Positions 1-64,000 of a DNA stretch of 64,000 bases are shown piece by piece. The position numbers were made by a program, and so were the translations under genes. Source of the DNA: Acidimicrobiales bacterium (GTDB lineage: Bacteria; Actinomycetota; Acidimicrobiia; Acidimicrobiales; JAVJTC01); contig JAVJTC010000004.1 of the NCBI GenBank assembly GCA_040219085.1, positions 1 through 64,000 of the forward strand, in the 5' to 3' direction. Within the stretch, counting starts at the first letter, position 1, and each line of letters opens with the position of its first letter. Under the pieces are notes generated by a model that was not told the DNA's origin, made no database searches, and saw nothing but the letters and a program-made list of their open reading frames with translations.

Positions 1-482
1 GCGCGAGCGTGTTCGACGGCGGCAACAACAACACCGTCGTCGCCATCGACGGCAGCGCCAGCGTGTTCGACGGCGGCAACAACAACACCGTCGTCGCCAT
101 CGACGGCGGCGCGAGCGTGTTCGACGGCGGCAACAACAACACCGTCGTCGCCAACAACGGCGGCGCGAGCGTGTTCGACGGCGGCAACAACAACACCGTC
201 GTCGCCATCGACGGCAGCGCCAGCGTGTTCGACGGCGGCAGGGGCAACACCGTCGTCGCGATCGACGGCGGCGCCAGCGTGTTCGACGGCGACGACAACA
301 CCGCCATCGCCATCTCCAACAGCAGCGCGACCGCAACAGGTGACGCCAACACCGCCACGGCGCTCTTCGACAGCGACGCCACAGCAACCGGAGAGGGCGC
401 AACAGCCATCGCACGCTGGGCGTGCTCCGCTTCGGCGCTGGCCGACTTCAGCTTCGACCTGTGCGGTCTCTTCCAGCCGTAG
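1..482 (+). CDS. 3' end of a repeat protein built of 18-residue units (N-terminus outside the window)
   Basis: The frame is open from the left edge (codons run from base 3) to TAG at 480-482, so the real start lies upstream. About six copies of an 18-residue unit, VFDGGNNNTVVAIDGGAS, follow one another with few changes (one copy has NN for ID, one has RG for NN). After them come degenerate Ala/Thr/Asp-rich units (SSATATGDANTATALF) and a non-repetitive tail with two Cys, ending in Phe-Gln-Pro. Regular spacing, small residues and Asn ladders suggest a beta-solenoid or adhesin-like surface protein; no enzyme motif is visible. Function is not recognised and export cannot be judged without the N-terminus. 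Confidence 0.75.
   Translation, partial: ASVFDGGNNNTVVAIDGSASVFDGGNNNTVVAIDGGASVFDGGNNNTVVANNGGASVFDGGNNNTVVAIDGSASVFDGGRGNTVVAIDGGASVFDGDDNTAIAISNSSATATGDANTATALFDSDATATGEGATAIARWACSASALADFSFDLCGLFQP
9..332 (+). repeat. Six 54-bp tandem repeats inside the coding region
   Basis: Unit starts fall at 9, 63, 117, 171, 225 and 279, exactly 54 bases apart and in frame (18 codons). The first five are almost identical in DNA, so silent positions are conserved too; this points to recent expansion or homogenisation. The array runs off the left edge, so copy number is unknown. Confidence 0.9.
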
Positions 483-542
483 CCATCCCGGGGGACCCGA
501 CGTAAGCATTCATCAGGGTCCCAGGCCGCAGACCAGGCGCAT

Positions 543-1289
543 CTAGCCGGGCCGTCGGAGCCGGGCGGCGGGATCCTGACGGTAGAAGTCGACCAACAGC
601 CCGTACAGGTCAGCCGAGTCCGTCGCCATCTCCACGGGACGGCAGAAGAACGTCTCCGTCGCCACCGCGAACAGTTCCCCGGCGTTGTGCCCCGCGTAGG
701 ACCGCAGCGCGGACGTTCCCTCCCGGGCGGCGTCGAGCTCAGCGGCCACCACCGACTCCCACCGTGCACGGTCCGCGTCGGGCACCGGTGGCGTGCCGTC
801 GAGCACCGAGTCGATCAGGTCGATCTTGTGGGCGAACTCGTGGATGACCACGTTGCGGCCCGCCTCGGGGCGCGCCGCGTTGGCCCGGGCCTGGTTCCAG
901 GCGACCACGACGGGACCGTGGGTCCGGGTGTGACCGGCGACCGGACGCCCGGCGGCCGAGACCACCCCCGGGGCCGGACCGGTCTGGGGGCCCGTCGACC
1001 GCATCGGCCGGGGATGCACGAGGATCGTGTCCACCAGGCGGAACGCGCCCGGGTCGATCTCGAGGATCATCAGCGCTGCCTGGGTCGCCACGACGGTGCA
1101 GACCTCGTCGCTCAACGCGAAGCCGCGCGCCGCCTCCCAGCGCTTCTCGGAGAGCAGAAGGTCCGCCCGCTCACCGAGGCGTTCGCGCTCGTCGTCCTCG
1201 AGCCATCCCCACCACCCCACCCCGGCAGCTGCGATCTCCCGCCAGTCATCAGGCAGACCCAGCCGGGGCCGGGACCAGGGCCAGCGCAC
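543..1289 (-). CDS. mtfA: MtfA/YeeI-family zinc peptidase (M90)
   Basis: 248 residues from a GTG start, close to the usual MtfA length. The metallopeptidase signature HEFAH followed by K-I-D lies near residue 150, and GELFAVATETFF, the downstream conserved stretch of the family, lies near residue 205. In Escherichia coli MtfA is a cytosolic zinc protein that binds the repressor Mlc and has aminopeptidase activity; whether that role holds here is unknown. The gene begins one base after the stop of the upstream amidohydrolase, so it is probably the last gene of the purine transport/deaminase operon. The pairing with purine genes is unusual and its meaning is unclear. Confidence 0.85.
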   Translation of the reverse strand: MRWPWSRPRLGLPDDWREIAAAGVGWWGWLEDDERERLGERADLLLSEKRWEAARGFALSDEVCTVVATQAALMILEIDPGAFRLVDTILVHPRPMRSTGPQTGPAPGVVSAAGRPVAGHTRTHGPVVVAWNQARANAARPEAGRNVVIHEFAHKIDLIDSVLDGTPPVPDADRARWESVVAAELDAAREGTSALRSYAGHNAGELFAVATETFFCRPVEMATDSADLYGLLVDFYRQDPAARLRRPG

Positions 1290-2660
1290 TCAGGCGTTCT
1301 TCCCGAGGGTCGTCGCCGGGCTCGGCGTGGCGCCGGGCAGGTTGCGGCGCCGCTCGAACAGTTCCTCCGCCGCGGCCTGCGCGTTCGCGGCGACCTCGGC
1401 GACGTCCACCGAGACGACCTCGCCGTCCGCTACGAGGCGGCGCCCCTTGACCCAGACGTCGCTCACGTCGCGGCTCGACGCGGAGAAGACGAGGTGCGCG
1501 GGGATGTTGAAGTCGGCACCGTGGAACACCGGCACGAAGTGGATGGCACCGAGATCCACCGCGACGACATCCGCGTCCTTGCCGACCTCGAGCGAACCGG
1601 TCACGTCGTCGAGCCCGAGGGCCTTCGCCCCGGACAGGGTGGCCATGTCCAGGATGTCCCACGGATCCCCGACGGTCGGGTCCAGCGTCGAGACCTTCTG
1701 GAGCAGCGACGCGAACTTCATCTCCTCCAACATGTCGAGGTTGTTGTTCTCCTTCTCGCCGTCGGTGCCGAGCCCGACGGTCATCCCCTGCTCGCGGTAG
1801 AAGCCGATCCGCGCCGGACCCGACGACAGCTTCATGTTCGAACACGGACAGTGGCTCACCGCCGTACCGGTCTGCACCATCAGCTGGACCTCACGGTCGT
1901 CGAACCACACGCCGTGGGCGACCACGGTCTGGTCGCCGAGGATGCCCCGGTTGTAGAACTCCTCGATCGGGCGCCGACCGAACTGGCGCAGACACTCCTG
2001 CACCTCCCAGATGGACTCCGAGGAGTGCGTGTGGATGCCGGTGCCGAACTCCTCCGCGAGCGCGGCCGCCTCGCGGAACATGTCGGCCGAGCAGTACATG
2101 ATGTGCTCGAGCCCCACCCAGGTGCGGACCCGACCGTCCGCGGCGCTGAGATGGGTCTCGAGAAGCCGGCGGTTGGTCTCCATCGTCTCGAAGTAATCGT
2201 AGAGGTCCGCTGTGTAGGGGGCCAGTGTCGCCCTGATGCCGATCTGTTCGGCGGCACGGGCCGAGCCCTCCATGAACCGCCACATGTCGAGAACCGACGT
2301 CGTGCCTCCCCGCAGACCCTCCGTGTAGGCCATCCACGACGCCGCCTCGGCGATCTCGGGCGTCAAGGCGCGGTGGGCGGGGTCCACGTGGTTCTCCAAC
2401 CACTCCCACAGGGCCAGTGACTCGGCGGTGCCCCTCAAGAGCCCGGAGTGGAGGTGGCAGTTGTGGAAGCCGGGCAGGAGGACATGACCGGTCATGTCGA
2501 TCGTGTCCGCGTGCGGAGCCGCCTCGTGACGGTCGACGTCGTCGACGGCCCCCACCGCGGTGATCGTGCCGTCGACGATCAGCACCGAACCGGGGTCGAA
2601 GACGGCCTTCGAGCCCTCCATCGGCAGCACGGTGGCGTTGCGCAGCAGCGTGGTCGTCAT
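1290..2660 (-). CDS. Amidohydrolase, S-adenosylhomocysteine/methylthioadenosine deaminase-like (TrzN/AtzA group)
   Basis: About 456 residues. Metal-site motifs of the amidohydrolase superfamily occur in order: HNCHLH in the first strand, HTHSSES, VAHGVW, the HCPCSNMKL loop and GLGTDGE with the catalytic Asp. The pattern fits hydrolytic deaminases of the MTA/SAH, guanine and 8-oxoguanine deaminase group; the exact substrate cannot be read off. I chose the ATG at 2660 (Met-Thr-Thr-Thr-Leu-Leu) because homologues typically start just before the first beta strand; an ATG at 2672 is also possible. It follows adenine deaminase by about 46 bases and abuts mtfA, so a purine substrate is the likely inference. 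Confidence 0.8.
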   Translation of the reverse strand: MTTTLLRNATVLPMEGSKAVFDPGSVLIVDGTITAVGAVDDVDRHEAAPHADTIDMTGHVLLPGFHNCHLHSGLLRGTAESLALWEWLENHVDPAHRALTPEIAEAASWMAYTEGLRGGTTSVLDMWRFMEGSARAAEQIGIRATLAPYTADLYDYFETMETNRRLLETHLSAADGRVRTWVGLEHIMYCSADMFREAAALAEEFGTGIHTHSSESIWEVQECLRQFGRRPIEEFYNRGILGDQTVVAHGVWFDDREVQLMVQTGTAVSHCPCSNMKLSSGPARIGFYREQGMTVGLGTDGEKENNNLDMLEEMKFASLLQKVSTLDPTVGDPWDILDMATLSGAKALGLDDVTGSLEVGKDADVVAVDLGAIHFVPVFHGADFNIPAHLVFSASSRDVSDVWVKGRRLVADGEVVSVDVAEVAANAQAAAEELFERRRNLPGATPSPATTLGKNA

Positions 2661-2706
2661 CGGTTCTCTCATCTCTGGTCGGTCTGCACCGTCGGCGGAA
2701 GCGACC

Positions 2707-4497
2707 CTAGTCAGGGTCGGTGACCCCCACGACGGGCACGAGTTGCATGGTCGGCGTGTCCACCACGCCCTTGTCGGTCATCCCGACAAGGGGGATGTTC
2801 GGCAGGCACAGGAAGTTCAGCGCATACACCGGCCGGTAGGTGACCGAGCACCCGAGTCGCTCCACCAGCGCCTTCTCCACCGCGACGAGGTCGGACGCGA
2901 CCGCCGCGAGGGGACGGTCCGACAGAAGTCCCGCGATCGGCAGCGCCAACAGGGCGACCACCTCACCCCCTGAGACGACGACGTAGCCGCCGCCGACAGC
3001 GGCGACGGTGTCCGCGGCGAGGGCCATGTCGGCGGGAGAGTCGCCCACGACGACGATGTTGTGGCTGTCGTGGTTGACGGTCGACGCGAACGCGCCACCC
3101 GAGATGCCGAGCCCGCCGACGAATCCGACCGCGGTACCGGCCCCTCCCGAGTGCCTCTCGACGACGGCGATGCGGGCCACGTCGCCGTCTGGTTGGACGA
3201 CACCGTCGACGACGGGCAGCGCCACGGTCCGGCGGGTCTTGGGGCCGCCGAAGTAGACGACCTCGGCGGGCACCTCCGAAGCGCCGTCGAGGGTCGCCGG
3301 GAGCCGGGTGACCAGCGTGGCCGGGTCGACCGGCCCCGGCAGACGGATCGACTCCCGGGCGGCGACGGGCTGGTCGAATGGCGGCGGCTCGGCGCACAGC
3401 TGACCGTCGCGGGCGACGACCGCACCGTGGCGCACCACCGTCGAGACCGAGAACGAGGCGAGGTCGTCGAGCACCACGAGATCAGCGAGTAGGCCCGGGC
3501 TGACCGAACCCCGGTCACGGTCGATGCGCATGAGCTCGGCCGGGTTCAGGCTCGCCATCGCGATCGCGCGCGCCGGTGCCACACCGGCCTCGATCGCCAG
3601 ACGGACGCGGTGATCCAGATGCCCCTCGGCCGCGAGGATGTTCGGGTGGATGTCGTCGGTGCACAGACACAGGCGCCGGGTGTCGACACCGAGGCGCTCG
3701 ATCGTCGCGAACAGCTCCGGCCACTCCTCGGCCGGAAGGCGGTCGATCCGCGGCGTGAGCAGGACCCGCAGACCGCGGCGCAACTGCTCGATCACCTCCG
3801 CGGGGCTCTCCGCCACATGGGTGTCCTCGAGACCCGCTGCCACGCAGGCATCGAGGACGGCGTCGGTGAACCCGGGCAGCTGCCCCCCGACGGTGCGGCC
3901 GAGCGCGACGGCCCCCTCGATACGAGCGAGCGTCGAGGCGTCGGCGTCGAGGATAAGCGCCGGGTTGATGTCACCGCCGAGGGCGACGGCGTCGGGGCGC
4001 GTCAACAGGTCGGTGATGACCGCGTCGTCGAGGTCGTGGCCCGACGTCTCGAGGTGCGGAGGCATCGCCGGCACGCGGCCCGGAACCCGCAGCAACAGGC
4101 TGAGGGGCAGACCGGCCGCCTCGGCGACGAACGCCTCGATCCCTGCGATGCCGCACACGTTGGCGATCTCGTGGGGGTCCTCACACAGCGTGAGCACCCC
4201 CCTCGGGACGATCGCCCTTGCCAGTTCCGTGACCGTGAGGTTCGAGCTCTCGACATGCACGTGGGGGTCGACCAGACCGGGGGCCACGAACAGGCCCGCA
4301 CAGTCGATCACCTCGGTGTCGGCTGTGATCAGGTGCGAGCCCGCAGGTCCCGTCGCCGCGATCCGGTCACCGGCGACCACGACATCCCCGGCGACGAGCT
4401 CGCCGGTGACGACGTTCACGATCGTTCCCCCGGCGAGAACCAGTTCGGCGGGCTCGAGACCCTGGGCCACACGTACGAGTCGGGCTCTGTCGACCAT
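2707..4497 (-). CDS. ade: Adenine deaminase
   Basis: 596 residues, the normal length for bacterial adenine deaminase (adenine to hypoxanthine plus ammonia). It has an N-terminal metal motif DPHVHVESSNLT, EDPHEIANV, a CTDDIHP motif, and the C-terminal family signature FVGGLGISGGAFASTVNHDSH split into two adjacent blocks. An open frame continues upstream to 4644, but ATG at 4497 is preferred: it begins Met-Val-Asp-Arg-Ala, the extension is low-complexity, and a TAGCGT box sits seven bases upstream. The gene lies just downstream of a BMP-type nucleoside transporter and upstream of two more deaminase/peptidase genes. The TAGCGT box suggests it can be transcribed separately from the transporter. 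Confidence 0.92.
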   Translation of the reverse strand: MVDRARLVRVAQGLEPAELVLAGGTIVNVVTGELVAGDVVVAGDRIAATGPAGSHLITADTEVIDCAGLFVAPGLVDPHVHVESSNLTVTELARAIVPRGVLTLCEDPHEIANVCGIAGIEAFVAEAAGLPLSLLLRVPGRVPAMPPHLETSGHDLDDAVITDLLTRPDAVALGGDINPALILDADASTLARIEGAVALGRTVGGQLPGFTDAVLDACVAAGLEDTHVAESPAEVIEQLRRGLRVLLTPRIDRLPAEEWPELFATIERLGVDTRRLCLCTDDIHPNILAAEGHLDHRVRLAIEAGVAPARAIAMASLNPAELMRIDRDRGSVSPGLLADLVVLDDLASFSVSTVVRHGAVVARDGQLCAEPPPFDQPVAARESIRLPGPVDPATLVTRLPATLDGASEVPAEVVYFGGPKTRRTVALPVVDGVVQPDGDVARIAVVERHSGGAGTAVGFVGGLGISGGAFASTVNHDSHNIVVVGDSPADMALAADTVAAVGGGYVVVSGGEVVALLALPIAGLLSDRPLAAVASDLVAVEKALVERLGCSVTYRPVYALNFLCLPNIPLVGMTDKGVVDTPTMQLVPVVGVTDPD

Positions 4498-4510
4498 GGC
4501 AGGCACGCTA
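4498..4510 (-). promoter_or_regulatory. Leaderless-type -10 box for ade
   Basis: On the minus strand TAGCGT (4510-4505) is followed by seven bases and then the ATG at 4497, which puts the expected transcription start at or next to the A of the start codon. No Shine-Dalgarno sequence is present. No clear -35 box was found. Confidence 0.5.
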
Positions 4511-4585
4511 CCGCGCCCGGTGTTTCGGACTCGTGAAAACCGGCGCGTCGACGTCGACGGACCCGGCCCGCATCGGTCGGGCGCC

Positions 4586-5524
4586 TCAGACGTCGGGTCT
4601 GTAGTTGACCCCGAGCGACTTCGGCATCCGAGCCCGCCGGGCACCGATGACGAGGATCACCAGGGCGACGAAGAAGGGGATGGCGCTGAGAGCCTCCGTC
4701 GGCACGTCGTCGGACACGACGTTGCGCAGGTTCGTGCCGAACGCCTCGAAGAACCCGAAGGCGAACGAACCGAGCGCCGCACCCCAGGCGGACCAGCTCG
4801 CCATGATGATCACGATCAGAGCGATGAACCCGCGCCGCGCCGTGATGTTCGGCTCGAAGACGCCGACGAGCCCCACCGAAATCGCGGCGCCGCCGAGACC
4901 CGCGAAGAACCCGGAGATCAACGTCGCGATCGACCGGACCCGCACGACATCCACGCCGCGTGCCGCAGACGCGTCCGGATCCTCACCGACGCCGCGGACC
5001 TTCAGGCCGAACGTCGTGCGCTGCGCGAGCCACCACACGAACGGTACGCAGGCGATGGCGAGCCACGTGATCCAACTGTTCGTCAACAGGCCGTCGCCGA
5101 AGAACCAGATGTCGGAGATCCCGGGGATGTCGATCGTGTCCAGACGGCCGACCTGACGGCGGGCCGCGCCGACATCGTTGGTGAGACGGAAGATGTAGCC
5201 GGTCAGGCCGACCCCGAGGATCGTGATGCCGAACCCGACGACCACCTGGTTCGCGTCGAGACGAAGGCTGAGCACGACCATCACCAGAGCCAGGCCGAGT
5301 CCGGCGAGACCGCCGACGAGGAACCCGACGAGCACGCTCGTCTCCACCGCGGTGTAGAGAGCGGTGAGCGCCCCGACGATCATGTAGCCCTCGATGCCGA
5401 TATTGAGGACACCGGCCCGCTGGGAGAGCGTCTCGCCGAGAGACGCGAAGACCAGGGGCGTCGCGAGCCGTAGACCACCCGAGAAGGTCGCCGTCCAGAA
5501 TGCGAGCGTCATGAGGCGGTCCAT
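4586..5524 (-). CDS. Nucleoside/purine ABC transporter permease (YufQ/NupQ-type)
   Basis: 312 residues, strongly hydrophobic with about eight membrane segments; BPD_transp_2 family. The conserved start with TLSQRAGVLNIGIEGYM and the GL-x-VRGVGEDP loop that touches the ATPase are present (loop around residues 170-180). Its ATG directly abuts the stop of the second permease. In the BMP-type importers of Bacillus, Lactococcus and spirochaetes, two different permeases form the membrane channel for nucleosides, which matches the arrangement here. The adenine deaminase next door supports purine nucleosides or bases as cargo. Confidence 0.88.
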   Translation of the reverse strand: MDRLMTLAFWTATFSGGLRLATPLVFASLGETLSQRAGVLNIGIEGYMIVGALTALYTAVETSVLVGFLVGGLAGLGLALVMVVLSLRLDANQVVVGFGITILGVGLTGYIFRLTNDVGAARRQVGRLDTIDIPGISDIWFFGDGLLTNSWITWLAIACVPFVWWLAQRTTFGLKVRGVGEDPDASAARGVDVVRVRSIATLISGFFAGLGGAAISVGLVGVFEPNITARRGFIALIVIIMASWSAWGAALGSFAFGFFEAFGTNLRNVVSDDVPTEALSAIPFFVALVILVIGARRARMPKSLGVNYRPDV

Positions 5525-6670
5525 CTACCCCTCCCCGCCGGCGGCCACGGGTGGATTCCCCCGGATCAGCGGCATCGTGCGGACCGCGCGCCGCAGCAGG
5601 CGGGCGATCTGGGGCGCGTAGCGCACCGAGAAGCCCAACAGGATCAGCGCCTGGATGACATCGGAGAGGGTGGCGGGGATCCCCTCGCTGGACTGCATCG
5701 ACAGGCCACCGGCCTGAAGTCCGCCGAACAGCAACGCCGCGGCGGCGATGCCCGCCGGTCGGGCACCGCCGAGGAAAGCTACGACGAGCCCGAAGAAGCC
5801 GAGGTCCTCGGCGATGTCCACGTAGACCCGGTCCAACAGGCCCGCGGCCTGGATCCAGCCGACGACACCGGCGGCCGCTCCCGATATGAGCAGGGAGTTG
5901 ACGATCACGCGGTTCGGCGAGACGCCGAGTGAGCCGGCAAGTCGCGGGTTCTCACCGAACAGGTCGTAGCGGAAACCGGGGACCGACCGGATCCAGAGCG
6001 CGAACACGATGCCGATCGCGAGGGCCACGATGACGCCGGCGTGGAAACGGGTCCCCTCGACGACCAGACCGAGCCGCGCGCTGTCGGGGAACGCGTCCGA
6101 CTTGGGCGTGATCGCGGCGTCCTCCTTGAGCGGTCCGTTGAGCAGGTACTCGATCAGCAGGGCGGCGAACTCGGTGAACAGCAGGGTGGAGAGGATCTCG
6201 TTCACGCGCAGGTGGGCCCGCAACAGAGCCGGGATCAGCACCCAGATGGCACCGAAGAACGCACCGCCCGCGGCCACGACCGGGATCGCGACGGGCGCCG
6301 GCGCGCCCTCGAGAAGTTGTGCCGTGACGAGCGCTCCGATCGCCCCGGCGATGACCTGACCCTGAGCCCCGAGACTGATGAGTCCGGCGCGCAGGGCCAC
6401 GGCCGCCCCGTAACCGACAATCGCCAGTGGCGCAGCCCGGGCGAGGGTCTCACCGATGGCGAACTTCGAGCCGAGCGAACCGTCGATGATGGCGCCGTAG
6501 GCGGCGAACGGGTTCTCCCCCGAGATGACGAGGATGATCCCGCCGATGACCAGGGCGCCGAGGATCGCACCGAGGCTCGCGGTGAGACCGACCGTGACGC
6601 GTTCGGCGACGGACTCCGCCTGTACGACCGGTACGACGTCGTCGGTGGCCGTGTCCGCGGGGTCGTTCAC
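5525..6670 (-). CDS. Nucleoside/purine ABC transporter permease (YufP/NupP-type)
   Basis: 381 residues, BPD_transp_2 family, with a short polar N-terminus followed by about nine membrane segments. It carries the family block LRAGLISLGAQGQVIAGAI and the cytoplasmic FRYDLFGENPRLAGSLGV coupling loop. The start overlaps the ATPase stop as GTGA (6667-6670), so the two are translationally coupled. It is the longer partner of the permease at 4586-5524. Together with the ATPase and the BMP lipoprotein it completes a four-gene importer. Confidence 0.88.
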   Translation of the reverse strand: MNDPADTATDDVVPVVQAESVAERVTVGLTASLGAILGALVIGGIILVISGENPFAAYGAIIDGSLGSKFAIGETLARAAPLAIVGYGAAVALRAGLISLGAQGQVIAGAIGALVTAQLLEGAPAPVAIPVVAAGGAFFGAIWVLIPALLRAHLRVNEILSTLLFTEFAALLIEYLLNGPLKEDAAITPKSDAFPDSARLGLVVEGTRFHAGVIVALAIGIVFALWIRSVPGFRYDLFGENPRLAGSLGVSPNRVIVNSLLISGAAAGVVGWIQAAGLLDRVYVDIAEDLGFFGLVVAFLGGARPAGIAAAALLFGGLQAGGLSMQSSEGIPATLSDVIQALILLGFSVRYAPQIARLLRRAVRTMPLIRGNPPVAAGGEG

Positions 6671-8229
6671 GGGACCGTCTCCGTCGCCGGATCCCCGAGC
6701 GGCGCGAGGCCCGACATCGCCGCACCCAGGCGAGCAGCCTCCATCTCCTCGACGGCGAACCGGTCAGTGACGGCGCCGGCGTTGAGGACGATCACCCGGT
6801 GTGCCAGCTCCCGGACCTCGTCGAGGTCCGCCGAGATGATCACGACGGCACCGCCCTGCTCCGCGACGGCGAAGCAACGGTCCCTCATCGTCTTCGCGGC
6901 CTGCGGGTCGAGCCCCTTGGTCGGGCCCGCCGCGACGAGGACGGCGGGGGCCCGCTCGAGCTCGCGAGCGGCCATGAGCTTCTGTTGATTTCCCCCTGAG
7001 AGCGAACCGGCGAGGGCGGCGGGCTCGGGAGGCCGGACGTAGAAGCGCTTCGCGAGTTCCACCGCGTGGCGGGCGATGGGACGCGGCAGGCGGATCATCA
7101 GCTTCTGGAACTGCGAATCGCGCGAGCGCCGCGCCGTCGCGTTGTCCGCGAGGGTGAAGCCGTGCGCCAACCCGGTGGCCCGGTCCTCGTGGAGATGGGA
7201 CACCCCCGCCCCGATCGCGCGGCGCGCCGATCCGGTGACGTCGAGCCCGTCGACGGTGACCGTTCCGGTCGTGGGCTTCTCCTGTCCGGTCAGCACGGAC
7301 GCGAGCGCCTCCTGGCCGTTGCCGGCCACACCGACCACGCCGACGATCTCGCCGCCGCACACCTCGAAGGACACGTCATCGAGACCGACCGCGTGCTCAT
7401 AGGAGATGGAGAGGCCCTCCGCCCGCATCCGGACGTCGCCGAGGGTCGGTCGGGGTCGCTCGACCTCGAGGAGCCTGATGTCGCCGACCATCAACTCGGC
7501 GACCTGATGCAGATCGGCATTCCGCACGTCCTCGCCCGCGACGATCACCTCTCCCTGGCGCAGCACCGTCAGGCGATCGGCGAGCTCGACGAGCTCCGGT
7601 AGCCGGTGTGAGATGTAGATGATGGGCGTGCCCTCGTCGCGCAGGCGACGGCAGAGCCGGATGAGCGAGTCGACCTCGCGTGGACCCAGCGCCGAGCTCG
7701 GCTCGTCGAGGATCAGCAGCCTGGCACCCCACGCGACACCGATGAGGATCTCGACCTGTTGGCGCACGGCGAGCGGCAGATCGTCGATCAACTTGTCGCC
7801 GGTCGCCGACACTCCCAGCGACAGGCCGAGCTCGTCGCTCATCTTCTCGATCTCGGCCCGGGCCGAGCGGGCGTCGAAGACGAAGGCGGCGCCGGGGCGG
7901 CCGAGCTGGAGGTTCTCGGCGACGGTGAGACCCCGGACCAACGACAGCTGCTGGCGGACGTGGGCGACACCGGCTGCCGCACCCTCGGATCTGCTCGTCG
8001 GTGCGTAGGGCTCGCCGAACAGCGTCATCGTGCCGCTGTCGGGGGGCAGCGAACCGGCGACGATCTTGGCGAGGGTGGACTTCCCGGCCCCGTTCTCGCC
8101 CACGAGAGCGTGGATCTCACCATGGCGCAGCGTGAAGTCGACCTCGGTTAGCGCCCGGATCGCGCCGAACCGACGGGAGATCCCCGACGCCTGCAGCGCC
8201 ACGGAACCCCCGCCGGTCGACGTGTTCAC
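6667..8229 (-). CDS. Nucleoside/purine ABC transporter ATPase with two ABC domains (YufO/NupO-type)
   Basis: 520 residues from GTG at 8229 (Met-Asn-Thr-Ser-Thr). The first ABC domain has Walker A GENGAGKST and Walker B LLILDEPSSALG. The second has the degenerate Walker A GVAGNGQEA and signature LSGGNQQK followed by a modified Walker B (VLVAAGPTKGLD). An intact first site and altered second site is normal for RbsA/BMP-type fused ATPases. An open frame extends upstream to 8625, but that region is Arg/Ser-rich shadow of the BMP gene and contains no plausible earlier start next to a ribosome site. A GTG at 8205 is an alternative start. Confidence 0.88.
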   Translation of the reverse strand: MNTSTGGGSVALQASGISRRFGAIRALTEVDFTLRHGEIHALVGENGAGKSTLAKIVAGSLPPDSGTMTLFGEPYAPTSRSEGAAAGVAHVRQQLSLVRGLTVAENLQLGRPGAAFVFDARSARAEIEKMSDELGLSLGVSATGDKLIDDLPLAVRQQVEILIGVAWGARLLILDEPSSALGPREVDSLIRLCRRLRDEGTPIIYISHRLPELVELADRLTVLRQGEVIVAGEDVRNADLHQVAELMVGDIRLLEVERPRPTLGDVRMRAEGLSISYEHAVGLDDVSFEVCGGEIVGVVGVAGNGQEALASVLTGQEKPTTGTVTVDGLDVTGSARRAIGAGVSHLHEDRATGLAHGFTLADNATARRSRDSQFQKLMIRLPRPIARHAVELAKRFYVRPPEPAALAGSLSGGNQQKLMAARELERAPAVLVAAGPTKGLDPQAAKTMRDRCFAVAEQGGAVVIISADLDEVRELAHRVIVLNAGAVTDRFAVEEMEAARLGAAMSGLAPLGDPATETVP

Positions 8230-8293
8230 GCTTCTGGTACCGGGTTCGGCGGGACCGGACCCGACATGGACTCGTTCACCGTTGCGTGGCCGG

Positions 8294-9436
8294 TCAGCCG
8301 CCGGCCGGGAACGGGATCTCGAACTCGCCGTTCTGCACCGATGCGACGAAGTCGTCGAGGATCGTCTGGAGCTCCGAGAGTGGCACCGCTGTCTCGACCG
8401 TCGCGTTCGGGTTGATCTCGGTGAGCACCACCTGGTCGTTGAACACACCCGACGGGTAGAACTCGTTGCCGAACTCGCCGCTGCGGACCAGGTCGAACCA
8501 CCCGAGGTAGAGCTGGTCGAGGACCATGACCGTCGCCGACAGGAACGTGTCCGGCGAGGCGTCGATCTGCGAGCCGAATCCGGTCGAGATCGGGATACCA
8601 GCGGCGGCGGCGGACTGGGCCGCACCGATGCAGATCCCGTCGCCGGAGCAGTAGATGTAGTCGGCGCCCTGGTCGATCAGGCTCTGGGCCACCTCGGCCG
8701 CGGCCTGAACGTCGACGAACGAACCGGAGAAGCCCTCCAGGAACTCGACGTCGGGCCTGACCGACAGCACGGCCTCCTCGAACGCGCGGTGCATGGTCTT
8801 CACGAAGTCGAACTCGGGACCACCGACGATCCCGATGGTGTCGCCGACGAGAGCGTTGGCGGCGACGATCCCGTTCGGGTAGGCGATGTCCTGGACGTTG
8901 TAGAGCCAGTCCACGAGGTTGTCGGCCGTGACGGCACCCTCGACCAGCACCCCACCGGACATGGCGAACTCGACATCGGGGAACTCGGCGTAGAGCTGCT
9001 GGATGGGATCCACGTACTCGATCCCGTGGCCGATGATCAGGTCGTAACCCTGGCTGGCGAAGTTGCGCAACGCCGGCAGCGAGTCGGTCGGCTCGATGAT
9101 CTCCTCGAGCACCTCGTACTCGATGTTCCCGTCGGCTTCGGCCGCGGCGACCAGACCCTCGTAGCCGGACTGGCTGAAGGAGTTGTCGTTGCGCACGCCC
9201 GGCAACAACAGGGCCACCCGCAACGTGTCACCGTCGGATCCACCGTCATCTGCGGAAGCACCGTCGTCCTCCCCGGCACCGTCATCGGACACCGCGCCGT
9301 CATCGGACGCCGCGCCGTCATCGGACGCCGCGCCGTCGTCGGCGGCGGTGTCGTCGTCATCGTCTCCACAGGCGGCGGCGACCATCGCCAGCGCCAGCAG
9401 AACGGCCAACAACTTCCACAACATGGTTCGCTTCAC
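8294..9436 (-). CDS. BMP-family substrate-binding lipoprotein (nucleoside/purine importer)
   Basis: 380 residues from GTG at 9436, preceded by a GGGAGG ribosome site at good spacing. A lipoprotein signal (LAMVAAAC, Cys as the acylated residue) is followed by an unusual linker of about 45 residues rich in Asp, Ala, Gly and Ser, then a BMP/PnrA-type periplasmic-binding fold (VALLLPGVRNDNSFSQSGY, IGHGIEY, GICIGAAQSA). BMP proteins bind purine nucleosides and deliver them to the cognate ABC importer. It heads the operon that continues through the ATPase, two permeases and probably the deaminases. The linker is likely a flexible tether to the membrane. Confidence 0.9.
   Translation of the reverse strand: MKRTMLWKLLAVLLALAMVAAACGDDDDDTAADDGAASDDGAASDDGAVSDDGAGEDDGASADDGGSDGDTLRVALLLPGVRNDNSFSQSGYEGLVAAAEADGNIEYEVLEEIIEPTDSLPALRNFASQGYDLIIGHGIEYVDPIQQLYAEFPDVEFAMSGGVLVEGAVTADNLVDWLYNVQDIAYPNGIVAANALVGDTIGIVGGPEFDFVKTMHRAFEEAVLSVRPDVEFLEGFSGSFVDVQAAAEVAQSLIDQGADYIYCSGDGICIGAAQSAAAAGIPISTGFGSQIDASPDTFLSATVMVLDQLYLGWFDLVRSGEFGNEFYPSGVFNDQVVLTEINPNATVETAVPLSELQTILDDFVASVQNGEFEIPFPAGG
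9281..9334 (-). repeat. Three 18-bp tandem repeats coding for the Ser-Asp-Asp-Gly-Ala linker
   Basis: Three near-identical 18-base units begin at 9281, 9299 and 9317, with further diverged units on both sides. They encode the six-residue repeat of the lipoprotein linker. Length variation between strains is expected. Confidence 0.8.
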
Positions 9437-9446
9437 AGGAACCTCC

Positions 9447-9505
9447 CTCTCGTGTCCCGGGCGCACGTTAGAGCGGCGACAACTCTCGTGAGCGGGTCCC
9501 GGGCG
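9447..9505. promoter_or_regulatory. Paired direct repeats upstream of the BMP transporter operon
   Basis: CTCTCGTG plus TCCCGGGCG occurs twice, at 9447-9463 and at 9483-9490 with 9497-9505. The second copy has six extra bases between its halves. TCCCGGGC contains a CCCGGG palindrome. The pair sits just upstream of the BMP ribosome site, where an operator for a purine-responsive regulator could be. No protein can be assigned to it. Confidence 0.3.
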
Positions 9506-9574
9506 GTGTTCACATTCGCGTAACACTTGCGGTGCGCCGCCGCAGAGTCTGTCAGATGGCGGTCAGACTGCGCA

Positions 9575-11011
9575 TCAGACGACTATCGACACCAGCTTCG
9601 GCTCTGTGAACGCGTCCATCCCGTCGTGACCACCCTCGCGGCCGAGCCCGGACTCCTTGAATCCCCCGAAGGGTGCGGTCGGTGAGGCCGGCATCGGGTC
9701 GTTGCACCCCACCATCCCGTACTCGAGGCCCTCGGACACCCGCATCGCCGTGCCGAGGTCCTGCGTGTAGAAGTACGCCGCGAGCCCGTAGGGGCTGTTG
9801 TTCGCCCGTTCGATCACCTCCGCCTCGTCACGGAAGGTGAGCACAGGCGCGACGGGACCGAACGTCTCCTCGCTCGCCACCAGCATCTCGTCGGTCACAC
9901 CGGTCAGGACCGTCGGCGGGAAGAACCAGCCGTCGTCGAAGCCCACACCGGTCACCCGCTCGCCGCCGGCGGTCACCGTCGCGCCCTTGGCCACGGCGTC
10001 CGCGACGTGTGCGCTCACCTTGTCGTAGCCACGTTCGTCGATGAGCGGTCCGATGTCTACCCCGTCGACCTCCCCGCGCCCCACGGTCAGCGCGCCGACC
10101 GCCGACGCGAGCTTCTCGGCGAACGCGTCGGCCACGCCCTCCTGGACGAACACGCGGTTCGCACACAGACAACTCTGACCGTTGACCTGGAACTTGCTCA
10201 TGAGAAGGCCGGCGACGGCGGCGTCGAGGTCAGCGTCGTCGAACACGATGAACGGGGCCTGGCCACCGAGCTCCAGTGACACCCGCGCGAGGTGGTGGGC
10301 CGAACGCTCGACGAGGAACTTGCCGACCTCGGTCGATCCCGTGAAGGTGATCTTGCGGACACGCTCGTCGTCGAGGAGTGCGTCGGTGAGCGTCTCGGGT
10401 CGCTCGGAGGTCACGAGGTTCACGACCCCCGCCGGGAGATCCGCCGCGTGGATCGCGTCGAACAGGGCCGCCGGAGACAGCGGCGTCTGCTCGGCCGGCT
10501 TGACGACCATCGTGCATCCGGCAGCCAGAGCAGGAGCGAGCTTGCGGGCGATCATCGCGAGCGGGAAGTTCCACGGCGTGATCGCCACCGCCACACCCAG
10601 CGGGCGACGGTGGACCATCAGACGCTTGCCCGGAACGTGCGTCGGGACGATCTCCCCGTATGACCGGCGGGCCTCCTCCGCGAACCAGTCCAGCCACTGG
10701 GTGGCGTAGCGCACCTCGAAGAGCGCCTGACCGCGCGGCTTCCCCTGTTCGGCGACGATCAGATCGGCGATGCGGTCGATGTCGTCGAGGAGCGCAGCCG
10801 TGATGCGGCGCAACGCGCCGGCACGTTCGACAGCGGGCAACGCGGCCCAGCCCCCGAACGCGTCGTGGGCGGCGGCCACCGCCCGGGTGGCGAGACCCGG
10901 ATCAGCGTCTGCCGCCGTCCCGACGATCGTCCCGTCGGCTGGGTTCGTCACCGCGAAGGTGCGATCGGCCTCCACCCATTCACCGCCGACGTAACAGCGC
11001 GCTTCGGCCAC
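9575..11011 (-). CDS. NAD(P)-dependent succinate-semialdehyde dehydrogenase-like aldehyde dehydrogenase
   Basis: 478 residues with a GGAGG site six bases before the GTG start. Aldehyde dehydrogenase landmarks are in order: TPWNFPLAMI, the Rossmann segment FTGSTEVGK, catalytic Glu in SLELGGQAPF, catalytic Cys in NGQSCLCANR, and EETFGPVAP. The overall pattern is closest to GabD-type succinate/glutarate semialdehyde dehydrogenases, which oxidise short semialdehydes to acids. It lies between the purine transport operon and the second amidohydrolase, all on the minus strand. Whether it acts in purine breakdown or is simply a neighbour is not decided by the sequence. Confidence 0.85.
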   Translation of the reverse strand: MAEARCYVGGEWVEADRTFAVTNPADGTIVGTAADADPGLATRAVAAAHDAFGGWAALPAVERAGALRRITAALLDDIDRIADLIVAEQGKPRGQALFEVRYATQWLDWFAEEARRSYGEIVPTHVPGKRLMVHRRPLGVAVAITPWNFPLAMIARKLAPALAAGCTMVVKPAEQTPLSPAALFDAIHAADLPAGVVNLVTSERPETLTDALLDDERVRKITFTGSTEVGKFLVERSAHHLARVSLELGGQAPFIVFDDADLDAAVAGLLMSKFQVNGQSCLCANRVFVQEGVADAFAEKLASAVGALTVGRGEVDGVDIGPLIDERGYDKVSAHVADAVAKGATVTAGGERVTGVGFDDGWFFPPTVLTGVTDEMLVASEETFGPVAPVLTFRDEAEVIERANNSPYGLAAYFYTQDLGTAMRVSEGLEYGMVGCNDPMPASPTAPFGGFKESGLGREGGHDGMDAFTEPKLVSIVV

Positions 11012-11046
11012 GTTTGCCTCCCAGATCGTGTGTGGACGCAGCGACC

Positions 11047-12417
11047 TTACCGAGACACACCCAACGCGGCGCGGGCCTCGGCCGCGACGGTCTTCTCATC
11101 GATGGTCGTGCAGTGACCACCACGGACGACGACGGCACCGTCGACGACGACGAGCTCCGCCCGATCCGACAATCCGGTGAGGACGAGACCCGCAACGGGG
11201 TCGTGGACGCCGACGCGGTCGACCGAGTGCATGTCCCAGGCCGAGATGTCGGCGGCCTGGCCCGGTGCGAGACGACCGAGGGCCTCGCGGTTGAGGCACT
11301 CGGCCGATCCGCGCGTCGCGATACGCAGCAGCTCCGCAACCCTGGGCCAACGCCAGGACTCTTCGATCCCCATGCGGTGCGCCAGTGCGGCCAGGCGCAG
11401 ATCGCCGAGCTGGTTGCAGCCGTCGTTGGAGGCCGATCCGGTCGTCCCGAAGCCGACCTTGCACCCGGCGTCGAGATACTCACGTAGCGGCGCGAGGCCC
11501 CAACCCATCCGCAGGTCGGGCGCGATGAGATGGACGATGCCGACCCCGGCCGCGGCGAACTCGGGGATCTCCTCGTGGGGAGGATCGACCATGTGAGCCA
11601 GCCAGACCCGTTCGTGGTGCCACCCGTTGTCGAGGAGGATCCGCCACGGTGTCGTGTCGTAGCGGTCCCGACAGAACTCGGTGTCGACGTGCTCGTAGAG
11701 GTGGGTGTGCAGCCCGACGCCGGGGTTGACCGCGGCGAGCTTCGCGAGCTCCCGGAACAGCTCCGGCTTGTCGACGTGGACACCGCAGGGAGCGAGGTCG
11801 ATGCGGATACGGGCGAGCGGATCGGAGTCGTGATACCCGTCGATCAACTCGACGCTGTGGCGCAGGACCTCGTCCATCGTCTGGCAGGCGTCGTCGGGCG
11901 CCGCTCCGCCGTCGCGACGACCGAGCGTCATCGTCCCTCTCCCGGCGTGGAGGCGGATTCCCACCTCGCGAGCTGCCTCGATCATCGCCTCGATGTAGGG
12001 AAGAGTCACCCCTCCGGGGAAGACGTAGTGCTGGTCGGCAACCGTCGTCACGCCGCCGAGCAGGGACTCGACCATGCCCGCGCGCGCCAGGGCCGCCACC
12101 GTCTCGGGGGTGTAGCGCCCGTTGCGCCACCAGCTCAGGGTGCGCTCGTGCAGTCCCCGCAGCCACGGGATGATCTCGGCACGTTCGAACTCGCGCATCG
12201 AGCGCATCCCCACCTGGTACAGGTGCTGGTGGGCGTTCACGAGTCCCGGGGTCACGATGAGGCCGGTCGCGTCGACCACCTCCGCTCCGGGCGGCGCGGC
12301 GATGTCACGCCCGATGGCGGCGACGGTGCGGCCCTCGACGAGAAGGTCCACGTCCCGGAGTTCCCCGTAGTGGTCGTCGAAGGTGACCAAGTGGCTGATG
12401 TTGCGCAAGAGCAGCAC
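11047..12417 (-). CDS. 8-oxoguanine deaminase-like amidohydrolase with an altered active-site residue
   Basis: About 456 residues. Metal-binding motifs NAHQHLYQ, GLHTHLYEH and VWLAHMVDP are intact. The SASND block that marks 8-oxoguanine deaminase and related AtzB-type enzymes is present near residue 330. The residue that should be the catalytic Asp just before it (VDGSASND in relatives) is Thr326 (GTTGSASND), and the usual HCP-SN loop reads VHLIAPDLRMGWG. Thus either the enzyme has diverged in reaction or it is no longer a deaminase. The GTG at 12417 fits homologue starts and has CACACT six bases upstream; an in-frame GTG at 12450 is the other option. It diverges from the molybdenum hydroxylase operon. 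Confidence 0.75.
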   Translation of the reverse strand: MLLLRNISHLVTFDDHYGELRDVDLLVEGRTVAAIGRDIAAPPGAEVVDATGLIVTPGLVNAHQHLYQVGMRSMREFERAEIIPWLRGLHERTLSWWRNGRYTPETVAALARAGMVESLLGGVTTVADQHYVFPGGVTLPYIEAMIEAAREVGIRLHAGRGTMTLGRRDGGAAPDDACQTMDEVLRHSVELIDGYHDSDPLARIRIDLAPCGVHVDKPELFRELAKLAAVNPGVGLHTHLYEHVDTEFCRDRYDTTPWRILLDNGWHHERVWLAHMVDPPHEEIPEFAAAGVGIVHLIAPDLRMGWGLAPLREYLDAGCKVGFGTTGSASNDGCNQLGDLRLAALAHRMGIEESWRWPRVAELLRIATRGSAECLNREALGRLAPGQAADISAWDMHSVDRVGVHDPVAGLVLTGLSDRAELVVVDGAVVVRGGHCTTIDEKTVAAEARAALGVSR

Positions 12418-12529
12418 GACACAAGTGTGGCAGCGGCCCGGCGTGACCACCAGCGCCGAGTTGCGGGCGCGCGTCGGCCGACACCCGGAGGCCGGATGGC
12501 GTGGTTGGTCGCGCCGACGCGCTCGGCGA

Positions 12530-12544
12530 TAGGTTCGGCATCCG
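12530..12544 (+). promoter_or_regulatory. Possible -10 box for the molybdenum hydroxylase operon
   Basis: TAGGTT at 12530-12535 lies nine bases before the ATG at 12545 in the 127-base divergent gap. It would give a leader of only about three bases. No ribosome site is visible. Confidence 0.3.
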
Positions 12545-13396
12545 ATGAAGCCGCCCGCCTTCGACTACCACGACCCGGCGACGCTCGACGAGGTGCTCGC
12601 GCTGCTCGCCGAGGCCGGCGACGAGGCGGCCATCATCGCCGGGGGTCAGAGCCTCGTACCGCTCATGAACCTGCGCCTCGCCCGCCCCGAGGTCGTCATC
12701 GACCCCCGGCGGGTGGGCGACCTCCGCAGCGTCGAGAGCGACGCCACGGGAATGTCGATCGGCGCGATGGTCACGGCCGCGACGCTCGAACGGGCCAGCG
12801 GGACAGTGCCAGGCACGGCGGCCGCGCTCGCTCACCTTGCCCACCCCCAGATCCGCAACCGGACGACCGTCGGAGGATCCATCGCCCACGCCGATCCGGC
12901 CGCTGAACTCCCCGCACTACTCGCCGCCACGGACGGAACCGTCACCGTCGCCTCGGCCGGGCGCGGCACGCGCGTGGTCGACGCGGCGGACTTCCTCCAG
13001 GGCCCGTTCTGGACCGCACGAGAGCCCGACGAGATGGTCACGTCGGTGCGGTTCGGCCGCTTCGACGGAGAGATCACGGTCGCGGAACTCGCACCCAGAC
13101 CCGGCGATTTCGCCACCGTCGGCGTCGTCGTGGGACTGCGCGTCGACAACGGCCAGGTCGGCGCGGCGCGGATCGTCGCCTTCGGTGTCGGCGGGACGCC
13201 GGTGCGAATGAGCGAGGTCGAGGCCTCCCTCGTCGGCTCCGCCGCTGACGCTGCAGGCTTCGCCGCCGCCGGTGACGCGGTGAGGGCCGGACTCGACCCC
13301 ACCGGCGACGCGCACGCGAGCGCCGACTACCGCCGCCACGTCGCCGGGACGCTCGTCACACGTGCACTGCTCGAACTCGCCGGAGTGGCCCGATGA
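12545..13396 (+). CDS. Molybdenum hydroxylase FAD-binding subunit (xanthine dehydrogenase/CoxM type)
   Basis: 283 residues, the usual size of the medium subunit. The two FAD-binding signatures are present: AGGQSLVPLMNLR near residue 36 and TVGGSIAHADPAAELP near residue 107. The subunit passes electrons from the 2Fe-2S protein to NAD or another acceptor. It is the first gene of a three-gene operon and overlaps the next gene by four bases. Placement next to adenine deaminase and 8-oxoguanine deaminase-like genes supports hypoxanthine/xanthine or another purine as substrate; subunit sequence alone would also fit nicotinate or CO dehydrogenase-like enzymes. Confidence 0.9.
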   Translation: MKPPAFDYHDPATLDEVLALLAEAGDEAAIIAGGQSLVPLMNLRLARPEVVIDPRRVGDLRSVESDATGMSIGAMVTAATLERASGTVPGTAAALAHLAHPQIRNRTTVGGSIAHADPAAELPALLAATDGTVTVASAGRGTRVVDAADFLQGPFWTAREPDEMVTSVRFGRFDGEITVAELAPRPGDFATVGVVVGLRVDNGQVGAARIVAFGVGGTPVRMSEVEASLVGSAADAAGFAAAGDAVRAGLDPTGDAHASADYRRHVAGTLVTRALLELAGVAR

Positions 13397-13935
13397 CCCG
13401 ACGCGCTGTCACCTTCGAGGTCAACGGGGAGGCCGTGACGGTCGACGTCGAGCCTCGCATGCTGTTGTCCGACGTGTTGCGCCACGAGGTCGCGATCACC
13501 GGCACCCACGTCGGTTGCGAACAGGGATCGTGCGGCGCCTGCACCGTGATCGTCGACGGGAACCCCGTCAGGTCGTGCCTGATGCTCGCCCCCCAGGCCG
13601 AGGGCACCGTGATCGAGACCATCGAGAGCGTCGCCGACGGCGACGAGATGGACCCGGTACAGCAGGCGCTGCACGCCGAGCACGGCCTCCAGTGTGGGTT
13701 CTGCACGCCGGGGATCGTGATGTCGCTGGTCGCAGCCCGCCGCGCCGGGAGCGACGCTGCGGCCGCGTGCGACGAGGTGCTCGGTGGCCACCTGTGCCGC
13801 TGCACCGGCTACGTGAACATCCGCCGCGCCGTCCACCGGGCGTGGGAGGACCTGCCCCGCGAACACGACCCCACGGTGGGGCGATCTGCCCAAGGCGGCG
13901 GGAGCCTGCCCGTCGAAGGCGGCGAGGCATCATGA
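13393..13935 (+). CDS. Molybdenum hydroxylase 2Fe-2S subunit
   Basis: 180 residues. The N-terminal plant-ferredoxin-type cluster is bound by GCEQGSCGACTV and a fourth Cys in VRSCLML. The C-terminal four-helix cluster uses CGFCTPG and CRCTGY. It ends with a short Gly/Pro tail not usual in the family. Start and stop overlap both neighbours (ATGA at 13393 and 13932), so the three subunits are translationally coupled. The protein relays electrons from the molybdenum site to FAD. Confidence 0.93.
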   Translation: MTRRAVTFEVNGEAVTVDVEPRMLLSDVLRHEVAITGTHVGCEQGSCGACTVIVDGNPVRSCLMLAPQAEGTVIETIESVADGDEMDPVQQALHAEHGLQCGFCTPGIVMSLVAARRAGSDAAAACDEVLGGHLCRCTGYVNIRRAVHRAWEDLPREHDPTVGRSAQGGGSLPVEGGEAS

Positions 13936-16265
13936 GCCCACTGGTCGGTCAGCGGGTCGGGCGGGTCAACGACGCGAAGGCCCTGCGCGGGCGGGGCCGG
14001 TACATCGACGACCTCCACCTCGCCGAGGCCCACGCCGCCATCGTCCGCAGCCCCGTGGCGCACGGGGTGATCCGCGGAATCGACGTCCCCGACGACCTCC
14101 CCACCGGCGTCGCAGTGCTCGGCCCGCAGGAACTGAACGCCGCCGCTCCGGGGCGGTTCCCGGTCCTGTGGTGGCTCGGCGACCAGACCCAGCACCACAC
14201 CGAGCTCATCGGCGACCGTGTCCGCTACGTCGGACAGCCAGTCGGGATCGTGGTCGCCGCGAGCCGCTATGAGGCCGAGGACGTCGTCGACCGGATCGAG
14301 GTGACCGTCGACGAACTCGACGTCGTCATCGACCCGGTCGCCGCACTCGAGCCGGGCGCGCCGCTGCTCTATCCCGACCTCGGCACCAACGTGTTGTGCA
14401 CCGTCGAGACCGGCGACGACGCGGCCCACACCGACGCAGTGTTCGCCACAGCCGACAGGACCCTGTCGACGACGCTGCGCATCGGCCGAGTCAACGGGCT
14501 GCCGATGGAAACCCGCGGCATCGTGGCCGAACCGCTGCCCGACGGCCGCCTCGTCGTCCACGTCTCCACCCAGGCCGCCCACGCCGTGCGCGACGGGATC
14601 TGCGAGGTGTTCGAGATCCCCCAGCACATGGTGCGCGTGGTCACACCCGACGTCGGCGGCGGATTCGGCCTGAAGGACCACCTCTACGAGGACGAGGCGA
14701 TGGTCATAGCCGCGGCCCGCAGCCTCGGGCGTTCGGTCAGCTGGACCGAGGACCGCCTCGAGTCACTGACGGTGACCACCCACGCCCGCGACGAGATCCA
14801 CGACATCGACGTCGCCTTCGACGACGACGGCACGCTACGTGGCCTGCGGGTCTCGTCGGTGCGCAACGCCGGCGGCCGCTTCGCCGTCTTCGGCGGCGGA
14901 CCGCTGTTCACCGCCCTCGGTGTTCTGCCGGGCCCGTACCGCTGGGAGGCGGTGCGCGGCGTCGGGCGGGTCGTCGCGACCAACACGATGTCCACCGGCG
15001 CGTACCGCGGGTTCGGCCAGACCCAGGCGGTGGCCATCCGCGAACGCGCCGTCGAACTCGTCGCCCGCGAGCTCGGAGTCCATCCGGCAGATCTTCGGGC
15101 GCAGAACATGATCACCGCCGGCCAGCTTCCCTACGAGGTCCGCACCCACCTCGTCTACGACAACGGCGACTACCCCGAGGCGCTCCGCCGGGCACGCGCC
15201 ATGATCGAAGACGCCCCGACACCTCCCGACGACGGCCGTAGGCGCGGGACCGGTTGGGCGAGCTACGTCCAGCTGGCCGGCGTCGGGCCGTCCGTCATCA
15301 ACGAGATGATCGGGGTCCGCATCGGTGGGTTCGAATCCGCCGAGATCCGCATGGACCCCGACGGTTCCGTTCGGATCTTCAGCGGCGTGTCGCCCCACGG
15401 CCAGGGGCACGAGACCACCTTCGCCCAGCTCGTGGCCGACGAGCTCGGCGTGGAGATGGACGCCGTGACCCTCGTCACCGGCGATACCGACTCGGCGCCC
15501 TACTCCGCATACGGAACGGCGGCTTCCCGCTCGATCGCCGTCGGTGGCGGTGCCGCGGTGTCGGCGAGCCGCGAGCTCGCCGACAAGCTCCGGCGGATCG
15601 CAGCCGAACACCTCGAAGCGAACCCGGCCGACATCGAACTGGGCGGCGGTACGGCCACCGTCGTCGGGTCGCAGGTCTCGGTACCCATCGCGGAACTCGC
15701 CAGACTCGCGTGGCGTGGTCTGGGCCTGCCCGACGGCGACGTCCCCGGCCTGACCGCGGCGCACTCCTACGACCCGGCGAGCGCCACGTTCTCCTACGCC
15801 ACCCACGCCTGTCGGGTCGCCGTCGACCCCGACACCGGGGCCGTGGAGGTCGAGGACTACGTCGTCGTTCAGGACTGCGGCACGATGGTCAACCCGACGA
15901 TCGTCGAGGGCCAGATCGTCGGCGGTATCGCCCAGGGCCTCGGCGCCGCGCTGATGGAGAGAGTCTCCTACGACGAACACGGCCAGCCGACGGCCGCGAC
16001 GCTGCTCGACTATCACACCCCCGTGTCGGCCTCGATGCCCGACGTGCGTATTGACCACCTGGAGATCCCGTCGCCGTACACCCCGGGCGGCATGAAGGGC
16101 ATGGGCGAAGGCGGCACGAACGGCGCCTACTCGTGCGTCCTCAACGCCGTGTACGACGCGGTGCCCGAGCTCGGCGCCCGCCGCATCGAATCGCCGCTGA
16201 CGGCACCGGTGATCTGGGAGGCGCTGCAGGGCGCCTACGCCCACAGGCGCGACGAACCCTCCTAG
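13932..16265 (+). CDS. Molybdenum hydroxylase large (molybdopterin-cytosine dinucleotide) subunit, probable purine hydroxylase
   Basis: 777 residues from the ATG that overlaps the 2Fe-2S stop. Molybdenum-site landmarks are GGGFGLKDH, GAYRGFGQTQA, GQGHETTFAQL, AASRSIAVGGGA and KGMGEGGTNGA, whose Glu is the base conserved in xanthine oxidase-family enzymes. The AYRGFG loop is xanthine-dehydrogenase-like rather than the CO dehydrogenase AYRCSFR loop. The catalysed step is hydroxylation of a heterocycle using water. Context favours hypoxanthine or xanthine, giving urate downstream of adenine deaminase. No urate-degrading gene is in the window. The stop overlaps that of the convergent enoyl-CoA hydratase. 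Confidence 0.88.
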   Translation: MSPLVGQRVGRVNDAKALRGRGRYIDDLHLAEAHAAIVRSPVAHGVIRGIDVPDDLPTGVAVLGPQELNAAAPGRFPVLWWLGDQTQHHTELIGDRVRYVGQPVGIVVAASRYEAEDVVDRIEVTVDELDVVIDPVAALEPGAPLLYPDLGTNVLCTVETGDDAAHTDAVFATADRTLSTTLRIGRVNGLPMETRGIVAEPLPDGRLVVHVSTQAAHAVRDGICEVFEIPQHMVRVVTPDVGGGFGLKDHLYEDEAMVIAAARSLGRSVSWTEDRLESLTVTTHARDEIHDIDVAFDDDGTLRGLRVSSVRNAGGRFAVFGGGPLFTALGVLPGPYRWEAVRGVGRVVATNTMSTGAYRGFGQTQAVAIRERAVELVARELGVHPADLRAQNMITAGQLPYEVRTHLVYDNGDYPEALRRARAMIEDAPTPPDDGRRRGTGWASYVQLAGVGPSVINEMIGVRIGGFESAEIRMDPDGSVRIFSGVSPHGQGHETTFAQLVADELGVEMDAVTLVTGDTDSAPYSAYGTAASRSIAVGGGAAVSASRELADKLRRIAAEHLEANPADIELGGGTATVVGSQVSVPIAELARLAWRGLGLPDGDVPGLTAAHSYDPASATFSYATHACRVAVDPDTGAVEVEDYVVVQDCGTMVNPTIVEGQIVGGIAQGLGAALMERVSYDEHGQPTAATLLDYHTPVSASMPDVRIDHLEIPSPYTPGGMKGMGEGGTNGAYSCVLNAVYDAVPELGARRIESPLTAPVIWEALQGAYAHRRDEPS

Positions 16266-17089
16266 CGACGGTTCGTCCAGCGCGGCGGACGCTTCTCGGC
16301 GTAGGCGCGGTGGAACTCGCCGAAATCCTCGCCGCCCATGACCAGCGCCTGCAGGGTCGCCTCGTGTTCGAGCGCCGCGGTCAGGTCCATGTCCAGCTCG
16401 CTGGTGATCGCCCGCTTCGTCGCCGCATACGCGAAGGTGGGACCCTCGACCAGACGCTTCGCGAGCTCGGCGGTCGCCGCAGTCAGAGCATCCGGCTCGA
16501 CGACACTGTTGGCGAGACCGAGACGGTCCAGGTCCGCCGGTGACAGCGGCTCACCCAGCATCAGGATCTCGGTGGTGCGGGCGAGCCCGACCATCCGGGA
16601 CAGCAGGTAGATCGCACCCATGTCAGCGCCGGCTATCCCGAGTTTCGTGAACGGGAAGTGCAACGAGCCCTCGGTGGAGACGATCCGGAAGTCCGCCGCG
16701 AGGGCGAGCATCGCGCCGCCCCCGACGGCCAGGCCGTTGACGGCTGCGATGATCGGCAACTCGCACCGACGCATGTTGCCGACGACGTCGCTGGACATCC
16801 GCGTGAAATCGAGCACCTTGCGGGGATCGGCTTCGAGCAACTCCGCGATGATGTCGCGCACGTCGCCGCCGCTGCAGAACGCCCGGCCTTCGCCAGTGAG
16901 AACGATCACGTCGGCGACCCCGGCGTGGGGAAGCTCGGCGAAGATGTCCCGCAGGTCCGCATAGCTGTCGAGGGTGAGGGCGTTGAGCGCCTCGGTCCTG
17001 TCGAGTCGGATCGTCGCGACCCGGTCGGTGACCTCGAAGTCGAAGTGCCGCCACTCGTCGGTGAAACCCGGTGATCCCCTGAAGCCCAC
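16262..17089 (-). CDS. Enoyl-CoA hydratase/isomerase family protein
   Basis: 275 residues from GTG at 17089, which has GGGGAGG a few bases upstream; GTG 17095 is the alternative. The crotonase fold is clear: GRAFCSGGDV forms the first oxyanion-hole strand, and NGLAVGGGAMLALAADFRI is the CoA-site helix. At the two catalytic positions of rat enoyl-CoA hydratase the second block reads FTKLGIAGADMG, with no Glu, so hydratase chemistry is not assured and an isomerase or other crotonase reaction is possible. It converges on the molybdenum hydroxylase with stop codons sharing bases. Confidence 0.85.
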   Translation of the reverse strand: MGFRGSPGFTDEWRHFDFEVTDRVATIRLDRTEALNALTLDSYADLRDIFAELPHAGVADVIVLTGEGRAFCSGGDVRDIIAELLEADPRKVLDFTRMSSDVVGNMRRCELPIIAAVNGLAVGGGAMLALAADFRIVSTEGSLHFPFTKLGIAGADMGAIYLLSRMVGLARTTEILMLGEPLSPADLDRLGLANSVVEPDALTAATAELAKRLVEGPTFAYAATKRAITSELDMDLTAALEHEATLQALVMGGEDFGEFHRAYAEKRPPRWTNRR

Positions 17090-17174
17090 GCCCACCCTCC
17101 CCTTCCGGTCGGAACCCGATGGTGGCACCACGTCCCCGGGTGGTGCGATTCGACCCGTCCCGACGGCCCGTCGG

Positions 17175-19382
17175 TCAGGCGTCGAGATCGAGGGTTGCGG
17201 CGAAAGCCTCGAGTGCGCTTCTCGAGGCCTGTTCTCCACGATCCGCCATCGACGCGACCGCATCGAAGTCCAGGAGTCCGCAGTCCTCGAGGGGAAGGTG
17301 GACGTAGAGATCGGCGTGGCCTTCTCTGACGAGCCGGTCCCGGTTCTGAACAGACGCCATGAGCGTCGAACGCACGAGGATCCCCGGCAGTGTCGGCGGC
17401 GCATCGTGGCCACGTCGCCTGTCGAGGCGATCCCACAGTGCCCGCCACCCTGACAACGACAGCCCGAAGCCGACGTCCAGCGACGGTGCGTCGGTGGGTG
17501 ACACGTCGATCGCGAGGACGGTCCCGGACGGATTCCGTCGACGCATCTCGTCGAGAGGGAGGTTGTTGAGCAGGCCGCCGTCCACGAGGAGTTCGTCGCC
17601 GAAGGGAACCGGCGGCAGGACGCCGGGGATGGCGGTGGATGCCCGCACGGCCACGGCGAGGTTCCCCGAATCGTGGATCACCTCGGTCGCGTGGGTGAGG
17701 CTCGACGAGACACAGAAGTACGGGATCCACAGGTCCTCGATCCCCGTGTCGCCCAGCGCGGACTCGAACGCCTCGGCAACCCGCCGTCCGCGCAGCACAG
17801 CGACGAGCGGCAACGTGTAGTCGAAGAGGTTCTCGAACCTCTGCACCGCGACGGCCTCCCAGCCGCGCGCGTCGTAGCCGAGCGCGGGCCCGGTACCCAT
17901 CACCGCACCCATCGACGTCCCCGCGACCATGTCCACCGGGATAGCCATTTCCTCGCAGAGCCTCAGCACACCCAGGTGAGCGAAGCCCCTCGCTCCGCCG
18001 CCCGACAGCACGAGGCTGACGCCGCGGCCCGTCACGAGCCGGGCGACCCGCGCGATGTCACCGGAGTGGTCACGCCGCATGTGGAGGTGGGCGACGCCGG
18101 GTCGCCGATCCAGCCACCTCGTCGTACCGCGCGGCAAGGCGGTGCTCGGGTCGTGGACCAGCACGAGAGTCGTCGGAACGTGATGGTGATCCGCGAGGAA
18201 CTCGAGCACCGACCTCTCCACCCCGTCCGGTGTCGGGTCCGCCGCCGCATCGGCGACCACCAGGACGTGGTCCGCCGCGCGGACGGCCCGGCGCGTCCAC
18301 GGCGACCAGGTGCGGTCGGCGACGAGCACGATGAACCGACGCGTCTCCTCGAGTTCCCCCAGCCAGTAGTCCAGGCGCAGCGCCCCCACGCCGTGGTCTG
18401 GCGACTGGGAGATCGCGTCGCGGCCGAGGTGCCTGTCGACCTCCGCCGAATCGAGGATTGCGCTTCGATCGGGCCCCAGGGCCTCGAAGAGTTGCCGCGC
18501 CGCGCCATCGACGTCGACGTCGGGACCCGCCCCGACCACGACGATGGCCTGACGTGTCGCCGCCGGCTCACCGCCGGAGCGCACACGCCGCAGGACGGTC
18601 CTGGCCACCTCCATGACGACCTTGGGCGAGCGTTCCATCACCAGCGCGAAAGCCGCCCGGTCGAGTCGCACGAGGTGGCTGTCGCGGACCGCGTACACGC
18701 TGGCCGACCGCGGCGTGTCGTCGAGAAGGCCCATCTCACCGACCATCTCGCCCCGACCGATCTCGCCGAGTACGACCTCGTCCCCACCTGTGCCGACCGC
18801 GGCGTGGAGTCTGCCCGACACGACGAACCAGGCGGCATCGGATTCGTCGCCCTCGGCGAACAGCGTCTGCCCGGCGGGGATGTTCACCCACTCCATGAGC
18901 GACTCGGCGAGCTCGAGCGTGTCGGGATCGGCGCTACCGAACAGGCGACTCACGTGATGTCGCAACTGGGTGTGGCGGAGTCGCTCTGTGGCGATCTCGG
19001 CCAGCCGACCGATGAGAACCCCGTCATCGGCCGCCGTCCCGTCGAGCGCGGATGCGGGGATCGCCACCACGGTCACGGACCCGAGGGCGCGCACCGTCGT
19101 GGCGCGTGTGTCCCCCGTGAGGACACCGATCTCACCGAGGAGACCGGGGGCGGAGACCTCTGCGAGCTTCTGGTCAGCGAGGCCGTCGAAGCCGAGGAGC
19201 ACCTCCACCGTCCCGGACGTCAAGACGAGGAGTTCATCGGAGACCGCCCCCTGGGCGAGCACCGTCGCGCCCGCTGGCAGACGCCGTACCCGGGAGGCGG
19301 CTGCGAGCGCTTCGAGCGCGTCCTCATCCAGGTCGTCGAAGGGCTCGACAGCCCGCAGGTCCCCGACGTCCACATCCCCCAT
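17175..19382 (-). CDS. Patatin-like phospholipase with two cyclic-nucleotide-binding domains (NTE/RssA family)
   Basis: 735 residues from ATG at 19382. Two cNMP-binding-type domains occupy roughly residues 10-125 and 140-280 (PGLLGEIGVLTGD and GEMVGEMGLLDDTPRSA are their conserved loops). A central region of about 180 residues resembles the linker of neuropathy-target-esterase-like proteins. The patatin domain from about 465 has the oxyanion loop SGGGARGFAHLG, nucleophile GTSMG and catalytic DGG in VDGGLLNNLP. Homologues in mycobacteria have this order. It is probably a membrane-associated (lyso)phospholipase or esterase under nucleotide control. It is divergent from the DNA ligase gene, 76 bases apart. 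Confidence 0.9.
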   Translation of the reverse strand: MGDVDVGDLRAVEPFDDLDEDALEALAAASRVRRLPAGATVLAQGAVSDELLVLTSGTVEVLLGFDGLADQKLAEVSAPGLLGEIGVLTGDTRATTVRALGSVTVVAIPASALDGTAADDGVLIGRLAEIATERLRHTQLRHHVSRLFGSADPDTLELAESLMEWVNIPAGQTLFAEGDESDAAWFVVSGRLHAAVGTGGDEVVLGEIGRGEMVGEMGLLDDTPRSASVYAVRDSHLVRLDRAAFALVMERSPKVVMEVARTVLRRVRSGGEPAATRQAIVVVGAGPDVDVDGAARQLFEALGPDRSAILDSAEVDRHLGRDAISQSPDHGVGALRLDYWLGELEETRRFIVLVADRTWSPWTRRAVRAADHVLVVADAAADPTPDGVERSVLEFLADHHHVPTTLVLVHDPSTALPRGTTRWLDRRPGVAHLHMRRDHSGDIARVARLVTGRGVSLVLSGGGARGFAHLGVLRLCEEMAIPVDMVAGTSMGAVMGTGPALGYDARGWEAVAVQRFENLFDYTLPLVAVLRGRRVAEAFESALGDTGIEDLWIPYFCVSSSLTHATEVIHDSGNLAVAVRASTAIPGVLPPVPFGDELLVDGGLLNNLPLDEMRRRNPSGTVLAIDVSPTDAPSLDVGFGLSLSGWRALWDRLDRRRGHDAPPTLPGILVRSTLMASVQNRDRLVREGHADLYVHLPLEDCGLLDFDAVASMADRGEQASRSALEAFAATLDLDA

Positions 19383-19458
19383 CTCCCACTGATCGTGCCA
19401 CAGCCGGGTGCCTCCGGCCGGTCCGGCGTGGCCCCGCCCCATCGGCGACGATGGGGAC

Positions 19459-20475
19459 ATGGAGCCCGACCCGACCGACAGCGGTCCCGCCCACACGCCC
19501 GCGCGGACGACGGCGCCGGGCTTCCGTGTCCCGATGCTGGCGACTCTCGCGGAGCCCGGTGACGTCGGCGACGGATGGGTCGTCGAGCGCAAGTTCGACG
19601 GCATCCGCCTCGTCGTGGTGCGCGACGGCGACGACGTCGCACTGTGGACCCGCAACCACAACCGCCGCGACGGGTCGTTCCCGGACCTGGTCGCCGCGCT
19701 GCGTGAGCAGCCGGTCGACCGCTTCGTCGCCGACGGCGAGGTGGTCGCGTTCGAAGACGGGCGCGACAGCTTCGCCGCGCTGCACGGCGGTGGCGCCGTG
19801 TTGTTCCTTTTCGATCTGATGCACCTCGACGGTCACGACCTGGACGACGTGCCGCTGGTCGACCGCCGGCGCCTGCTCGAACAGGCGGTCGTCTTCGATG
19901 CGAAGATCCGGTTCAGCCCGAGCCTCGACGGCGATGCGACGGCGCTGTTGACCGAGGCGTGCGCGCAGGGCTGGGAGGGCCTCGTCGCGAAGCGGGCAGG
20001 GGGCCGCTACGTGCACGGCCGCAGCCGCGACTGGCTGAAGCTGAAGTGCGTACGGCGCCAGGAGATGGTCATCGGCGGCTTCACCGACCCGAAGGGTTCA
20101 CGAACCGGCCTGGGGGCGCTCCTCGTCGGCCACCACGACGGTGGAGACCTCGTCTATGCGGGGAGGGTCGGGACGGGTTTCGACGAGTCCACGCTCGTCT
20201 CGCTCATCGAACTTCTCGAAGCGCGGCGGCGGGAGAACCCGCCCTTCACGCGGGGCATGGACAAGGGTGGTCCGCCGAAAAAGGCAAGCCACTGGGTCAA
20301 CCCTGATCTCGTGTGCGAAATCGGATTCGCGGAGTGGACGCCCGACGGAAAGCTGCGCCACCCGCGGTTCCTGGGTCTTCGGGACGACAAGGACGCATCC
20401 GCCGTCGTCCGTGAGGACGACGTCGTAGCTCAGGCGGCGGACGTCTTCCCCGACGAACCGGAGACCGCCCGGTAG
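19459..20475 (+). CDS. ATP-dependent DNA ligase (LigC/LigD-ligase type)
   Basis: 338 residues. Nucleotidyltransferase motifs: KFDGIR with the lysine that is adenylated (motif I), DGEVVAFEDG (motif III), EGLVAKRAGGRY (motif IV) and WLKLK (motif V), followed by an OB-fold domain. There is no polymerase/primase or nuclease domain as in full LigD, and no ku gene adjacent, so this is a stand-alone ligase like LigC of mycobacteria, a group linked to repair. I chose ATG 19459; the frame is open further upstream but codes low-complexity residues. A GACGAT hexamer lies six bases before this ATG. Its last 46 bases overlap the convergent GlsB gene. Confidence 0.9.
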   Translation: MEPDPTDSGPAHTPARTTAPGFRVPMLATLAEPGDVGDGWVVERKFDGIRLVVVRDGDDVALWTRNHNRRDGSFPDLVAALREQPVDRFVADGEVVAFEDGRDSFAALHGGGAVLFLFDLMHLDGHDLDDVPLVDRRRLLEQAVVFDAKIRFSPSLDGDATALLTEACAQGWEGLVAKRAGGRYVHGRSRDWLKLKCVRRQEMVIGGFTDPKGSRTGLGALLVGHHDGGDLVYAGRVGTGFDESTLVSLIELLEARRRENPPFTRGMDKGGPPKKASHWVNPDLVCEIGFAEWTPDGKLRHPRFLGLRDDKDASAVVREDDVVAQAADVFPDEPETAR

Positions 20476-20714
20476 ATCAACAGGACGATCACGGCGCCGA
20501 TCACCGAGCCGATGAAGCCCGATGCCTGGACCGCGCCGTCGTCGATGTCGGCACCGAAGACGGCGTAGCCGACGAAACCGCCGGTGAAGCTCCCGACGAT
20601 CCCCAACAACCAGGTGCCGAGAAGCCCCATGGGGTCCGGGCCGGGGACCAGGAGACGGGCGAGGCCGCCGACGACGAGGCCGGCGAGTGCGAGGACGATG
20701 ATGAAGACGATCAC
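20430..20714 (-). CDS. GlsB/YeaQ/YmgE-family small membrane protein (transglycosylase-associated)
   Basis: 94 residues with three hydrophobic segments: residues 1-22, about 30-52 and 65-82. Conserved GG-x-ARLLVPGPDP and LGTWLLGIVGSFTGG match the family, which is often stress-induced and of unknown mechanism. The GTG start has a clear AAGGAG site at good spacing. The 3' end overlaps the convergent DNA ligase gene by 46 bases. Confidence 0.88.
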   Translation of the reverse strand: MIVFIIVLALAGLVVGGLARLLVPGPDPMGLLGTWLLGIVGSFTGGFVGYAVFGADIDDGAVQASGFIGSVIGAVIVLLIYRAVSGSSGKTSAA

Positions 20715-20781
20715 TGGGAACTCCTTTTCGTTCTGCGGTCATCGTTCCCATCGGTGCCGTGGGACAAACAGCCCGGACGCG

Positions 20782-20817
20782 ACGGCGCCCCGGCCGGAAT
20801 CCCGACCGGGGCGCCGT
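20782..20817 (-). terminator. Strong hairpin between the protease and GlsB genes
   Basis: A perfect 12-base-pair stem (arms 20782-20793 and 20806-20817, all G/C-rich) encloses a 12-base loop. It lies 35 bases after the stop of the trypsin-like gene on the minus strand and is followed by CTGTTTGTCC, a weak U-rich run. It is likely the terminator for that gene. Confidence 0.6.
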
Positions 20818-20852
20818 CTGACCTCCGGGGAGGAACGGTCCTTGATGCCGCC

Positions 20853-22247
20853 TCAGGCGACCGTGGCGGTCCAGGAGAACTGGTTCGCCTCCTGGCCCTG
20901 CTCGTAGTAGACGCCCTCGATGGTCGTGTCGGAGGTGATGACCCCCTCGTAGGTACCCCGGCGGAATCCGAGACGCTCGGGAGCGTCGTCGACGAAGACC
21001 ACGGTGCCGTCCGAGTTGACCTGGCCGACGAGGGTGAACTGGCCGGTCTCGGGCCACTCGCTGACGCCCTCGATCGTGCCGTCCGGGTTGATCTGGAAGG
21101 CGAAGCTGTGGGAGGCGACCGGGTCGTTGACCGAGCCGGCCAACACGATCGCCTCTGCGGCACCACCGGTCATCGGATCGCCCCCGCTGGAACCACCGGC
21201 CGGCGGCGCAGCCACAACCGGGAGCTCGAAGCCCTGGATCGCGTTGTCGTCGAAGAGCGACATCAGGCCGTGGACGTGACGGACGTGGACACCGAAGTTG
21301 TTCGCCGCCTGAGCCTGCCGGTCGACGATCTGCTCGCCGGTCTGCTGGTCGATCGCGAACACCAGCCGCACGGTCCCCGCGTTGTTCACGGCCACCACCG
21401 AGTCACACAGGACGATCGCGGAACCCGAGGTGCCCGGCGTCGTCGGTGCCTGATGCTGGATGACGTCGACGTTCGTCACGTCGACGACCTCGTCCTGTCC
21501 GTGGGCCCGGAGAGCCGAGATGCGTCCGGTCAGCGACGTCGCCTGAGGGATGGTCAGCCCCGGGACGGAGGTGATGAAGTCGTCGACGTCACCGGGGAAC
21601 CCGGACAGGAGGATCTCGTCGCCTGCCGCGATCGCCACGTTCTCGGGGGCCAGCGTCAGGACGCTCGGAAGTACTTCCTTCGTGGTGATCAGTGCGACGT
21701 CGGGACTTCCGAACGGATCGCCGGTGTAATCGGGATGCACGATCGCCCGCAGGAGCTCGACGACGTCGCCGGTTCCCGCCTGAACGGCGACTGCCCGGCT
21801 GTACTGGATTCCACTCTGCGCAGCTCCCTCGAAGCCTTCGGCGACGTGGGCATTGGTGACGAGGACGCGGTCGTCGACCGCCCATGCGGTGCCGATGAAG
21901 GTGTAGGAGGGCTCGGCCTGGTTGGCGACGACGGCCTCACCGAAGACCTGATAGGTGGCCCGGTTCATGAGCTCGAACATGGCCTGGGGGGAAGGGCACT
22001 CCAGCGCGGTCGGGACCGAGCTCGTGGTCGAACCGGCCGTGGATCCCCCGTCGGATGCGGCGCCGTCGTCGCCGCCATTTCCTGCGCTCAGGTCGTCGCC
22101 TCCGCCGCCGCAGGCGGCGGCGAACACTGCGATGGCGATCAGAGCGGCAAGCAGTCGGGCCAGGCTGGCCCCTCTGCGTGCGGTGCCGATCCCGGCGCCC
22201 GTCTGGTGGTTCTCTGCGGTGGTGTGCGTGTTCGATCGGTTCTTCAT
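20853..22247 (-). CDS. Secreted trypsin-like serine protease lipoprotein
   Basis: 464 residues, ATG with GAGGAGG upstream. Signal peptide and lipobox AVFAAACG give an acylated Cys near residue 46, followed by a Gly/Ser/Asp linker. The S1C-like protease domain shows the catalytic triad: His in VTNAHVAEG, Asp in GSPDVALI and Ser in GTSGSAIV. After it comes a Pro/Gly/Ser spacer and a C-terminal beta-rich domain of about 110 residues, not a PDZ domain. So it is an extracytoplasmic, membrane-anchored protease whose targets are unknown. It diverges from the FHA regulator gene and shares its upstream region. Confidence 0.85.
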   Translation of the reverse strand: MKNRSNTHTTAENHQTGAGIGTARRGASLARLLAALIAIAVFAAACGGGGDDLSAGNGGDDGAASDGGSTAGSTTSSVPTALECPSPQAMFELMNRATYQVFGEAVVANQAEPSYTFIGTAWAVDDRVLVTNAHVAEGFEGAAQSGIQYSRAVAVQAGTGDVVELLRAIVHPDYTGDPFGSPDVALITTKEVLPSVLTLAPENVAIAAGDEILLSGFPGDVDDFITSVPGLTIPQATSLTGRISALRAHGQDEVVDVTNVDVIQHQAPTTPGTSGSAIVLCDSVVAVNNAGTVRLVFAIDQQTGEQIVDRQAQAANNFGVHVRHVHGLMSLFDDNAIQGFELPVVAAPPAGGSSGGDPMTGGAAEAIVLAGSVNDPVASHSFAFQINPDGTIEGVSEWPETGQFTLVGQVNSDGTVVFVDDAPERLGFRRGTYEGVITSDTTIEGVYYEQGQEANQFSWTATVA

Positions 22248-22307
22248 GATGTCCTCCTCGGTGCTTGGTCACCCCGGTTGTACGACGAAGGCGACACGGC
22301 GACCATC

Positions 22308-22329
22308 GGGGGAACCCCCCACATTCTGG
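22308..22329. promoter_or_regulatory. GGGGG-AA-CCCCCC palindrome upstream of the FHA regulator
   Basis: G5 (22308-22312), AA, C6 (22315-22320), then AC and ATTCTGG. A closely similar element (G6, T, C7, ATTCCGG) lies upstream of the kinase gene at 23191. Repetition of palindrome plus ATTCnGG at the two heads of the same signalling block suggests a shared operator. Confidence 0.35.
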
Positions 22330-22370
22330 CCCAGTCGACGGATGCGCATGACCAGAGGTCCGTACGTCTC

Positions 22371-22383
22371 TAACATCGTGCGG
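22371..22383 (+). promoter_or_regulatory. Leaderless-type -10 box for the FHA-winged-helix gene
   Basis: TAACAT (22371-22376) is followed by seven bases and GTG at 22384. This spacing places transcription start at the start codon and is the main reason for choosing that start. Confidence 0.4.
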
Positions 22384-23094
22384 GTGCATGAAGACCAGTC
22401 AGCCGACCTCGAGGTGACGTTCATCGACGAGCTCCACCCGGTCGCGGAGTCGGGCCAGCTCACATTCGGCCGCGACGGCGACATCACCGTCGACGACGCC
22501 AACGCGTACATGCACCGGCGGGTTGGGTCGTTCGTCAACCACGACGGCACCTGGTGGATCCGCAACGACGGCCGGACGATCGAGATCGTGGTCGTCACCG
22601 ACACCGGCGCCCGGATCTCCCTCGATCCCGGTGCCTCCCAGGCCCTCACCGGGACTTCGGGCCTCGTCCGGTTCGAGGCCGGCGGGCTCACCTACGAGCT
22701 CGAGTACTCGCTGCACAGCCCGGCCGGCCCCCCGAGCACCGAGACCGCGGAACTCACGCGGGGAGAGACCCTCGAGTTCGGGACACTGCGGCTCAACGAC
22801 GAACAACGCCAGATGCTCGTCGCCCTCGCCGAGCCCCAACTGCGCGATCCCGCCGCGGAGAGCCACGAGATGCCCACCAACGCCGAGGTCGCCCACCGGC
22901 TCGGATGGTCGCTGCGTAAGTTCGACCGCAAGCTGGACTACATCTGCCGCCGCCTCGACGAGCAGGGGGTCCGGGGGGTACGCGGCCGGCAGGGGGTTCA
23001 GGCGACCGACAGGCGCCGCGTCGTCATCGACCACGTGCTGCGAACGGGGCTCATCGGCGAGGATGACCTCAGCCACCTCGACGAGACCGACTGA
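22384..23094 (+). CDS. FHA-domain protein with C-terminal winged helix
   Basis: 236 residues if GTG 22384 is used; ATG at 22342 or 22348 would add 12-14 residues. Residues about 15-110 form an FHA domain (LTFGRDGDITVDDANAYMHR, phosphothreonine-binding Arg in FGRDG, conserved WWIRNDG). From about residue 130 there is a winged-helix segment (LNDEQRQMLVALAEPQLRDP, GWSLRKFDRKLDYICRRL). This architecture is common in actinobacteria next to Ser/Thr kinases and suggests a phospho-responsive DNA-binding protein or adaptor. The kinase gene follows 147 bases downstream. Function is inferred. Confidence 0.8.
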   Translation: MHEDQSADLEVTFIDELHPVAESGQLTFGRDGDITVDDANAYMHRRVGSFVNHDGTWWIRNDGRTIEIVVVTDTGARISLDPGASQALTGTSGLVRFEAGGLTYELEYSLHSPAGPPSTETAELTRGETLEFGTLRLNDEQRQMLVALAEPQLRDPAAESHEMPTNAEVAHRLGWSLRKFDRKLDYICRRLDEQGVRGVRGRQGVQATDRRRVVIDHVLRTGLIGEDDLSHLDETD

Positions 23095-23190
23095 GACCGC
23101 CATGAGGGCCACCGCCGAACCCCGACCCCGTGCACCGGGCCCGACCCGCGGGCCAGCCGCCGTGGGGGGTCTGCGCCACGCCGGATGTAT

Positions 23191-23211
23191 GGGGGGTCCC
23201 CCCCATTCCGG
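23191..23211. promoter_or_regulatory. GGGGGG-T-CCCCCCC palindrome upstream of the kinase operon
   Basis: G6 at 23191-23196, T, C7 at 23198-23204, then ATTCCGG. It matches the element at 22308 and lies 30-50 bases before the kinase start. Confidence 0.35.
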
Positions 23212-23229
23212 TCCGGTGCCCGTCCGTCC

Positions 23230-23241
23230 TACAACGGGGCC
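23230..23241 (+). promoter_or_regulatory. Possible -10 box for the transmembrane kinase gene
   Basis: TACAAC (23230-23235) lies six bases before ATG 23242, the same spacing as clearer leaderless promoters in this window, but the last base deviates from the TAnnnT pattern. Confidence 0.3.
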
Positions 23242-25074
23242 ATGGACAACGAACGAGGTCAGATCCAGGTACGCCCGGCTGGCGCCGCCTCGGCGACTCC
23301 GGCAGTCTTCCAACGGGGGCCACATCTCCACGACCGACCCGTCCCCGCAGGTGGCGTGATGGCGAGCCTTGGAATAGACGGAATCGACGACGAGATCGAG
23401 ATCGGCCGCGGCGGTTTCGGTGTCGTCTACCGGGGGCACCAGAGCGACCTCGGCCGGACTGTGGCCATCAAGGTCCTCCCGGCGAACCTCGACCAGCGCG
23501 CCCGTGACCGCTTCGACCGGGAACGTCGTGCCATGGGGTCGCTGTCGGGACACCCGAACATCGTGACCGTCCACAGCACCGGGTTCACGACCGACGAGCG
23601 CCCCTTCATCGTGATGGAGTTTCTCGAGCGCGGGTCGATGGACGACCGCATCCGACGCGACGGCGCGGTTCGCTGGGACGAGGTCGCCGACCTCGGCGCG
23701 GCGCTGGCCGACGCCGTTCAGGCCGCACACGACGCGGGCATCCTGCACCGCGACATCAAGCCGGCCAACGTCCTCGTGTCGGACCGGGGCGAGCCGAAAC
23801 TGGCCGACTTCGGCATCGCCCGCCTCGAAGGGGCGCCCGAGACGGCCAGCAGCGTGATCACCGCGTCGATCGCCCACGCGGCCCCGGAGATCCTCGACGG
23901 TCGACGTCCGACCGAGGCGGCGGACATCTACTCCCTGGCTTCGACACTGTACGAACTGCTCATCGGGCGACCGGCGTTCTGGCGCGAGACCGACGAGTCG
24001 CTCGTCCCGATGCTCGCACGCATCTCGCGCGAGCCCGTTCCCGACCTGCGTGCGCTGGACGTCCCGGCACCGCTGTGCGCAGCTCTCGAGGCGGCCATGG
24101 CCAAAGACCCCGCGGACCGACCCGCATCCGCTCGGGCTTTCGGGGAATCGCTCACCGCGGCGCTCGCCGAGGCCACCGGCGCGGCGCGATCCGACGACGG
24201 ATCACCAGGTGGCCACACGATCAGTGTGTTCAGTCCGCCACCGCCCCACGACGCTCCGCCGGCGACGTCGGGGAATCCTCCCGTGGGTGCCCCTCCGGGA
24301 CCGCCTCCCGCAGGCCCGCTCGCCGGTGGCGCGGCGACCAGTCAGCCCGGTGGCACGGCCCACATCTCCCAACCTCCCCCGGGTGCCGCAGCGCCACCGG
24401 GAACGCCGAGCACGCCGACCGCCCGGTCGGGCCCCAACTGGAACCTCATCGTCGTCTCCGCGGGCGCGGCGATCGTCCTTCTCGTGGTGATCATCGTCCT
24501 CGCCACCCGTGGTGGGGGCGGTGATGACGCCCCACCGAGCGGCGACGACGGAGGGGCCACCACCTCGGGGCAGGCCGTACTGCCCGTCAGCGGCGGCGAG
24601 GACTACCCGGCCTACACCACCCTCTTCGACGACACGGGTGCCATCCAGCTGTCGGTGCCGGCCGCATGGTCCGACGTGGACCTCGGCGCCGCCGACCGTT
24701 CCGTCGCCGTCATCGGTGTCTCGACGAACGTCGCCCGCGCCCTCGAGGAGTTCGACACGCCCGGTGTCGTCATCCGGGTCGACCCGGGGCCACTCCTCGA
24801 CGCCGACGCTGCGCTCGACGCCTTCGTCGACCCGACCGGGTGCGAGAGCCGGGGACGGGGGGCGTACGCCGATCCCCTCTACACCGGCCGCTTCGAGCAG
24901 CTCGTGAACTGCGGGGACGTGAACTCCACGATCTGGGTCGTCGTCGCAGCGCCGACCGACAACAGCTTCAGCGTCGTGGTGTCCATCCAGGCCGTCGACG
25001 AACGCGACGAGGCCGCTGCTCGACGGGCGCTCGACACCTTCATCATCGAGCCACGGGCGGTACCGGGGTCATGA
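23242..25074 (+). CDS. Transmembrane Ser/Thr protein kinase (PknB-like)
   Basis: 610 residues. The kinase domain spans about 48-305: glycine loop IGRGGFGVVYRG, ATP-anchoring Lys in VAIKVL (about 77), catalytic HRDIKPANV (about 170), DFGIAR and a modified APE (AAPEIL). A Pro/Gly-rich juxtamembrane region of about 90 residues leads to one membrane segment (about 400-424), then an Asp/Gly linker and an extracellular domain of about 165 residues with three Cys that is not a PASTA repeat. It should sense an external cue and phosphorylate cytoplasmic targets such as the FHA proteins encoded here. ATG 23359 just before the kinase core is a possible alternative start. Its stop overlaps the oxidoreductase start (ATGA). 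Confidence 0.9.
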   Translation: MDNERGQIQVRPAGAASATPAVFQRGPHLHDRPVPAGGVMASLGIDGIDDEIEIGRGGFGVVYRGHQSDLGRTVAIKVLPANLDQRARDRFDRERRAMGSLSGHPNIVTVHSTGFTTDERPFIVMEFLERGSMDDRIRRDGAVRWDEVADLGAALADAVQAAHDAGILHRDIKPANVLVSDRGEPKLADFGIARLEGAPETASSVITASIAHAAPEILDGRRPTEAADIYSLASTLYELLIGRPAFWRETDESLVPMLARISREPVPDLRALDVPAPLCAALEAAMAKDPADRPASARAFGESLTAALAEATGAARSDDGSPGGHTISVFSPPPPHDAPPATSGNPPVGAPPGPPPAGPLAGGAATSQPGGTAHISQPPPGAAAPPGTPSTPTARSGPNWNLIVVSAGAAIVLLVVIIVLATRGGGGDDAPPSGDDGGATTSGQAVLPVSGGEDYPAYTTLFDDTGAIQLSVPAAWSDVDLGAADRSVAVIGVSTNVARALEEFDTPGVVIRVDPGPLLDADAALDAFVDPTGCESRGRGAYADPLYTGRFEQLVNCGDVNSTIWVVVAAPTDNSFSVVVSIQAVDERDEAAARRALDTFIIEPRAVPGS

Positions 25075-26624
25075 GCGACGAGACGGACATCTCGCCGGGT
25101 GGCGACCTCACCGACGACCTGATCGCAACCGACGTGTGGACCGACGAGGCGGTGGCCGCGGCGGGAATCCCCGTCGTCGACGCGCCCTTCGTGACCATCG
25201 GCGGGGGGCTCGGCTCGTTCGCCCTCGTCGACACACTGCGCATCGCCGGCGTCGCTCCCGACCAGATCGCCGTCCTCACCACCCTCACCGAGCCGTGGAC
25301 GACCTACGAGTACCTGGCACGCAACTCCCAGATCCCGGGCCACGAACGGCTCCGATCCGACTCCGCGTCCACCATGGACAACATCTGGGGGTTCCCCAGC
25401 TACGCCGTACGCGAGGGCCTGGCAGCGAAGGGGTTCGGGGCGAAGCTGCAACCCCTGTGGAACGTCCTGGTCGAGCCAGTGCTGTCGGACTTCTACACAC
25501 CCCGGGCCGGCGACGTGTACCGCTCGGTGGAGAAGGAGGCCGCACGGATCGGCTGGGACACGCTGCTGCGCCCCGGCATCGTCCGGATGGTGCGGCGCCG
25601 CCACGGCGGCGGCTACTTCAGCGTGCTGACGCCCCCGGAAGGCACCAGCGTGACCCGCCGGGTGGCCTACCGGTCGCGCTGGGCCCACGTCGCCGTCGGC
25701 TACCCCGGCGTGAAGTTCCTTCCCGACCTCCAGGAGTACAGGGAACGCCACCGCGACTTCAGCCGTGTCGTCAACGCCTACGAGCCCCACGACCACGTCT
25801 ACGAGGAACTGAGGGCCCGGGGCGGCACCGTCGTCGTGCGCGGCTCGGGCATCGTCGGCAGCCGGATCCTCCAGCGCCTCATCGACGACCGTGAACAACA
25901 CGGCGCCGACACGACGATCTACCACCTGTTCCGCAACTACGTCCACGGACCCCAGGGCGACAGCGCCACCTTCCGTCGCGACGGCGGGCGGGGATTCGCC
26001 TACCAGGCGTTCAACTTCCCGAAGGCGGCCTGGGGCGGCCAGATCAAGGACCAGTTCGAGGCGCTCGACGGTCCCGAACGGGCGAAGCTGCTCGGTCGCC
26101 TCGGCGGGACCAACACCCCCAGGCGCCGCTCTTGGCAGGAGCAGATGGACCGGGGACTCGCCCAGGGCTTCTACCGCCAGACCGTCGGTTCGGTCACCTC
26201 CGTCGTCCCCGGACCCAACCAGACCATCGTGACGACCCTCGACGGCGAGGACGGCCAGACGTACTCGGTGGAGGCCAACTTCGTCATCGACGCGACAGGC
26301 CTCGAATCCGACATCGCCGAGCACCGTCTCCTGGCGGACCTGTTGGATCACGGCGGCGCCGCACGCAGCGACTACGGCCGCCTCGACGTCGACCCCGACT
26401 TCGAGATCAAGGGCACACGGGCCGAACCGGGGCGGATGTACGCATCCGGTTCGGCGACCCTCGGTGGCCACTACGCCGGCGTCGACTCGTTCCTGGGCCT
26501 GCAGTACGCGGCGCTGCGGATCGCCGACGACCTCGCGGACCAGGGCTTCGGCAACCGGATCGGCGTCGGGCGGTCGATCTCGCAGTGGTGGCGCTGGGTG
26601 CGCAACCGGAAGGTGGACGGATGA
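25071..26624 (+). CDS. FAD/NAD(P)-binding oxidoreductase-like protein, family not recognised
   Basis: 517 residues, no signal peptide. A dinucleotide-binding strand FVTIGGGLGSF lies at residues 40-50, a second Rossmann-type motif VVVRGSGIVGSR around 255, and an FAD-type IDATGLESD motif around 410. The order resembles flavin-dependent monooxygenases of the N-hydroxylase type, but I cannot name the reaction. It overlaps both the membrane kinase gene and the next gene by four bases, so its production is tied to the kinase. A redox enzyme or redox sensor under kinase control is a reasonable inference. Confidence 0.7.
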   Translation: MSDETDISPGGDLTDDLIATDVWTDEAVAAAGIPVVDAPFVTIGGGLGSFALVDTLRIAGVAPDQIAVLTTLTEPWTTYEYLARNSQIPGHERLRSDSASTMDNIWGFPSYAVREGLAAKGFGAKLQPLWNVLVEPVLSDFYTPRAGDVYRSVEKEAARIGWDTLLRPGIVRMVRRRHGGGYFSVLTPPEGTSVTRRVAYRSRWAHVAVGYPGVKFLPDLQEYRERHRDFSRVVNAYEPHDHVYEELRARGGTVVVRGSGIVGSRILQRLIDDREQHGADTTIYHLFRNYVHGPQGDSATFRRDGGRGFAYQAFNFPKAAWGGQIKDQFEALDGPERAKLLGRLGGTNTPRRRSWQEQMDRGLAQGFYRQTVGSVTSVVPGPNQTIVTTLDGEDGQTYSVEANFVIDATGLESDIAEHRLLADLLDHGGAARSDYGRLDVDPDFEIKGTRAEPGRMYASGSATLGGHYAGVDSFLGLQYAALRIADDLADQGFGNRIGVGRSISQWWRWVRNRKVDG

Positions 26625-27076
26625 CCCCCAGCTTCATCGGACGCATCCAGACCCGCCTGTTCCTGCTCGCCACCGTCGGGGTCGTGTGGACCCTGCTCAT
26701 CACCCCCCTGTTGCCCTCCAACGACGGCCTGCCCGGCGAGAGCCGCATCGGCGACCTGTACTCCACGACCTTCGGCGCCCTCGTGACGATCGCCATCGTC
26801 GGGGTGATCGTGTGGGAGCCGATCTACCACGGTCTCCAGCAGCTGCGGTGGGAGAAGGACTGGCCGATCCTCTACGGCCTTCTGACCGGGATCCCCGAGG
26901 GCCTCGTCGCCTGGGCGATCGTGCGCGAGATGGTGATGGACTCGACGACGGTGCCCTCCGATGCGACCTTCTGGTGGCACTTCACCACGACGTGGGTGAT
27001 CGTCTGGCTCGTCGCCAACGGACCGCTGCGGGTCGTGTTCATCCGCTGGCGCTACCGCGGCGGCCGGATCCGTTGA
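26621..27076 (+). CDS. Small polytopic membrane protein of unknown function
   Basis: 151 residues with hydrophobic segments at about 10-30, 50-70, 85-102 and 118-140. The polar loop with YHGLQQLRWEKDWP and a basic C-terminus (RWRYRGGRIR) suggest cytoplasmic contacts. Coupled by ATGA to the oxidoreductase upstream and by TTGA to the permease downstream. No family recognised. Confidence 0.7.
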   Translation: MTPSFIGRIQTRLFLLATVGVVWTLLITPLLPSNDGLPGESRIGDLYSTTFGALVTIAIVGVIVWEPIYHGLQQLRWEKDWPILYGLLTGIPEGLVAWAIVREMVMDSTTVPSDATFWWHFTTTWVIVWLVANGPLRVVFIRWRYRGGRIR

Positions 27077-28386
27077 ACGGGACGGTGCCCCGCGAAGGTC
27101 GACCCCGACCGGCGCTCGACACCCTGGAGGGCGCCTTTCTCGAGGCACAGCAGGCGCGGACCGAGTCCACACGCAGACGGGGCCGCCTCGCCCTGGTGGT
27201 GCCTCTGTCGGTCACGGTCGCATGGGCGGCGTACGTCTCCGCGTCAGGCCAGTGGGGTCGGGTCGGCGACAACGTCGCGGCCTCGGTCACGATGGTCTTC
27301 GGCAGCTTCGTGGCGGGCTCCACCCCCCAGGGCGGAGGTGCGGTGGCGTTCCCCGTCTTCACGAAGGTGCTCGAGGTCCCCGCCGAGGTCGCCCGTTCGT
27401 TCTCCCTGTCGATCCAGACCGTCGGGATGGGGGCCGCCGCGCTGGCGATCGTGGTGACGCGACGCGCCGTCGAATGGCGCGCCGTGGCCGTGGGCATTCC
27501 CGTGGCGGCGACGGCGTTCGTGGCGACGCTCGTGCTCGCAGGGGACGCCGGCCAACCGTTCTGGCCATCACGACTTCCCGGCCCGTATGTGAAGGTCACG
27601 TTCACCCTCGTCCTCGCTGCGATGGCGTGGCTCGTCTTCCTCGCCCAGCGGGTACCCGTGCGCAAGGTCGACGCCGGATTCACGGCCCGCAACGCCCGCC
27701 TCGACGCCGCTCTGGTCCTGGCGGCAGTTGCGGGTGGGGTCGCCTCGGCGTTGGTCGGATCGGGCGCCGATGTGGTCGTCTACCTGATGGTGGTCCTGAT
27801 CCTGGGCGTCGACGCCCGGGTCGGGGTCCCCACGAGTGTGCTCGTGATGGCCTCGGTGAGCGCGGTGGGATTCGTCGTCCTGGGCCTGTTGGACGGCCAG
27901 CTCGCGACGACGGTCGTCGGCGACGCCGTCACCGAACTCGGAGGCGCCGAGGTCGCACTGGTGGACGGCGCGGCGGTGTTCGCATCGCCCGATGCGCCGG
28001 GTTCGCTTCCGCTGCCCGCCGACCGGTTCGATCTCTTCGGCATGTGGATCGCCGCTGCGCCGGTGGTCGCCTGGGGTGCCCCGTTGGGGTCATGGGCCGC
28101 TGCGCGGGTTACGCGGACCCAGCTCGTGCGGTTCGTTCTCGTGCTCGCGGTCGCTGAGATCGTGTCGACAGCGATCTTCCTCGACGAGTTGCACTCGGAC
28201 CCGGCCCTCGTCGCCTACGGCGTAGTCGGTCTGGCCGTCGCCGCGACGGGACTCACCTGGGTGGCCGGGCACCGCAACAAGCTCTTCGGTCTGCCGGGCG
28301 TCGACGGTCTGGCCACGCTGCGCCGCACGGATCTCGAGGTCGACAGCGACTTCAGTCGGCACCTACGCAACGGTGACGATCCATGA
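27073..28386 (+). CDS. TSUP/TauE-SafE-family membrane permease
   Basis: About 437 residues from TTG at 27073, which overlaps the previous stop as TTGA; GTG 27085 is an alternative start. About nine membrane segments in two halves. The half-repeat block FGSFVAGSTPQGGGAVAFP near residue 75 and its counterpart SALVGSGADVVVY near residue 225 are typical of TauE/SafE proteins, which move sulfite, sulfonates or other organic anions across the membrane. The long N-terminal cytoplasmic extension and a C-terminal tail of about 40 residues are larger than usual. Its place between kinase genes suggests regulated transport. Confidence 0.8.
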   Translation: MNGTVPREGRPRPALDTLEGAFLEAQQARTESTRRRGRLALVVPLSVTVAWAAYVSASGQWGRVGDNVAASVTMVFGSFVAGSTPQGGGAVAFPVFTKVLEVPAEVARSFSLSIQTVGMGAAALAIVVTRRAVEWRAVAVGIPVAATAFVATLVLAGDAGQPFWPSRLPGPYVKVTFTLVLAAMAWLVFLAQRVPVRKVDAGFTARNARLDAALVLAAVAGGVASALVGSGADVVVYLMVVLILGVDARVGVPTSVLVMASVSAVGFVVLGLLDGQLATTVVGDAVTELGGAEVALVDGAAVFASPDAPGSLPLPADRFDLFGMWIAAAPVVAWGAPLGSWAAARVTRTQLVRFVLVLAVAEIVSTAIFLDELHSDPALVAYGVVGLAVAATGLTWVAGHRNKLFGLPGVDGLATLRRTDLEVDSDFSRHLRNGDDP

Positions 28387-28408
28387 CCGGCCACAGGAGG
28401 AACCGACC

Positions 28409-29203
28409 GTGAAGGGCATCGCCGACTACGTGTTCACGGGCACGCTGCGGGAGGGCAACCACGGAACGTTCCATCTCGCGGCGCCGCCCGCACGACTGGG
28501 GGTCGACGCCGACACGGTGGTGGTCAAGGTCCTCCACGAGCGTGCCGGCGACGACGAGTTCCGCCGGATGGCGAACGAACTGCGGATCCACGCGTCGGTG
28601 GACTCGCCGCTATTGGTGGCAATCCTCGATGCCGGGCACCAGGACGGTCGCCTCTACTACGCGGCTGAGCACTTCCCAGAGGGCAGCCTCGCGGCGCCGA
28701 CCGGCGAGCGTGACGGTGCCGCCCGGATCGCCGCGGTACGTGACGCCGCCCGGGCCGCGCACGCGCTCCACGAGGCCGGCGTGGCCCACCGCGACATCAA
28801 GCCCGACAACGTGATGCTGACGACCGACGGCGGCCGACTCGGAGATCTCGGACTCGCCCAGATCCTGAACCCGGGGATGACCGTCACGGGGGTCGGACCG
28901 ATCGGCGCACTCGAGTACCTCGCTCCCGAGGTCGCCCATGGCGCCCCCGGCGGCCGGGCGAGTGACATCTGGGCCCTCGGCGCGACCCTGCACCGGGCTC
29001 TCACCGACGCCCCGCTGTACCCCGAGATGCCCACCGGCTCTGTGCTGGCGGCCCTGCGCCACCTCCTCGACACCAGACCGACCGTCGCCGGCGATCTCGC
29101 ACCTGAGGTCGCCGTCGTCGTGACCGCCTGCCTCGAGCCCGAACCCCACGATCGACCCGCCACCGCCGCGGAGCTCGCCGACCGTCTGGAGGCACTCACA
29201 TGA
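28409..29203 (+). CDS. Soluble Ser/Thr protein kinase, compact
   Basis: 264 residues from GTG 28409, with AGGAGG eight bases upstream; an earlier GTG at 28373 lacks such a site. No membrane segment. The glycine loop is poor (LREGNHGTF), Lys40 in VVVKVL is present, HRDIKPDN at 127-134 is intact, DFG is DLG (146-148) and APE is intact. It is therefore probably active but diverged. It belongs to the same operon as the transmembrane kinase and overlaps the following FHA gene by four bases. Confidence 0.85.
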   Translation: MKGIADYVFTGTLREGNHGTFHLAAPPARLGVDADTVVVKVLHERAGDDEFRRMANELRIHASVDSPLLVAILDAGHQDGRLYYAAEHFPEGSLAAPTGERDGAARIAAVRDAARAAHALHEAGVAHRDIKPDNVMLTTDGGRLGDLGLAQILNPGMTVTGVGPIGALEYLAPEVAHGAPGGRASDIWALGATLHRALTDAPLYPEMPTGSVLAALRHLLDTRPTVAGDLAPEVAVVVTACLEPEPHDRPATAAELADRLEALT

Positions 29204-30333
29204 GAGCCGTCGTCACCGCGGGTGAGGCCCATGTGGCCCGGTGGCCCGACGCCGCCGCCGTCATCGGCCCGCCGGGAAGCGCCGCCGACGCACTGGTCGG
29301 CGCACTCGACGCCCTGGGGTCACGCGACGTCGACAGCGTGCGCGCGCTGCTCGGCGCGTCGCCCGACGAGGTGTCGGCCTCGGTCGTTCTGCTGCGCCCG
29401 CCTCCGGAGACCTCCCACCCGGTGCTCGTCAGTGGGACGGGGATCGTGACCCACGGCGGCGCCACCATCGCGGCCGACGGCGACGGCGTCGCGGAAGGCG
29501 ACGCGAGTGGCACGCCGATCGTCCTCGCTGTCGACGCGACCACCGCAGCTGCGGCCGGTGGTATCGGGGACCTGCGCACGGGCATCGTGGCCGGATCCGC
29601 ACTGACCCTGCTGCCCGATCCCCGCGAGGCCTCGCCCGTCGCCGAGGCCGCCGCTCTCGACACGGACCGCCCCGCCGACGACGCGACGCCAGGCGACACG
29701 CTCGTCTTCGAACCGCAGACGACTGGTGAGTTCACCTTCGTCGACGTTCGCAACACGGGCGCGACCGTGCGGCGTGCCCCGCTTCCGGTGGCCGCCGCTC
29801 CCGACCCCGAGGCTCCCCTCGAGACGACGGTCTTCTCGCAACCCGCCCAGACCGACGAGGACCGGCCCGCGACGGAGGTCTTCGGGATCCTGTGCGCCCG
29901 CCAGCACTTCAACCACCCTCACGCCCGGTACTGCAACCGCTGCGGGCTCTCGATGCTGCAACTGACCCACAACCTGATCGCCGCACCCCGACCGACACTC
30001 GGCTTCCTGGTGTTCGACGACGGAGCGACCTGGGCGATCGACCGCTCGTACCTGATCGGACGCGACCCGACGGCGCCGACCAGCACCGCGCTGGACCGAC
30101 TCGGGGTCAGCGGTGATGCGTCGACCGTGTCGATCGACCACGCCGAGGTCCGGCTCGAGAACTGGGACGTGACTCTCGTCGACCTCGGCTCGACGAACGG
30201 CACGTTCGTGTGGGACGCCGCGACACACCGTTGGGAACGACTCGCACCCCGCCGGCCCGTCACCATCGCACCGGGGGCGACGGCCGCCGTGGGCCACCGC
30301 ACCTTCGTCTACGAATCGGCCCTCCTGCGGTGA
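29200..30333 (+). CDS. Zinc-ribbon FHA-domain protein
   Basis: 377 residues. The N-terminal 110 residues have no recognised domain; a low-complexity Asp/Ala/Thr linker follows, with TLVF and TTVF-type threonine motifs of the kind phosphorylated in FHA partners. A zinc ribbon uses Cys232, Cys245 and Cys248, with His236 or His239 as the likely fourth ligand (HFNHPHARYCNRCG). The FHA domain at about 270-377 has the phosphothreonine-binding YLIGRDP, IDHAEV and LVDLGSTNGTFV motifs. Coupled to the soluble kinase by ATGA. It is likely a phospho-dependent adaptor for the two kinases. Confidence 0.85.
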   Translation: MRAVVTAGEAHVARWPDAAAVIGPPGSAADALVGALDALGSRDVDSVRALLGASPDEVSASVVLLRPPPETSHPVLVSGTGIVTHGGATIAADGDGVAEGDASGTPIVLAVDATTAAAAGGIGDLRTGIVAGSALTLLPDPREASPVAEAAALDTDRPADDATPGDTLVFEPQTTGEFTFVDVRNTGATVRRAPLPVAAAPDPEAPLETTVFSQPAQTDEDRPATEVFGILCARQHFNHPHARYCNRCGLSMLQLTHNLIAAPRPTLGFLVFDDGATWAIDRSYLIGRDPTAPTSTALDRLGVSGDASTVSIDHAEVRLENWDVTLVDLGSTNGTFVWDAATHRWERLAPRRPVTIAPGATAAVGHRTFVYESALLR

Positions 30334-30370
30334 GGCTGCACCGTCACCGGGCACACCGGCACCCGAGCCC

Positions 30371-30382
30371 TACAGTGCGGCG
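30371..30382 (+). promoter_or_regulatory. Leaderless-type -10 box for the gene at 30383
   Basis: TACAGT at 30371-30376 is followed by six bases and ATG 30383, so the expected transcript begins with the start codon. It also marks the end of the kinase operon. Confidence 0.5.
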
Positions 30383-30850
30383 ATGACGAAACTGGCCGAG
30401 AGACTCCCCGGGTGGTTGGCAGAACACGGCGAGCCGGGCGAACAGCTCACCTCGTGGATCAGCCTCGGGTACGCGAGGGACGCCGGGGCACACGGCAAGA
30501 CCGCCATGGATGCATACCTGGCCTCCCGGGGTCTCGACCCGGCGGCGGAGTTCACCCCCTACGAACGCCAGGCGTTCGCGGCCCTGACCGATCGGCGGGT
30601 GCTCCTCGGGAAACTCCGCGGCTTCCTGGGCAACAAGCCCGCGGAGCTACTGCGTGCGACCAGCCTCGGGGAATGCCGGATCGAGTGGTGGGACGAGCCG
30701 GCGCCGGGGCCCGACAAGCGCTACCTGCTCTTCGTCCTGGGCGACTCGTGGTACCGAACCGCGGCGGTGGTCAGGAAGAGCACCAACGCCGACGTCTTCA
30801 TGGCGGCGATGGGGCCGAACGCGGTCAACGTCCCCCGCCCCAGGGGCTGA
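30383..30850 (+). CDS. Conserved-looking hypothetical protein, possible PH-like fold
   Basis: 155 residues, no signal or membrane segment. Middle part FAALTDRRVLLGKLRGFLGN resembles the strand pattern of bacterial PH-domain proteins in which a short basic turn follows LTDRR. No catalytic motif is visible. It has its own promoter and is followed by the nitroreductase gene 75 bases downstream. Function unknown. Confidence 0.6.
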   Translation: MTKLAERLPGWLAEHGEPGEQLTSWISLGYARDAGAHGKTAMDAYLASRGLDPAAEFTPYERQAFAALTDRRVLLGKLRGFLGNKPAELLRATSLGECRIEWWDEPAPGPDKRYLLFVLGDSWYRTAAVVRKSTNADVFMAAMGPNAVNVPRPRG

Positions 30851-30925
30851 CCCGGCGGACGGACTCGTGTGCGCCGGGCCTCACGGCTGCGAGACTCTCC
30901 GAACACGCAGCCGGGGGGCACCGAC

Positions 30926-31537
30926 ATGGACACACTCGAAGCGATGGCGACGTGCCGGGCAATCCGGTACCTGAGGCCCGATCCGCTACCCGACGACATC
31001 GTCGAGACGATCCTGCACGCCGCCACCCGGGCCCCGAGCCCGGGGAACACTCAGGAGTGGGACTTCGTCGTGGTGGACGACGCGGATCTCCGCCGACGCA
31101 TCGGCGAGGCGGTCGCGCCGAACCTCGTCCCCCGCGTGGAGAAGATGCCCCGACCCGACCGCACCGCCCGGCTCATGCTCGACGGGGTGGAGCACATGGC
31201 GCGCACGCTGGCCGAGTGCCCGGTGATCGTGTTCGTCTGCGGAGCCGTGAAGTACCCGCCGAGCGCGCCGATGGAGAAGTTCACGTGGTCCGCCGTCTAC
31301 CCGGCCGCACAGAACCTCATCGTCGCAGCGAGGGCGCTCGGTGTCGGCTCGGTGTTCACCACGATCCAACTCAATGCGGAGCCGCAGATCCGGGAGATAC
31401 TCGGCATCCCCGACGAGGTCCTGATCGGCGCGACGATCCCCCTCGGCTGGCCCGACGCGGAGTTCGGCCCGGTCAGGCGGCGACCGCTGAGCGACTTCGT
31501 GCACCGCAACGGCTGGCAGGGTGAACTGCGGGCTTGA
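30926..31537 (+). CDS. Nitroreductase-family FMN oxidoreductase
   Basis: 203 residues from ATG 30926, with a GGGGGGC stretch upstream. Typical fold markers: MATCRAIRYLRPDPLPDD with the FMN-phosphate-binding Arg pair, the RAPSPGNTQEWDFVVVDD block, and near the C-terminus LGVGSVFTT and LIGATIPLGWP. Enzymes of this family reduce nitro groups, quinones or flavins with NAD(P)H, or act as F420/FMN-dependent dehydrogenases. Substrate unknown. A 7-bp hairpin (30885-30891 with 30906-30912) lies just upstream of the ribosome site. Confidence 0.85.
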   Translation: MDTLEAMATCRAIRYLRPDPLPDDIVETILHAATRAPSPGNTQEWDFVVVDDADLRRRIGEAVAPNLVPRVEKMPRPDRTARLMLDGVEHMARTLAECPVIVFVCGAVKYPPSAPMEKFTWSAVYPAAQNLIVAARALGVGSVFTTIQLNAEPQIREILGIPDEVLIGATIPLGWPDAEFGPVRRRPLSDFVHRNGWQGELRA

Positions 31538-31604
31538 AGCGGGTCCCGAGGCGCGGCTCGCGGGCGAATCCTCGCTCCGGTGGCTCGCAGCCCCCGCGAT
31601 TCGA

Positions 31605-31620
31605 TAGCCTGCGCGCTGTC
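31605..31620 (+). promoter_or_regulatory. Possible -10 box for the CBS-domain gene
   Basis: TAGCCT at 31605-31610, ten bases before ATG 31621, in an 83-base gap. Expected leader only about four bases; no ribosome site seen. Confidence 0.3.
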
Positions 31621-32013
31621 ATGAACGCAGCGAACCCACGCGACCCCATCTCCCGCCTCAGCCACGCCAAGCCCTTCGAGGTGCGCGCGACCGATTCCCT
31701 GAGGGAGGCGGCCACGGTCCTGACCGAGAACCGCGTCGGCCTTCTCGTCGTGCGCGGCTCCGAGGGCATCGTCGGTGTCGTGTCGGAGCGTGACATCGTC
31801 GCGTTCATCGCCGACGAAGGCGACTGCGACGAGGGCCGCGTGGGCGACATCATGACGACCGAACTCGTCATCGTCGAGCCCCACGCGACCATCTCCGCCG
31901 TGGCGTCCACGATGCTCGACAGCGACGTCCGCCACCTGCTCGTCGGCCTCGGCCACGACGTGGACGGGATCGTGTCGGTACGTGACCTCCTCAAGGTCTT
32001 CTTCGACGCCTGA
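31621..32013 (+). CDS. CBS-domain protein (tandem pair)
   Basis: 130 residues made almost entirely of two CBS motifs: the first with FEVRATDSLREAATVL and VGVVSERDIVAFI, the second with VGDIMTTELVIVEPHATI and GIVSVRDLL. Stand-alone CBS pairs bind adenine nucleotides and act as energy-state sensors or redox modulators. No partner domain is attached. It converges on the DUF2889 gene 27 bases downstream. Confidence 0.85.
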   Translation: MNAANPRDPISRLSHAKPFEVRATDSLREAATVLTENRVGLLVVRGSEGIVGVVSERDIVAFIADEGDCDEGRVGDIMTTELVIVEPHATISAVASTMLDSDVRHLLVGLGHDVDGIVSVRDLLKVFFDA

Positions 32014-32040
32014 AACCCGACTGGAACGTTGCGGTCCTGC

Positions 32041-32985
32041 TCAGTCGGCGACCAGGTGACCGCGTAGCTCCGCCAGGTCGCTGAGGCTCCGCAGGACGTC
32101 GTTGAGGTGCGTACACGTGGATGGTCCGGTCATCTCAGCGGACACCCACCACCGCAGGTCGCCCAGTCGGCGACCCACGACCCGCTGCGCACTGTCCAAC
32201 GCCGCCGGACAGTCGACGTGGGGCAGGGTTCCGGGCGTGACATCGATCGCCGTGACGACATCGCCGTCGACGGACGCTGTGAGCGAGTACTCGTGCAGGA
32301 CGATCTCGCGGCCGTCGTCTTCGATGTGGCCGTCGCGGAAGTAGGCGTCGACCCCCCAGGTGTCACCCCCGCCGGGGGTCACGTCGAGACGACGGGAACG
32401 CCGCATCGAGTTGGGCGGTAGCAACCGGAGTTCGTGCCAACCCGCGGGATCATCACCACGACGCAACGGCTCGGCGACCGGGCCCACCGGAACCATCTGC
32501 ATCCCCCGGCTCTCGAGAGCGATGAACGCTGCGCCGTCGCGGGCCCAGCCGGCACACAGGTCGGCACGCATCTCGACCTGATCGGGCTGATGGAAGTGCA
32601 GTTGACCGCCCCTGCGGGCCAGCGCGTAGCTCGAGATGAAGCGGGCGGCGGGCAGGTCATCGAGCAACAGGACGAGGGGGTGTCCGTCCCACGGTCCGTG
32701 GACGAGGAGGTCGTGGGCGTCCGCGCGGAACCGCGAGCCGAGCGTCAACCCGACGAGCGAGTCGACACCGTCGAGGGTCGGCTCCACGCTGATCTCGAGG
32801 ATCCGACGGGTCGTCTCGTTCGCGCGGTGGCGCACCTCGGCGGATGCGAGCATCTCGATGCCGCCGTCGGCCGTGGTGCGCACGTCGCGGGCCCGTCCGA
32901 GGCCGATCGCCTCACCGTCGCGCCGGACGATGTCGATCGACGACGTGCGCCGCAACGAACCCGGGACCCGCGCAGGAGTGACCAC
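32041..32985 (-). CDS. DUF2889-family protein
   Basis: 314 residues from GTG. The last 100 residues carry the DUF2889 pattern: GDLRWWVSAEMTGPSTCTHLNDVLRSL, shortened here to its ends, with the conserved Cys-Thr-His-Leu. No enzymatic function is established for the family. The N-terminal half is beta-rich with HGPWDGHPLVLLL. A TACAGT box six bases before the GTG suggests a leaderless transcript, back to back with the oxygenase promoter. Confidence 0.7.
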   Translation of the reverse strand: MVTPARVPGSLRRTSSIDIVRRDGEAIGLGRARDVRTTADGGIEMLASAEVRHRANETTRRILEISVEPTLDGVDSLVGLTLGSRFRADAHDLLVHGPWDGHPLVLLLDDLPAARFISSYALARRGGQLHFHQPDQVEMRADLCAGWARDGAAFIALESRGMQMVPVGPVAEPLRRGDDPAGWHELRLLPPNSMRRSRRLDVTPGGGDTWGVDAYFRDGHIEDDGREIVLHEYSLTASVDGDVVTAIDVTPGTLPHVDCPAALDSAQRVVGRRLGDLRWWVSAEMTGPSTCTHLNDVLRSLSDLAELRGHLVAD

Positions 32986-32997
32986 GGGGCGACTGTA
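32986..32997 (-). promoter_or_regulatory. Leaderless-type -10 box for the DUF2889 gene
   Basis: Minus-strand TACAGT (32997-32992), six bases, then GTG at 32985. Identical hexamer and spacing to the promoter at 30371. Confidence 0.5.
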
Positions 32998-33084
32998 GGC
33001 CGTCGGAGACGTTCACCCGCAGGTCTCCGCGACCCCCTCGACCGTGGACCTGCAGATGCCACCGCAGACCGCAACGTCGACGTC

Positions 33085-33097
33085 TAGGATTCGCGCC
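33085..33097 (+). promoter_or_regulatory. Leaderless-type -10 box for the PhyH/SyrB2-like gene
   Basis: TAGGAT (33085-33090), seven bases, then ATG 33098. No ribosome site is visible. About 90 bases separate it from the divergent DUF2889 promoter. Confidence 0.5.
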
Positions 33098-34384
33098 ATG
33101 AACGGCGGAGTAGCGGTATCGAACGCGGCGGATGTGGCAGAACGGATGCTGGAAGGCTTCCCTGACCTCGACCGCTACATCGCGGACCACCCCATCTCCC
33201 ACTGGGAGCAGGCGAAGCTGCGGGCGGCGCTGGCCGGGATCGCCGCGTACCGGGCCTTCCTGCAGCGCACCGGAAGAATGGACACCGCCCTCGCGCATCG
33301 CGACGCTGCGCTCGCCGCCGCCACCGGGTTCGAGCTGAAGACCCGCCCGGTGACGAAACCACGGCCCAACGGCCACTACCTGTCACCCGCAGAGATCACG
33401 ACCTTCGAACGTGACGGCATCATCGGACCGTTCCCGCTGCTGTCTCCCGCCGACGCCGCCGACGTCGGCGCGCTCTGCCGCGAGCTCCACGTGAACGACT
33501 TCCGCGAGAACTGCTTCCTCGGACCCGACGTCGTGAAGGCACTCGTCGACGGAGGTGACTGGCTGCTCAACTACGGCGCTCAGTGGCAGGCCCAACGGAT
33601 CCCCGAGCTCTGGGACATCGTGACCATGCCAGAGCTCGCGGACCGCATGGCGAGCCTTCTCGGTGACGACGTGATCTGTTGGCGCTCACAGCTGTTCGAG
33701 AAGCGCCCGGGTGACCCCGGGACCTTCTGGCACCAGACCGCGGCCTTCCGCGAGTCGAGCCCCTCGGACAAGCTCGCTGCACCCGAGGGCACCGACCCCG
33801 GGATGATCCAGCTCAGTGTCTGGGTGGCCCTCACCGACGTCACCGTCGCGAACGGCGCTCTGCGGATGGTGCCCGGGACCTTCGCCGACGGTCGACTCGA
33901 ACAGCTCTACAACTGGGGCCTCGACAATCTCCCGGCGATGCTCGCGAGCCTGGACCCGGCCCGGGCGGAGCAGCTGCTGAGGCTGCGCTCTTTCTCCACC
34001 GGCAGCTTCTTCAAGGCGCAGTCGGTCTTCGAGGCCATGATCGACGTCGTGGCCGACATGTTCGCCGGTCGCGAGGTGCGGGACCTCGAGATGCGTGCGG
34101 GCGAGTGCATCATCTTCACGTCCCTCAACGTGCACGGAAGCCACGCCAACAGCACCCGAAGCGATTCGCGCCTCGCGTTCGTCGGCCGGTTCACGACCAA
34201 CGACGTGCGCGTCTGGCCCGACATGACCACCGACGTCTTCTCCACGCCGGCGGGCCAGCTCCCCTTCCCCACCGAGCCGCTGAAGGTCATCCAGGTCCAC
34301 GGAACCGACACGTTCGGCCACAACCGCATCGCCACCGCACCCACCGAGCCCCGCCGCCTTGCGCGGCCCGTCGTCGGTGTCTGA
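33098..34384 (+). CDS. Fe(II)/2-oxoglutarate enzyme of the PhyH/SyrB2-like chlorinating group with an HxT motif
   Basis: 428 residues. After an unusual helical N-terminal extension of about 110 residues comes a phytanoyl-CoA dioxygenase-type core. The first iron motif reads His212-Gln213-Thr214 (FWHQTAAF), so the Asp of hydroxylases is replaced; halogenases such as SyrB2 have Ala or Gly there. The distal His346 (NVHGSHANSTRSDSR) and the Arg for 2-oxoglutarate are present. ANGALRMVPGT and the C-terminal RVWPD and GTDTFGHNR blocks resemble the SyrB2/CytC3 chlorinating family. It heads a run with two MaoC-like proteins and an acyl-CoA synthetase. Halogenation, hydroxylation or loss of iron binding are all open. 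Confidence 0.75.
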   Translation: MNGGVAVSNAADVAERMLEGFPDLDRYIADHPISHWEQAKLRAALAGIAAYRAFLQRTGRMDTALAHRDAALAAATGFELKTRPVTKPRPNGHYLSPAEITTFERDGIIGPFPLLSPADAADVGALCRELHVNDFRENCFLGPDVVKALVDGGDWLLNYGAQWQAQRIPELWDIVTMPELADRMASLLGDDVICWRSQLFEKRPGDPGTFWHQTAAFRESSPSDKLAAPEGTDPGMIQLSVWVALTDVTVANGALRMVPGTFADGRLEQLYNWGLDNLPAMLASLDPARAEQLLRLRSFSTGSFFKAQSVFEAMIDVVADMFAGREVRDLEMRAGECIIFTSLNVHGSHANSTRSDSRLAFVGRFTTNDVRVWPDMTTDVFSTPAGQLPFPTEPLKVIQVHGTDTFGHNRIATAPTEPRRLARPVVGV

Positions 34385-34435
34385 CCGGGACGCTCCGGCG
34401 CCCGTGCCAACCACTCCCGGTCGTCTGCGACGCCG

Positions 34436-34909
34436 ATGAGCCCGGGGCCGGAACCCGTGACCGTCCCCGGCGGGCGCACACTCAAAAGCCTCGTCGGGAC
34501 GGAGTTCCCGCCCGGGCACTTCCGCATCGAACCCGACGCACACAGCGCGGCCGTCGCCGCCCTGCACCTCGACCGGTGGGACTCGCCGGTCGCCCATCCC
34601 GTCTACGGCCACATCGCGCTCAACTCGGGCATGGGGATCGCCCGTGAGGACTTCTTCGCCCTGTGCGGGAGCACGCTGCGCACCGGCGCCCTGTTCGGTC
34701 GTGGCGTCATCACGTGGCACCAGCCGATGCTCATCGGCTCCCGCTACACCGTGCACTCCCGGATCGTCGCCGCCGAACGCAAGACCGGCCGACGCTCCGG
34801 CACCTTCGACCTCGTGACCGTCCACATCGACGCCGACGACGAGGACGCCGAGGCGACGGTGTCGATGGACGAGACGTACGTGTTCCTGCGGAGCGCAGCC
34901 GGTGGCTGA
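34436..34909 (+). CDS. Hotdog-fold (MaoC-like) protein, acyl dehydratase-related
   Basis: 157 residues. Segment PVYGHIALNSGMGIAREDFF and LFGRGVITWHQPML correspond to the N-terminal hotdog of FAS1-type or 3-hydroxyacyl-ACP dehydratases, but the Asp/His dehydratase pair is not evident. It overlaps the next gene by eight bases; the two probably form a heterodimer as in HadA/HadB-type dehydratases, with the catalytic residues in the partner. Confidence 0.7.
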   Translation: MSPGPEPVTVPGGRTLKSLVGTEFPPGHFRIEPDAHSAAVAALHLDRWDSPVAHPVYGHIALNSGMGIAREDFFALCGSTLRTGALFGRGVITWHQPMLIGSRYTVHSRIVAAERKTGRRSGTFDLVTVHIDADDEDAEATVSMDETYVFLRSAAGG

Positions 34910-35336
34910 GAGCCCGGACAGCCACCTCGTCGAGTTCGTACCGGTCACCGTTGAGGTGGCCGAGGCGGACGTCATCGCGATGATGGACGTCATGGGCGAC
35001 ATCAACCCGGTGCACTCCGACCACGACCTCGTCGCCGAACTCGGACTGCGTGGTCTGGTGAACCAGGGCCCGGCGAATCTCGCGTACGCACTGAACATGA
35101 TCGTCGCATGGGCCGGCGACCCCGCTTCGATCCGCCGCGTCGACGTTCGTTTCGACGCGATCACGTGCCCCGGCGACCGCCTCGTCGCGACCGGTGGCGT
35201 GACCTCCACCACCCGCACCGGCAACGAGACGATTGCGACGTGCGCCTTCCGCCTGGACCGTGACCTCGGCAACGGCACGACCGAACAGATCCTCTCGGGG
35301 ACCGCCGACGTGCTCGCGCCGCAGGAGACGAAGTGA
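34902..35336 (+). CDS. MaoC-like enoyl-CoA hydratase/dehydratase
   Basis: 144 residues from GTG 34902, overlapping the previous gene. The hydratase-2 motif is present as MGDINPVHSDHD, supplying the catalytic Asp and His; LRGLVNQGPANLAYALNM is the following helix. Such proteins hydrate enoyl-CoA or dehydrate 3-hydroxyacyl thioesters. Paired with the catalytic-residue-poor hotdog gene upstream and coupled by GTGA to the acyl-CoA synthetase, suggesting work on a CoA-bound acid. Confidence 0.85.
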   Translation: MAESPDSHLVEFVPVTVEVAEADVIAMMDVMGDINPVHSDHDLVAELGLRGLVNQGPANLAYALNMIVAWAGDPASIRRVDVRFDAITCPGDRLVATGGVTSTTRTGNETIATCAFRLDRDLGNGTTEQILSGTADVLAPQETK

Positions 35337-36916
35337 TGCTCGACCCCGAACTGGTCCTCCCGACGCTGTTGGCCCGCCGCGCCGATGCGGAACCCGATCG
35401 CACCTGGATCCACCACGTCGACGGCCGATCGATGACGTTCGCGGCGGCCGAGGAACGGATCGTGCGTTGGGCCACGGCGCTGCGAACGCTAGGGGTCGAC
35501 GCCGGCGACACCGTCATCGTCATGACGCCGAACTCCTTCGACGCGGCACTGCTCTGGCCGGCGGTGGCCCGACGCGGCGCCATCGAGGTGCCCGTCAACA
35601 ACGCCTACCGTGGGACGATCCTGACGCACGTGGTGAACGACTCCGCCGCGAGGATCGCCGTCGTGCACGCCTCGTTCGTGGACCGCTTCGAGGCGGTGCG
35701 CAAGGACCTGACGACCCTGGACACGATCGTCGTGGTCGATGCCGACGACGGTCGCTCCCCCTGGTCGGGCACCAGCGTCGACGCTGCGGAGATCCTCGTC
35801 GACGCCGACCTCGCCGCGGCCGGGCACCTCCCGGCCCACCACGAGACCGCGTGCATCCTCTACACGTCGGGGACGACCGGACCCTCGAAGGGCGTCGTGA
35901 TCCCCTGGGCGCACGCGCACGCGACCGCGGTGGGACTGATTCCGCTCGACGATCTCGGTGAGGGCGACGCGTGGTACTCCCCGTTCCCGCTGTTCCACAT
36001 GAGCGGGAAACTCGCTCTGTACGCGACGGCGATCTACGGCGGCCCCTTCGTCGTGCGCGAGTACTTCAAGACCGATGTGTTCTGGGACGAGATCGACCGC
36101 TTCGGGTGCACCGTGTGCCTCGTGATCGGGGCGACCCCGGCCTTCATCTGGAACCTGCCGCGCTCCGACGACGACAGGAACCATGCCCTGCGCAACGTGC
36201 TCATGGCGCCGATGCCCGACGACCCCCGGGCCTTCATGGATCGCTACGGCTGGAGGATCTGCACCACCTTCAACATGACCGAGATCTCGGGCCCCGTCGC
36301 GTCCGGCTGGACACTCGGGCCCAAGGGCAGCGCCGGGAAGGTCCGGGACGGCTACCAGGTCCGGATCGTCGATGAGTTCGACGAGGAGGTCCCACCCGGG
36401 GTGCTCGGCGAGATCGTCGTCCGCTCCGATGAACCCTGGGTGCTGATGGCGGGCTACTGGAAGAATCCCGAGGCCACGGTGCGGGCATGGCGGAACTACT
36501 GGTTCCACACCGGCGACGCCGGACGCTACGACGCCGACGGCTGGTACTACTACGTGGACCGCCTCAAAGACGCCATGAGGGTCAGTGGCGAGAACGTGTC
36601 CTCGATGGAGGTCGAGGCAGTGGTGCTCGAGTCCCCCGACGTCGTCGAGGCCGCCGCCGTGGGGGTCCGCAGCGATCGGGGCGAGGAGGACATCAAGCTC
36701 TATGTCGTGCCTGCGGGCACCGACTTCGACGCCGTGCGGCTCATGGACTTCCTCAAGCCCCGGCTACCGCGTTTCATGATGCCGCGCTACGTGGTGGCCG
36801 TGAGCGAGGTCCCCAAGACGCCGACGGAGAAGGTCCGCAAGCACATCCTGCGGGACCGACCACTCGAGCCCGACGCATGGGACCGGATCGCCGAGGGCTA
36901 CGTCATTCCCCGCTGA
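35333..36916 (+). CDS. AMP-forming acyl-CoA synthetase/ligase
   Basis: 527 residues. ANL-superfamily motifs: P-loop LYTSGTTGPSKGV near residue 182, FNMTEISGP (A5-like), HTGDAGRYDADGW with the hinge Asp, and the C-terminal KTPTEKVRKH with the catalytic Lys. It activates a carboxylic acid as acyl-AMP and then thioester; substrate unknown. The GTG at 35333 overlaps the stop of the MaoC gene; ATG 35336 is equally possible. Last gene of the oxygenase cluster, closed by a strong hairpin at 36950. Confidence 0.9.
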   Translation: MMLDPELVLPTLLARRADAEPDRTWIHHVDGRSMTFAAAEERIVRWATALRTLGVDAGDTVIVMTPNSFDAALLWPAVARRGAIEVPVNNAYRGTILTHVVNDSAARIAVVHASFVDRFEAVRKDLTTLDTIVVVDADDGRSPWSGTSVDAAEILVDADLAAAGHLPAHHETACILYTSGTTGPSKGVVIPWAHAHATAVGLIPLDDLGEGDAWYSPFPLFHMSGKLALYATAIYGGPFVVREYFKTDVFWDEIDRFGCTVCLVIGATPAFIWNLPRSDDDRNHALRNVLMAPMPDDPRAFMDRYGWRICTTFNMTEISGPVASGWTLGPKGSAGKVRDGYQVRIVDEFDEEVPPGVLGEIVVRSDEPWVLMAGYWKNPEATVRAWRNYWFHTGDAGRYDADGWYYYVDRLKDAMRVSGENVSSMEVEAVVLESPDVVEAAAVGVRSDRGEEDIKLYVVPAGTDFDAVRLMDFLKPRLPRFMMPRYVVAVSEVPKTPTEKVRKHILRDRPLEPDAWDRIAEGYVIPR

Positions 36917-36949
36917 ACCCCGGGACCACCACGGAGCCGAGGCACGCGG

Positions 36950-36984
36950 GAGCGGCCCGACGCCATCTCGGCGTCGGGCCGCTC
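36950..36984. terminator. Bidirectional hairpin terminator
   Basis: A perfect 15-base-pair stem (arms 36950-36964 and 36970-36984) with a 5-base loop lies between the convergent synthetase and anti-sigma genes. No long U tract is present on either side, as is common in high-GC actinobacteria. Confidence 0.75.
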
Positions 36985-37004
36985 TCCTCGACGGTCCGGC
37001 CGAG

Positions 37005-37634
37005 TCAGGCCCCGAAGGCCTCTTCGAAGATCGCGAGGAGCTCGGGAGACGCCTCGCCGCTGAAGCCGCATGCGTTGACGACGCCGTCGGTCGCTGTGAT
37101 CAGGTAGGCCCCACCCTCGACGAACTGGACGCCACCGATGAGCGCCATCGAGGTCTCAGAGGCCTGGGTCACGACCACCGCGTCGGCGGCACCGGCGGTG
37201 TACCACCGGTCCACCGTGAGGGTCACCGACTCGCCCTCCACCGCGGTCGCGGTCGCTGCGAAGGCGACGGGCATCTGTGCCATCACGTCGGCAGAAACGG
37301 GAAGACACGATGCCATCGCATCGCCGGGAGCGGCGGCGAGTGCCAGCTGTTCGCCGGGGTCGTCGCCTCCGTCGAGCGAGACGGCCAGTCCCACTGCGAG
37401 CGCCGCGCACGCGGCCACGCCGGCCACCGCCAAGGCGAGGCGGCGCCCGGGGCGAGAGCGGGGCCCGGCCTGGCGATCGCGGTCTTCCGGTCCGTCGGGA
37501 GCGGGGATGTCGGTGATCTGTGTCGTCATGATGTCCTCCAGGAGGTCGTCCAGCATCGGGCTGGAGCCGTCGAGGACAGGAATGTCACGGACCGGGTCGA
37601 TCCGTGCGAGACGGTCACGCAACTCGTCACTCAT
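37005..37634 (-). CDS. Single-pass membrane protein, probable anti-sigma factor
   Basis: 209 residues. The N-terminal 65 residues are cytoplasmic, polar and Asp/Arg-rich; one membrane segment lies at about 68-88 (LALAVAGVAACAALAVGLAV); the external part of about 120 residues contains two Cys. Overlap with the sigma gene (ATGA) and topology are what suggest an anti-sigma role. It lacks a recognisable zinc HxxxCxxC motif, so an unrelated sigma partner protein is possible. Confidence 0.65.
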   Translation of the reverse strand: MSDELRDRLARIDPVRDIPVLDGSSPMLDDLLEDIMTTQITDIPAPDGPEDRDRQAGPRSRPGRRLALAVAGVAACAALAVGLAVSLDGGDDPGEQLALAAAPGDAMASCLPVSADVMAQMPVAFAATATAVEGESVTLTVDRWYTAGAADAVVVTQASETSMALIGGVQFVEGGAYLITATDGVVNACGFSGEASPELLAIFEEAFGA

Positions 37635-38254
37635 CGACCGTCTCCTTTCGTGCCCTCATGGAGTTGATGTCCAGCACGGTCGGGATCCTTTCGTCGACCC
37701 ACGTCCCCGAGAGCGGCCTCGAGGCGGCGTCGGGCGCGGTGCAGACGGATACTCGCCGCGTTCGGCGTGACACCCATGACGATCGCGATCTCACGCGGCG
37801 CCAGACCCTCCCATGCCCACAGACGCAGTAGCTCGCGGTCGGGAGCATCGAGCGCGTCGAGGGCGGCCTCGAGATCGGGGTCGCCGTCGGCAGCGGTTGA
37901 CGGCTCCCGGTACACCCGCTCGTGCCGGATCTCGTCCACCAGTCGCAGGCGGCGGGCGTCCCCGCGGCGCTGGTTCGCGAGGCAACGACGGGCCACCCCG
38001 TAGCACCATGGCAACTCCGCACCCCGAGGGATCTCGTCGAAACGTCGCCACGCCACGAGAAGCGTCTCGGCGACGACGTCGTCAGCCGCGTCGCCGGCAC
38101 GGCGGCGCACGTACCGGGTGACGGGTCCGTGAACCGCCCGGGCGAGCGCCTCGAAGTCCGCGCGCCGCCCGGACCCGTCGTCCGGCGCGTCACGACGTCC
38201 CGATCGCGACCGGTCGACGACGTGTGGTGTCGGTGACGCTTCAGATGGTTCCAT
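37631..38254 (-). CDS. ECF-type sigma factor
   Basis: 207 residues. Region 2 is seen as VHGPVTRYVRRRAGDAADDV and the W-containing helix LLVAWRRFDEIPRG; region 4 as ELLRLWAWEGLAPREIAIVM followed by TPNAASIRLHRARRRL. The N-terminal 35 residues are a disordered Arg/Ser/Pro tail. The ATG begins immediately after an 11-bp inverted repeat with no ribosome site between, which could make initiation structure-dependent. Partner is the membrane protein gene downstream. Confidence 0.9.
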   Translation of the reverse strand: MEPSEASPTPHVVDRSRSGRRDAPDDGSGRRADFEALARAVHGPVTRYVRRRAGDAADDVVAETLLVAWRRFDEIPRGAELPWCYGVARRCLANQRRGDARRLRLVDEIRHERVYREPSTAADGDPDLEAALDALDAPDRELLRLWAWEGLAPREIAIVMGVTPNAASIRLHRARRRLEAALGDVGRRKDPDRAGHQLHEGTKGDGR

Positions 38255-38282
38255 CCACGCTCTGACGTCGATCAGAGCGTGG
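38255..38282 (-). terminator. Perfect inverted repeat abutting the sigma factor start codon
   Basis: Arms of 11 bases (38255-38265 and 38272-38282) with a 6-base loop, between the stop of the large secreted protein (38303) and the sigma ATG (38254). It may end transcription of the upstream gene; its immediate contact with the start codon also allows an operator or translational control role. Confidence 0.5.
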
Positions 38283-38302
38283 CGGTTCCCGGACCGTCGG
38301 AT

Positions 38303-41300
38303 CTAGAGAATCGTGATGGTGGCAGGGTCACCGAGGAACTCGGCGTTGTCAGAGGGGACGTAGACCCGCGAGCCGGTCACGCCGGTCACCGTGAACACCG
38401 AACTCGACGCGCCGATCCCGACGAACACATTCACGGTGCAGCGACCCGAACCGTCGGTCACGCATGACGTCGTCCCGCTCCCGCCGGGGAACGAACCGCG
38501 TGTGAACGACATCGCGACGGTCGCGCCCGCAACCGGGGCGTCCGTGCCGTCGGCGATCTGCACGGTCACCTGCGCGGTCCGGAAGAACAGGCCGGACGCG
38601 CTACCCGACATCGCCCGGACGTGCATCGTCTCGGTCGCCGGGTTCACCACCGCGACCGGTACCGATCTCGTGTCGTTCGCAGGAAGCTCGTCGGTCCCCG
38701 TCGACAGTCCCGAGACGAGCGCAACGAGGACCGCGGTCCCCGCGGCGCCCGGCGTCCACGAGAAGGTCACCTCGGTGTCGTCTCCGGCTGCGAGGCCGGT
38801 GACCGTCATCGTGGAATCCACCTGCGTCCCGCTCATCGACCCCTCGAAGAGCTCCACGTCGAAGTCGGCTGCCGCGTCGCCGTTGTTGGCGACGGTGACC
38901 GTCACCGTCTGGGGCACTCCGGAATCGGCCGGCGCGTCGGTGACCACCGAGACGACCGCGGCGTCGAACTCAGGATCGGACGCGAGGACGGTGAAGGACC
39001 GCGATCCCGAGTTGTCGGTCGGATTGTCGCCCGGAACAAAGGGGATGGCCGCGGTGATCTCCGCACTGCCCGGCGCCGCCGGGATCCACGTGAACGGCAC
39101 GACGACCGGGGCGGAGAACCCGGGAACGGCGGTCAGCGACGCGAAGGGACCGGCCGGTGGGTTGTAGGACGTGGCGCCGATGGCGACCGTCCCTCCGAGG
39201 CTGTCCGAGAGTGAGAGGCCGAACGACGCCGGGACGTTGCCCCCGTTGACGACCTCGACCTGCATGTCGATCGGGACCCCGACCGTCGGGTCGTCCGTCT
39301 CTCCGGCCGCCTTCGAGATGCAGACGCCGCCGCATGCGAATCCGGAGTTGCGCACCGCGGGGCCGACGAACGGCGGCTGGAGCGTGACGGTGAACTCGTT
39401 CACCGTCGTGAATCCCAGGCTGTCGACCGCGGTCAGTCCGATCTCGACGGCGAGGGTGCAACCGAGCGGGCTGCGGGTCAGACCAGAGCACTGGTCGCCC
39501 AACTCGAAGGCTGAACCGTTCAGATCGACGGTGACCGTCTGTCCGCCCGGCGCGATGGCCAGAGTCTCGGACCCGTCGAAGAGAACAGGCGAGGGCGAGA
39601 CCCCCTGGCCCGCCCACTCCGAGGTCCAGGTGCAGGTCAACGGCGTCAGACTCTCCGGATCGACGCACTGCGCGGTGATGTCGAAGGATCCGATGTCGTC
39701 AGCCTCGGGGTCGACGGCGATCTGCGAGCAGCCGAAGATGCTGCACGCCTCACCGGCGAGGGTCGACCCCGTGACCTCGGCCGACGGGGGCAGGTTTGTG
39801 GATGCCCGCACGACGTGGTCGCGGCAGGCCTCGGCTCCGGACTCGCCCTTCGCCCTGATCGAGTAGACCACATCGGTGAACGAGGATCCGGTGGACACGT
39901 CGGCGTCCAGGTACACGGCGTCGTCGGGGACAGTATCGGCCGTCGAGTTGACTCCGAGCAGTGAGCTGCCGGTGCAGTTCGCACCGCTGTAGATCTCGAT
40001 CTCGACGAGATCGTCGCACGGTGCGCCGAGCGAGGTCGAAGCGTCCACGACCACGTCGACCTGGTCGTCGTCAGCGGCGTCGGAGGTGCCGTCGGCATCC
40101 TGGACCACGTCGAAGACGATCTGGTCGAAGTCGGGGCTCGGGTCGCCGCCGGCGTTGGGGAAGGGATCTCCCGGGTGACAGCCCGCAACGTACACGTTGC
40201 CCCCGGTGTCGAAGACGCTCGTACCCGTGACCATTCCGAGTGGCTCGGCGTAGACGAGCGTCCTGCCCCCGATGTTGAGTGGGTTGAAGCCCGTGTCGTC
40301 GATGAGAGTCAGCGCATCGTCGGTCGGATCGATCCTCCACGTCTGATATCCCCCGCCGAAGGCACCGGGAATCCCCGGGCCACCGCCGGGGCCGCCGCCG
40401 GCGGTCGTCATCCAGACCTCGTTCCCGTCGGACTCTGCCCGCCACAGGTAGAAGGGCTCTCCCGGTTCGAGGGCGTCCCAGTCGCTGCTACCGACGGTGC
40501 CCTGCTCACCGAAGCTCGCCACCAGCCCCGACGTCGGGATGCACCACTCGCGGTCTGCCACGCAGTCGAAGTTCAAGACGTCGCTCGCGGCGCTCAGTGG
40601 ACGGGCGTTTCCCATGACGTTGTTGACACTCCACGAGCACGCGTCGGCCCCAACGGCTCCGCCCGCTGCGGCGACGGCGACGCCGGGACATCCGGAGACG
40701 ACGATGGAGGCGAGTTCGGTGCTCGCGGCACCACCGTCGTTTCCGGGCGAGACCGTCTCGCCGAGAGTCACGTAGACCGTGTCACCGACCTGGGCGATGT
40801 CCGATGCGAAGGCGTTCGTACTGCGCTGCTCACCACCGACTGTCGTCAGCGGGAGTCCCGCGCCCTTGTCCATCACCTGTTCCCATTGCGCGACGCACCG
40901 TCCCGTCAGGCGGTCGATGGTGCCGAGGATGCCCCCGCGACAGCCCCCCAGAGACACCCAGCCCTGTGCTCCGCTGGCCCGGTTGGAGGCGATGGCGAGC
41001 ACGGCGTCATCTGTGCCGTTGCCGTTGGTGTCGATGCCGGCCATCGCGAACACGCCGATGTTGTCGGGGTCACCGAACCCGGGCTCGGACGCCACGCGCC
41101 AACGCCCGTTGCCGAGCGGGTTGGTGTTGACGAGCATCACGGGATCAGGTGAGAGGTCACTGCGGATCACGACACCGTCGTCAGCTGTCTCGAAGGTGGC
41201 GACAGGCGAGATGTAGAGAGCGTCGTCACGGCCGTTCTCGTCGTGGTCGACGGCCGCGATCTCCCGGAATCCGATGTAGGAGAGCGGCAGCCCGCGCGTG

Positions 41301-41860
41301 GACATGTCCGAGAAGTTGACGCCGTCGGTGGTGTAGATGAGCTTGCCGCGGCCGCCGACGCAGCTGAACACGGCCTTGGGCACGCCGTCGCCGATGTCGG
41401 TCACGACGGCGCCCCGCAACCCCACGCACTCGGGCGTCGGGAAGAGCTCCTCGAGGATGACCCCGGAACTCCAGGCCTTCGTCCAGGTCCCGCCGAGCGG
41501 ATCGGACTCGGAGAAGTCGTAGCGCCAGATCTCCGCGCTCCGCTCGGCGAACGGGATCGAGAAATCGAAGCTGTTCTGGAGCGTGCCCATCAACAGGAAG
41601 CCGGGGTCTCCGCCGGGTCCGTCGGGATCGAGATAGGCCCCGGACCACGTGTAGTTGTTGTCGACCGTCCCGGGATACCCGGTCCACCCGTCGACCTCGT
41701 TGCCCGGGACTCCGAAGGTGAATCCTCCGCCGGCGATCTGGCGGAAGTCCTCGGGCCCGTCCACCGCGCCGACATCCACCGCGCCCGACGGAGCGGCACT
41801 CACCAACGCGGTGGCGGCAACCATCAGACTCACGACGAGCGTGATCAGCTTCTTCGACAT
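38303..41860 (-). CDS. Large secreted protein with Ig-like C-terminal repeats
   Basis: 1185 residues. A Sec signal peptide (MSKKLITLVVSLMVAATALV, cleavage after Ala) starts at ATG 41860, with GGGAG upstream. Residues 30-600 are beta-rich with repeated Gly/Asp turns such as GNGTDDAVLAIASN and NENGRDDALYISP-like segments, suggesting a beta-propeller or VCBS-like fold. The C-terminal 450 residues contain CARDB-type modules (VTVTVANNGDAAADFDVELF) and a final Ig-like module with Cys pairs. No sortase or membrane anchor is visible. Probably extracellular or surface-associated; ligand unknown. It lies upstream of the sigma/anti-sigma pair on the same strand. Confidence 0.8.
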   Translation of the reverse strand: MSKKLITLVVSLMVAATALVSAAPSGAVDVGAVDGPEDFRQIAGGGFTFGVPGNEVDGWTGYPGTVDNNYTWSGAYLDPDGPGGDPGFLLMGTLQNSFDFSIPFAERSAEIWRYDFSESDPLGGTWTKAWSSGVILEELFPTPECVGLRGAVVTDIGDGVPKAVFSCVGGRGKLIYTTDGVNFSDMSTRGLPLSYIGFREIAAVDHDENGRDDALYISPVATFETADDGVVIRSDLSPDPVMLVNTNPLGNGRWRVASEPGFGDPDNIGVFAMAGIDTNGNGTDDAVLAIASNRASGAQGWVSLGGCRGGILGTIDRLTGRCVAQWEQVMDKGAGLPLTTVGGEQRSTNAFASDIAQVGDTVYVTLGETVSPGNDGGAASTELASIVVSGCPGVAVAAAGGAVGADACSWSVNNVMGNARPLSAASDVLNFDCVADREWCIPTSGLVASFGEQGTVGSSDWDALEPGEPFYLWRAESDGNEVWMTTAGGGPGGGPGIPGAFGGGYQTWRIDPTDDALTLIDDTGFNPLNIGGRTLVYAEPLGMVTGTSVFDTGGNVYVAGCHPGDPFPNAGGDPSPDFDQIVFDVVQDADGTSDAADDDQVDVVVDASTSLGAPCDDLVEIEIYSGANCTGSSLLGVNSTADTVPDDAVYLDADVSTGSSFTDVVYSIRAKGESGAEACRDHVVRASTNLPPSAEVTGSTLAGEACSIFGCSQIAVDPEADDIGSFDITAQCVDPESLTPLTCTWTSEWAGQGVSPSPVLFDGSETLAIAPGGQTVTVDLNGSAFELGDQCSGLTRSPLGCTLAVEIGLTAVDSLGFTTVNEFTVTLQPPFVGPAVRNSGFACGGVCISKAAGETDDPTVGVPIDMQVEVVNGGNVPASFGLSLSDSLGGTVAIGATSYNPPAGPFASLTAVPGFSAPVVVPFTWIPAAPGSAEITAAIPFVPGDNPTDNSGSRSFTVLASDPEFDAAVVSVVTDAPADSGVPQTVTVTVANNGDAAADFDVELFEGSMSGTQVDSTMTVTGLAAGDDTEVTFSWTPGAAGTAVLVALVSGLSTGTDELPANDTRSVPVAVVNPATETMHVRAMSGSASGLFFRTAQVTVQIADGTDAPVAGATVAMSFTRGSFPGGSGTTSCVTDGSGRCTVNVFVGIGASSSVFTVTGVTGSRVYVPSDNAEFLGDPATITIL

Positions 41861-41956
41861 CTCGGCTCCCGGTTCGCCCAGCCGCGGCACACGGGCCACG
41901 TCTCCAGAAGGGCGACGCTAGTCGCCGGTGTGGGCGATGCCCAGCCCAACACGGAC

Positions 41957-42376
41957 TCAGCGGGGACGCAGTTCCGTACCGGCTCCCGCGGTCACGAACA
42001 GAACGGTCGCCGTCTCGGCGACGTCAGCGGTATGCCAGACCCCGGGCTCGTTGACGGCGGCATCGCCGGCGCCGAGGGTGACCGTCGCAGTGGTCCCACC
42101 GGTCTCCTGGTGCAGAACGATCGATCCCGAAACGCACACGACGAGCTCCGCGCCGAGTGGATGGACCTCCCAGGTGTCCCAGTCGCCGGTGAAGGTGTGC
42201 AGTCCGACGAGGCGACCTTCCACCCCGTCAGCGGCATGTCGGGCTCCGTACGCCTCGTACCACCCCACCTCACCGGTGAAACGCGGCTCCCGCTCCACGG
42301 TGGCGCCGAGGCCGAGATGAACCGGGAACTCGTCGAGGCGGAAGGCCCGGCCCGAAGGCGCTGCGTCAGCCGACAT
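41957..42376 (-). CDS. Cupin-domain protein
   Basis: 139 residues from ATG 42376. Core cupin strands: WEVHPLGAELVVCVSGSIVL with an H-x-x-x-x-E-like first motif, and GAGDAAVNEPGVWHTADV carrying the second-motif His. The metal site is partly changed, so binding rather than catalysis may be its job. The start lies inside the 3' end of the phospholipase gene (11-base overlap). Confidence 0.75.
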   Translation of the reverse strand: MSADAAPSGRAFRLDEFPVHLGLGATVEREPRFTGEVGWYEAYGARHAADGVEGRLVGLHTFTGDWDTWEVHPLGAELVVCVSGSIVLHQETGGTTATVTLGAGDAAVNEPGVWHTADVAETATVLFVTAGAGTELRPR

Positions 42377-42776
42377 CGTCCCAGGCGGAGCCGCCGAAGA
42401 CGCGCACGCCGAAGAAGTAGACGTTGGCGAGGCGCAGACACTCCGACCGGTTGTCCGGCGCCGTCCACACCGTGTAGCAGGACACCCGCAGGTCGAACAG
42501 GAAGCGCAGGTCACAGCCGAGACGGCTGGTCGTCTGGGCGCCGTAGCAGCCGTCATGGTGCTGACAGGCGTGGGTGAACTGGAACAGGCCGGGCACCACG
42601 TCGGGAACGACCGAACATCCGTCGTCGTCCCACGGGTGGTCCTGGGCCGGACCGGTCGCCGGAGAATTGTCGGTGTGCGCCGCGGCGGGACCGGCGGCGA
42701 CGAAGAAGGTCACCGTCGTGATGGACGCGACGGCCACGAGGAGGGCAACGGGGCGTAACACTGCACTGCGGATCAT
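42366..42776 (-). CDS. Secreted prokaryotic phospholipase A2
   Basis: 136 residues with a signal peptide ending near Ala33 (AAGPAAAH). The calcium-loop-like DDDGCSVVPD and the catalytic dyad in CQHHDGCYG (His74-Asp75) match the Streptomyces violaceoruber PLA2 type, as do later CD and C residues expected to form disulfides. Such enzymes release the sn-2 fatty acid of phospholipids outside the cell. GGAGGG precedes the ATG. Small 14-kDa size is normal for the group. Confidence 0.85.
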   Translation of the reverse strand: MIRSAVLRPVALLVAVASITTVTFFVAAGPAAAHTDNSPATGPAQDHPWDDDGCSVVPDVVPGLFQFTHACQHHDGCYGAQTTSRLGCDLRFLFDLRVSCYTVWTAPDNRSECLRLANVYFFGVRVFGGSAWDDVG

Positions 42777-42828
42777 CGGACCCTCCGGGGAGATTGGACA
42801 CCAGTGTGGGCCATCGCCACGCGTCCGT

Positions 42829-42905
42829 CCATCACGGGTGGCCGGGGGCCATCACGGGCCGGAGACCATCACGGGTGGCCGGGGACCATCACGCGAGGCG
42901 GGGAC
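42829..42905. repeat. Four imperfect ~20-bp tandem repeats
   Basis: Units starting CCATCACG at 42829, 42849, 42866 and 42886, lengths 20, 17, 20 and 20 bases, in the 147-base gap between the F420 oxidoreductase stop and the phospholipase start. Units 1 and 3 are almost identical. It could be a regulatory array or a neutral minisatellite. Confidence 0.75.
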
Positions 42906-42923
42906 GGCGTCGCGTCTGCACCT

Positions 42924-43979
42924 TCAGGCCCCGGCGAGGAGGCCGCGGACCTCGTCGCGCCACATCGACAGGACACGCCCCTTGTCGGGGACGCGCAGCG
43001 AGAACCAGAGGTTGCGGGCCCCCGCGGCCTGCGCCCGCCGCACCTCGGCTGCAAATGTCCCGGGGGTGCCACACAACGCGAAACGGCCCCGCAGGTAGTC
43101 GGTGAGACCGAGCTCGTCGCTGAGTTCCGCGTTCGGCGAGCCCCGGAAGCGGGCATGGTGCATCGACGAGTATCGACGTCGGAGTTCGTCCATCGCGTCC
43201 GCGACCCCGGGATCGAGCCGTGCCCTCAGGGCCGGTGCCTTGACCGCCATGTTGGCGAACGTGGCGAGCGATCCCTTCAGCTCGGCGAGGGCCGTGTCCT
43301 CGTCCGGTGCGATGTTCACGAGCGCCAGCCACCACACGTCGATGTCGGCCGGGTCACGTCCCGCGTCACTGGCACCGACTGCGAGCTCACGGCGGGCGTC
43401 GGCCACGATCTCGGGCGTCAGGCCCGTCGCGATGACCACGCCGTCGGCGATCCGACCGGCCAGGCGAATCGCCCGCGGCCCGCTCGCTGCGAGGTAGATC
43501 GGAACCCTGCGCCGGGCCGGCGTGTGGGTGACGGAACGACCCCGCCATGACGCCGCGCCGTCCCGCTGGAGTCGGTCGACCGTGTCGACGTAGTCAGCGA
43601 GCTCCGCCGCGGTGGCCGGACGCTCGCCGATGGTCGCCGCCGCGCTGTCACCGGAGCCGACGCCGAGGAAGGCACGGCCACCACTGACGTCGTCGACGCT
43701 CGCGATGGCGCCCGCTGTCACCCCCGGGTGACGCGTCAGCGGGTTCGTGACCCACGGACCGAGCCGGAGCTGAGTGGTCACCATGGCCGCCTGGGTCAGG
43801 CGGACATAGACGTCGGGGTAGATCGCCTGGGAATCGCCCACGCCGAGACCCCAGAAGCCGCAGTCGTCGGCGGCGACGACGTGATCGAGCCACCCGGGAC
43901 CAGCGTCCCCGACGAGGATGAGGCCGTAGCGACACGGGGATTCGTCGGGGTTCGGGACCGCGAGCGTGGGATCCACCAC
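42924..43979 (-). CDS. F420-dependent luciferase-like (LLM) oxidoreductase
   Basis: 351 residues. The bacterial luciferase-like barrel is seen in YGLILVGDAGPG, FWGLGVGDSQAIYPD, LRLGPWVTNPLTRHPGV and FLGVGSGDSA; KAPALRAR and PVYLAASGPRAIRLAG-type strands follow (here RRVPIYLAASGPRA). In actinobacteria this family commonly uses cofactor F420 to act on alcohols, methylene-tetrahydromethanopterin-like or xenobiotic substrates. Two adjacent GTG codons (43979 and 43976) can start it; GAGTAT lies six bases before the second. Confidence 0.85.
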   Translation of the reverse strand: MVDPTLAVPNPDESPCRYGLILVGDAGPGWLDHVVAADDCGFWGLGVGDSQAIYPDVYVRLTQAAMVTTQLRLGPWVTNPLTRHPGVTAGAIASVDDVSGGRAFLGVGSGDSAAATIGERPATAAELADYVDTVDRLQRDGAASWRGRSVTHTPARRRVPIYLAASGPRAIRLAGRIADGVVIATGLTPEIVADARRELAVGASDAGRDPADIDVWWLALVNIAPDEDTALAELKGSLATFANMAVKAPALRARLDPGVADAMDELRRRYSSMHHARFRGSPNAELSDELGLTDYLRGRFALCGTPGTFAAEVRRAQAAGARNLWFSLRVPDKGRVLSMWRDEVRGLLAGA

Positions 43980-44031
43980 CTAATACTCCCATGCACGGCT
44001 CAAAGGCAGCACCGTGCGGGCCGATTGAGAT

Positions 44032-45030
44032 GTGATGGACCGAGCCCTCGACCCCGACGGGATCGAGCGTCGCGTGTTCGCCGCGCCGACGTTGAGCGAG
44101 GTCGGCGCGCTCACCGTCGGGGTTGCGCTGGTCGCCACGCTGTTCACGTCGATGTCGAACAGCGGCGTGGACTGGGCCACCTACCTCGGCGCAGTCGACG
44201 GCGACTACGTCGTCGGTGACGGGCTCGCCTGGTACTACCCGTACTGGTGGCTGTGGCCGCTGGAGGCCCTCACGTCACTGGGGGACACGGCGGGCTACGT
44301 GACGCTCGGGGTCGTGAACCTGCTCGGCATCTTCTTCGCCGCACGGGTGTTCGGCGGACATCCCGCACTCGCACTGATCGCCTACCACACGCTGATGGTC
44401 AGCTTCACCGGGACCGTCACAGGTCTCGTAGCGGCGGCGGTCGCCGGGCTCTGGTGGGCGCTGCAACGGCGGCGGATGGTCCTCGCGGGGCTTCTCGCCG
44501 CGTTCAGCCTCGCGAAACTCGGCTGGGGTATCCCTCTCGTCGTCGCAATGGTGCTCGTCTCACCCGCGACCTGGTGGGAACGCTCACGTGCGGTGGCTTC
44601 GGCCGGTGTCATCGGAGTCGCCTCGCTCGCCGTGTACGGATGGTGGCCGGCCGACGTGATCGAACGCGCGGACACCGTGCCACCGGCGGGAAACGGGTCC
44701 CTGTGGCACTTCGTCGGTCCTGTCGTGCTCGTGTTGTGGGTACCGGTACTGGTCACCCGCATGGACGCCCGCACCAGGATCGCCGCGGTCATGGCCACGG
44801 CTCTCCTCGCCGCCCCCTACGTCCAGCAGTACGACTTCGCGCTGTTGTTCACCATGGGCCACTCGTGGATCGGTCTGGTCTCGTGGGCGCGACCAGTGCT
44901 GGTGAAGGTGGGGGGCACCGAGTTCGCACGCTTCGTGTTGACGGTCATACCGGCCACCTACTACTGCCTCGCTCTGGCATCGACCCGCCGCACACGACGC
45001 GATTCAGATAGGCATTTTTCTACAGCCTGA
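44032..45030 (+). CDS. Polytopic membrane protein, possible GT-C-type glycosyltransferase relative
   Basis: 332 residues with about nine hydrophobic segments. An acidic/aromatic loop after the first segment (SGVDWATYLGAVDGDYVVGDG, cut here) contains Asp residues where GT-C/DUF2029 enzymes keep their catalytic Asp, and the WYYPYWWLWPLEAL segment resembles that family. No confident assignment. GTG 44032 or ATG 44035 starts it. The stop lies inside an imperfect inverted repeat before the antiporter promoter, and the final codons are unusually AT-rich. Confidence 0.65.
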   Translation: MMDRALDPDGIERRVFAAPTLSEVGALTVGVALVATLFTSMSNSGVDWATYLGAVDGDYVVGDGLAWYYPYWWLWPLEALTSLGDTAGYVTLGVVNLLGIFFAARVFGGHPALALIAYHTLMVSFTGTVTGLVAAAVAGLWWALQRRRMVLAGLLAAFSLAKLGWGIPLVVAMVLVSPATWWERSRAVASAGVIGVASLAVYGWWPADVIERADTVPPAGNGSLWHFVGPVVLVLWVPVLVTRMDARTRIAAVMATALLAAPYVQQYDFALLFTMGHSWIGLVSWARPVLVKVGGTEFARFVLTVIPATYYCLALASTRRTRRDSDRHFSTA

Positions 45031-45036
45031 TCTGAA
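45003..45036. promoter_or_regulatory. Imperfect inverted repeat overlapping the antiporter promoter
   Basis: TTCAGATAGGC (45003-45013) and GCCTGATCTGAA (45025-45036) are near-perfect complements with one inserted base. The right arm ends directly at the -35 box. It could be an operator or the terminator of the upstream gene (its stop is at 45028-45030). Confidence 0.4.
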
Positions 45037-45065
45037 TTGACATCTTTTGGTAGGTGTGTTGTAAT
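45037..45065 (+). promoter_or_regulatory. Consensus-like promoter for the antiporter
   Basis: TTGACA (45037-45042), 17-base spacer, TGTAAT (45060-45065). This is the best sigma-70-type promoter in the window, in a locally AT-rich patch. Expected start near 45072 gives a leader of about 75 bases before GTG 45147. Confidence 0.65.
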
Positions 45066-45146
45066 CCATGCGACTCCCTGCGCGCCGTGGCCGCGCTGGA
45101 AATGCCCGGCTGGCCCCGGCGGTCCCCCGCCCGACAGGAGCCTCCC

Positions 45147-47273
45147 GTGAACCTCAACCCCCCGACCGAGCACCAGCTACTGGTCTTCTGGGTCGCGCTC
45201 CTGGTCATCGTCGTCGCCGCGCGCCTGCTCGGGATGGTGGCGCAACGGGTGGGGCAACCCGCGGTGGTCGGGGAACTCGCTGCCGGACTCCTCCTCGGGC
45301 CCTCGGTGCTGGGCAAGATCGCCCCCGACGTGAGCGACTGGCTCTTCCCCGCGGACGACGTGCAGACCGGGATGCTGTTCACCGTCGGCTGGCTGGGCGT
45401 GCTGCTACTCCTCGTCGCCACCGGGTTCGAGACAGACCTGGGACTCATACGTCGTCTCGGGTCCGCCGCGACCGCCGTGTCGACCGGCTCTCTCGTCGTG
45501 CCTATCCTCGCCGGTTTCGCCATCGGCTGGATCATGCCCGACGTCTTCATCGGCGAGGGCACCGAGCGCTACATCTTCGCCCTGTTCATCGCCGCGGCGT
45601 TGTCGATCTCCTCGCTCCCGGTCATCGCGAAGATCCTGTCGGAAATGGGCCTCCTCCGGCGGAACTTCGGCCAGCTGACACTCGCCGCGGGAATGGCCAA
45701 CGACGTGATCGGCTGGATCGGACTCGGGTTCATCGCGGGGCTGGCCCAGGCCGGCGGCGTGAAACTCGACAAGCTCGCATTCACCGTCATCGGCGTCGCC
45801 GTCTTCTTCGTCCTGGCCTTCACGATCGGCCAACGCCTCGTCGACACAGCGCTGCGCTCCGTGCGTGCCCGTGGCAACGACCCCCTCTCGGGGCTCTCCG
45901 TGGTGCTGGTCACGGCTCTCGCCTTCGGCGTGATCACGCAGTGGCTCCACGTCGAGGCTGTACTGGGTGCGTTCGTCGCAGGCGTGATCATCGCCCGGTC
46001 CCGGTTCTCCGACCACGAGCTCATCGGCCCGCTCGAGACGATGACCGCCGCGTTCTTCGCTCCTGTCTTCTTCGCCACCGCGGGCCTGCGGGTGGATCTT
46101 GGCCTGCTCACCGATCTCGAGACCCTCGGATGGGCGGGCGCCGTTCTTCTCGCAGCCAGCGTCTCCAAGTTCGTCGGCTCCATCCTGGGCGCCCGCGTCT
46201 CGCGCCTGTCCGGACGCGAAGGTGCGGCTCTCGGGATCGGCCTCAACGCCCGGGGCGCGCTCGAGATCGTCATCGCGACGGTCGGCCTGTCCCTCGGGGT
46301 CCTCAACGACAGCTCCTACACGGTCATCGTGCTGATGGCGATGGCCACCTCGATGGCGGCCCCACCCCTGCTGCGCCGTGTCCTGAGCAGCTGGGAGGGG
46401 AGCCCGGCCGAACGCCGCCGACTGGACCTCGAGTCGCAACTTGCCCGCAACACCGTCGTGACCTCCGGCCGGGTGCTGCTGCCGACGCGCGGGGGGCTCT
46501 CGTCGCTGCTGGCTGCCCAGGTCGTCGACCTGACGTGGCCCTCGGAGGCCGAGGTCACCCTCCTCACGGTCGGCGACCATTCCGACGTCGACATCCAGAC
46601 ACTGCGCGATGTTCTCGGCGACCGCACCGTGCGCCACGAGACGGTGACCGACCAGATCGACGTGGCCGAGGCGATTCTCGCCGAGGCACGTCTCGGCTAC
46701 GACACGATCGTGATGGGCGCCGAGCCGACCGACATGCGCGGCGGGCTCGTCTCCCCCCTCGTCGATCGCATCGTCCACGCCTCGCCGACCCCCACCGTGA
46801 TCGTCCGCCAGGGTCGTCACCACAACGGCCGCCTTCCGTGGGCGTTCTCCCGTGCGGTCGTACCCGTCTCCGGAAGCCGCTCGTCACGTCCGGCCCAGGA
46901 GATCGCGTCGTATCTCAGCAGCCGGATCGGCACCCAGATCCAACAGATCCATGTCGCGGGAACCCAGGGTGTGACGACCGGCGCCGCGCGCGGCGGACAC
47001 AGGGTCGCCCGCGCGGTGATCGACGACGCGGCACGGTTCGCCACCACCGTCGGGGCGAATCACACCGGCGTGGTGGAACACGGCACCGACAAGGGTCGGC
47101 GGATTCTCGCAGCCGCCGAGGAACTCGACGCGGACCTGGTCGTCCTGTCCGGCACCGTCCGGGCCGCCGACGACGGACCCTTCCTCGGTAGCACCGTCCA
47201 GCAGGTGCTCGACGAGTGCGACGAGACGCTGATCCTGGCAGCCATCCACGAGACGAAGCGGGTGGACACATGA
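45147..47273 (+). CDS. CPA2-family cation/proton antiporter with C-terminal universal-stress-like domain
   Basis: 708 residues from GTG, with CAGGAG six bases upstream. Twelve or so membrane segments occupy residues 10-400: VGQPAVVGELAAGLLLGPS, KILSEMGLLRRNFGQLTLAA, and the Asp-bearing AGMANDVIGW and LNARGALEIVIATVGL blocks of the KefB/NapA-type antiporters. Residues about 440-700 form two USP-like alpha/beta units (LTVGDHSD, SPTPTVIVRQG). It exchanges Na+ or K+ for protons at the membrane. The small regulator gene downstream overlaps its end. Confidence 0.88.
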   Translation: MNLNPPTEHQLLVFWVALLVIVVAARLLGMVAQRVGQPAVVGELAAGLLLGPSVLGKIAPDVSDWLFPADDVQTGMLFTVGWLGVLLLLVATGFETDLGLIRRLGSAATAVSTGSLVVPILAGFAIGWIMPDVFIGEGTERYIFALFIAAALSISSLPVIAKILSEMGLLRRNFGQLTLAAGMANDVIGWIGLGFIAGLAQAGGVKLDKLAFTVIGVAVFFVLAFTIGQRLVDTALRSVRARGNDPLSGLSVVLVTALAFGVITQWLHVEAVLGAFVAGVIIARSRFSDHELIGPLETMTAAFFAPVFFATAGLRVDLGLLTDLETLGWAGAVLLAASVSKFVGSILGARVSRLSGREGAALGIGLNARGALEIVIATVGLSLGVLNDSSYTVIVLMAMATSMAAPPLLRRVLSSWEGSPAERRRLDLESQLARNTVVTSGRVLLPTRGGLSSLLAAQVVDLTWPSEAEVTLLTVGDHSDVDIQTLRDVLGDRTVRHETVTDQIDVAEAILAEARLGYDTIVMGAEPTDMRGGLVSPLVDRIVHASPTPTVIVRQGRHHNGRLPWAFSRAVVPVSGSRSSRPAQEIASYLSSRIGTQIQQIHVAGTQGVTTGAARGGHRVARAVIDDAARFATTVGANHTGVVEHGTDKGRRILAAAEELDADLVVLSGTVRAADDGPFLGSTVQQVLDECDETLILAAIHETKRVDT

Positions 47274-47335
47274 CCGCCGTGGATCGCCGCGGGGCCGGCC
47301 ACACCTCGGAACCTGAACAGACCAATCGCGACACC

Positions 47336-47347
47336 TATGATCCGATC
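47336..47347 (+). promoter_or_regulatory. Leaderless-type -10 box inside the antiporter/regulator junction
   Basis: TATGAT (47336-47341) followed by six bases and ATG 47348: a perfect leaderless arrangement, so the regulator can be transcribed independently of the antiporter. Confidence 0.6.
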
Positions 47348-47671
47348 ATGTCGATGACGGAGCCCACGCTCGACCGTCCGGGATGGACCTTCCTCACGAA
47401 CCACGCGCACGTTCTGCTCGCCATCAGCCGCAACCCCGAGCTGCGCCAGCGCGACATCAGCTACGTCGTGGGCATCACCCCCGGAGCCGTGCAGCGGATA
47501 CTCGACGACCTGGAGGCCGAGGGCTACCTGCGCCGGCAACGGGTCGGCCGCAGGAACCGCTACGAGATCAGCGCCGACCAGCCGCTCCGGCACCCCCTCG
47601 AGAACGACCACACCGTCGACGAACTCCTCGGCCTCCTCGAACCGCGCCGCGAACCCGACACCGACGGCTGA
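47348..47671 (+). CDS. Winged-helix (MarR-like) transcriptional regulator
   Basis: 107 residues from ATG 47348; an ATG at 47270 overlapping the antiporter stop would add 26 residues of low-complexity sequence. Helix-turn-helix LRQRDISYVVGITPGAVQRI and the wing RRQRVGRRNRYEIS are clear. It is a one-domain DNA-binding protein probably controlling the antiporter upstream; the inverted repeat at 45003 is a candidate site. Inference from context only. Confidence 0.8.
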   Translation: MSMTEPTLDRPGWTFLTNHAHVLLAISRNPELRQRDISYVVGITPGAVQRILDDLEAEGYLRRQRVGRRNRYEISADQPLRHPLENDHTVDELLGLLEPRREPDTDG

Positions 47672-47715
47672 CTCGCGTCCACCCCGGCCGACCCACCCGG
47701 TCCACAGGTGGACGG

Positions 47716-48057
47716 TCAGCCCGTGAAGTACCCCGGCCGACTCACCCGGGTGTCGGTCACGAACATCACCCCGGGACGGTTGGCGAGAAACGTCCTGAGC
47801 CTGTCGACGAGACGCCCCGAGACCTCCGAGGGCGCGACCGTGATCAACATCACCAGTCCGTCACGGTCGTTGAATGCCAGGCGACCCTCGTGGAAGCCGC
47901 CGTGGCCGAGCCCCGACACGTTCCCGAGCATCGTGAAGCCCGTCACGCCGACCTTCTCGAAGATCCCCTGGACGTCGGGCACATCGGCGCCGTTCACGAC
48001 CACCTCGACCTTGGTCATCTCGTGCAGCGACTGCTCGCCCGGATCGTTCTGACTCAT
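47716..48057 (-). CDS. PII-like protein associated with the DabAB carbon pump
   Basis: 113 residues from ATG 48057, which overlaps the dabA stop (ATGA). The PII-type ferredoxin-like fold is suggested by TKVEVVVNGADVPDVQGIF, GFTMLGNVSGLGHGG and the C-terminal TDTRVSRPGYF. The T-loop differs from GlnB, without the uridylylated Tyr. Genes of this kind lie beside dabA in chemolithoautotroph loci and are thought to gate inorganic-carbon uptake in response to adenine nucleotides or bicarbonate. Confidence 0.8.
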   Translation of the reverse strand: MSQNDPGEQSLHEMTKVEVVVNGADVPDVQGIFEKVGVTGFTMLGNVSGLGHGGFHEGRLAFNDRDGLVMLITVAPSEVSGRLVDRLRTFLANRPGVMFVTDTRVSRPGYFTG

Positions 48058-50549
48058 CAGACTCCCTCTTCTCGTGATGCCGTGCCGTGTGTGACGCGGA
48101 CCGTCCGCGCGGTGACGTCGGCCGCTTCGATGCCAGGTCCGTGCGCAGTCCACCGTTCCCAGCGGGCGTCGCGACCCCGCAGGGCGAACCCGTCGCCGTT
48201 CGACGGTCGGGCCACCACGTCGATCCAACCACCATCGGCGAGCTGGCGCAGCACCGGGTTGCGGGCGACCACGTCGCCCACCCGGGCGGCGGACGCGTCG
48301 ACGACCACGAGCAGACGCAGAGGATCGTGCACCAGGCGTCCGCCGAAACTGACCGACTCGAGCGGGAGACCCACCCGCACATCGGCACCCACGCCCTCGG
48401 TGACGCCGACGCGCCCGACGACGTTGTGGAAGGGCTTGCTCCCGGCGCCGAAGCGGAGCGGGTCGACGGCGGAGAAGTAGTACTGGGCGCTGATCCAGTG
48501 GGCCACCACCACCGGGCCGGTCATGATCGCCTCGAGGACGGTTCCGTCGGGGTCCGAGGCGGCGTCGTAGTCGTGGAGGAACACACGCCGGTCGAGATCG
48601 TGCCCGGCGGTGAGGGCGCGGGGGCCCACCACGATCGCGGCGTTGCGCACAAGCCCCCAGTCGGGCACCACCTGCGCCGGGTCCGAACGACGACGCAGGG
48701 AACGTCCCGTCGTCGGCGAGGCGGGTAGCCGTTCCCACCTCTGCGCCCGGTTCGCGTCCCCGGCGCGCTCCAGATCCGCCGCCAGGCGTTCCACGGTCTC
48801 GCGCAGATGTGCCGGGGCCGCCTCCGTTTCGAACAAGGTGACATCGTCGTCGGTGGTCTCGTGTTCGGCCGCGAGGAACCAGGTTCGGTCGTCGATCCCG
48901 ATCCCCGCTGCAGCGAGCCTCGCCCGTACGGTCGGGTCGTTGCACATGGCCGCCAGCAGGCGGGCGTTGACCCCACCCGGGTTCCCTCCGCATGCGCCGC
49001 AGTGCAGCGACGAGCGGTACGGGTTGTTGCGGTTGTCGGAGCGGTGGCCGCAGAAGACGACGAGCGGCGCCAGGTCCCGCGTCAGGCCCATGGCGGTCAG
49101 GGCACCGTGGGCGACGCGGACCCTGTCGTCGACGCTGAAGCCGGCCGTCGGATCCGAGGGGGTCGGGTCGAGGCTCACCGCCGCCGGGGCATCCCCACCG
49201 GTGAGGCGGCGCAGACCACGGACCACCCGCGCGCTGAGGGTCGGGGCGAGCGACGTGATCAGGCTGCGCGGTCCGAGAAACCACCCCGAGGCGTCAGCCA
49301 GGACATAGCCCCCGTTCGCCGTCGACTTCGCCGCCGCGAAGCCACGGGCCACCATGTCACGGTCGCCCGGTGGCGTCGCACCGCCGGGCGAGGTCTCGAC
49401 CGTGGCACGTGTGTCGACGAGCACCGGGCAGTGCGGCACGGCGCGAATCGACCCCTCCTCGCGCACGGCCACAGGAACACCGAAGAAGCCCGCGAAGCCG
49501 ATGGTGGACCAGGGCCCCAGGGCCTCGAGGTTCCGCCGCATCCCCTCGGAACGCACGTCGATGCAGAACGCGATCTGGGCATCGGCCCCGGTCCGGGAAC
49601 CGGGGACCTCCCGGGCGACGGAGTCGGATCGGTCGAGGCGTGCCAGTAGTTCGTCGCGGTACGCGATCTCTGCGGCGCGTTGCCACAGGAGTCCGCTCCC
49701 GGGCCCACCCGGACCGGCTTCGCGGGCGACGGCCCCCTCGCCCGCCGACGGCACCGATCCCGACGGGTCCGTGGGGTCGGCCGGTCCCGCGAGGATCGCC
49801 TCGAGCGCGAGACGTACCGCCACCATCTCGACGAGTTCGCCGCGGTGACCCCGCTCCGCGCGCAGGGCGAACGTCGCCACCCACCCGGGGAGGCGGGCGA
49901 CCTGTGCCTCGAGATAGTGGAGGGCGTCACCGGCAGCCACCCGACGACGGGAGAGGAGCACGGCGACCGCCTCGGAGGGATGCGTTGGCAGATCGTCGAG
50001 GAGCCGGTCGGGCGGCTCGGCCGCCCTCCGTCGAAGATCCGGGTCGCGGGGAGCGAGGGCGAGCCACCGGTCCCACATCGCCCCGCCGGTGCCCCCGCCC
50101 AGGTAGGTCCCGTACCAGTGGGCCGCGAAGACGTCCACGGCCGCAGCCACCCGGCCCACGCCGTGTCCGCACATGATGGCCGCGGCGCCGTCGCGCCAAC
50201 CGGCATCGGCATCGGCATCGGGCGCGTCGAGCCAGCTCACGATGTCGTCGACCGGCGGAGGATCCAAACCCTCGACGGCGGCATCTGCGACGGCCCGGCG
50301 GAGGTGGGCGACCGTCACCTGACCTGACGAGATCCGCTCGGCGATCTCCTCCCGTGTCGGATGACACCGCGCACCCACCAGGTCGGCGGCACGCGCCGCG
50401 GCAGCCTCGAACGGGAGTTGCTCGAAGCCGGCCAACGGGTTGACGGCGACGAAGGTGTCGAGTCCCCACGTGCGGGGAATCACCCGTCGGGCGAGGCCGA
50501 CGAGGGTCTCGACATCGTCCGGATGCAGGGTCTGCAGGTCGGCGCTCAC
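48057..50549 (-). CDS. dabA: DabA, inorganic-carbon pump subunit (DUF2309)
   Basis: 830 residues from GTG 50549, overlapping dabB (GTGA). Beta-carbonic-anhydrase-like zinc residues are Cys329 and Asp331 (FCIDVRSEG), His502 (FCGHRSDN) and Cys517 (LHCGACGG). Spacing of 2, 171 and 15 residues equals that of the experimentally studied Halothiobacillus neapolitanus DabA (C351, D353, H524, C539). The protein hydrates CO2 to bicarbonate vectorially, driven by the cation gradient through DabB. An open frame reaches upstream to 51794, but that part is antisense-like Arg-rich shadow of dabB. Confidence 0.93.
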   Translation of the reverse strand: MSADLQTLHPDDVETLVGLARRVIPRTWGLDTFVAVNPLAGFEQLPFEAAAARAADLVGARCHPTREEIAERISSGQVTVAHLRRAVADAAVEGLDPPPVDDIVSWLDAPDADADAGWRDGAAAIMCGHGVGRVAAAVDVFAAHWYGTYLGGGTGGAMWDRWLALAPRDPDLRRRAAEPPDRLLDDLPTHPSEAVAVLLSRRRVAAGDALHYLEAQVARLPGWVATFALRAERGHRGELVEMVAVRLALEAILAGPADPTDPSGSVPSAGEGAVAREAGPGGPGSGLLWQRAAEIAYRDELLARLDRSDSVAREVPGSRTGADAQIAFCIDVRSEGMRRNLEALGPWSTIGFAGFFGVPVAVREEGSIRAVPHCPVLVDTRATVETSPGGATPPGDRDMVARGFAAAKSTANGGYVLADASGWFLGPRSLITSLAPTLSARVVRGLRRLTGGDAPAAVSLDPTPSDPTAGFSVDDRVRVAHGALTAMGLTRDLAPLVVFCGHRSDNRNNPYRSSLHCGACGGNPGGVNARLLAAMCNDPTVRARLAAAGIGIDDRTWFLAAEHETTDDDVTLFETEAAPAHLRETVERLAADLERAGDANRAQRWERLPASPTTGRSLRRRSDPAQVVPDWGLVRNAAIVVGPRALTAGHDLDRRVFLHDYDAASDPDGTVLEAIMTGPVVVAHWISAQYYFSAVDPLRFGAGSKPFHNVVGRVGVTEGVGADVRVGLPLESVSFGGRLVHDPLRLLVVVDASAARVGDVVARNPVLRQLADGGWIDVVARPSNGDGFALRGRDARWERWTAHGPGIEAADVTARTVRVTHGTASREEGV

Positions 50550-51982
50550 GGGTTGTCGTCCGCCACCGTGTCGAGCGCCGGCCGCCGCGCCGCGGCGATG
50601 ATCCGGGCGCGGATCAGGTCCGACGCGGGTAACGACGTTCCGTGGTCCCCGGTCACCGCGGCGCCGACGACGACGGCCACGATCACGGCGACCACCCAGC
50701 CCACGGCACCGTCGGGGGCGGGAAGGGGCAATGCCAACCAGTGCTCGAACCGGGAGATGAGCTCCAGGTAGACGGTGGCGGCGGCGGCCAGACCGACCAG
50801 GGCGACGACGGCGCGCAGCGAGAGTCCGCGGGCGACACCGTGCGGGGCGTCGAGAAGGGCGAACACCGTGAGGGCGACGAAGGCGACGAGCAGCCAGGCG
50901 GCGCCCCCGTATGCGTCGACGTCGTAGCCGGCCACCCACACGGCCAACCAGGTCACCGCCGCGGTGAGCACGCCGGCAACCACCCGGTGACCCGGTGTGC
51001 GCACGGGGGTCGAGCGCACGGGCCGTTCGAGCGTGGATCCGCTGGTGAGGAACAGGTTCGACTTGTAGGCGCCGTGGGCGATCAGGTGCGCCGCCGCGGC
51101 GCCACCGAGACCGACGAGGACCTGCACGAGCATGAACCCCATCTGCGCCGTCGTCGACCAGACCAGCGCCGTCTTGACCTCGCTGCGCCCCCGCATGATG
51201 GCCACGCCCACCACCATCGACACGGTGGCAGCGACGATCCCGACGGCTGTCGCGACCGTCGAGCGGGCCACCAGCGGGCCGAACCGGATCGCGATGACAC
51301 CGCCGGCGTTCACCAGTCCCGCGTGCAGCAGCGCCGACACGGGCGTGGGAGCGACGAGGGTGCGCGGTAGCCAGCCGTGGGCCGGGACCTGGCCACAGCG
51401 CGCCAGCGCTGCCACGACGGCCAGGCAGGACGCGAGATGCATGACGATCCCGTCGGTCCCGGCGAGCTCCGCGAAGGCGATCCCGTCGCGGTCGGAGACC
51501 ACGAGGCAAACGGCGGCGACGAGGGCGAGATCGCCCACTCCCAGCACACGCCGCATGCGCCGCGCGACAGGGCGACGCGGCCCCCGCCCGTCCACCAGGG
51601 CGGCAGCGGCGACGCTCGAGACCACCGCGGCCAGGGCCAGAGCGACGAGGTTCCCGGCCCAGAACAGGGCCACCGCGCTGAGGGCGGCGAACACGCTCGC
51701 ACGCCGGAAGTGGCGCCGGGCCGGATCTGCGGCGAGTTGGCGGTGGGCGAACGCCCTGATCGCGACGACGATCACAGCGGCGAAGACGGTCCACGCGGCG
51801 GCGACCCGGTCGACCACGAGCCAGTCCCCGGCGATCTCGAGGGGGCCGTCGATGGCCACGATCACCAGGATGGCGATCGCCGCCGCTACCGCAGCCGCCG
51901 AGACGACAGCGTCGACGAGAGTCGACCGCTCAGTACGCGGCTCAACGCCCCGGGCCGGCGTCGTGAGCACACCGTCAGCCAC
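50546..51982 (-). CDS. dabB: DabB, NuoL-like membrane subunit of the inorganic-carbon pump
   Basis: 478 residues, about 12-13 membrane segments, proton-translocating antiporter (NuoL/MrpA) family. The conserved VPAHGWLPRTLVAPTPVSAL segment and the Lys in AHGAYKSNLFLTSGS mark the channel helices. First gene of the dabB-dabA-PII operon. GGAGAGGG lies about ten bases before GTG 51982. It should couple proton or sodium entry to the DabA reaction. Confidence 0.9.
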   Translation of the reverse strand: MADGVLTTPARGVEPRTERSTLVDAVVSAAAVAAAIAILVIVAIDGPLEIAGDWLVVDRVAAAWTVFAAVIVVAIRAFAHRQLAADPARRHFRRASVFAALSAVALFWAGNLVALALAAVVSSVAAAALVDGRGPRRPVARRMRRVLGVGDLALVAAVCLVVSDRDGIAFAELAGTDGIVMHLASCLAVVAALARCGQVPAHGWLPRTLVAPTPVSALLHAGLVNAGGVIAIRFGPLVARSTVATAVGIVAATVSMVVGVAIMRGRSEVKTALVWSTTAQMGFMLVQVLVGLGGAAAAHLIAHGAYKSNLFLTSGSTLERPVRSTPVRTPGHRVVAGVLTAAVTWLAVWVAGYDVDAYGGAAWLLVAFVALTVFALLDAPHGVARGLSLRAVVALVGLAAAATVYLELISRFEHWLALPLPAPDGAVGWVVAVIVAVVVGAAVTGDHGTSLPASDLIRARIIAAARRPALDTVADDNP

Positions 51983-52041
51983 GAGCCGGCCCTCTCCGAT
52001 CGAACGTCACCAGGTGAGTATCTTCCAGAACTCGTCGCGAA

Positions 52042-53748
52042 CTAGCGCTCCGGGGTGGGGCGCGAGTGCAGTTTCGGCGCCTCGGTGATCCCGGCGGCGG
52101 CGAGTTCCGCCTCGATGCGCTCGGCGAGGACGAACTTCTTGACCTTCGTTCCCGACATCGGCCAGTCGTCGACGAAACGGACATAGCGCGGGACCTTGTA
52201 GGTGGCGATCGATCCGAGGCAGAAGGCGATGATGTCCTCCTCGGTGACCTCGGCGCCGTCGACGAGTTGGACGAAGGCCGTCGGCACCTGGTCATAGCGC
52301 GCGTCGGGGGCAGCCACGACCTGCGCCACCGCCACCGCGGCGTGACGGAGGAGGAACCCCTCGACCTCGGCGGCCGCGACGTTCTCCCCGCCGACCTTCA
52401 TCATGTCCTTGAGTCGTCCGGCGAACACGAAGCGCCCGTTCCCGTCGAGCTTGCCGAGGTCCCCCGAGTGGAAGAAACCCGCCTCGTCGAACACCTCGGC
52501 GTTGCGTTCCGGGTCCTTGTAGTACCCGTCGAAGGTCGACCACCCGCGGTAGCAGATCTCCCCGACGACACCGGGCTCGCAGTCCTCGCCGGTCTCGGGG
52601 TCCACGATGCGGACCTGTAGGCCCGGTAGTGGGCGACCGATCGTGTTGACCCGGTCCTCGAGGCTGTCGTCGATCTCGCCCAGCGTCATGAACGACGACG
52701 CTTCGGTCGCTCCGAATCCTGAGACCTGCACCGCGGTCGGCACCTTCTCCTGGAGCTGTCGCAGCCGTTCGGGGGTACCGACGTTGAACACCAGCCGCAG
52801 CCGGGGTACGTCGTCCACGGAGAACTCCGGGTGGTCCACGATCGCCATCCACAGCATCTCGAACGCCGGAATCGCGACCGTCGCTCCCTCGTCGCGCAGT
52901 TGGCGCACCGCGACGGCGGGATCGAAGTGTCCGTTGTGGCAGTAGGTGGCGCCGACCGCCCAGCAGGCGAAGGCGAAGGCGATTCCACCGATGTGGTAGA
53001 GCGGCAGGGGGGTCCACAAGACGTCGTCGGCGGTCAGCGCGAAGCGCGTCCGACCCACCACGACCCCCTCGCGCACGAGCGCCTCGTGCGACAGCATCGC
53101 CCCCTTGGGGGTGTCGGTGGTGCCCGACGTGTACATCAGGACCGCCGTGTCGCGGACGCGCACGCCGAGGCGGCGGGCGGCCAACGTCTCGTCGTCGACG
53201 GCAGCTGCCGCGTCCCACAGCGCCGAGTCGCCGACGACCCACGGCCGCGTGGCTTCGCCCACGACGATCACGTGACGGAGCCGGGGTGCCTCCGCGAGCG
53301 CAAGCTCCGGACCGGCCGCTTCAGCAAGCGACGGCAGTGCCGCCGAGATCAGGTCGAGGTGGTCGCCGACCTCTCCCCCGTCGGGACTCCCGACTAGCGC
53401 GACCATGTCGGAGTTCACGATCACGTGTGCCAGTTCGAACGCCTTGAAGCGCACGTTGACCGGCACGGCGACCGCGCCGATCTTCGCCGCACCGACGAGG
53501 GCCGCATAGTAGTCGAGGCGCTGGTCCATGCGGATCCCGATCATCTCGCCCGGCGAGATGCCGAGGCCGATGAAGGCCCGGGCGAACAGGTCGGAGCGGG
53601 CCGCCAGGTCGGTGAACGTCGCCCGCTCGTCCGGGAAGACCATCGCCTCGGCCCCGGGCCACCGATGGGCTGCCCGATCGACGCAGTCGCCGACGGTGGT
53701 GACGTCGACGAACCCCGCCCGCTCGTCGGCCAACTGGAGAACCGCCAC
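52042..53748 (-). CDS. AMP-forming long-chain-type acyl-CoA synthetase
   Basis: 568 residues from GTG 53748 with GAGGGGGC upstream. ANL motifs: LMYTSGTTDTPKGAML near residue 190, GFGATEASSF, FHSGDLGKLD and GRLKDMMKVGGENV; the catalytic Lys is in SGTKVKKFVL. It adenylates a carboxylate and transfers it to CoA. An open frame goes on to 53985 but without a plausible ribosome site. It ends 59 bases after the dabB start region on the same strand and is probably its own unit. Confidence 0.88.
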   Translation of the reverse strand: MAVLQLADERAGFVDVTTVGDCVDRAAHRWPGAEAMVFPDERATFTDLAARSDLFARAFIGLGISPGEMIGIRMDQRLDYYAALVGAAKIGAVAVPVNVRFKAFELAHVIVNSDMVALVGSPDGGEVGDHLDLISAALPSLAEAAGPELALAEAPRLRHVIVVGEATRPWVVGDSALWDAAAAVDDETLAARRLGVRVRDTAVLMYTSGTTDTPKGAMLSHEALVREGVVVGRTRFALTADDVLWTPLPLYHIGGIAFAFACWAVGATYCHNGHFDPAVAVRQLRDEGATVAIPAFEMLWMAIVDHPEFSVDDVPRLRLVFNVGTPERLRQLQEKVPTAVQVSGFGATEASSFMTLGEIDDSLEDRVNTIGRPLPGLQVRIVDPETGEDCEPGVVGEICYRGWSTFDGYYKDPERNAEVFDEAGFFHSGDLGKLDGNGRFVFAGRLKDMMKVGGENVAAAEVEGFLLRHAAVAVAQVVAAPDARYDQVPTAFVQLVDGAEVTEEDIIAFCLGSIATYKVPRYVRFVDDWPMSGTKVKKFVLAERIEAELAAAGITEAPKLHSRPTPER

Positions 53749-53834
53749 GAAACGCCCCCTCGCACTGCTTCGGTATTGAGGCGCGACCCTAGCGACCCGC
53801 GCCTGCGGTCTCCGAGTCGCCCATGACCAGCGGA

Positions 53835-53847
53835 CCGCCGAAGGCGG
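53835..53847 (-). terminator. UUCG-type hairpin after pyruvate carboxylase
   Basis: On the minus strand CCGCC-TTC-GGCGG forms a five-pair stem 14 bases beyond the stop of pyc. Short but capped by the stable C(UUCG)G arrangement. Confidence 0.45.
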
Positions 53848-53860
53848 CGGGCCGACCCAC

Positions 53861-56800
53861 TCAGCCGGCCTCGACCTCCTCCTGAACGGGCGTGTCGGGA
53901 GTTCCGTCGGGGCGGATCTCGATGACGAGATCATCACCTTCGACAGCAGCCCCCGCAGCCACCGGGACCCGTACCACCACGCCACCGATGGGCGCGGAGA
54001 TCATCGACTCCATCTTCATGGCCTCGATCCGGGCGACATCGTCACCCGCCACGACAGCTTCACCGACGTCGACGAGCGGCGTGACCACACCCCGGAACGG
54101 CGCAGCGACGTGCCCCGGCCTCGTGTGGTCCGCCTTCTCGACGATCGGAGCGGTGGCCGCCACGGACCTGTCGACCGTGTCGATCGGCCGCAACTGCCCG
54201 TTGAGGGTGAAGACGACGGTCCGGTTCCCCGCCTCGTCGACGTCACCGATGGCCTCTATCTCGACGAGGATCGTGACGCCGGGTTCCAGGTCGATGGCGA
54301 GCTCGTGGCCCCGGCGCATGCCGCCGAAGAAGGCCGCCGTAGGCACCACGGCGAGATCGCCGTAGCGCGTGACGGCATCGGCATGGGACTGCGCGGCAGC
54401 AGGCAGGAGGAGACGGCTGAGCGTCGCGCGGGTGTCGGTCTCCAGGGCGTCGCGGTCGGCCTCGGAGAGTCCGGGGGCCGGTTCCGCCTCGCGACGACCG
54501 ACGAGGGCGGCTGTGCGGAACGGCTCCGGGAAACCGGCGACGGGCGTCCCCAGCTGGCCGCGTAGGAAGTCGACCACGCTGTCGGGGAGATCCACGCGAC
54601 CCGGATCCTCGGCGAGGGCCGCGACGGTGGTGCCGGAGGCCACCAGGTGCAGTGCGAGGTCTCCCACGACCTTGGACGTGGGAGTCACCTTGATCGGGCG
54701 GCCGAGCAGGTCGTTGCATTCGGCGTAGGTCCGAGCGATGTCTTCGAAGCGGTCGCCGAGCCCCAGGGCCGTCGCCTGCTGACGGAGGTTGGAGAGCTGG
54801 CCACCGGGGATCTCGTGGCGGTAGACCGTGCCGGTGGGAGCGGCCAGTCCGGCCTCGAACGGTGCGTACAGGCCGCGCACAGCCTCCCAGAAGGGTTCGA
54901 GGTCGCCGATCGCATCGAGGGAGAGTCCGGTCGAGCGGTCGGTGTGGTCGGTTGCGGCGACTATGGCCCCCAGCGACGGCTGCGACGTCATCCCCGACAC
55001 CGGCGGCATCGCACCGTCGACGGTGTCGACTCCCACGTCGATGGCGGCGAGGTAGGTCGCGAGTTGCCCGCCCGCCGTGTCGTGGGTGTGGAGGTGGACC
55101 GGGGCGTCGAAACGCTCGCGCAGAGCTCTGACGAGAATGCGCGCCGCCGGCGGGCGCAGCAGGCCCGCCATGTCCTTCACGCACAGACCGTGGGCACCCG
55201 TGTCGACGAGTTCCTCGGCGAGTGCGAGGTAGTAGTCGAGGTCGTAGAGGGACTCGGCGGGGTCGCCGAGGTCGCCGGAGTAGCACATCGTGGCCTGGAC
55301 GTAGGCGCCGGCCCCGAGAGCGGCATCGATGGCGGGACGCATCTGATCGACGTCGTTGAGGGCATCGAAGACCCGGAAGACGTCGACACCGGTGCGCGCC
55401 GCCTCCGTCACGAACCGACGGCACACGTCATCGGGATACGGGCTGTAGCCGACGGTGTTACGACCCCGCAGCAGCATCTGCAGACACAGGTTGGGTGCGG
55501 CGTCACGGATCCGTTCGAGGCGCGCCCAGGGATCTTCGGAAAGGAAGCGCAGCGCGGCGTCATAGGTCGCGCCGCCCCAGCACTCGAGGCTCCACAATCC
55601 CGGAAGGTGGGCCGCCGCGGCGGCCGCACCGTCGACCAGGTCATAGGTCCGCACCCGGGTGGCGAGGATCGACTGGTGTGCATCGCGTAGCGACGTGTCG
55701 GTCACGGCGAGTCCGGGTGCCGCCCGCAGCGACGCGGCGAAGGCCGCGGGCCCCGCCGCCGCGAGCGCCTGGCGCGAACCGTCGATGACGGCGGGACGCT
55801 GCGCCGGCAGGCGCTCCCTCGGGACGCGACCGGTCGCCGGAGGTCCATGTGGCCGGTTGACGGTCACGTCCGCGAGGTAACGCAGGAGCCTCGTCGAACG
55901 GTCACCGCCGGCAGAGGCGGATGCGAGCTCCGGGCGCCGCTCCAGGAACGAGGTCGTGATCGCACCCCGGCGGAACTCGTCGTCGTCGAGCACCGCCCGC
56001 AGGAACGGCAGGTTGGTCGGCACACCCCGCACCCGGAACTCGGCCAGGGCGCGGCTCATCCGCCGTAGGGCCGCGTCCCAGTCACGACCCCGGCAGGTGA
56101 CCTTCACGATGAGCGAGTCGAACGCCGGCGAGATCTCCGCTCCCACGTGTCCCACGCCTCCGTCGAGGCGGACACCCGCGCCGCCCGGCTGGCGGTACGC
56201 GACGATCCGGCCCGCCGCCGGACGGAAGCCGTCGAGGGGGTCCTCGGCCGTCACCCGACACTGCACGGCGACACCTCGCATCACCACGGCGTCCTGGGAC
56301 AAACCGAGATCGGCGAAGGTGGCGCCGCCCGCGATCCGCAGCTGCGCCTCGACGAGGTCGACGTCGGTGACCTCCTCGGTGACCGTGTGCTCGACCTGGA
56401 TGCGTGGGTTCATCTCGATGAAGACGTGGCGACCCTGAGGGTCGACCAGGAACTCGACGGTGCCCGCGTTGACGTATCCCACCGACTGGGCGAAGCGGAC
56501 GGCGTCCGCACACAGACGATCACGGAGGTCCGCGTCGAGCCCCGGGGCCGGGGCGATCTCGAGGACCTTCTGATGACGGCGCTGCAGCGAACAGTCCCGC
56601 TCGCCGAGGTGGATCACGGATCCATCGGCGTCACCGAGTACCTGGACCTCGATGTGACGCGGGTCGGTGACCGCCTGTTCGAGGAACACGCGCGCGTCGC
56701 CGAAGGCGGCGGCCGCCTCCCGGATGGCCGCCGAGACCGCCGTCGGCAGGTCGGCGGGGTCGTCAACCCGCCGCAGACCGCGGCCCCCTCCCCCGGCGAC

Positions 56801-57277
56801 CGCCTTGACGAACAGCGGGAATCCGATCGTGTCCGCTCCGGCGAGGACCTCCTCGGTGACATCGGACGGGTCGGTCTGGGCCAGCACGGGGAGACCCGCC
56901 GCCTCGGCGGCCTTCCTCGCGCGGGACTTGTCGCCGGTGAGGGTCAACACCTCCGCGGACGGTCCGACGAAGATGAGACCGGCGTCGACACAGGCCTCCG
57001 CGAGATCCGGGTTCTCCGACAGGAAGCCGTACCCGGGATACACGGCGTCGGCACCACACGACAGGGCGGCCGCGACCACGCCGTCGACATCGAGATAGGC
57101 GCCGACGGGGTGGCCGATCTCGCCGATGCGGTACGCCTCATCGGCCTTCGTGCGGTGTGGACTCGACCGGTCCTCTTCGGCGTAGACCGCCACGGTGCGC
57201 AGGCCGAGGCCCACCGCCGCCCTGAAGGCCCGAATCGCGATCTCACCGCGATTGGCCACCAACACCTTGCTCACCAT
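53861..57277 (-). CDS. pyc: Pyruvate carboxylase
   Basis: 1138 residues, full-length. Biotin carboxylase domain (1-460) with ANRGEIAIRAF at the start, ATP-grasp GGGGRGLRRV and EMNPRIQVEHTVTEEV. Carboxyltransferase domain (about 530-1000) with TDTSLRDAHQS, ECWGGATYDAALRF and the KDMAGLLRP metal-site lysine. C-terminal biotinyl domain with Lys1088 in EAMKMESM. It makes oxaloacetate from pyruvate and bicarbonate, an anaplerotic step that would draw on bicarbonate delivered by DabAB. An AGGTGG site precedes the ATG. A GTGAC-CGGC-GTCAC palindrome lies in the upstream gap (57355-57370). Confidence 0.95.
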   Translation of the reverse strand: MVSKVLVANRGEIAIRAFRAAVGLGLRTVAVYAEEDRSSPHRTKADEAYRIGEIGHPVGAYLDVDGVVAAALSCGADAVYPGYGFLSENPDLAEACVDAGLIFVGPSAEVLTLTGDKSRARKAAEAAGLPVLAQTDPSDVTEEVLAGADTIGFPLFVKAVAGGGGRGLRRVDDPADLPTAVSAAIREAAAAFGDARVFLEQAVTDPRHIEVQVLGDADGSVIHLGERDCSLQRRHQKVLEIAPAPGLDADLRDRLCADAVRFAQSVGYVNAGTVEFLVDPQGRHVFIEMNPRIQVEHTVTEEVTDVDLVEAQLRIAGGATFADLGLSQDAVVMRGVAVQCRVTAEDPLDGFRPAAGRIVAYRQPGGAGVRLDGGVGHVGAEISPAFDSLIVKVTCRGRDWDAALRRMSRALAEFRVRGVPTNLPFLRAVLDDDEFRRGAITTSFLERRPELASASAGGDRSTRLLRYLADVTVNRPHGPPATGRVPRERLPAQRPAVIDGSRQALAAAGPAAFAASLRAAPGLAVTDTSLRDAHQSILATRVRTYDLVDGAAAAAAHLPGLWSLECWGGATYDAALRFLSEDPWARLERIRDAAPNLCLQMLLRGRNTVGYSPYPDDVCRRFVTEAARTGVDVFRVFDALNDVDQMRPAIDAALGAGAYVQATMCYSGDLGDPAESLYDLDYYLALAEELVDTGAHGLCVKDMAGLLRPPAARILVRALRERFDAPVHLHTHDTAGGQLATYLAAIDVGVDTVDGAMPPVSGMTSQPSLGAIVAATDHTDRSTGLSLDAIGDLEPFWEAVRGLYAPFEAGLAAPTGTVYRHEIPGGQLSNLRQQATALGLGDRFEDIARTYAECNDLLGRPIKVTPTSKVVGDLALHLVASGTTVAALAEDPGRVDLPDSVVDFLRGQLGTPVAGFPEPFRTAALVGRREAEPAPGLSEADRDALETDTRATLSRLLLPAAAQSHADAVTRYGDLAVVPTAAFFGGMRRGHELAIDLEPGVTILVEIEAIGDVDEAGNRTVVFTLNGQLRPIDTVDRSVAATAPIVEKADHTRPGHVAAPFRGVVTPLVDVGEAVVAGDDVARIEAMKMESMISAPIGGVVVRVPVAAGAAVEGDDLVIEIRPDGTPDTPVQEEVEAG

Positions 57278-57405
57278 GGGAAACCACCTGCTCGGGGGCG
57301 CGGCACGCCACGCTGCGTACTTCCCCCTTGCGCTCCGGAAACTATCAGCGCGTCGTGACCGGCGTCACCATGACACCGGTTCGGCCACGTGCGCTCCCGA
57401 CTGGC

Positions 57406-57621
57406 TCAGTCCCCGCCCTGGTACTTGAAGGACACGTTCACCTTCGCCCGGTAGGCCGCCACAGCTCCGTCTTCGAGGGTCATGTCGAGCTCAGCGATCT
57501 CCGCGACACGTAGGTCCCTCAGATTGCGCCCCGCTTCGTTCACCGCTGCCGCGGCGGCCTTCTCCCAGCTCTCCGTGCTCGTCCCCACCAACTGGATGAC
57601 CTTGTACACACTCTCCGACAT
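57406..57621 (-). CDS. Dodecin
   Basis: 71 residues from ATG 57621 (MSESVYKVIQLVGTS), with AAGGGGGA seven bases upstream; ATG 57627 is too close to that site. Conserved SWEKAAAAAVNEA and the C-terminal KVNVSFKYQ strand define the family. Dodecins are 12-subunit hollow spheres that store flavins or CoA and may protect them. It stands alone between pyc and the GAF-ANTAR gene. Confidence 0.93.
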   Translation of the reverse strand: MSESVYKVIQLVGTSTESWEKAAAAAVNEAGRNLRDLRVAEIAELDMTLEDGAVAAYRAKVNVSFKYQGGD

Positions 57622-57814
57622 CTTCATTCCCCCTTGTTGACCGGGTCCCACCATCGCCCAACGTGACGATCCCGTCAACGTGTGGCAATAGACGAAGGAC
57701 CCGGGACCCGCCCGGGAACCGGGGCTACCATCGACGTCATCAGCCCGATCGGTTTCACGCGGCAGGCCGAACGGGCCCCGTGCACGCCACCCACCCGCAA
57801 TCTGCCGAACGGCG

Positions 57815-57826
57815 TAGGGTGAGCGG
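57815..57826 (+). promoter_or_regulatory. Leaderless-type -10 box for the first GAF-ANTAR gene
   Basis: TAGGGT (57815-57820), six bases, ATG 57827. No ribosome site. Confidence 0.55.
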
Positions 57827-58522
57827 ATGAGGAGAGACCGGATGCGTCGGCTCGCCGAAGTCATCTCAGGCCCCGGCGGAGCGACGACCCTCGACCGTGT
57901 CCTCGCCGAGGGCCCGGGCTTCTTCACCATGTCAGCTGCCGCTCTGGCGGTGATCACCGACGGATCGAACTACGACACCGTCGCGATTACCGACCCCTCG
58001 TTCGCCGCCGCCGACACCCTCCACGCCGAACTGGGCGAGGGGCCCGCGCTCGATGCGTGCGAGCAGATGGTGCCGATCTTCGCCCCGGACCTCGCAGGCG
58101 CCAGCGAACGGTGGCCGGCGTTCGCGGACGCCGCCGTCGACTGCGGGATCGAAGCCGCGTTCTCGTTCCCGGCCCGGGTCGGGACGCTCGCACTCGGCGC
58201 CCTCACGCTCTACCGCGACACCGCCGGGATGATGGACTCCGACGACTTCGACGACGCGGCAGCGTTCGCGTCGATCGCTTCACGACTCCTCGTCGACGTC
58301 ACAGCGGGGCTTGCGAACGGAGAACTACCCGGGGCCCTCGACGACCTCCGCTCGGCGCAGGCCCACGTGCACCAGGCCGCAGGCATGGCCAGTGTGCAAC
58401 TCGGCGTGGACGTGGCGGGGGCGATGGCTGCGATCCGGGCATCGGCGTGGGCCGGGAACCGGTCCCTCGACGAGGTCGCTCGCGACGTCGTCGAACGAAA
58501 AGTGAGATTCGATGCGAACTGA
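57827..58522 (+). CDS. GAF-ANTAR regulator
   Basis: 231 residues. GAF domain about 20-160 (LHAELGEGPALDACEQM, a typical actinobacterial GAF-ANTAR segment). C-terminal ANTAR helices from about 178 (VHQAAGMASVQLGVDVAGAM, RSLDEVARDVVERKV). ANTAR domains bind paired RNA hairpins and prevent termination, so this protein probably controls transcripts in response to a ligand at the GAF domain. It is followed 51 bases later by a second, different GAF-ANTAR protein. Confidence 0.85.
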   Translation: MRRDRMRRLAEVISGPGGATTLDRVLAEGPGFFTMSAAALAVITDGSNYDTVAITDPSFAAADTLHAELGEGPALDACEQMVPIFAPDLAGASERWPAFADAAVDCGIEAAFSFPARVGTLALGALTLYRDTAGMMDSDDFDDAAAFASIASRLLVDVTAGLANGELPGALDDLRSAQAHVHQAAGMASVQLGVDVAGAMAAIRASAWAGNRSLDEVARDVVERKVRFDAN

Positions 58523-58573
58523 GCCGGCAACCGCCCGACCGGTCCGTCACGACCCGATCGGAAGGACGTCCCG

Positions 58574-59317
58574 ATGAGTACCAGAGGAAACAGCGGCCTC
58601 GCGCCCACCCGAATCAGCGAGATCTTCGTGAGTCTCGCCGACACCCTGGTCGCCGAGTTCGACGTGGTCGACTTCCTGACCACCCTGGCGCACCACAGCA
58701 TCGAGGTTCTCGCCGCGGACGAGGCCGGCGTGATGCTCAGTGACGGGAACGGGGGACTACGACCCGTCGCCTCCTCGGCACACACCAACGAGATCCTCGA
58801 TTTGTTCGAGGTCCAGTCGACAGAGGGACCCGGCGTCGACTGCTACCTGTCGGGCGAGGCGATCCTCAATCGTCCCATCGACGCCTCCGCCCCGTGGGAG
58901 AGGTTCAGGTCCCGGGCAGAGCGCTGCGGATTCCAACGCGTCCACGCGCTACCCATGCGCCTGCGGTCAGATCGCCTCGGCACGGTCACCGTGCTGTCGA
59001 CCAGCGACACGGAGATCGACCAGAGCGCCTCGGCGGTCGGCCAGGCCCTCGCGGACATCGCGACGATCAGCCTCCTGCAGGTCCGCACCATGGGTGAGGC
59101 GCAACTCGTCGCCGAGCAACTTCAGATCGCACTGACCAACCGGGTGATCATCGAACAGGCCAAGGGCGTGCTCGCCGAGCGCGAGAACCTCGACATGCAC
59201 GCCGCGTTCGAGATGTTGCGCAACTACGCCCGCTCTCACCGCCTGAAGCTCGCAGCGGTGGCTCACTCCGTCATCGACGGCTCCCTGGACGCCGCCGAGA
59301 TCCGCACTCGGGGCTGA
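58574..59317 (+). CDS. GAF-ANTAR regulator (second copy)
   Basis: 247 residues, GGAAGG about eight bases before the ATG. GAF domain about 20-165 (DEAGVMLSDGNGGLRPVASS, QSTEGPGVDCYLSG). ANTAR helices from about 180 (QIALTNRVIIEQAKGVLAER, AFEMLRNYARSHRLKL) keep the GVLAER element best known from AmiR/EutV-type antiterminators. It is the more canonical of the two copies. RNA targets are not identifiable here. Confidence 0.9.
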   Translation: MSTRGNSGLAPTRISEIFVSLADTLVAEFDVVDFLTTLAHHSIEVLAADEAGVMLSDGNGGLRPVASSAHTNEILDLFEVQSTEGPGVDCYLSGEAILNRPIDASAPWERFRSRAERCGFQRVHALPMRLRSDRLGTVTVLSTSDTEIDQSASAVGQALADIATISLLQVRTMGEAQLVAEQLQIALTNRVIIEQAKGVLAERENLDMHAAFEMLRNYARSHRLKLAAVAHSVIDGSLDAAEIRTRG

Positions 59318-59330
59318 GGGCCGACCCGCG

Positions 59331-60314
59331 TCAACCCGATCGGCGTAGGTCCTCCTCCGCTGCACTGAGGAGTCGGTCGACGCCTCCCGCGTTCATGTCG
59401 GTGCCGACACCGATCCTCACGCCCAGCGGGACCACTTCGTCGTCGATCGTCAGCGGCGGTTCGAACGCGGCACGGATCGCATTCACGAGATCAGCGGCCA
59501 CCACGTCGGACTCGCGGACATCGGGGGCCACCACGAAACGGCCGCAGCCGAGGTGTCCGGCCACGTCACCGGGAACCGCCTGGCGGATACGTTCGGCGGC
59601 GGCGGCGATGAAGGCTTCGTAGCGATGCGCACCCAGCACCCGCAGATCCGGGTCCGGCCCGAGCACGTCGACCAGAACCACAACGGGCGTACGACCGGTG
59701 CGCCGCGAGGCCCGTCGGGCCGTCTCGATCCGGCGCATCACCGCGGCGCGCCCGGCAAGTCCGGTCGCCGGGTCCTGCAGCGTCTCGGCGAACGTCTCGA
59801 GCAGTGCGCGCCGCATCGACTCGGAACGGCTGGCGGTGACGAGGTAGGCCGCGATGAGCGAGGCGATCCCGTCGTAGACGTCGAGATCGAGGGGATTGAG
59901 CGCTCCCGGATGGCCGAAGAAGAGATCGAGTGAACCGAAGGCGGAACCCCCGTCGCTCAACGGCACCGACACCGACCCGCTGACCCCCTCGGTCTGGGCG
60001 GTCGACGCGAAGGCGCCGAAGCGGCCGTCCGCCATCAGATCGGGGACCACGACGGTGGATCCGGTCGCCCGGGCCAGGATGCCGGGACCGCCCGTGTGCG
60101 ACCGCTGGGCATCCTCGAGTCGCCATGCCGACGGGTCGGACGCTGCGACGGTCGGTTCGTGGCTCCCCGCCACCGAGGCCAGCACCGCCGAGCCACTGAC
60201 AGCGAGAGCGTCCGTGCCCCGACGCAGAAGCGCGCCGAGGTCCGTGGACGGACGTGGATCCCGGCACATTGACCGGCCGAATTCAGCGATGAGTTCCGAT
60301 ATGCCCTGATCCAC
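59331..60314 (-). CDS. GAF protein with degenerate GGDEF domain
   Basis: 327 residues from GTG 60314, which has GGGAG nine bases upstream (TTG 60323 would also fit the frame). GAF domain about 20-160 with VSGSVSVPLSDGGSAFGSLD, then a GGDEF-like domain from about 180 (LQDPATGLAGRAAVMRRIE). The signature GGDEF is GCGRF (residues 256-260), so diguanylate cyclase activity is very unlikely; a binding or docking role is more probable. It converges on the second ANTAR gene with only 13 bases between them. Confidence 0.8.
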   Translation of the reverse strand: MDQGISELIAEFGRSMCRDPRPSTDLGALLRRGTDALAVSGSAVLASVAGSHEPTVAASDPSAWRLEDAQRSHTGGPGILARATGSTVVVPDLMADGRFGAFASTAQTEGVSGSVSVPLSDGGSAFGSLDLFFGHPGALNPLDLDVYDGIASLIAAYLVTASRSESMRRALLETFAETLQDPATGLAGRAAVMRRIETARRASRRTGRTPVVVLVDVLGPDPDLRVLGAHRYEAFIAAAAERIRQAVPGDVAGHLGCGRFVVAPDVRESDVVAADLVNAIRAAFEPPLTIDDEVVPLGVRIGVGTDMNAGGVDRLLSAAEEDLRRSG

Positions 60315-60401
60315 GACGATCAACTCCCGGTTGGGGGGGTGCCGTCCGCGGGGTCAGGGCGAAACTGCCTCGAGCGCTCCTACTCTTGCGCCTAATCCGC
60401 A

Positions 60402-60430
60402 ATCATACCAAAGACGAGCCCGGTTCGTAA
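60402..60430 (-). promoter_or_regulatory. Promoter for the GAF-GGDEF-like gene
   Basis: Minus-strand TATGAT (60407-60402) with TTACGA 17 bases upstream (60430-60425). It predicts a start near 60395 and a leader of about 80 bases, long compared with the leaderless genes around it. Confidence 0.45.
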
Positions 60431-60467
60431 GTCCGCCCCGTTCGGGGGAACCCGGCCCCAGGTCGCG

Positions 60468-61745
60468 TCAGTGTCCCAGCCGGCGGACGCGGATGTCGGC
60501 CTGCTCACGGTGACCGGCGAAGCCCTCGAGCTCGCACAGGCGCGAGCAGTACTCACCGACGTGAACCGACGCGGCGTCGGTGTCGATGCGCTGATAGGTG
60601 TGGGTCTTGATGAACTTCCCGACCCATAGCCCGCCCGTGTAGCGGCCCGCCCTGCCCGTGGGCAAGGTGTGGTTCGTGCCGATCACCTTGTCGCCGTAGC
60701 TGACGTTGGTGCGGGCGCCGAGGAAAAGCGCGCCGTAGTTGCGCATCCTGTCGGCGAACCACTGCGGGTCCGCTGTCATGACCTGAACGTGCTCCGAGCA
60801 GATGCGCTCGGCCTCGGCGAGCAGTTCGTCGTCGGTGTCACACAGGATGATCTCTCCGTGGTCCCGCCACGCCACCGAGGCCACCTCACGCGTGGACAGC
60901 CTGGCGAGGACCTCGTCGATCATGGCCGGGAGTTCCTCGGCGACCGTCTCGCTGGTGGTGAGACACACGGCCGGTGAGGTGGGCCCGTGTTCGGCCTGAC
61001 CCAGCAGATCCACCGCGACGAGCTCCGCGTCGACGGTGTCGTCGCAGATCACGAGGGTCTCGGTGGGTCCCGCGAGAAGGTCGATGCCGACACGTCCGAA
61101 CAGCTGCCGCTTGGCCTCGGCGACGTACGCGTTGCCGGGTCCGACCACCATGTCGACGGGTTCGAACCCCTCGGCGCCGATGGCCATCATCGCCATGGCC
61201 TGCACACCGCCGAGGACGAAGATCTCGTCGGCACCGGCGAGGTGCATCGCTGTCACGATCGCCGCCGACGGTTCACCCTCGTACGGCGGGGCACACGCAA
61301 CCACGCGATCCACACCTGCGACCTTGGCCGTCAGCACGCTCATGTGCGACGACGCCACCATCGGGTACTTGCCGCCCGGGACATAGCAGCCCACGGATGC
61401 GACGGGGATGTTGCGATGACCGAGGACGACGCCGGGGATGGTCTCGACCTCGACGTCGCGCAGGGCCATCTTCTGGATCTGGGCGAACCGTCGGATCTGT
61501 GCCTGCGCGAATTCGATGTCGGCGATGGTCTCGTCGGGCAACGACGCGACGCATGCCGCGACCTCGTCGTCGCTCAGGCGGAAATCGTCAGGGTTCCAGC
61601 CGTCGAAGCGCTCTGAGTACTCCCGGATGGCGTCCCAGCCCCGAGCCTCGACGTCGTCGAGGATGGCGCCCACCGTCGCGGTCACCTGGGCCTGCGCGTC
61701 TCGACGTTGCCGTGAGCTCTGCCCGGCCTTCAGCGTGCGGATCAT
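60468..61745 (-). CDS. Histidinol-dehydrogenase-family enzyme, sulfopropanediol dehydrogenase (HpsN)-like
   Basis: 425 residues. HisD-fold motifs are [42 protein letters not shown] with the metal Gln and His, and [32 protein letters not shown] and [11 protein letters not shown] differ from true HisD and recall the dehydrogenase of 2,3-dihydroxypropane-1-sulfonate. The enzyme should oxidise an alcohol to a carboxylate with two NAD. No other histidine gene is present. A TAGGCT box six bases before the ATG suggests it is transcribed apart from the upstream peptide genes. Confidence 0.8.
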
Positions 61746-61757
61746 CGCGTGAGCCTA
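61746..61757 (-). promoter_or_regulatory. Leaderless-type -10 box for the HisD-family gene
   Basis: Minus-strand TAGGCT (61757-61752), six bases, ATG at 61745. A seven-pair hairpin (61758-61764 with 61773-61779) lies directly upstream. Confidence 0.5.
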
Positions 61758-61779
61758 CGAGGCCAGCAGGCCGGCCTCG
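61758..61779 (-). terminator. Hairpin after the third peptide gene
   Basis: CGAGGCC (61758-61764) and GGCCTCG (61773-61779) enclose an 8-base loop, about 30 bases beyond the stop of the last peptide gene and just before the HisD-family -10 box. A possible end of the peptide operon transcript. Confidence 0.45.
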
Positions 61780-61807
61780 CTACCCGACCTGCTCGGGGAA
61801 CAGTCGC

Positions 61808-61951
61808 TCAGTTCCGCTCCGGGATCGGGGAGCCGGTCTCGGCGGGGACGACGGAGAACTCCCGGTCGCCCACCAGGTCGTCGATGTCACAGATCTCGGG
61901 AGGCTCGTACCCGCGTGATTCAACTGTCGGTCGCGGTTCGGAGGGTGACAT
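61808..61951 (-). CDS. Candidate RiPP precursor peptide 3
   Basis: 47 residues. GGGGAG lies six bases before the ATG. The leader-like part has GYEPPEICDIDD, followed by GDREFSVV and a tail ETGSPIPERN. It aligns with the two upstream peptides: Y-x-P-P, one Cys, an acidic stretch and E-F-x-V-V all match in order. It differs by six extra residues after the Gly-Ser at which peptide 2 ends. Last of three tandem copies; two bases separate its ATG from the stop of peptide 2. Function as a modified-peptide precursor is inferred from size, tandem copies and the RRE/kinase neighbours. Confidence 0.65.
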   Translation of the reverse strand: MSPSEPRPTVESRGYEPPEICDIDDLVGDREFSVVPAETGSPIPERN

Positions 61952-61953
61952 CG

Positions 61954-62076
61954 TCAACTCCCCACCGGGGCGAGCGCGACGACGGCGAACTCGCGGTCCT
62001 CGGCGGTCTCCACGTCGCAGATCTCAGGCGGCGTGTAGCCGTCCACGTCCGAAGGGGTCTGATCATCTGACTTCAT
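61954..62076 (-). CDS. Candidate RiPP precursor peptide 2
   Basis: 40 residues, GGAG eight bases before the ATG. Order of features: charged N-terminus (MKSDDQ), GYTPPEICDVET, acidic AED, REFAVV, and a small hydrophobic tail ending in Val-Gly-Ser at the C-terminus. Best match to peptide 3 (PPEICD and DREF shared). The single Cys is at residue 20. It lies 54 bases after peptide 1. Confidence 0.65.
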   Translation of the reverse strand: MKSDDQTPSDVDGYTPPEICDVETAEDREFAVVALAPVGS

Positions 62077-62130
62077 CGCACCATCTCCATCTCGACGCCT
62101 CGAAGGTCCATCCGTGTCGCCCGTCGATCC

Positions 62131-62253
62131 TCAACTCGCGAGGATGGCCGGATTCACCACGAACTCCTGGTCATCGCGTGAATCGACATCGATGACGCAC
62201 GGCGGCGAGTAGCTCACGGGGGTTCCCGTCTCGGGACTGTCGTCTTCGATCAT
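62131..62253 (-). CDS. Candidate RiPP precursor peptide 1
   Basis: 40 residues. The ATG overlaps the stop of the kinase-like gene (ATGA) and has AGGAA upstream, so it is translationally coupled to it. Sequence order: MIEDDSPETG, SYSPPCVIDV, acidic DSRDDQ, EFVVN, and a tail ending Leu-Ala-Ser. The Cys is two residues earlier than in the paralogues. Too short for routine gene calling, but codon pattern, ribosome site and paralogy support it. Confidence 0.65.
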   Translation of the reverse strand: MIEDDSPETGTPVSYSPPCVIDVDSRDDQEFVVNPAILAS

Positions 62254-63239
62254 TGCCGTTCCTGCGCTGGTGGCCACTGCGAAGCGACAGTTTCGCACGT
62301 CCGTTCGACGAGCGCACGCAGGGCACCAGGCAGGTTCCCGAGGCCCTCCGGGAGATGGCCCCGGACAACCGGGATGCGAGCGGCCAACGCCGCCGCCAGC
62401 GGGAACTGCACGTCGCGCGTCGCCTCGTCCACGGAGAAGGAGTTCGCGAGGATGGCGGCGACGCGGTAGCGGGTCGCGAGCTCCTCGAACGCCGGCTCAC
62501 CGCCGCGTGCCCCCAGCACCACGACCGCCCCGACGGGTGTGGGCTCCCGGTGCCGCAGTGTGGCGGGAAGCGGTCTTGTCCGCTTCGGTGGAACCCGCGT
62601 CTCATCGGGCGTGACCAGCCGGTCGAAGAGTCGCACGTCGACCGCCCCGGGCCAGGCGACCGGAACGGCTGCGGCGTCAGCGCCGGGGTCGACACGACCG
62701 TGGTCTCCCAGCGCCATGAGAACACCGTCCTCGGCGAGCACCGGCCAACCCAGTTCCGCGGCAGTGGCGGCCACCGTCGACTTCCCCCGCCGCGACGGTC
62801 CGACGAACAGGACCGCCACACCGTCGACGACGATCGCGGATGCATGGGAGAGGAAGTACCCCTGCGCCGTCAACAGCAACGGGATGGCTGCGTTGAGGAG
62901 CCGATGGCGCCAGATGGTGTCCCCGGAGGCGACGGTGACCGTGATGAGCGACGCGTGGGGATCCAGGTCGAAGCTCGTGATCCCGGGCGCGGCGAGGCGC
63001 ACGATCCCGTCGCGGAGACGTTCGGGCAACGGCGTCGTCAGGTCCACCGTCGCGTCGTCGCCGCGCCGCTCCATGGGTTCGCCGGATGCCACCTCCACCG
63101 TGATGGACCCGAGTGGGGCCGGTTCACCCACGCCGAGACGCACGAGCGGCTCGCGAGACAACACCCGGTGGCCGAACGCCGTTCCCCTCTCCACGGGATC
63201 GGGGGATGGCTCACCCACAGTCTCGTCAGGGATCTCCAT
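62250..63239 (-). CDS. HPr-kinase/phosphorylase-like protein of a peptide-modification locus
   Basis: 329 residues from ATG 63239, eight bases after the upstream stop. After a 120-residue N-terminal part comes the HPrK-like core: LSHASAIVVDG with the conserved His, Walker A GPSRRGKST (147-155) and AEDGVL with the acidic pair. The second part (VVVLGARGGEPAFEEL) continues the fold. HPrK-like proteins in lasso-peptide loci (PadeK, ThcoK) phosphorylate a C-terminal Ser of the precursor. Here the gene is coupled to three peptide genes, two of which encode a C-terminal Ser. True HPr regulation is unlikely: no PTS gene is nearby. Confidence 0.75.
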   Translation of the reverse strand: MEIPDETVGEPSPDPVERGTAFGHRVLSREPLVRLGVGEPAPLGSITVEVASGEPMERRGDDATVDLTTPLPERLRDGIVRLAAPGITSFDLDPHASLITVTVASGDTIWRHRLLNAAIPLLLTAQGYFLSHASAIVVDGVAVLFVGPSRRGKSTVAATAAELGWPVLAEDGVLMALGDHGRVDPGADAAAVPVAWPGAVDVRLFDRLVTPDETRVPPKRTRPLPATLRHREPTPVGAVVVLGARGGEPAFEELATRYRVAAILANSFSVDEATRDVQFPLAAALAARIPVVRGHLPEGLGNLPGALRALVERTCETVASQWPPAQERQ

Positions 63240-63247
63240 CTCGTCGA

Positions 63248-64000
63248 TCAGGGAGCAGCCGCGACGGGTATCCGGGACCGCGCCGACGCGTCCGGAGCGG
63301 ACGGCACCGGAACGAGGATGCCCCGTACCCGCAGATCGTCGACCGTGGCGACGACGTCGTCCTCCACCCTCGTCGGATCCGCGCCCACGAGACGGCTGCA
63401 CAGCGCTGCCGCGGCCTCCCGCACCGTGGCGCCGTCGGCGGCATCCATCACGAGGCTCGCGAACGCGTTCATCGTGGCGCGTGTGCCGTCGCGGAGCCGC
63501 ACGTACCTGTCACCGTCACGGTCCCCGCTCCAGCGCAGGTCACCGAGACGGTGGCGCCGGGCCAGAACGAGGTTCCGCAGAACGGACCTGGCGGCGGTGA
63601 CCGTGGCGGGGGTCACAGCCGGGGCGGGACCGACCGGCGCCAGGGCGACCTCGGCTGCAGGGACCTTCTCGCCGCCGGCCGGTGGCGCCGTGCCGGCCAG
63701 GAAGACGTCGGGGTCCCGGTACGGCACCACGGCGGAGTCCGATCCCGATGCTGCGTCAGCAGCCCAGTCGATGATGCGGCGGTCGGTCCACAACGAGCCG
63801 AGATTCTCCCAGCACGCTCGAACGCCGTCGTCGACCACGTTGCCGAAGGCGAAGGGCTGACCGGATTCCACGAGAACGGCGCCGTCGGGTTTGACCAGGA
63901 TCGTCCGGGGCGCATCCTTGATCCGTTCGACGATGTCGGGTGGCCCCGACAGCCTGACGTTCACAGGCGAACCGTGGCGGACACAGAACCGTGCGAACGA
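63248..64000 (-). CDS. C-terminal part of a SPASM-like/PqqD-domain peptide-maturation protein (5' end outside the window)
   Basis: The frame stays open to the right edge, giving at least 250 residues; GTG 63964 is only an internal codon option. The first visible part (VKPDGAVLVESGQPFAFGNV, then ACWENLGSLW) follows the SPASM pattern of radical SAM enzymes but lacks most of the cluster Cys. After a Pro/Ala linker the last 90 residues (VRLRDGTRATMNAFASLVMD to VDDLRVRGILVP) form a PqqD-type RRE, the module that grips RiPP leader peptides. A radical SAM core is expected upstream but is not seen, so that part is inference. Confidence 0.65.
   Translation of the reverse strand, partial: SFARFCVRHGSPVNVRLSGPPDIVERIKDAPRTILVKPDGAVLVESGQPFAFGNVVDDGVRACWENLGSLWTDRRIIDWAADAASGSDSAVVPYRDPDVFLAGTAPPAGGEKVPAAEVALAPVGPAPAVTPATVTAARSVLRNLVLARRHRLGDLRWSGDRDGDRYVRLRDGTRATMNAFASLVMDAADGATVREAAAALCSRLVGADPTRVEDDVVATVDDLRVRGILVPVPSAPDASARSRIPVAAAP

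What the first reader, a model, noticed from the sequence alone, without database searches (positions are those of the whole stretch)
22384..30333. Coupled signalling block: two kinases, two FHA proteins, a flavoprotein-like enzyme, a small membrane protein and a TSUP permease
From 23242 to 30333 six genes are linked, five by 4-base overlaps or a 22-base gap. A transmembrane kinase with an unrecognised external domain, an oxidoreductase-like protein of unknown reaction and a sulfite/organic-anion-type permease are tied to FHA readers. Such tight coupling implies one pathway, perhaps phospho-regulated redox and anion transport. I know of no described system with this set.
Basis: partly seen in the sequence, partly recalled or inferred. 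Interest (0 to 1): 0.62.

Follow-up and report, generated by a model that had tools for sequence, protein, structure and literature searches.

The report
Kinase-controlled flavoenzyme and membrane partner
A bacterial gene cluster encodes an undescribed flavin enzyme that almost always travels with one small membrane protein and often with proteins that read or write phosphate marks, so it looks like a membrane-bound redox enzyme under kinase control in two distant groups of bacteria.

Summary
In detail: six co-directional genes at 23242-30333 with four 4-base overlaps and one 22-base gap. The constant core is not the whole block but the oxidoreductase ("FADox") plus the 151-residue 4-TM protein ("MP151"); neither matches Pfam or NCBIfam. 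In the window's class, 13 of 13 FADox-positive genomes carry MP151 and 0 of 283 others do; in cyanobacteria 63 of 64 and 0 of 80 sampled negatives, even where the two genes are far apart. In 28 of 28 distinct cyanobacterial loci examined a phosphothreonine-type FHA domain is fused to the enzyme. Of 29 other actinobacterial loci, 21 have a kinase and 17 the FHA2 protein within 6 kb. The TSUP permease is exchangeable: 9 loci have TSUP, 9 a PF00999 antiporter, none both. FADox is predicted to fold like N-hydroxylating monooxygenases and has no cysteine. Best reading: a membrane-docked NAD(P)H flavoenzyme switched or positioned by Ser/Thr phosphorylation. Reaction and phosphorylated partner are unknown; "anion transport" as the purpose is not supported. 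The papers searched describe no such system.

The parts
20853..22247 (-). Trypsin-like peptidase (PF13365) with a lipoprotein-like N-terminus (by eye); possible peripheral member
   Evidence: Pfam Trypsin_2 42.9 bits over cut-off 27.6; trypsin-like genes within 6 kb of FADox in 2 of 29 actinobacterial and 2 of 28 cyanobacterial loci
22384..23094 (+).
   Evidence: no Pfam/NCBIfam hit; relative beside the cluster in L022 only, opposite strand
23242..25074 (+). STK1: Hanks-type kinase, one TM segment (by eye), external domain of about 150 aa without recognised family
   Evidence: Pkinase 154.7 bits; external domain 32% identical to that of the L022 kinase, weak relatives in 3 of 295 other class genomes, no PDB sequence match up to E 5
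25071..26624 (+). FADox: 517-aa FAD/NAD(P)H enzyme, N-hydroxylating-monooxygenase-like predicted fold, no cysteine, C-terminal QWWRW helix
26621..27076 (+). MP151: 4-TM protein, near-obligate partner of FADox
27073..28386 (+). TSUP (TauE/SafE) permease; exchangeable transporter slot
   Evidence: PF01925 39 bits over cut-off 32.6; 9 of 29 relatives
28409..29203 (+). STK2: kinase domain only, no TM segment seen
   Evidence: Pkinase 103 bits; HRD and D-L-G motifs in the sequence
29200..30333 (+). FHA2: N-terminal region without recognised family, short segment with three Cys (three in 3 of 6 relatives incl. the window, one in the rest), C-terminal FHA domain with R288, S311, N333
   Evidence: PF00498 33.4 bits over cut-off 20.7; these residues invariant in 6 of 6; profile matches GarA/OdhI FHA chains

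Best explanation
FADox and MP151 form one unit: a NAD(P)H-dependent FAD enzyme docked on the cytoplasmic face of a 4-TM membrane protein. The unit is positioned or switched by Ser/Thr phosphorylation. In cyanobacteria the enzyme carries its own FHA domain, which should bind a phosphothreonine on a kinase, on itself or on a membrane partner. In actinobacteria a separate FHA protein (FHA2) and a soluble kinase (STK2) made from the same operon do this. A transmembrane kinase with an interchangeable external domain (STK1 type) brings in the outside signal. The neighbouring transporter (TSUP, or a PF00999 antiporter elsewhere) is a second client of the same switch or exchanges a solute linked to it. 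Shown here: gene linkage, co-occurrence, FHA fusion, motifs, predicted folds. Inferred: complex formation, phosphorylation control, oxygenase or oxidase chemistry. Most likely chemistry is hydroxylation or oxygenation of a membrane-associated or membrane-delivered substrate.
For: Co-occurrence: MP151 in 13 of 13 FADox-positive and 0 of 283 FADox-negative genomes of the class, the positives lying in 13 different families by the tool's labels; in cyanobacteria 63 of 64 positives and 0 of 80 negatives. Pair kept when unlinked: in G110 MP151 lies 3.75 Mb from FADox along a 4.58-Mb contig (about 0.8 Mb the other way round if circular), beside a kinase and FHA2. FHA fused to FADox in 28 of 28 distinct cyanobacterial loci (25 genomes), all fitting a GR..S..H..N pattern. 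Kinase within 6 kb in 21 of 29 and FHA2 in 17 of 29 actinobacterial loci; FHA2 in 10 of 13 FADox-positive against 3 of 67 other class genomes. Enzyme: model pLDDT 82.5; Foldseek best hits SidA and PvdA, E about 5e-17, 15% identity; profile A1 weakly matches an N6-monooxygenase, E 0.0086; glycines of both nucleotide sites and a DATG motif invariant in 18 of 18. Membrane: C-terminal helix with Trp506 in 30 of 30 and Trp509 in 27 of 30; 15 of 20 invariant MP151 residues in segments I assigned to the cytoplasm, 5 in TM helices, 0 in the outside loops.
Against: No experiment. Complex formation was not modelled. Seven of 29 actinobacterial loci (L025, L026, L043, L048, L049, L117, L120) show no kinase and no FHA2 within 6 kb (L026 and L117 are short contigs); for one of them, L043 (G277), FHA2 is on another contig. 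G059, G287 and G123 have no FHA2 match at the threshold used (the G123 contig ends shortly after MP151). In cyanobacteria only 7 of 28 loci have a kinase within 6 kb. One cyanobacterium (G943) has FADox without MP151. By VIA-align Z the closest chain is a bacillithiol disulfide reductase (Z 25.6, rmsd 3.2, 314 aligned), above the N-hydroxylases (Z 23.9, rmsd 3.5, 390 aligned), so the fold alone does not fix the chemistry. The stretch 289-320 is modelled with pLDDT under 50.
Confidence: 0.62

Rival explanations
1. FADox-MP151 is a membrane electron-transfer enzyme (NAD(P)H:quinone type dehydrogenase) and not a monooxygenase; MP151 forms a quinone or lipid site next to the flavin.
For: Trp-rich C-terminal helix; invariant acidic residue E93 inside a TM segment and invariant Trp/Arg on the assigned cytoplasmic side of MP151; the two-dinucleotide-domain fold is shared with other NAD(P)H flavoenzymes in the hit lists.
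Against: The matches with most residues aligned are N-hydroxylases, about 380-395; no conserved Cys in MP151 and only H120 in 12 of 15, so no sign of a haem or thiol relay; no confident PDB fold match for MP151.
Confidence: 0.25
2. FADox is a redox or electrophile sensor that gates the neighbouring transporter, as KefF does for KefC; catalysis is secondary.
For: A PF00999-type antiporter is within 6 kb in 9 of 29 actinobacterial and 3 of 28 cyanobacterial loci, in most of them in line with FADox, FHA2 or the kinase (Pfam checked for L041 and L044); TSUP in 9 other actinobacterial loci, none with both. KefF is an oxidoreductase encoded with a CPA2 transporter and its enzyme activity is not directly needed for activation (PMC10224563, passages).
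Against: 25 of 28 cyanobacterial loci have neither of these two transporter types within 6 kb; the constant partner is MP151, not a transporter; KefF has a different fold (recalled).
Confidence: 0.1
3. A defence or biological-conflict system with kinases, protease and an effector flavoenzyme.
For: Kinases, FHA and a trypsin-like protease occur together; FHA and trypsin-like parts also occur in NTP-dependent conflict systems (PMC7159879, listing and passages).
Against: PADLOC hits are only generic kinase models and a weak protease match; FADox, MP151, TSUP, FHA2 and the 22384-23094 protein have none. Pfam shows no NTPase or toxin in the six genes. The main text of that paper has no flavin, FAD or TauE mention.
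Confidence: 0.04
4. Chance clustering of unrelated signalling and metabolic genes in this genome.
For: Some relatives carry the pair without signalling genes nearby (7 of 29).
Against: Co-occurrence and FHA fusion across two phyla.
Confidence: 0.02

Closest known systems
N-hydroxylating flavin monooxygenases (SidA, PvdA, KtzI, DfoA)
   Same: Predicted fold over most of the chain; FAD and NAD(P)H site motifs
   Different: About 15% identity, no Pfam profile match, Trp-rich C-terminal helix, near-obligate membrane partner, FHA fusion
GarA/OdhI FHA switches under PknB/PknG
   Same: FHA domain of the same type controls a metabolic enzyme under Ser/Thr kinases (PMC9769921, abstract start in listing)
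   Different: FHA2 is larger and fails the NCBIfam OdhI/FhaB cut-offs; the presumed target is a membrane flavoenzyme; in cyanobacteria the FHA is fused to the enzyme
PknF-Rv1747 (kinase and FHA-bearing ABC transporter in one operon)
   Same: Kinase, FHA and a membrane protein in one operon (PMC3908365, abstract start in listing; reference title in PMC6213207)
   Different: No flavoenzyme; transporter family differs
KefC-KefF
   Same: CPA2-type transporter and an oxidoreductase in one operon (PMC10224563, passages)
   Different: Enzyme fold differs (recalled); no kinase/FHA (recalled); TSUP, not CPA2, in this window

Membership tests
N-hydroxylating / class B flavin monooxygenase | Two dinucleotide-binding sites with conserved glycine motifs | tested here: met
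   G44, G46, G48 and G258, G260, D407-A-T-G410 invariant in 18 of 18
N-hydroxylating / class B flavin monooxygenase | Overall fold | tested here: met
   Foldseek SidA 4.8e-17, TM 0.57 on a pLDDT 82.5 model; VIA Z 23.9 with 390 aligned; Bdr scores higher Z over fewer residues
N-hydroxylating / class B flavin monooxygenase | Match to a curated family profile | tested here: not met
   No monooxygenase family in Pfam or NCBIfam up to E 0.1; only Trp_halogenase at 0.026, below cut-off
N-hydroxylating / class B flavin monooxygenase | Oxygenation of an amine substrate | not testable with these tools
   needs biochemistry
Pyridine-nucleotide disulfide reductases (TrxR, Lpd, Bdr) | Redox-active cysteine(s) | tested here: not met
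   0 Cys in the window protein; best Cys column 11 of 30, at position 494 near the C-terminus
Hanks-type Ser/Thr kinases (STK1, STK2) | Kinase profile above curated cut-off and catalytic motifs | tested here: met
   154.7 and 103 bits, cut-off 31.7; HRD and DFG/DLG
PknB/PASTA kinases | NCBIfam PknB_PASTA cut-off / PASTA repeats | tested here: not met
   STK1 198.9 bits, cut-off 450; no PASTA hit
FHA domain (FHA2) | Pfam cut-off and phosphothreonine-binding residues | tested here: met
   33.4 bits over 20.7; R288, S311, N333 invariant in 6 of 6; which residues bind is recalled
FHA domain (22384-23094 protein) | Pfam FHA match | tested here: not met
   0 families up to E 0.1
GarA/OdhI, FhaB | NCBIfam equivalog cut-off | tested here: not met
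   OdhI 20.1 of 200 and FhaB 21.9 of 125 bits
TSUP (TauE/SafE) | Pfam cut-off | tested here: met
   39 bits over 32.6
Known anti-phage defence systems | PADLOC model for a non-kinase component of the block | tested here: not met
   FADox, MP151, TSUP, FHA2: 0 families; the neighbouring protease has weak RT-Protease_XI matches
KefF ancillary flavoproteins | Flavodoxin-type fold (recalled) | tested here: inconclusive
   not among the listed fold matches, which is not an exclusion

The most novel reading that the evidence does not exclude
FADox-MP151 is the founding member of a new class of phosphorylation-gated membrane flavoenzymes: an FHA domain (fused or separate) tethers a monooxygenase-like enzyme to a phosphorylated site at the membrane, and the same kinase circuit adjusts a solute transporter. 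It would link external sensing, NAD(P)H redox state and ion or anion flux in actinobacteria and cyanobacteria.
Probability: 0.35. Interest if true: 0.78.

Novelty: new variant of a known kind. Interest (0 to 1): 0.6.

Why it matters
It turns a loose 'signalling block' into a precise, testable two-protein unit with no family name in Pfam or NCBIfam, found in two phyla including about one in six sampled cyanobacterial genomes (60 of 386). A natural FHA fusion gives a direct clue that a redox enzyme is steered by Ser/Thr phosphorylation. The targets of bacterial Ser/Thr kinases and the signals read by their external domains are largely open; here kinases, reader, enzyme and transporter sit in one operon.

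Tried and rejected
Rejected: disulfide reductase chemistry by its own cysteines (none present). Haem- or thiol-based membrane redox partner for MP151 (no conserved Cys; only H120 in 12 of 15). MP151 fold relatives: Foldseek best E 1.2 and VIA best Z 6.5 to phycocyanin-like helical chains, within what helical bundles reach by chance; this is not proof of a new fold. FADox alone against PDB sequences gave only chance hits. The protein at 22384-23094 gave no useful PDB match. A small protein downstream of FADox in 5 cyanobacterial loci (frames of 167-239 aa) resembles a YHS-type protein by recall, but Pfam gave 0 families for the one tested, so no function is drawn from it. The frame FHA-FADox-MP151 in L108 is not used as a fusion argument: FADox there has lost its C-terminal part and looks like a deletion copy in a genome with a second, longer FADox.

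Literature: searches (listings); passages seen in PMC7159879, PMC7880944, PMC6584798, PMC2176072, PMC10224563, PMC6213207, PMC11871447. None of what I saw describes this gene set; the library lacks most subscription journals and holds no preprints.

Rows dropped and limits. One search leaves out L040 (same as L028) and L118 (98% to L098); the G196 locus (L011, 3.5-kb contig) was not in that table, its MP151 is adjacent; the window itself is not counted. Of 63 FADox places in 60 cyanobacterial genomes 22 were fetched, plus 7 loci (29 loci, 28 after removal of L118). In the tree L108, L117, L040 and L118 were left out. Several loci end within 1-3 kb of FADox, so kinase/FHA/transporter counts are lower bounds. 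The neighbourhood models were built from the loci themselves, not from Pfam; Pfam was run on a part of the proteins. FADox-negative cyanobacteria searched for MP151 were 80 of 326; 20 of the 80 are printed as negative, the rest follow from handle numbers and its tally; 51 of the 80 are under 3.5 Mb and 29 are 3.5 Mb or more (table). Likewise 20 of the 67 FADox-negative class genomes are printed as negative, the rest follow from its tally of 13.
Full report
1. Observation. The gene calls and junctions of the finding are right. STK1, FADox, MP151, TSUP, STK2 and FHA2 run 23242-30333 on the + strand with overlaps of 4, 4, 4, a 22-base gap, and 4. STK2 most likely starts at GTG 28409 behind AGGAGG, which gives the 22-base gap. 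Pfam finds two kinases, TauE/SafE and one FHA domain above cut-off. The first 'FHA protein' (22384-23094) is not recognised as FHA by Pfam, and its relative appears beside the cluster in only one other actinobacterial locus, L022. FADox and MP151 have no Pfam family above cut-off and no NCBIfam hit.

2. Who has it. FADox relatives were found in 13 of 296 genomes of the window's class, 12 of 396 of the phylum (the sets overlap), 17 loci of a separate genome collection, 10 actinobacterial and 7 cyanobacterial by their titles, one Nonomuraea record and 60 of 386 sampled genomes of the cyanobacterial phylum. A tree of 56 FADox proteins puts the 27 cyanobacterial rows on one side of a fully supported branch (100/100). 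Other phyla were not searched genome by genome.

3. The constant part is a pair. A profile of MP151 (A2) was searched in 296 class genomes: it rang in 13, exactly the 13 with FADox, and in none of the other 283. The 13 lie in 13 different genera and 13 different families by the tool's labels. In cyanobacteria MP151 was found in 63 of 64 FADox-positive genomes (G943 is the miss) and in 0 of 80 FADox-negative ones (51 of these are small genomes under 3.5 Mb). The partnership outlives linkage: in G110 MP151 is 3.75 Mb from FADox along a 4.58-Mb contig (about 0.8 Mb the other way round if circular) and sits in line with a kinase and FHA2; in G734, G790 and G832 the two are 0.5 to 2.6 Mb apart on one contig, and in G862, G928, G822, G860, G1041, G656, G658 and G659 they are on different contigs. 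Genomes are related, so no p-value is claimed, but the patchy spread makes inheritance alone an unlikely cause.

4. Phospho-signalling is attached in two ways. In 28 of 28 distinct cyanobacterial loci (25 genomes) the FADox reading frame begins with an FHA domain that fits a GR..S..H..N pattern (Pfam FHA confirmed on L032, L038 and L105); 20 of 28 have a further FHA gene within 6 kb, mostly directly upstream. The one read in full, L032, is an FHA domain followed by two CxxC pairs. In the 29 other actinobacterial loci no such fusion was found, but MP151 is within 6 kb in 28, a kinase in 21 and FHA2 in 17. In cyanobacteria a kinase is within 6 kb in only 7 of 28. FHA2 retains R288, S311, N333 in 6 of 6, and its FHA part matches GarA and OdhI chains by profile. 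FHA2 is present in 10 of 13 FADox-positive class genomes and 3 of 67 others, in G196 and G277 on a contig other than that of FADox. Background: this genome has 7 kinase domains and 8 FHA matches in 3.77 Mb.

5. The sensor and transporter slots vary. STK1-type kinases near FADox carry PnrA/Bmp-like, PASTA, septum-formation-like or NADase_transloc domains, or none recognised. The window's external domain is 32% identical to that of the L022 kinase, has weak relatives in 3 of 295 other class genomes and no PDB sequence match. TSUP lies within 6 kb in 9 of 29 actinobacterial loci and a PF00999-type antiporter in 9 others, none with both (Pfam checked for L041 and L044); in cyanobacteria 0 of 28 have TSUP and 3 of 28 the antiporter. 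In L041, L044 and L116 the antiporter follows FHA2 in line; in L042, L046, L112, L113 and L114 it lies upstream of FADox in line; in L043 it is on the opposite strand; in cyanobacterial L090 it lies between MP151 and FADox in line.

6. What the enzyme looks like. The AlphaFold2 model has mean pLDDT 82.5, with a stretch under 50 at 289-320. Foldseek ranks N-hydroxylating monooxygenases SidA and PvdA first (E about 5e-17, TM 0.56-0.57 to the query, 15% identity). VIA-align gives bacillithiol disulfide reductase the top Z (25.6, rmsd 3.2, 314 aligned) and DfoA the best of the N-hydroxylases (23.9, rmsd 3.5, 390 aligned of 427). By profile, an N6-monooxygenase chain matches weakly (E 0.0086, 88 positions), then flavin halogenase-type and other flavoprotein chains (E 0.17 and above). 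The glycines of both nucleotide sites and a DATG motif are invariant in 18 of 18. There is no cysteine in the window protein and no conserved one in the 30 sequences aligned, which argues against disulfide reductase chemistry. The C-terminus ends in a helix with Trp506 in 30 of 30 and Trp509 in 27 of 30, a common membrane-surface feature (inference).

7. What MP151 looks like. Four predicted helices long enough to span a membrane, basic N- and C-termini, so N-in/C-in by the positive-inside rule (inference). I drew the segment borders by hand from the model and hydropathy; of 20 invariant residues 15 lie in the cytoplasmic segments, 5 in TM helices, 0 in the outside loops. No confident structural relative. 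This is what a docking platform for a cytosolic enzyme would show; it also suits a quinone or lipid site.

8. Mechanism. Shown: linkage, co-occurrence, FHA fusion, motifs, predicted folds. Inferred: FADox docks on MP151; FHA binding to a phosphothreonine written by STK1 or STK2 moves or switches the enzyme; the transporter is a second client. The chemistry most consistent with fold and lack of cysteine is monooxygenase- or oxidase-type; quinone reduction is the main rival. The substrate is unknown.

9. Known or new. FHA switches under Ser/Thr kinases are known (GarA/OdhI; PknF-Rv1747), and KefC-KefF shows a CPA2 transporter with an oxidoreductase in one operon (PMC10224563, passages). The paper searches listed under Tried and rejected gave no description of a kinase/FHA-linked flavoenzyme of this kind or of MP151. 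I rate it a new variant of a known kind: known signalling parts, an unnamed enzyme and membrane protein as the output.

Noticed in passing
L108:7679-9886 (-): One reading frame holds an FHA domain, a C-terminally truncated FADox and a complete MP151; probably a deletion copy in a genome with a second FADox.
   Followed up: partly
L090:12912-15173 (+): Cyanobacterial protein combining a trypsin-like peptidase with two FHA domains, between MP151 and a kinase; trypsin-like genes also lie near FADox in the window, L022, L027 and L100.
   Followed up: partly
L023:5878-8658 (-), L031:7210-10014 (-): Kinases with a PnrA/Bmp-like ligand-binding domain, beside the cluster; by recall of PnrA, possibly nucleoside-type sensors.
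   Followed up: no
L097:10168-11793 (+), L107:11261-13657 (+): Cyanobacterial kinases downstream of MP151 carrying DUF4189, or a PDZ domain with TPR repeats.
   Followed up: no
L092:6800-7519 (-) and relatives in L096, L102, L107: GDSL-type lipase gene (Pfam checked for L092) between FADox and MP151 in 4 of 28 cyanobacterial loci.
   Followed up: no
window 17175-19661 (-): Large frame that by eye holds cyclic-nucleotide-binding-like and patatin-like (GGGARG, GTSMG) motifs; no family search was run on it.
   Followed up: no
G943 (locus L082): The only FADox-positive cyanobacterium of 64 without an MP151 match; incomplete assembly or a true loss was not checked.
   Followed up: no
L048, L049: A deep, well-supported FADox-MP151 branch with 174-aa MP151 (extra segment after the first helix) and no kinase, FHA, TSUP or PF00999-type gene within 6 kb.
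   Followed up: no

Follow-up and report, generated by a model that had tools for sequence, protein, structure and literature searches.

RREs bind YxxP leaders, for which a consensus of [Y/W]xxPx[L/V/I/A/F/Y] has been published (PMC13381572), and potentiate HPrK-like kinases whose targets are Ser3 of the core or a C-terminal Ser (PMC10368454, PMC13381572). In the paeninodin-type and Bsf phosphorylated lasso peptides the target Ser is C-terminal in several cases, and the H, Walker A, and second Asp residues of the kinase BsfK were shown to be important (PMC10368454). JmjC and cupin enzymes are known to hydroxylate RiPP side chains alongside radical SAM enzymes (PMC12707348, PMC12257519). Here we describe a bacterial locus in which genes for a radical SAM-RRE fusion, an HPrK-like kinase, a free-standing RRE, and a JmjC-type oxygenase are found with tandem genes for short peptides that carry a YxxP motif.

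The window that we analyzed comprises bases 1 to 64000 of contig C4, from a 3.77-Mb genome in 45 contigs that is the sole representative of its family within our set of relatives; sequence past the window edge was also read (L003, C4:60001-80000). The order of transcription on the minus strand is radical SAM-RRE fusion, HPrK-like kinase, and precursors A1, A2, and A3. The fusion gene runs off the window at 64000, so that only its C-terminal part (63248..64000) lies inside; the complete gene (C4:63248-64756, L003:3248-4756) has a GTG start and encodes 502 amino acids. The kinase gene (62250..63239, minus strand, 329 aa) starts 8 nt past the stop of the fusion gene. An earlier note on this DNA had described the kinase gene as ATGA coupled; the overlap exists (62250-62253), but it joins the kinase stop to the A1 start. 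Precursors A1 (MIEDDSPETGTPVSYSPPCVIDVDSRDDQEFVVNPAILAS; 62131..62253), A2 (MKSDDQTPSDVDGYTPPEICDVETAEDREFAVVALAPVGS; 61954..62076), and A3 (MSPSEPRPTVESRGYEPPEICDIDDLVGDREFSVVPAETGSPIPERN; 61808..61951) follow on the same strand, with a gap of 2 nt between A2 and A3.

A second operon diverges from the first about 50 bp away and encodes, in plus-strand order, the free PqqD/RRE protein (C4:64808-65131) and the JmjC-type oxygenase (C4, ~65128 to 66321), whose start overlaps the RRE stop; a PPK2 gene comes next. The palindrome GACTATAGTC within the divergent intergenic region could act as a shared -10 of both operons; a promoter scan of this region gave no sigma-70 match.

The three tandem genes on the minus strand after the kinase gene are small (40 to 47 codons), and our tests confirmed that they are real, beyond chance. 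The window has two copies of the codon-level motif Y-x-P-P-x-[IV]-x-D-[IV], against none in 100 dinucleotide shuffles; the third copy, which has GTG at the last position, was recovered with a looser pattern. Every pairwise alignment among A1 to A3 beats all 5000 shuffles, and the codons differ in 22 of the 47 identical aligned residue pairs, as expected under selection at the protein level. SD-like sequences precede the starts (GGAG/GGGAG for A2 and A3, AGGA for A1) and agree with the shuffle tests in upholding the three tandem precursor genes with ribosome sites that the earlier note had reported.

We also detected two further paralogues on other contigs of the genome, both unlinked to any modifying enzyme: A4 (C34:136086-136208, MDPDVTEDSYQPPEISDIETADDSEFAVTPGNNGSQIPRN), found by a pattern search, and A5 (C29:243751-243867, MDTDTDNGEHPYEAPEICDVDPGDGEFAVVGGVLSKGA), found by a profile search (E 1.8e-5). 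Two other candidates were discarded, a loose pattern match in another genome (G263) with no small peptide ORF at the site and a weak profile match on contig C27 that overlies a larger protein gene. All five peptides share Y-x-x-P-x-[IV]-x-D-[IV]-[DE], followed by D-x-E-F-x-V, and the Y-x-x-P-x-[IV] segment matches the published RRE consensus (PMC13381572). A Ser lies 8 to 10 residues past the Phe in every precursor; A1 and A2 end with it. If E-F-x-V belongs to the leader, the core would be only the last ~7 to 12 residues. RiPP clusters in general are marked by short genes for precursors next to an RRE that binds the leader and to enzymes that modify the peptide; we find such an arrangement here, and we are highly confident that the locus is a RiPP locus, in support of the undescribed RiPP-type locus proposed from the window.

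The kinase contains the motifs SHASA and GPSRRGKS (Walker A) and has ED in place of the DD of characterized kinases. Aligned with seven other HPrK-like proteins, it keeps the H, the G..GKS of Walker A, and the second (final) Asp. Its matches to TIGR04352 HprK_rel_A (E 2.8e-4, 20.1 bits) and TIGR04355 (E 0.0023, 17.1 bits) do not reach the curated cutoff of 200 bits set for each model. The protein appears to be a divergent kinase that, apart from the ED, carries the HPrK-like signature recognized in the earlier reading. AlphaFold2 modeling from single sequences, applied to the kinase and to a C-terminal segment of 238 residues, was uninformative (mean pLDDT, 35 to 39).

Among lasso RREs of known structure, the free RRE resembles TbiB1 (2.5e-5) and, weakly, TfuB1 (0.17); it also matches PDB 9x90, a lasso PqqD-family chaperone (3.2e-6). 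The JmjC protein belongs to JmjC_2 (PF08007, E 4.8e-19), and its translation contains the HxD...H metal ligands of JmjC enzymes as HVD and a downstream H; its nearest solved relatives are the histidyl hydroxylases MINA and NO66. Homologues of this protein across the order are not next to RRE or kinase genes, so its tie to the cluster comes only from the overlap with the RRE gene, and we suggest only tentatively that it acts on these precursors.

Among the described systems closest to the locus are the linear polyphosphorylated peptides, LPP (Nat Commun 2026, PMC13381572), which likewise have a discrete RRE, an HPrK-like kinase, YxxPx[V/I/L] leaders on short precursors, and no macrolactam cyclase. 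The Ser found in all five precursors would also suit a linear phosphopeptide of this kind, for which most of the modification would fall to the kinase, and the radical SAM enzyme would contribute a minor or unrelated tailoring step. However, the SpI peptidase, NTP transferase, and MsbA-type transporter of the LPP clusters were not seen in the gene content here, and the HQxIxFETxxS motif of the Bacillota LPP leader (YxxPxVLxHQxIxFETxxS) has no match in our precursor alignment. The radical SAM-RRE fusion and the JmjC enzyme are extra in this cluster, and the radical SAM enzyme has its own RRE and is the first gene of the operon. We therefore consider an LPP-like product unlikely.

Beyond the window edge, where the earlier note had advised looking for a radical SAM core, the translation of the fusion contains CNLMCGFC (CxxxCxxC) and GGEP, the hallmarks of the superfamily, and matches PF04055 (E 1.6e-19). 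The PqqD-type C-terminal domain that had been read from the window also stands (PF05402, E 3.5e-7 for the part in the window and 8.1e-7 for the full gene). Between the two lies a Cys-poor stretch that reads as SPASM-like (ILVKPDGAVLVESGQPFAFGNV...ACWENLGSLW) and has just two Cys; no SPASM Pfam model matched the fusion at E<=1. Because this stretch lacks the cluster cysteines, we read the protein as a radical SAM-RRE fusion and not as a SPASM enzyme, and the SPASM-like C-terminus of the earlier note is not upheld as a cluster-binding domain.

The best solved relatives of the fusion, SkfB (2e-18) and PqqE, are both peptide modifying, and of the NCBIfam models it fits the StsB sactipeptide maturase family best (1.9e-31, 109.5 bits versus a cutoff of 625). 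Full-length relatives were absent from the relatives, phylum sample, genome contigs, viral contigs, and plasmids, in which matches did not extend beyond the radical SAM core and the sequence close to it; those at L051, L052, L054, and L055 read as mycofactocin type.

The StsB match, SkfB as the nearest solved structure, and the single Cys in four of the five precursors could point to a sactipeptide, in which the radical SAM enzyme would link the Cys to an alpha carbon to give a thioether peptide. One Cys each, as the earlier note stated, is true of A1 to A3, but this residue is displaced by two positions in A1, replaced by Ser in A4, and located within or beside the RRE-binding segment, so a role for it is unsupported. 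The absence of SPASM cysteines and of a SPASM model match also weighs against such chemistry. The lack of conservation of the Cys among the five paralogues argues against a sactipeptide, a reading that we rejected on this ground and regard as quite improbable. The Cys-free A4 offers a direct test of the target residue of the radical enzyme.

We found neither a dedicated peptidase nor an adjacent transporter at the cluster; the nearest ABC-2 pair is ~8 kb off, beyond biotin-type genes. The HisD-like dehydrogenase encoded 62 bp downstream of A3 (60468..61745, minus strand; PF00815, E 1.5e-130) was considered as a tailoring enzyme and rejected, given its homologues throughout the order (best, 46%), a second hisD-like gene in the genome (C2:95940, 38% identical), and no tie to the cluster; it probably lies outside the cluster. 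A comparison with PHROGs returned nothing informative.

Without transporter and peptidase genes, and with two paralogues away from any modifying enzyme, A1 to A3 might be taken for short regulators, or for other proteins with no part in a RiPP pathway, whose genes neighbor those of the enzymes by chance. Against this stand the ATGA overlap with the kinase gene, the RRE-binding motif in all five peptides, and the two RREs of the cluster, and we find such a coincidence very hard to believe.

Neither an asparagine-synthetase-like lasso cyclase nor a B2 peptidase was found among the main ORFs in 57.8 to 76.3 kb of the contig, so the absence of both noted earlier holds over this range, and a standard lasso reading was rejected because they are missing. 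A degenerate or unusual lasso cluster, served by a cyclase and a peptidase from other loci of the genome, would account for the YxxPx[IV] leader, the TbiB1-like discrete RRE, and the HPrK-like kinase, and in L039 the same genome has an RRE gene by a large protein reading as asparagine-synthetase-like that may be a lasso locus, but the cyclase and B2 are absent nearby, the aligned precursors show no evident conserved pattern for ring formation, and known lasso synthesis has no place for a radical SAM-RRE fusion, leaving this explanation scarcely credible.

The genome as a whole is apparently RRE rich, with 13 PqqD/RRE domains (PF05402 matches). Three PqqD/RRE proteins of this genome (L040:7640-8086 on C33, L122:7847-8284 on C20, and L123:8538-8960 on C6) have a leader-like C-terminal tail, Y-x-[PT]-P-[AE]-L...D-M...LDP, and their genes adjoin HPrK-like or glycosyltransferase genes; from the tail motif, they may be RREs with a tethered substrate or decoy. 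At L126:8430-9045 (C34) and L124:7788-10959 (C6), near a stand-alone PqqD/RRE gene, we also observed small proteins that combine a twin-arginine-like signal with basic amphipathic C termini resembling each other (FWLRALFNWLFRLFGR; FYLRRLLHILRRIFGGFGR).

Searches of other genomes returned no orthologous cluster in the relatives, the order, the phylum sample, genome and viral contigs, or plasmids, and the strict peptide pattern had no hit in further genomes among 397 of the order. Since the searches covered samples, and the patterns for the collection scan came from a single sequence, such a cluster may still exist elsewhere. Within the class, kinase-RRE pairs are common. Three loci (L042, L045, and L084) encode a kinase, an RRE, two JmjC/Cupin proteins, NTP_transf_5, and tandem Y-E-x-P precursors, with no radical SAM match; L083, on a short contig, has a kinase match and one Y-E-x-P precursor. 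The gene sets of the three loci support a functional link among RRE, kinase, oxygenase, and YxxP peptides. Their JmjC proteins are of another subfamily, not close to that of our cluster. The earlier note had looked to homologous peptides beside related kinase and PqqD genes in other genomes as evidence; none were found, only these analogous peptides with a different motif.

The tandem precursors of the three loci (L042:6700-8871, L045:7545-8240, and L084:880-1950) follow Y-E-x-P-x-[VI]-x-x-R-T/S and have internal repeats in L042 and L045; they possibly represent a second, perhaps undescribed, RiPP family. Elsewhere, three tandem JmjC-type matches occur by a QueE-like gene (L156:8043-11110, G044:C9), with no RRE or kinase match at that locus.

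We consider it likely that the locus is a RiPP biosynthetic cluster in which the radical SAM enzyme, kinase, and JmjC enzyme each have a part. From the gene content, motifs, and paralogues, we infer the modified residues, the order of steps, and the removal of the leader as follows. The Y-x-x-P-x-[IV] segment would dock on both RREs. The fused RRE would offer the precursor to the radical SAM core. This core would act without SPASM auxiliary clusters, and its modification would most likely fall within the conserved acidic/E-F-x-V segment or immediately past it. The free RRE would pass the precursor to the kinase, for which the conserved Ser 8 to 10 residues past the Phe is, by analogy with the Ser phosphorylated by paeninodin-type and LPP kinases, a fairly probable target. 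The JmjC enzyme could hydroxylate a side chain on the same peptide. Since the cluster encodes no peptidase, we propose that the leader is cut off by an unlinked housekeeping peptidase. An RRE-bearing radical SAM enzyme next to a free RRE would offer a system in which to ask how two recognition domains share a leader. We know of no joint demonstration of phosphorylation and radical SAM chemistry on one ribosomal peptide.

Among known systems, SynChlorMet clusters, as named in the NCBIfam models, comprise a radical SAM/SPASM pair (ScmE and ScmF), a PqqD relative (ScmD), and ScmC. ScmC weakly matches our kinase, and all ScmC, ScmE, and ScmF matches are far under their cutoffs; SynChlorMet has two SPASM enzymes, whereas this cluster has one SPASM-less fusion. 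The StsB/StsC systems share a radical SAM enzyme with a PqqD-type RRE and a YxxP-type leader (PMC12710340), but their SPASM cysteines and conserved Cys are not found here. Biphenomycin clusters (PMC12707348, PMC12257519) also combine a radical SAM enzyme, a JmjC/cupin hydroxylase, and an RRE protein with one precursor; theirs is a B12-dependent radical SAM enzyme with an MNIO and no kinase. The Y-E-x-P loci described above share the kinase, RRE, JmjC/Cupin proteins, and tandem precursors beginning Y-E-x-P-x-[IV], and differ in having two JmjC-type genes, NTP_transf_5, and repeat-containing precursors (YERPRVEDRTTVTEPLN). Paeninodin-type and Bsf phosphorylated lasso peptides (PMC10368454) share an RRE-assisted HPrK-like kinase and a precursor Ser as its target, whereas their lasso cyclase and B2 peptidase are missing here. 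In our tests, the locus lacks features that define lasso peptides, LPP, SPASM enzymes, and sactipeptides. Because the combination of radical enzyme, kinase, and probable oxygenase is unmatched in the searched genomes, the cluster probably makes a peptide natural product that is new. It is possible, though we would not yet favor it, that the locus defines a new RiPP class in which the precursor is modified by a SPASM-less radical SAM enzyme that bears an RRE itself, phosphorylated by an HPrK-like kinase via a second RRE, and hydroxylated by a JmjC enzyme, with unlinked orphan precursors matured in trans. The half of the locus formed by kinase and RRE probably acts as its counterparts in the LPP and paeninodin systems do.
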